NCBI GenBank assembly: GCA_946481035.1 | Contig: CAMLNK010000074.1 | Location: 1-9,873 of the forward strand | From: an uncultured Dyadobacter sp. | GTDB taxonomy: Bacteria > Bacteroidota > Bacteroidia > Cytophagales > Spirosomataceae | DNA: 9,873 bases | Direction: 5' to 3' | In this document: one piece after another, positions 1 to 9,873 of the stretch | Layout of the letters: each line of letters begins with the position of its first letter | How positions within the stretch are numbered: position 1 is the stretch's first letter | Translations under genes and position numbers: made by a program | The notes under the pieces: model-generated | Database searches by the model: none | What the model saw: only the letters and a program-made list of their open reading frames with translations | What the model was told of the DNA's origin: nothing

Positions 1-754
1 CCAGTTCGCGCGGTGCATCGAAAACGCGGCGGATGGTCAGTTCGGGCAGGGATTTCAATCCGGCAACGAGCCGCCTCAGCAATGTCTGGTTGACGCCCCT
101 CGAATCCTCGATGAAGAGTATTTTAAGCTGCGTTGCGCCAAAAATAGCCAACCTTTCCTTTTTGGTCCGGATGGATGTAATGCAGGCGGTCGTTTGGCGG
201 TCGGTCAGGTTATTGACGTTTCTGGCCAGCTTATACTCTACTTTTGTGGTATCCAGCAGGAATTCGGGGCCGTTTTCCTTCCTTTTTACAATGGCGTACC
301 CGTATTTTTGTCCAAAAGGAATAGCGTGGGTGTATTTGTAATCGATGAGCGTATCGCCATCATTATTGACAAATCCATATCGCCCGCTATTAAAGGCTAA
401 TGCAAATCTTCCATTGTAAAAATAGAAGGCCTTGATCAGATTCTGGTTTTTCTCGGCAACTAATTGGAGTGACGCAAGCGCCGTGGAAATCTCGGTTTTT
501 TGCGCGTCTATCTTCGCGTTTACTTTTTTGAGTACGGAGTGGAAGCTGCCCGTGAGGTCTTCACAAACCAGCAGCCCTGCTTCGCAATAGTCGCGTGCGT
601 GGGTGAGTTCACCTTTTTCGAAAGATTTTTTTGCGGAGGCCAACAAATCCTCGCAGGAGTGGTCGGGCTCCGGAACCGCAACTTTTTTTACTTTGGTCTG
701 GGCGTGGGCAAGCGTTCCCACAAGCAAAACCCATAGCAGGCAGATCCTTTTCAT
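1..754 (-). CDS. Secreted WG-repeat protein, C-terminus cut by window edge
   Basis: This partial gene gives 251 codons from the ATG at 754 before running off the window. Residues 1-19 look like a type I signal peptide (Lys-Arg, then a hydrophobic core, then an AHA-Q cleavage site), so the protein is probably periplasmic or exported. Residues 30-105 are helical and contain a TPR-like stretch (ASAKKSFEKGELTHARDYCE). Residues 115-160 match the WG-repeat pattern: RYGFVNNDGDTLIDYKY, then a GYA.V continuation. Residues 200-245 are leucine-rich and could begin an LRR-like segment. The start is supported by the signal peptide and by its ATGA overlap with the stop of the upstream NTPase gene, which implies translational coupling. 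WG repeats are usually taken as binding modules, so a ligand-sensing role for the neighbouring NTPase and protease is inferred. The specific function is unknown. Confidence 0.75.
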   Translation of the reverse strand, partial: MKRICLLWVLLVGTLAHAQTKVKKVAVPEPDHSCEDLLASAKKSFEKGELTHARDYCEAGLLVCEDLTGSFHSVLKKVNAKIDAQKTEISTALASLQLVAEKNQNLIKAFYFYNGRFALAFNSGRYGFVNNDGDTLIDYKYTHAIPFGQKYGYAIVKRKENGPEFLLDTTKVEYKLARNVNNLTDRQTTACITSIRTKKERLAIFGATQLKILFIEDSRGVNQTLLRRLVAGLKSLPELTIRRVFDAPREL

Positions 755-2655
755 CGTTCAAGGTATTTGATTTGCTGTTCCAGTGATTTCAAGCTATCGA
801 GCAATTCGGGATTGTCCTGAAACTTGCCGAGGCCTTTTTTTAGGATCGCCATTTCCAGGTCATACTTCTGAATGTTGTGCATCCGGCTCGCGGCGGAAAT
901 GTATTTTCGGATTTCAATGCTGTCCCTTTGCTTTTCGGCCGCCCTTCTTTTGTTCAGGTCAGACCTGCTTTTATCCAGTGCAGCCGATACTGTGTTTTTT
1001 TGGGCTTCGATCGCCTTGTTGCTCCGGATCAGGGCTTCTGCTGCCCGCTGTTTTTGCATCAATGCCTCCTGTGCGCTTTCTTCCGCCTCTGTCGCACGTG
1101 CAGCCAGCTTATTAGCTTCAATCCGCTGTACATCCGCAGCCTCTTTTAGCTTCTCGGACTTATCTTTTTCGGTTTCGGCAATGGCTCTTTGCGATTCGGC
1201 ATTCAGGTAAAAGACCACGGCCATCAGGCCCGCCAGCAGTGCAATTACGGTTACTACATACGCCTTCCTTTTCTCCTTTTCAGCGGTTGCCAAAGCCTCT
1301 GTCAGTTCCCGATTTCTTTCTTCCTTTTCAATCGCTTCCCGCTGGGCCTTACTGAGTTTTTCCTGGTGGTACCGGTTGCTTATTTCTTCATACTCTTTCC
1401 AATGGCTTTCGTAATTGGGGATTCTTTCAAGTTTTGCGCAGTAGATATTCGCTTTGGCAATGTCGTTTTCTGTTAATAACCGGGTTTCCGACTTGTTTTC
1501 GGCAATCCAGCGATCGTAATCGCTCTGTAACGATCGTACAAATGCTTTGAATTCCCTGCTTTCCAGCGACCGTAGTTCGTTGATTTGCTTGGCGACCACG
1601 TCATGAACCGGCTCGTAGCGGCTTACATCGTCTTCATCGGCGCGAAGCAAACTGAGATTTGAAAAGTAAATAAGCGCCTTTTTGATATCCTGCTCACCGG
1701 TTTCCAGGCTGATCATCAGCTCGGACACCTTCCGGGATTGCTTGGTACCCTCATCGGTCGCAAACTCGTCCAGCAGGCGTGAGGCAAAATCGTCGGGCAG
1801 GTCCATAGCCAGAAATTCGATCCTGGCTTTTTCCAGCATGGATTCGATAAAGGTCTTCAAGACATTGCCTAACCTGCCCACCGCGGTAATTCCGAGTTCG
1901 GTAAATGTGATTTTGGGAGGAGTCTGGGTTTTGCATTCCTGCGCGTACAAATAATGCAGGTAGATTTGAAGATAGGGAAGGTGTGCGGCCTGCGTTCCCT
2001 CTTTGACTTGCAGCAGTATCTTCCGCGCTGTTTCCAATCCGTCTTCCAGCTGCACTTTTGCGGATTTGCTCATATCCACGATCACCGAACGGGTGGTTTC
2101 GTCCTTCATAGGCTCCACCCGAAACCGCTTATCGAATAATAGAGGGACAAACTGCTCATACTCGTACAAATGACCGATGTATTCCTCCCTGATCGAAAGG
2201 ATCAGCTTGCACGGTATCGGTAAGGAAAGCAGCTCCTGAATGTCCTTGAAAAACGCCACTCGTTCCTCGTGGTCGCCCAGTGTGAAGATTTCTTCAAACT
2301 GGTCAAATACAATGTAGACGGGAATCCAGCGATTTTCGTAGACATCGGTAATAGCCGCGGCCAGACTGGAAATCTCGGTTTCGTCCAGCAGGCGTTTCAA
2401 CTCCTGACGAAACGAGTGATTGATATTGTCGCGCCTGCGTACCGACACCCTCGACCAGTCGGTCAGCTTGAAAACCTTCGGCAGACCCGCATTAATAATG
2501 CTCGTCTTGCCCGTTCCGGACGCACCATACAACAGTACCAGGCGCGTTTGCTGAAGTAAATTGTACAGCGCAAAAATTTCCGGGTCCCTTCCGAAGAAGA
2601 TATCCTTGTCTGAGGAGCTATAAGGCTCAAATAGTTTGAACGGGCTATCTGCCAT
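751..2655 (-). CDS. Membrane-anchored nSTAND-type P-loop NTPase with coiled coils
   Basis: This complete 634-residue protein is a STAND-class NTPase, a family of NTP-driven oligomerising switches used in signalling and immunity. Residues 8-25 carry a typical nSTAND1 entry motif (PYSSSDKDIFFGRD). The Walker A is GASGTGKTS at 44-52 and the Walker B is VYIVFDQFEE at 113-122. An arginine motif LSIREEY lies at 153-159, and HLPYLQIYL at 225-233 is typical of the family. A winged-helix-like segment with YEPVHD ends at 352. Charged helices at 370-464 lead to one transmembrane segment at about 465-484, preceded by EKEKRK, which suggests a cytoplasmic NTPase. After it come an Ala/Glu/Lys-rich coiled coil (485-580) and a short TPR-like end. 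There is no WD40 or TPR array of the kind many relatives carry, so sensing may be delegated to the exported protein encoded next. The ATG lies 3 nt after the CHAT stop codon. Confidence 0.88.
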   Translation of the reverse strand: MADSPFKLFEPYSSSDKDIFFGRDPEIFALYNLLQQTRLVLLYGASGTGKTSIINAGLPKVFKLTDWSRVSVRRRDNINHSFRQELKRLLDETEISSLAAAITDVYENRWIPVYIVFDQFEEIFTLGDHEERVAFFKDIQELLSLPIPCKLILSIREEYIGHLYEYEQFVPLLFDKRFRVEPMKDETTRSVIVDMSKSAKVQLEDGLETARKILLQVKEGTQAAHLPYLQIYLHYLYAQECKTQTPPKITFTELGITAVGRLGNVLKTFIESMLEKARIEFLAMDLPDDFASRLLDEFATDEGTKQSRKVSELMISLETGEQDIKKALIYFSNLSLLRADEDDVSRYEPVHDVVAKQINELRSLESREFKAFVRSLQSDYDRWIAENKSETRLLTENDIAKANIYCAKLERIPNYESHWKEYEEISNRYHQEKLSKAQREAIEKEERNRELTEALATAEKEKRKAYVVTVIALLAGLMAVVFYLNAESQRAIAETEKDKSEKLKEAADVQRIEANKLAARATEAEESAQEALMQKQRAAEALIRSNKAIEAQKNTVSAALDKSRSDLNKRRAAEKQRDSIEIRKYISAASRMHNIQKYDLEMAILKKGLGKFQDNPELLDSLKSLEQQIKYLER

Positions 2656-2658
2656 GAT

Positions 2659-4500
2659 TTACGAGGCGATAAAAAAGGTCTTAAACTGGCTCAGATAAGT
2701 GTTGAGTTCTCCCGCGTTGGTGAGCAGGTGGTTCTGCCGGTAAGTTTCCGCGACAATATCATCGATATGCGCGAGATCGGAACCGGACGGGTCCTGGTCA
2801 TTGAACCGCCAGATCTTCTGAGGGTTCTTCAATGACATAAAATAGAAGCACGGATTCTGGACTTTCCGGATCGAAAGATCGGTGACCATCTCATCACTGA
2901 AAAAGCCAAGGAACAAATAGAGGTCTATCTCGGTCGCGATCTGCCTGATAAACACATTCCGGTCGAGCAGAAAAGGGAACAGGTTAATGGAAGGCGTGGA
3001 TGGGTCGTAGTCGAATTTGGAATAACACAAAATCGATTTGTTTTCCATCGGATCCGAGTTTCGCATAAAGCTGCTTCCGCCATCCTCGGATACGGCCACC
3101 AATTGTGACACGCTGCTCGCGAAGTATTTATCGACATGCCTGAAATTAACCGTATCCACATCTCTTACGGATGTCAGAATGTTTTCAACCACAAATGAGA
3201 AGTATTGGAGCCCGCCTATGATGTGCTCCTGGGACGCATAACACCTCTCCACCGCTTCTTCCTGACTGAACCTGATATGACTCCAGAAGTAATTTTTGTT
3301 AACATCGAAGAAGGCGCAGGCCCCCTGAAATGCACCGCTGGTCAGGTAATCCTTAATATTTTCAATTTTCGGAATAATGTTGGCGATTCCGGCGCTGTGC
3401 AGGATCTCTATCCCGTTTTGAATCACCACGGCATAGTCGGTAAGCGAATGATTGAGCCTGTTGCTGGTGAGAAATGCCCGTATCGGACTGAATTTCTCCT
3501 GCCTCGACAGATCGATGGCTGTTTTGTTCTGCCATATCTGGCTAAGGAGCAGGATGGCGCTCAAATGCAGTTGGGTTTCAAAAAACAGGGCGTAGTCGTA
3601 CAGAAGCTGGCGGTGGTATTCGTCGATGCTGCCGTCATCGGCGGGGATCCCGTTGATCTGCTGCAGTCGTATTCCCAACGGGTAGGGCAGGATTTCGAGC
3701 AGGCTTCTCACCATGATCTTATCGGCGGGTTCGCCCTGGAATTCGATCGTCGAAATGATGTTTTTATATTTGGTACTGATCGGGCTGGTCTGGTTTTTCA
3801 ACGCGATCAGCATTTTCGAAAGCAATCTGGTATGCCGTACCCCGTCTTGCGGTTGCCCGGCTGCCGAGAGCGTGATAGGCAACTTGTATTCCGCCGAATC
3901 GGGCAGCGAGTATAGCCCCCATTCGAGCTCATCCTGCCCCGCGCCGGGAGGCGAAAGCAGCAGCCCGCGATTGATCACCAGGGAAATATCCATTTTCAGT
4001 AACCGGGTATCTTTCTGGATTTCATCGAAAGCCGCGTTGACGGTCCGCCCGAGTGATAGGTAATTGTAAAACTGGTTGGCGAGCCAGGAGGCTTTGGTAT
4101 CCTCAACCGGCCGTGAAGTAGCGATTACATAAGGAATGCCCGCATCGTGAAAGAACTGAACCTGTCCTTTTGACGAGCAACCGTTGATAAACACCAGTTT
4201 TAAAGTTTTGAGTGCTTTAAGTTTATCGGCGAATGACGCCGCGTCGGCTGCATTATCACCAAATACGAGCTTGGAGTCACTCGCATGGCCCGAAAAGTGT
4301 ATAATCTCGACAGAGCGGCCGGGGATATTCAGCTCCGCTATGATGTCAGGGATACTGGTCTGCGGGATCAGGGACACTTCGTATTCCCGTCTTTCTACCG
4401 CATTAAGCAGGTGCTGAATACCCTTACATTCCTTATCCAGCTCGCCCAGAAACGCCTGGCTCTGATTATTCGCATAGAAAATAAGTACAGTAGGTTTCAT
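2659..4500 (-). CDS. CHAT-domain caspase-like protease with uncharacterised C-terminal region
   Basis: This 613-residue protein has an N-terminal CHAT domain (caspase/HetF-associated-with-TPRs, clan CD cysteine peptidase) at about 1-185. The catalytic dyad is visible: His72 in IIHFSGHAS, following a hydrophobic strand, and Cys108 in LVFINGCSS. The later strand IPYVIATSRPVED at 122-134 and the segment around ANQFYNYLSLG fit the end of a caspase-like fold. No signal peptide or transmembrane helix is seen, so it should be cytoplasmic. Residues 225-445 are mainly helical (around LPYPLGIRLQQ and the helix after it). Residues 490-613 form a separate mixed region (INLFPFLLDRNVF, EIDLYLFLGFFSDEM). 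I cannot assign either to a named family. They may bind the partner NTPase or keep the protease inactive. It is the first gene of the operon. The start at 4500 is the only in-frame ATG near the conserved first strand (PTVLIFYA). The substrate is unknown, and no gasdermin-like gene is in the window. Confidence 0.88.
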   Translation of the reverse strand: MKPTVLIFYANNQSQAFLGELDKECKGIQHLLNAVERREYEVSLIPQTSIPDIIAELNIPGRSVEIIHFSGHASDSKLVFGDNAADAASFADKLKALKTLKLVFINGCSSKGQVQFFHDAGIPYVIATSRPVEDTKASWLANQFYNYLSLGRTVNAAFDEIQKDTRLLKMDISLVINRGLLLSPPGAGQDELEWGLYSLPDSAEYKLPITLSAAGQPQDGVRHTRLLSKMLIALKNQTSPISTKYKNIISTIEFQGEPADKIMVRSLLEILPYPLGIRLQQINGIPADDGSIDEYHRQLLYDYALFFETQLHLSAILLLSQIWQNKTAIDLSRQEKFSPIRAFLTSNRLNHSLTDYAVVIQNGIEILHSAGIANIIPKIENIKDYLTSGAFQGACAFFDVNKNYFWSHIRFSQEEAVERCYASQEHIIGGLQYFSFVVENILTSVRDVDTVNFRHVDKYFASSVSQLVAVSEDGGSSFMRNSDPMENKSILCYSKFDYDPSTPSINLFPFLLDRNVFIRQIATEIDLYLFLGFFSDEMVTDLSIRKVQNPCFYFMSLKNPQKIWRFNDQDPSGSDLAHIDDIVAETYRQNHLLTNAGELNTYLSQFKTFFIAS

Positions 4501-4596
4501 AATTCCGGAAACTTGGTGCCTGTGATTACTATTTTCAGTGAGTGTGATGAAGCCAGGAGACTGCGTAGGCGAAGAATATTCGGATAGGTTAGTAGT

Positions 4597-4642
4597 ATTA
4601 ATTTAAACAAAAAATGACAAATGGAGGCTTTTGTTTATTAAT
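4597..4642. repeat. AT-rich inverted repeat, 14 bp per arm with a 2-nt bulge
   Basis: The left arm is ATTAAT-TT-AAACAAAA (4597-4612) and the right arm is TTTTGTTTATTAAT (4629-4642). They are perfectly complementary over 14 bp apart from the two extra T residues in the left arm. The uninterrupted core is TAAACAAAA / TTTTGTTTA (4604-4612 and 4629-4637), enclosing a 16-nt centre. It lies about 100 bp ahead of the CHAT start and 187 bp ahead of the regulator start. Because both genes point away from it, a terminator role is unlikely. An operator for a dimeric regulator or an AT-rich promoter element is more plausible. No known operator is recognised. Confidence 0.5.
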
Positions 4643-4776
4643 CGGTCAGATTAGGCGGGAATTGGGCGCCCGTTAAGTAAGTTCTCCGGGCGATCTGCCG
4701 CTTATTCGTTGCACGCATTCCCGAAATGCAGTAGTTTCATCCTCCTTAATCATTTAAAAATCAGTACGCTGGGCAC

Positions 4777-4794
4777 AATATCGAGCCTGATATT
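4777..4794. repeat. Short perfect dyad AATATC-N6-GATATT
   Basis: Two 6-bp arms (4777-4782 and 4789-4794) are perfect reverse complements around the centre GAGCCT. The dyad ends 34 nt before the ATG of the hybrid regulator, so it would lie in its 5' leader or core promoter. It could be an operator half-site pair or a weak mRNA hairpin. Arms this short can arise by chance in a 300-bp region, so this is only a candidate. Confidence 0.3.
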
Positions 4795-4828
4795 AAAGAT
4801 TCGATGAAAGTCCGGGGTAATCTAGCAC

Positions 4829-7800
4829 ATGAAGAGAATAATGCTGCTTTTCGCGCTGGCGATGGGCCTGAATGCAGCGGCGCAAAAGCCTGAATCGCCG
4901 CTGGCCCGGGTATGGCAGCAGAGTCTTCCTTTCATTACCAACTATTCTACCAACGAATACAAGGCCGCTTTTCAGAACTGGGCGCTCGTCCAGGACGGAA
5001 ACGGGCTCATTTATGCCGCGAATAACTCGGGAGTGCTCGAATACGACGGCGTGTCGTGGCAGCTCATTCAAACGACCGAGGGCAACCCCGTACGCTCGCT
5101 TGCGAAAGATGCCAGCGGGCGCATTTACGTGGGCGGGTCGGGCGAGGTAGGTTACCTGGCTGCCAATGCCCAAAACAGGATGGTTTTCCATTCATTGAAA
5201 AACAAACTTCCCCGCAGCGACTGGAATTTCGGGAATGTGTGGTTCACATTTGCCGGTAACGGGTCTGTGTATTTCGTGTGCGATCTGCACATCCTCGAAC
5301 TGGTGAAAGGGCAGTTCAGGGTTTGGAAAAGCGATGTCGGGGCGTTCGGGTTTGCCTGGCTCATCAACGGTGCATTGTATGTGAGTACGAGTGAGAAAGG
5401 TTTGTTGAAAAAAGAAAAGGACGGGTTGAAACTGGTCGAGGGAGGGGAGGCGTTCAAAGGAATGGGGCTTACCGGCCTGCTGCCCTACGAGGGGAACAAG
5501 TTGCTGGCGGTGGGGCTCGATAAGGACTTTTTTATCTACGACGGGGCAAAACTCGAACCGTTTATGAAAAACGGTCAGAGGGTCCGGATCAGGGATGCGG
5601 TTTATCACGGAGTGCGGCTGCGCAATGGGGATTATGCCCTGGCCACCACAGGTTCGGGGCTTTACCTGATGGCGCATGACGGGATGATCCGGAACAATTA
5701 CTGCCGCAAGGAAGGGCTGTCGAGCGACGCGGTTTATTCGGTTTTTGAAGATGCGGAAAAGGATTTGTGGCTTGCAACCGACAATGGGATCAGCCGGCTT
5801 GAAATCAATTCGCCGCTCCGGATACTGAACGAAAATCATGGCCTCGATGAAAACCCGATGGACATCGAGGTATTCAATAACAAGCTGTTTACTACGAATA
5901 GCAAGGGGCTTTTTGAGCTGAATAATGTGCCTTCGCAAGGTTTGCCGAAACCTTATTTCAGGAAAATACCGGGGATCGACAACCTCACGATGCATTGCCA
6001 GGTGTATGGTAATGAGTTGATTGTGTCTAACTACGACGGCGTTTTCGTGCTTGACCAAAAAGGAAACAAATCACAGATCGCCCGGGAGAACGTCGTGCGC
6101 GTGGAAGAATCCCGGCCGGCGCAAATGCCCGGACATTTGCTGGTAGGGCTGGAAGGGAACGGGCTTACCGAACTGCTTTTTTCCAACGGGAAATGGGTGC
6201 AGGGCGGCAGGCGCGACGATATGAAGTTTTATTCGGAAAGCTTTGCGCGTGCGGGCGATGGGACGATTTTTATCAACAGCCGCCGGAACGGGATCTATGA
6301 AATGGCCTGGCAGACACCCGGAGCGGCACATTCCTTGCGGGATGCGTTCAAACTGATACACCACGGGCCTGAAAACGGGCTGTCTTCGAATAAAATCCGC
6401 TGGCTCGAAAGGGTCGGAAATACCGTGTACGCGTCTACCGACGAGGCGATGCACCGGTTCAACCCCGATAAGCGGGTTTTTGAAGTGGATTCGCTGCTTA
6501 CGGCCGGGGTGGCGCCGTATAGAGGTGGGTGGATCAATGAAATCGTTGCAGGCCGCGATGGGACGATGTGGTTTACCTTATACCACAATTACCAGAGCCA
6601 TGTCTTTGAGTATGGTGACAACCGGTTGAAGAGATTGCCGGTTTCGGGCAGGCTTTCGGACGCGCTCATTTCGAAAGTACACGATAATGGCGACGGGTTT
6701 ATGCTTTTCGGGTCGAACAAATGGATAGTCCTTTTTGATCGCAACTTGAAAACCGGGGTTGATAAGCCGTTTAAAACGCTCATCCGCCAGGTTTCGATCG
6801 ACCAGGATTCGCTGGTCAGTTTCCGGGACGGCCAGTCGGCGCCGGAAATGGCTTATGGCCACAGGCTGCGGTTCCAGTTTGCATTGCCGAGATATGATCT
6901 TTCAAACAAAAATCAGTTCCGGTACTTTCTCGAAGGTTTTCACGACGAATGGTCGGCCTGGTCGGGTGAATCGTTTGTGGACTTTACCAATTTGCCGGAA
7001 GGAGATTATGTGTTCCGCGTGCGCGGCATGAACGTATATGGCCATGCGGGAGAGGAAGACCGGCTGGCATTTACGGTCCTTCCGCCGTGGTACCGCACCT
7101 GGTGGGCGTTCAGCATTTATGCGCTGCTGCTGGGCGGACTCGCAGTAATGCTGGTGCGCCTGCGGGAAAGAAAGCTGCAAATGGAGAAGCTCGCCCTGGA
7201 AAACACCGTGCGCGAACGGACGGAGAAAATTATGCTCCAAACCGAAGAGCTGAAAGAAATGGACCGGATGAAATCGCGTTTTTTTGCCAATATATCGCAC
7301 GAATTCCGAACACCATTAACACTTATTCTGGCGCCGCTGGAAGAAGAACTAAGCAAAAAGCCACCCGCCGAGCAGGATAAGCTCTTAATAATGAAGCGTT
7401 ACGCCAACCGGCTGCTTGAACTGGTGAACCAGCTGCTGAACCTCTCGAAGCTGGAAGCCGGCAAAATGGAACTACAAGTGCAAAAGGTGGAATTGCGGCA
7501 GTTTCTCAGCGTGCTGTCATCGTCGTTCGACTCGCTGGCGCAGCATAAGGGGATCGCTTTTGAAAAAACGGTCGGCGTGCCCGACGGGCCTTTCTGGTTT
7601 GACCCCGACAAGCTGGAAAAGGTGATTATTAACCTGCTTTCCAATGCATTCAAGTTCACACCGGCAAGCGGCCTGGTGAAATTTGAGGCGAATATGGAAG
7701 CGCAATCCGGCACACAAATACTTTGCATTAGGGTATCGGATACGGGGCGCGGCATTGCGCCCGATGAGCAGAAACAGGTATTCGAATCGTTTTACCAGGC

Positions 7801-8851
7801 CCGGCAGACCGTCGAGAACCAGGACGGCGGGACCGGGCTGGGCCTTGCATTTGCGAAGGAACTCGTCAAACTGCATAACGGAAGCATCTCGCTTCAAAGT
7901 GAGATAGGTAAAGGTTCGGTTTTCGCTATCCGGGTACCGGTTAGTCGGGAAGCGTTTGATGCGGGGCAAATCGTTGAGCCCGCGTTGAGCGGATACACGC
8001 TGCCGGCTCTACCAGCCGTATCGCCATCGTCGGAACAAAATGAGCGAAAGCCCCATGAACCCAAAAGCCGCGGCGCCGCGCAGCGCGAAACGGTGCTGAT
8101 CGTGGAGGATAACGCCGAACTCCGCGATTATATGGCATCATTACTCGAAAACGACTACATCATTTACAAGGCACCCGACGGCGCAGAGGCGCTTGCCTGC
8201 GCACGAAAGGTGTTGCCGAGCCTGATCATCAGCGACCTGATGATGCCCAGAATGGATGGTATGGAGCTTACCGCGAGCATCAAGTCCGACGAACGGACCA
8301 GTCATATCCCGGTGATTTTGCTCACTGCGAAAAGTGGCCGGGAGTCGCGGATCGACGGGTTGAAAACCGGTGCGGACGATTATCTCACCAAACCATTTTC
8401 GGTAGAAGAGCTCACAGTCCGGGTCGCGAACCTGATCGAGCTGAGAAGGAAACTGGCGGAACGTTACCGCGAACGTATCCGGGTACACGTGACTTCCGCG
8501 GAGGAAATGTCGCTCGACGACAAATTTTTGATGAAGGCCAAAGAGATCGTCGAGGCGAATATGGAGGATGTGTTATTCTCGGTTGAAAAAATGGCGGAGG
8601 AAATGAGCCTGAGCCGTACCCAGCTGTTGCGTAAGCTGAAAGCGCTTACCGGCCTCGCCCCAAATGACTTTATCCGCGACCTGCGCCTGCAAAAGGCAGC
8701 GGAAATGATCCGTCAAAAGGCTGACACGATCACCCAGATCGGCTATGCGGTGGGTTTCAATGACCAATCGTATTTCAGCAAAAGCTTCAAAAAGGAGTTC
8801 GGGGAAACCCCTACGGAATACTCCGCAAGAATTTCCCAAAAAGAAGGGTAA
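4829..8851 (+). CDS. Hybrid two-component system regulator (propeller sensor, kinase, receiver, AraC HTH)
   Basis: This complete 1340-residue protein combines a whole two-component pathway in one chain, as in Bacteroidota HTCS regulators of nutrient or stress loci. A signal peptide (1-18, cut at AAA-Q) exports the sensor. Residues about 40-680 form a divergent beta-propeller, with blades such as GLIYAANNSGVLEYDG and GRIYVGGSGEVGYL and one classic blade DLWLATDNGISRL at 312-324. A Y_Y_Y domain (about 685-750, FRYFLEGFHDEWSAW) precedes the transmembrane helix at about 757-777. The kinase follows: H-box His824 (ISHEFRTPL), N-box Asn939, G1 DTGRGI at 971-976, and G2 GGTGLGLA. After a Pro/Ser-rich linker (1040-1087) comes the receiver with Glu1093/Asp1094, phospho-acceptor Asp1136, Thr1166 and Lys1188. 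An AraC-type HTH spans about 1235-1337. All catalytic residues are present, so it should be functional. The ligand is unknown. A TAG at 4823 fixes the start. Confidence 0.95.
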   Translation: MKRIMLLFALAMGLNAAAQKPESPLARVWQQSLPFITNYSTNEYKAAFQNWALVQDGNGLIYAANNSGVLEYDGVSWQLIQTTEGNPVRSLAKDASGRIYVGGSGEVGYLAANAQNRMVFHSLKNKLPRSDWNFGNVWFTFAGNGSVYFVCDLHILELVKGQFRVWKSDVGAFGFAWLINGALYVSTSEKGLLKKEKDGLKLVEGGEAFKGMGLTGLLPYEGNKLLAVGLDKDFFIYDGAKLEPFMKNGQRVRIRDAVYHGVRLRNGDYALATTGSGLYLMAHDGMIRNNYCRKEGLSSDAVYSVFEDAEKDLWLATDNGISRLEINSPLRILNENHGLDENPMDIEVFNNKLFTTNSKGLFELNNVPSQGLPKPYFRKIPGIDNLTMHCQVYGNELIVSNYDGVFVLDQKGNKSQIARENVVRVEESRPAQMPGHLLVGLEGNGLTELLFSNGKWVQGGRRDDMKFYSESFARAGDGTIFINSRRNGIYEMAWQTPGAAHSLRDAFKLIHHGPENGLSSNKIRWLERVGNTVYASTDEAMHRFNPDKRVFEVDSLLTAGVAPYRGGWINEIVAGRDGTMWFTLYHNYQSHVFEYGDNRLKRLPVSGRLSDALISKVHDNGDGFMLFGSNKWIVLFDRNLKTGVDKPFKTLIRQVSIDQDSLVSFRDGQSAPEMAYGHRLRFQFALPRYDLSNKNQFRYFLEGFHDEWSAWSGESFVDFTNLPEGDYVFRVRGMNVYGHAGEEDRLAFTVLPPWYRTWWAFSIYALLLGGLAVMLVRLRERKLQMEKLALENTVRERTEKIMLQTEELKEMDRMKSRFFANISHEFRTPLTLILAPLEEELSKKPPAEQDKLLIMKRYANRLLELVNQLLNLSKLEAGKMELQVQKVELRQFLSVLSSSFDSLAQHKGIAFEKTVGVPDGPFWFDPDKLEKVIINLLSNAFKFTPASGLVKFEANMEAQSGTQILCIRVSDTGRGIAPDEQKQVFESFYQARQTVENQDGGTGLGLAFAKELVKLHNGSISLQSEIGKGSVFAIRVPVSREAFDAGQIVEPALSGYTLPALPAVSPSSEQNERKPHEPKSRGAAQRETVLIVEDNAELRDYMASLLENDYIIYKAPDGAEALACARKVLPSLIISDLMMPRMDGMELTASIKSDERTSHIPVILLTAKSGRESRIDGLKTGADDYLTKPFSVEELTVRVANLIELRRKLAERYRERIRVHVTSAEEMSLDDKFLMKAKEIVEANMEDVLFSVEKMAEEMSLSRTQLLRKLKALTGLAPNDFIRDLRLQKAAEMIRQKADTITQIGYAVGFNDQSYFSKSFKKEFGETPTEYSARISQKEG

Positions 8852-8883
8852 TCAAAAAATGCGTTTGATGAACCGGTAAACGG

Positions 8884-8900
8884 CGGGGTAGGGCACCCCG
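8884..8900. terminator. GC-rich hairpin downstream of the hybrid regulator (weak terminator candidate)
   Basis: CGGGGT (8884-8889) pairs with ACCCCG (8895-8900) around the 5-nt loop AGGGC, starting 32 nt after the TAA of the regulator gene. No run of T follows, so it does not meet the usual picture of an intrinsic terminator. It may slow transcription or stabilise the 3' end of the message. Low confidence as a terminator, although the stem itself is real in the sequence. Confidence 0.3.
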
Positions 8901-8976
8901 GCGGTGGAAACTGCATTTGCCGAAAGGTTACCAGGATGCAAATCCGGGTAATTGTGCGCGGCTCATTTTGAACCTG

Positions 8977-9075
8977 ATGCAGGTGGCGCATAATTACCTG
9001 GATATGCTTCGCCACTACAAGTTTCAGCCACCCTTTCCGCCCCAAATTTGCAGCCTCAATCATCTATTAACATGA
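8977..9075 (+). CDS. Possible 32-residue leader ORF overlapping the next start codon
   Basis: An ATG at 8977 opens a 32-codon frame (MQVAHNYLDMLRHYKFQPPF and onward). It ends in a TGA that overlaps the ATG of the haloperoxidase-like gene as ATGA. The frame is open upstream to a TGA at 8869, but no earlier ATG is present. Such an overlap could couple translation, or the ORF may be a chance frame in the leader. It shows no signal peptide, transmembrane segment or known motif. There is no Shine-Dalgarno to help, and the composition is not strongly gene-like. I list it as a candidate only. Confidence 0.2.
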   Translation: MQVAHNYLDMLRHYKFQPPFPPQICSLNHLLT

Positions 9076-9873
9076 AAAATTTAAGAATCATGAAAAATGC
9101 AAGCGTGTTGAAACGCGTCAGACAATCGGTAATCGGGTTGCTTGGTGGTACCCTGCTTACCCTCTCGTGCACGGACCACGGAGGCCCGCAAGTTCCGGTC
9201 GAGCCGGTTGGCTCCCCGGAGGTGGTCACCTCATGGCTCACCATGCAATTGAAAATTGCGCAGGCCATGCCCGCGTCGCCGCCCGTTCATGCCCGCAGGT
9301 GGGCTTACAGTGGAGTAGCTTTGTGGGAATCGTTGCAGCCGGGGTTGCCGGGCCATCGATCGATCGCGCCGCAGCTCAACGGCCTGGCTGCATTGCCGAA
9401 GCCGTCCCAGTCGCTGAACTACTATTTCCCGGCCAGCGCCAATGCGGCGCTCGCGGCTATCAACCGGGCGATCCATCCCGGCATTTCGGCAGCCACCCTG
9501 GCCCGTATCGATTCGCTGGAAGGTGCCAACCTGGCGAAGTACCAGCAGCACCAGCAGCCGGATGTGCTCGCGAATTCCATCGACTTCGGGAAGAAAATTG
9601 CAGCCGCGGTTTTCGAGTGGTCCAAAACCGATGGCTATGATAACGCCACGCCTTATACGCCGCTCGGCGGAGCCGCGTACTGGAAGCCGACGCCACCTGC
9701 ATTTGGCCCGGGAATGCTTTCGAACTGGGGTAAGGTACGTACCATTGTCGCGAACAGCGATGCGGGAGCGGAACAGGGAGCGCCGATAGCTTATTCGGAA
9801 GATAAAACGTCGGAGTATTACAAACAGGCGGAGGAGCTCTACAACGTTTCCCAATCGCTTACGCAAGAGCAGC
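9072..9873 (+). CDS. Vanadium-dependent haloperoxidase / PAP2-family lipoprotein, C-terminus cut by window edge
   Basis: The first 267 codons are present. Residues 1-32 are a basic then hydrophobic leader ending in LTLSC, so Cys33 is a likely lipidation site, though the -3 and -2 residues (Thr, Leu) make it an atypical lipobox. A Pro/Gly-rich spacer follows. The mature part has features of the vanadium haloperoxidase-like branch of the PAP2 superfamily: PPVHARRWAYSGVALWES at 70-87, and YWKPTPPAFGP followed by NWGKVR at 203-223, matching the family's W.PTPPAF...WG pattern. The catalytic Lys/Arg/His residues that bind vanadate or phosphate lie further C-terminal and are outside the window. The chemistry (halide oxidation or phosphatase) therefore cannot be decided. 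Two in-frame ATGs (9072 and 9090) both precede the leader. It sits 220 bp after the hybrid regulator on the same strand and may be its target. Confidence 0.8.
   Translation, partial: MKNLRIMKNASVLKRVRQSVIGLLGGTLLTLSCTDHGGPQVPVEPVGSPEVVTSWLTMQLKIAQAMPASPPVHARRWAYSGVALWESLQPGLPGHRSIAPQLNGLAALPKPSQSLNYYFPASANAALAAINRAIHPGISAATLARIDSLEGANLAKYQQHQQPDVLANSIDFGKKIAAAVFEWSKTDGYDNATPYTPLGGAAYWKPTPPAFGPGMLSNWGKVRTIVANSDAGAEQGAPIAYSEDKTSEYYKQAEELYNVSQSLTQEQ

Follow-up and report, generated by a model that had tools for sequence, protein, structure and literature searches.

A coupled operon of three minus-strand genes in an uncultured Dyadobacter genome encodes a CHAT protein, an nSTAND1 NTPase, and a predicted exported protein with a WG repeat; it is an instance of a system that recurs among relatives. 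The genes were read from the open reading frame list and directly from the 9,873-nucleotide stretch of DNA analyzed here (the window). Gene coupling, intact active sites, signals of membrane topology, and exchange of sensor and effector modules among relatives, all read from sequence, make it highly probable that the three products form one shared device, with a sensor outside, a STAND switch in the membrane, and a CHAT protease inside. The fuller reading, in which this membrane-spanning switch has a role in immunity or cell death, we regard as evenly balanced between right and wrong.

Gene organization of the window

The features discussed below are as follows (window coordinates, strand, description, and basis).

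2659..4500, minus: CHAT protein of 613 aa with protease and C-terminal domains (PF12770 above cut-off)
3961..4500, minus: CHAT protease domain, residues 1-180 (Pfam, alignment)
4285-4287, minus: His72 (direct reading of the sequence)
4177-4179, minus: Cys108 (direct reading of the sequence)
2668..3933, minus: C-terminal domain, residues 190-611, proposed docking part (no Pfam family; with EAD11 in relatives)
2656..2658, minus: CHAT-NTPase intergenic gap, 3 nt (ORF ends)
751..2655, minus: nSTAND1 NTPase, 634 aa (PF20703 above cut-off)
2500..2526, minus: Walker A, residues 44-52, GASGTGKTS (sequence, alignment)
2290..2304, minus: Walker B region, residues 118-122, DQFEE (sequence, alignment)
1204..1260, minus: predicted transmembrane helix, residues 466-484 (hydropathy)
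751..754, minus: ATGA shared by the NTPase stop and the third-gene start (ORF list, sequence)
1..754, minus: predicted exported WG(-LRR-TPR) protein, truncated at the window edge with 251 residues present (ORF, Pfam)
701..754, minus: signal-peptide-like start, residues 1-18, MKRICLLWVLLVGTLAHA, followed by Q (sequence, hydropathy)
281..379, minus: single WG repeat, residues 126-158 (20.6 bits, below the Pfam cut-off of 25.6)

All three open reading frames lie where the first-pass annotation had put them, and the 3-nt gap and the ATGA overlap that it described are both present. A divergently transcribed plus-strand gene (4829-8851) encodes a hybrid two-component sensor; judged by eye, a similar 1342-aa gene occupies the same place in Dyadobacter sp. 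50-39 (L001). The genes flanking the trio in L002 (Dyadobacter sp. SG02) and L003 differ from those of the window, and the trio is therefore not tied to the hybrid sensor gene. No match to the promoter pattern TTTG-(17-22)-TAnnTTTG occurs in the window, and the only sigma-70-like site between positions 4300 and 5000 lies on the plus strand, one site being also the number found in shuffled sequence. A mobile origin was considered and rejected: phages and viral contigs gave no match, and plasmid matches were limited to two Haliscomenobacter records, with at most 34% of the query covered.

The CHAT protein matches PF12770 at 38.6 bits (cut-off, 24). The N-terminal dyad assigned to it, His72 and Cys108, is real: both residues, together with Asp134, are identical in 67 of 67 aligned loci, the window included, and the dyad aligns with the GH and C of the solved SAVED-CHAT chain 8tl0, whose original paper is Steens 2024. 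With Pfam match and dyad both in place, the window protein is a putative PF12770 peptidase. Loss of the dyad across homologues would have counted against the three-part device suggested by the first-pass annotation, and the one exception seen lies outside the 67: in L172 (6392-8116), NGV stands by eye in place of the expected NGC. A Val thus occupies the position of the catalytic Cys there, and this relative, at least, seems inactive. The protease domain thus stands as annotated, but the protein is a two-domain one, in which some 420 residues beyond the protease of about 180 residues belong to no Pfam family.

The second gene had been described as a STAND NTPase with Walker A and B motifs and one transmembrane helix, and each element was recovered. 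PF20703 matches at 146.5 bits (cut-off, 27.1), hydropathy predicts the helix, and Lys50 of Walker A and Asp118, Glu121, and Glu122 of Walker B are identical in all 67 NTPases; by Pfam match and Walker motifs, the product is a predicted nSTAND1 (PF20703) protein.

Conservation of the CHAT-NTPase pair

A scan of genome contigs found six relatives, three in Dyadobacter and three in Saprospiraceae. A further 66 stretches (17 plus 49) were fetched, hand-picked mainly for a good score and frames of 550 to 690 aa, and the sample is therefore biased toward complete two-domain proteins and includes near-copies (such as L132/L139 and L119/L150). After removal of the duplicate locus L057 there were 78 CHAT matches, 70 of them uncut and 550 to 690 aa long. 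In these hand-picked loci the next gene encodes nSTAND1 behind 67 of the 70 CHATs of two-domain length, the exceptions being L058, the second CHAT of L150, and L135, where 611 nt are left on the contig; of the eight CHATs excluded because of their length or because they were cut, one is followed by nSTAND1. CHAT and NTPase genes lie no more than 20 nt apart in 60 of the 67 (median gap, 3). Five Dyadobacter genomes, chosen for holding such loci, carry 13 nSTAND1 genes over the Pfam cut-off, 8 of which are the CHAT partners of these loci. The first-pass expectation that CHAT and NTPase genes are conserved together thus survives the neighborhood comparison. Relatives of the close type occur in 3 of the 48 genomes of the genus of L002, with only more distant CHAT relatives in 10 more; at a looser threshold (E up to 0.001) and irrespective of architecture, CHAT matches were found in 50 of 222 genomes of the L002 family and 62 of 199 genomes of the L006 family.

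Co-transcribed neighbors without a common function would account for a third gene whose domain varies and for loci that have no separate third gene, yet this adjacency, along with fusions of NTPase to WG-LRR and of CHAT to NTPase, argues against them. Distances between C-terminal domains and between NTPases also correlate at 0.94, with none of 2,000 permutations as high, though such a correlation is expected of linked genes anyway. We consider mere neighbors hardly credible. Effector, NTPase, and sensor keep a conserved order, as predicted for a tripartite NLR-like switch, and P0026 is an apparent one-chain version, combining CHAT, nSTAND1, a weak hydrophobic segment, and WD40. Overlapping genes in a fixed order would equally suit an arrangement like a toxin-antitoxin system, in which CHAT would be a toxin silenced by the NTPase or the sensor and freed on loss of its neighbor. 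The single chain of P0026 and an exported third part misfit a simple antitoxin, however, which makes this arrangement improbable.

The CHAT C-terminal domain and exchange of effectors

The C-terminal domain gave only weak helical-repeat matches, the strongest of them with a designed PPR protein (E 0.00055), and no stretch passed alone; since these matches are weak, we claim no fold for it. Searched with a profile of the domain, 69 of the 298 L006-family genomes gave a match, as did, in a phylum-wide draw (E up to 1e-8, few candidates scored in each genome), 3 of 395 genomes, the anchor genome among them. Twenty places with the domain, chosen mostly for looking unusual, were fetched and yielded 16 proteins that have the domain without a CHAT match. 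nSTAND1 is encoded next in 14 of the 16; in L158 the contig ends without a following ORF, and in L172 a CHAT gene stands between the gene of the CHAT-less protein and nSTAND1. Ten of these 16 proteins were scanned with Pfam: seven have EAD11, one has LRR, and two have no match. P0024 is a further EAD11 case. The three window proteins themselves have no EAD match in Pfam at E up to 1, EAD11 being confined to relatives of the C-terminal domain.

Because EAD11 can replace CHAT in front of nSTAND1, the C-terminal domain appears to be the constant partner of the NTPase, and we propose that it docks there. In P0026, judged by eye, nSTAND1 follows CHAT directly and leaves no room for the domain. The NTPase tree, built by a quick method with SH-aLRT support only, requires at least six changes of effector label and at least eight of sensor label (WD40 labels came from phmmer with WD40 tails, 33 of the 80 rows lack a classified sensor, and 3 of the 10 EAD11 labels were assigned by eye). 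The three-gene device with exported sensor and caspase-like protease that was first suggested is accordingly upheld in part: CHAT and NTPase stay together, but sensor and protease are exchangeable. The unnamed domain offers a concrete handle with which to search for more effectors.

Sensors and membrane topology

The third gene had been called a WG-repeat protein with a signal peptide, and both features are visible. However, the window edge cuts the gene, and in full-length relatives (554 to 571 aa) the WG region is followed by LRR and TPR repeats, so that the name covers only part of the protein. Separate-gene sensors of the WG-LRR-TPR type occur in L001 and L052 (by Pfam) and in the window, L002, L003, and L113 (by model or precomputed Pfam); those of L112, L117, L118, L123, L140, L151, and L153 (twice) are WD40 proteins, and the separate third-gene product of L055 has no Pfam match. 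Tails fused to the NTPase are of WD40 (L106, L116), WG-LRR (L124), or FGE type (L128, by our own model). WG as a constant third component was rejected, relatives using WD40 or FGE domains instead.

In each of three sets of relatives, the parts assigned to the outer side have diverged more quickly than the NTPase core. Between the window and L001-L003, mean identities are 78.7 for the CHAT domain, 81.6 for the C-terminal domain, 86.0 for the NTPase core, 58.3 for the NTPase tail, and 74.7 for the first 251 residues of the sensor; core and tail average 88.6 and 65.4 in L106-L111 and 89.2 and 80.0 in L042-L051.

Signal peptides and helices were called by simple hydropathy tests. A helix lies at 415-520 in 49 complete NTPases, and K/R residues are more numerous before it than after it in 45 of the 49, equal in 3, and fewer in 1. 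One of the 49, at the edge of its stretch, was set aside, and the tails of 48 were compared. Where the tail is at most 200 residues long, a signal-peptide-like gene follows within 20 nt in 15 of 20 NTPases (L006, L126, L127, L129, and L152 being the exceptions); where it is longer, such a gene follows in 0 of 28 (Fisher p 1.4e-8, kinship ignored). In the NTPase tree, the split L113 and the fused L124 are sisters (support, 99), and the split L112 and L117 cluster with the fused L116 (100). Their top sensor matches are 40 to 43% identical (L113/L124, L117/L116, L112/L116), and split and fused sensors are, by sequence comparison, homologous. The L113/L124 and L117/L116 matches start just behind the helix and that of L112/L116 before it; the WG region of the window aligns with a part of the fused P0066 that lies beyond the P0066 helix (39% over 140 positions). 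The split sensor has a signal peptide and the fused one lies behind the helix; both signs point to the same side of the membrane, and the sensor is therefore most likely periplasmic.

If signal-peptide-like start and helix had both been misread, all parts could lie inside the cell as in Avs. The predictions are made by hydropathy alone, and in 16 of the 67 NTPases the expected position lacks a helix; all 16 are from the L006 family, and the next ORF has a helix in 11 of them, none being seen in the other 5 (two further NTPases are cut by contig ends). The charge bias and the complementarity of split and fused forms described above nevertheless speak for a periplasmic sensor and make purely cytoplasmic sensing quite improbable. 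Of the original claim that an exported sensor signals to the protease, the predicted export gains indirect support from these same data, fission from and fusion to the outer side of the NTPase among them; the WG repeat is not constant, however, and the protease can be replaced by EAD11.

Proposed mechanism and its context

We infer a membrane-spanning STAND conflict switch resembling NLR proteins and the apoptosome. The exported WG-LRR-TPR protein would serve as a sensor in the periplasm, and one helix would anchor the nSTAND1 NTPase in the inner membrane, with the NTPase inside and a short tail reaching the sensor on the outer side. An envelope-level trigger, such as an adsorbing phage, an injection machine, or envelope damage, would set off nucleotide exchange and clustering of the NTPase, and clustering would activate the CHAT cysteine protease, held in a physical complex on the NTPase by its C-terminal domain. 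The protease would then cleave cytoplasmic targets, in some relatives perhaps a neighboring caspase fused to lipase or amidase domains, and cleavage would end in arrest or death of the cell. The operon offers a way to test whether an envelope event can set off a caspase-like protease in bacteria.

A caspase-like gene is present in the fetched stretch (3 to 22 kb) of 35 of the 67 loci. This is a raw count, and genomes of this kind can hold many caspase homologues (PMC3501461); we therefore treat the association as a lead. Pfam confirmed C14 in all six caspase-like proteins scanned, from five loci, and some carry in addition either an alpha/beta-hydrolase domain or amidase plus GDSL-lipase domains. 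The latter arrangement occurs in L003, whose trio is closely related to that of the window (GDSL match below cut-off); neither the window nor the stretches fetched for L001 and L002 contain a caspase gene. Placement of the trio in defense islands, raised by the first-pass annotation, was not borne out: a PADLOC scan of 10 neighboring proteins from five loci revealed no defense island, its matches being two caspase-like proteins and one methyltransferase-like protein. PADLOC assigned no family to the window CHAT or WG protein and no Avs model to the NTPase, which gave only weak matches (mad8, E 0.0011; LmuB, 0.012).

The same device could instead perform regulated proteolysis in an envelope-stress or developmental response, cleaving a regulator and killing nothing. 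Its topology suits a sensor of envelope stress as well as an immune one, defense neighbors are few among the 10 proteins scanned, and there is a precedent in Csx29, a CHAT protease that cleaves Csx30 and thereby releases a sigma factor (PMC10028731). Frequent exchange of sensors and effectors, faster divergence of the outer parts, EAD11 as an alternative effector, and nearby caspases all fit conflict systems better, and the patchy occurrence within the genus also weighs against regulated proteolysis, which we judge a serious but unlikely alternative. Extending the conflict switch to a whole family of transmembrane inflammasomes is tentative, and we lean against it in this full form: periplasmic plug-in sensors (WG-LRR-TPR, WD40, FGE) would meet a constant membrane NTPase, the unnamed domain would couple it to plug-in effectors (CHAT, EAD11, others), and in some loci a cascade from CHAT to caspase-lipase/amidase proteins would destroy the cell. 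If such inflammasomes exist, recognition would precede or accompany the crossing of the envelope by a phage or injection machine.

Comparison with known systems

Avs proteins and the apoptosome and NLR receptors join an effector, a STAND NTPase, and sensor repeats in one chain and sense intracellularly. The window system differs in having a separate, predicted-exported sensor gene in place of a cytoplasmic sensor domain on the same chain; its third gene has a signal-peptide-like start and its product a predicted location, and it does not fall under Avs as defined by same-chain cytoplasmic sensing. Bacterial NLR-like immune proteins are not known to sense outside the cell.

The CRISPR-associated CHAT proteases Csx29 (PMC10028731) and SAVED-CHAT (8tl0; PMC11417357) share the CHAT fold and His/Cys dyad with the window protein. 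In the accessible parts of these papers they are switched on by RNA or cyclic nucleotide, whereas the window protease would be switched on by a membrane NTPase. Metacaspase-NACHT-WD40 and metacaspase-FGE proteins (PMC3501461) have a caspase-fold protease, a STAND NTPase, and a repeat sensor in the order of the window, some with helices, but they are single chains with C14 in place of CHAT, and the portions of that paper available to us describe no split operon with an exported sensor; an amidase-caspase-GDSL-lipase protein of Chitinophaga was already noted there. The diversity-generating-retroelement STAND systems of Thiohalocapsa pair nSTAND1 or NACHT with lectin sensors varied by reverse transcriptase, with one target predicted to be periplasmic, in a layout that, as far as the available text goes, is unlike that of the window (PMC10907252).

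nSTAND1/EAD conflict systems (PMC8195603, PMC7159879), as presented in the accessible text, likewise place a STAND NTPase between exchangeable effectors and sensors, and they share nSTAND1 and FGE (FGS) domains with the system described here, along with EAD11 in relatives of the C-terminal domain. The window CHAT protein, unlike those systems, has no EAD, and the same text describes neither such a CHAT C-terminal domain nor a separate exported sensor gene. No named system with this layout emerged from our literature search, which reached few subscription papers, and in the literature covered we found no precedent for the split operon, the exchange at both ends, or the unnamed C-terminal domain. 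The parts themselves are known families in NLR-like order, and a periplasmic STAND target and metacaspase-NACHT-WD40 chains are already on record in the accessible sources (PMC10907252, PMC3501461). If our reading is right, a constant membrane STAND core with sensors outside and effectors inside would be an NLR switch wired another way.

Split NTPases and variant layouts

Among the genome stretches carrying relatives of the trio, the nSTAND1 NTPase gene is broken into two ORFs at an almost identical point in six (L130, L131, L137, L140, L148 and L149), and the second ORF begins with a (M)K-x-ELxHD-like motif. This second ORF also encodes the predicted transmembrane helix in all of these except L137. 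From the sequences, the splitting looks like recurrent gene fission. Separately, to the left of base 149 in L134, a short NTPase ORF passes into a tandem repeat with a unit of about 16 codons, in which all frames contain stops.

CHAT genes also occur in other layouts:

L120:2747-7042, short CHAT and 1010-aa protein, a pair with no intervening NTPase gene
L121:2803-7098, the same kind of pair
L058:7975-9957, minus strand, CHAT-like protein (CHAT match below the Pfam cut-off)
L172:6392-10468, minus strand, adjacent genes for an LRR protein and a CHAT protein

In both of these pairs, CHAT is shorter, at 419 aa, and is followed directly, after 3 nt, by the gene for the 1010-aa protein, which has a signal-peptide-like start and is TPR-rich in L120. 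The CHAT-like protein of L058 has a weak iSTAND match, this and the CHAT match both scoring below the Pfam cut-off, and its gene is not followed by an nSTAND1 gene. In L172, the LRR protein bears the C-terminal domain of the CHAT protein and the CHAT gene comes directly after; its product has Val at the catalytic Cys position and is perhaps an inactive CHAT that serves as a scaffold.

Neighboring genes

Two plus-strand genes accompany the trio in the window:

4829-8851, plus strand, hybrid two-component sensor gene (Pfam domains)
9048-9872, plus strand, ORF incomplete at the window edge

The sensor gene, divergent from the trio, encodes Reg_prop, Y_Y_Y, HisKA, HATPase, response regulator and AraC-type HTH domains; a similar gene adjoins the trio in Dyadobacter stretch L001 and is absent from that place in L002 and L003. 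A Pfam scan of the incomplete ORF returned no match.

The strings FQSFLFWKCADN and FNPSYSGNAPIT recur across numerous short ORFs in L006:15940-20844; this region is probably a DNA repeat array rather than genes, and perhaps a CRISPR.

Caspase proteins lie near several CHAT systems:

L042:1-1902, minus strand, caspase C14 and NACHT on a single protein (Pfam domains)
L003:4886-8815, Amidase_2, caspase C14 and GDSL-lipase protein, adjoining a CHAT system
L105:1026-4877, the same combination, adjoining a CHAT system

The C14-NACHT gene adjoins a caspase-hydrolase gene that itself flanks a CHAT/nSTAND1 pair. The Amidase_2/caspase C14/GDSL-lipase combination is already recorded for Chitinophaga in PMC3501461.
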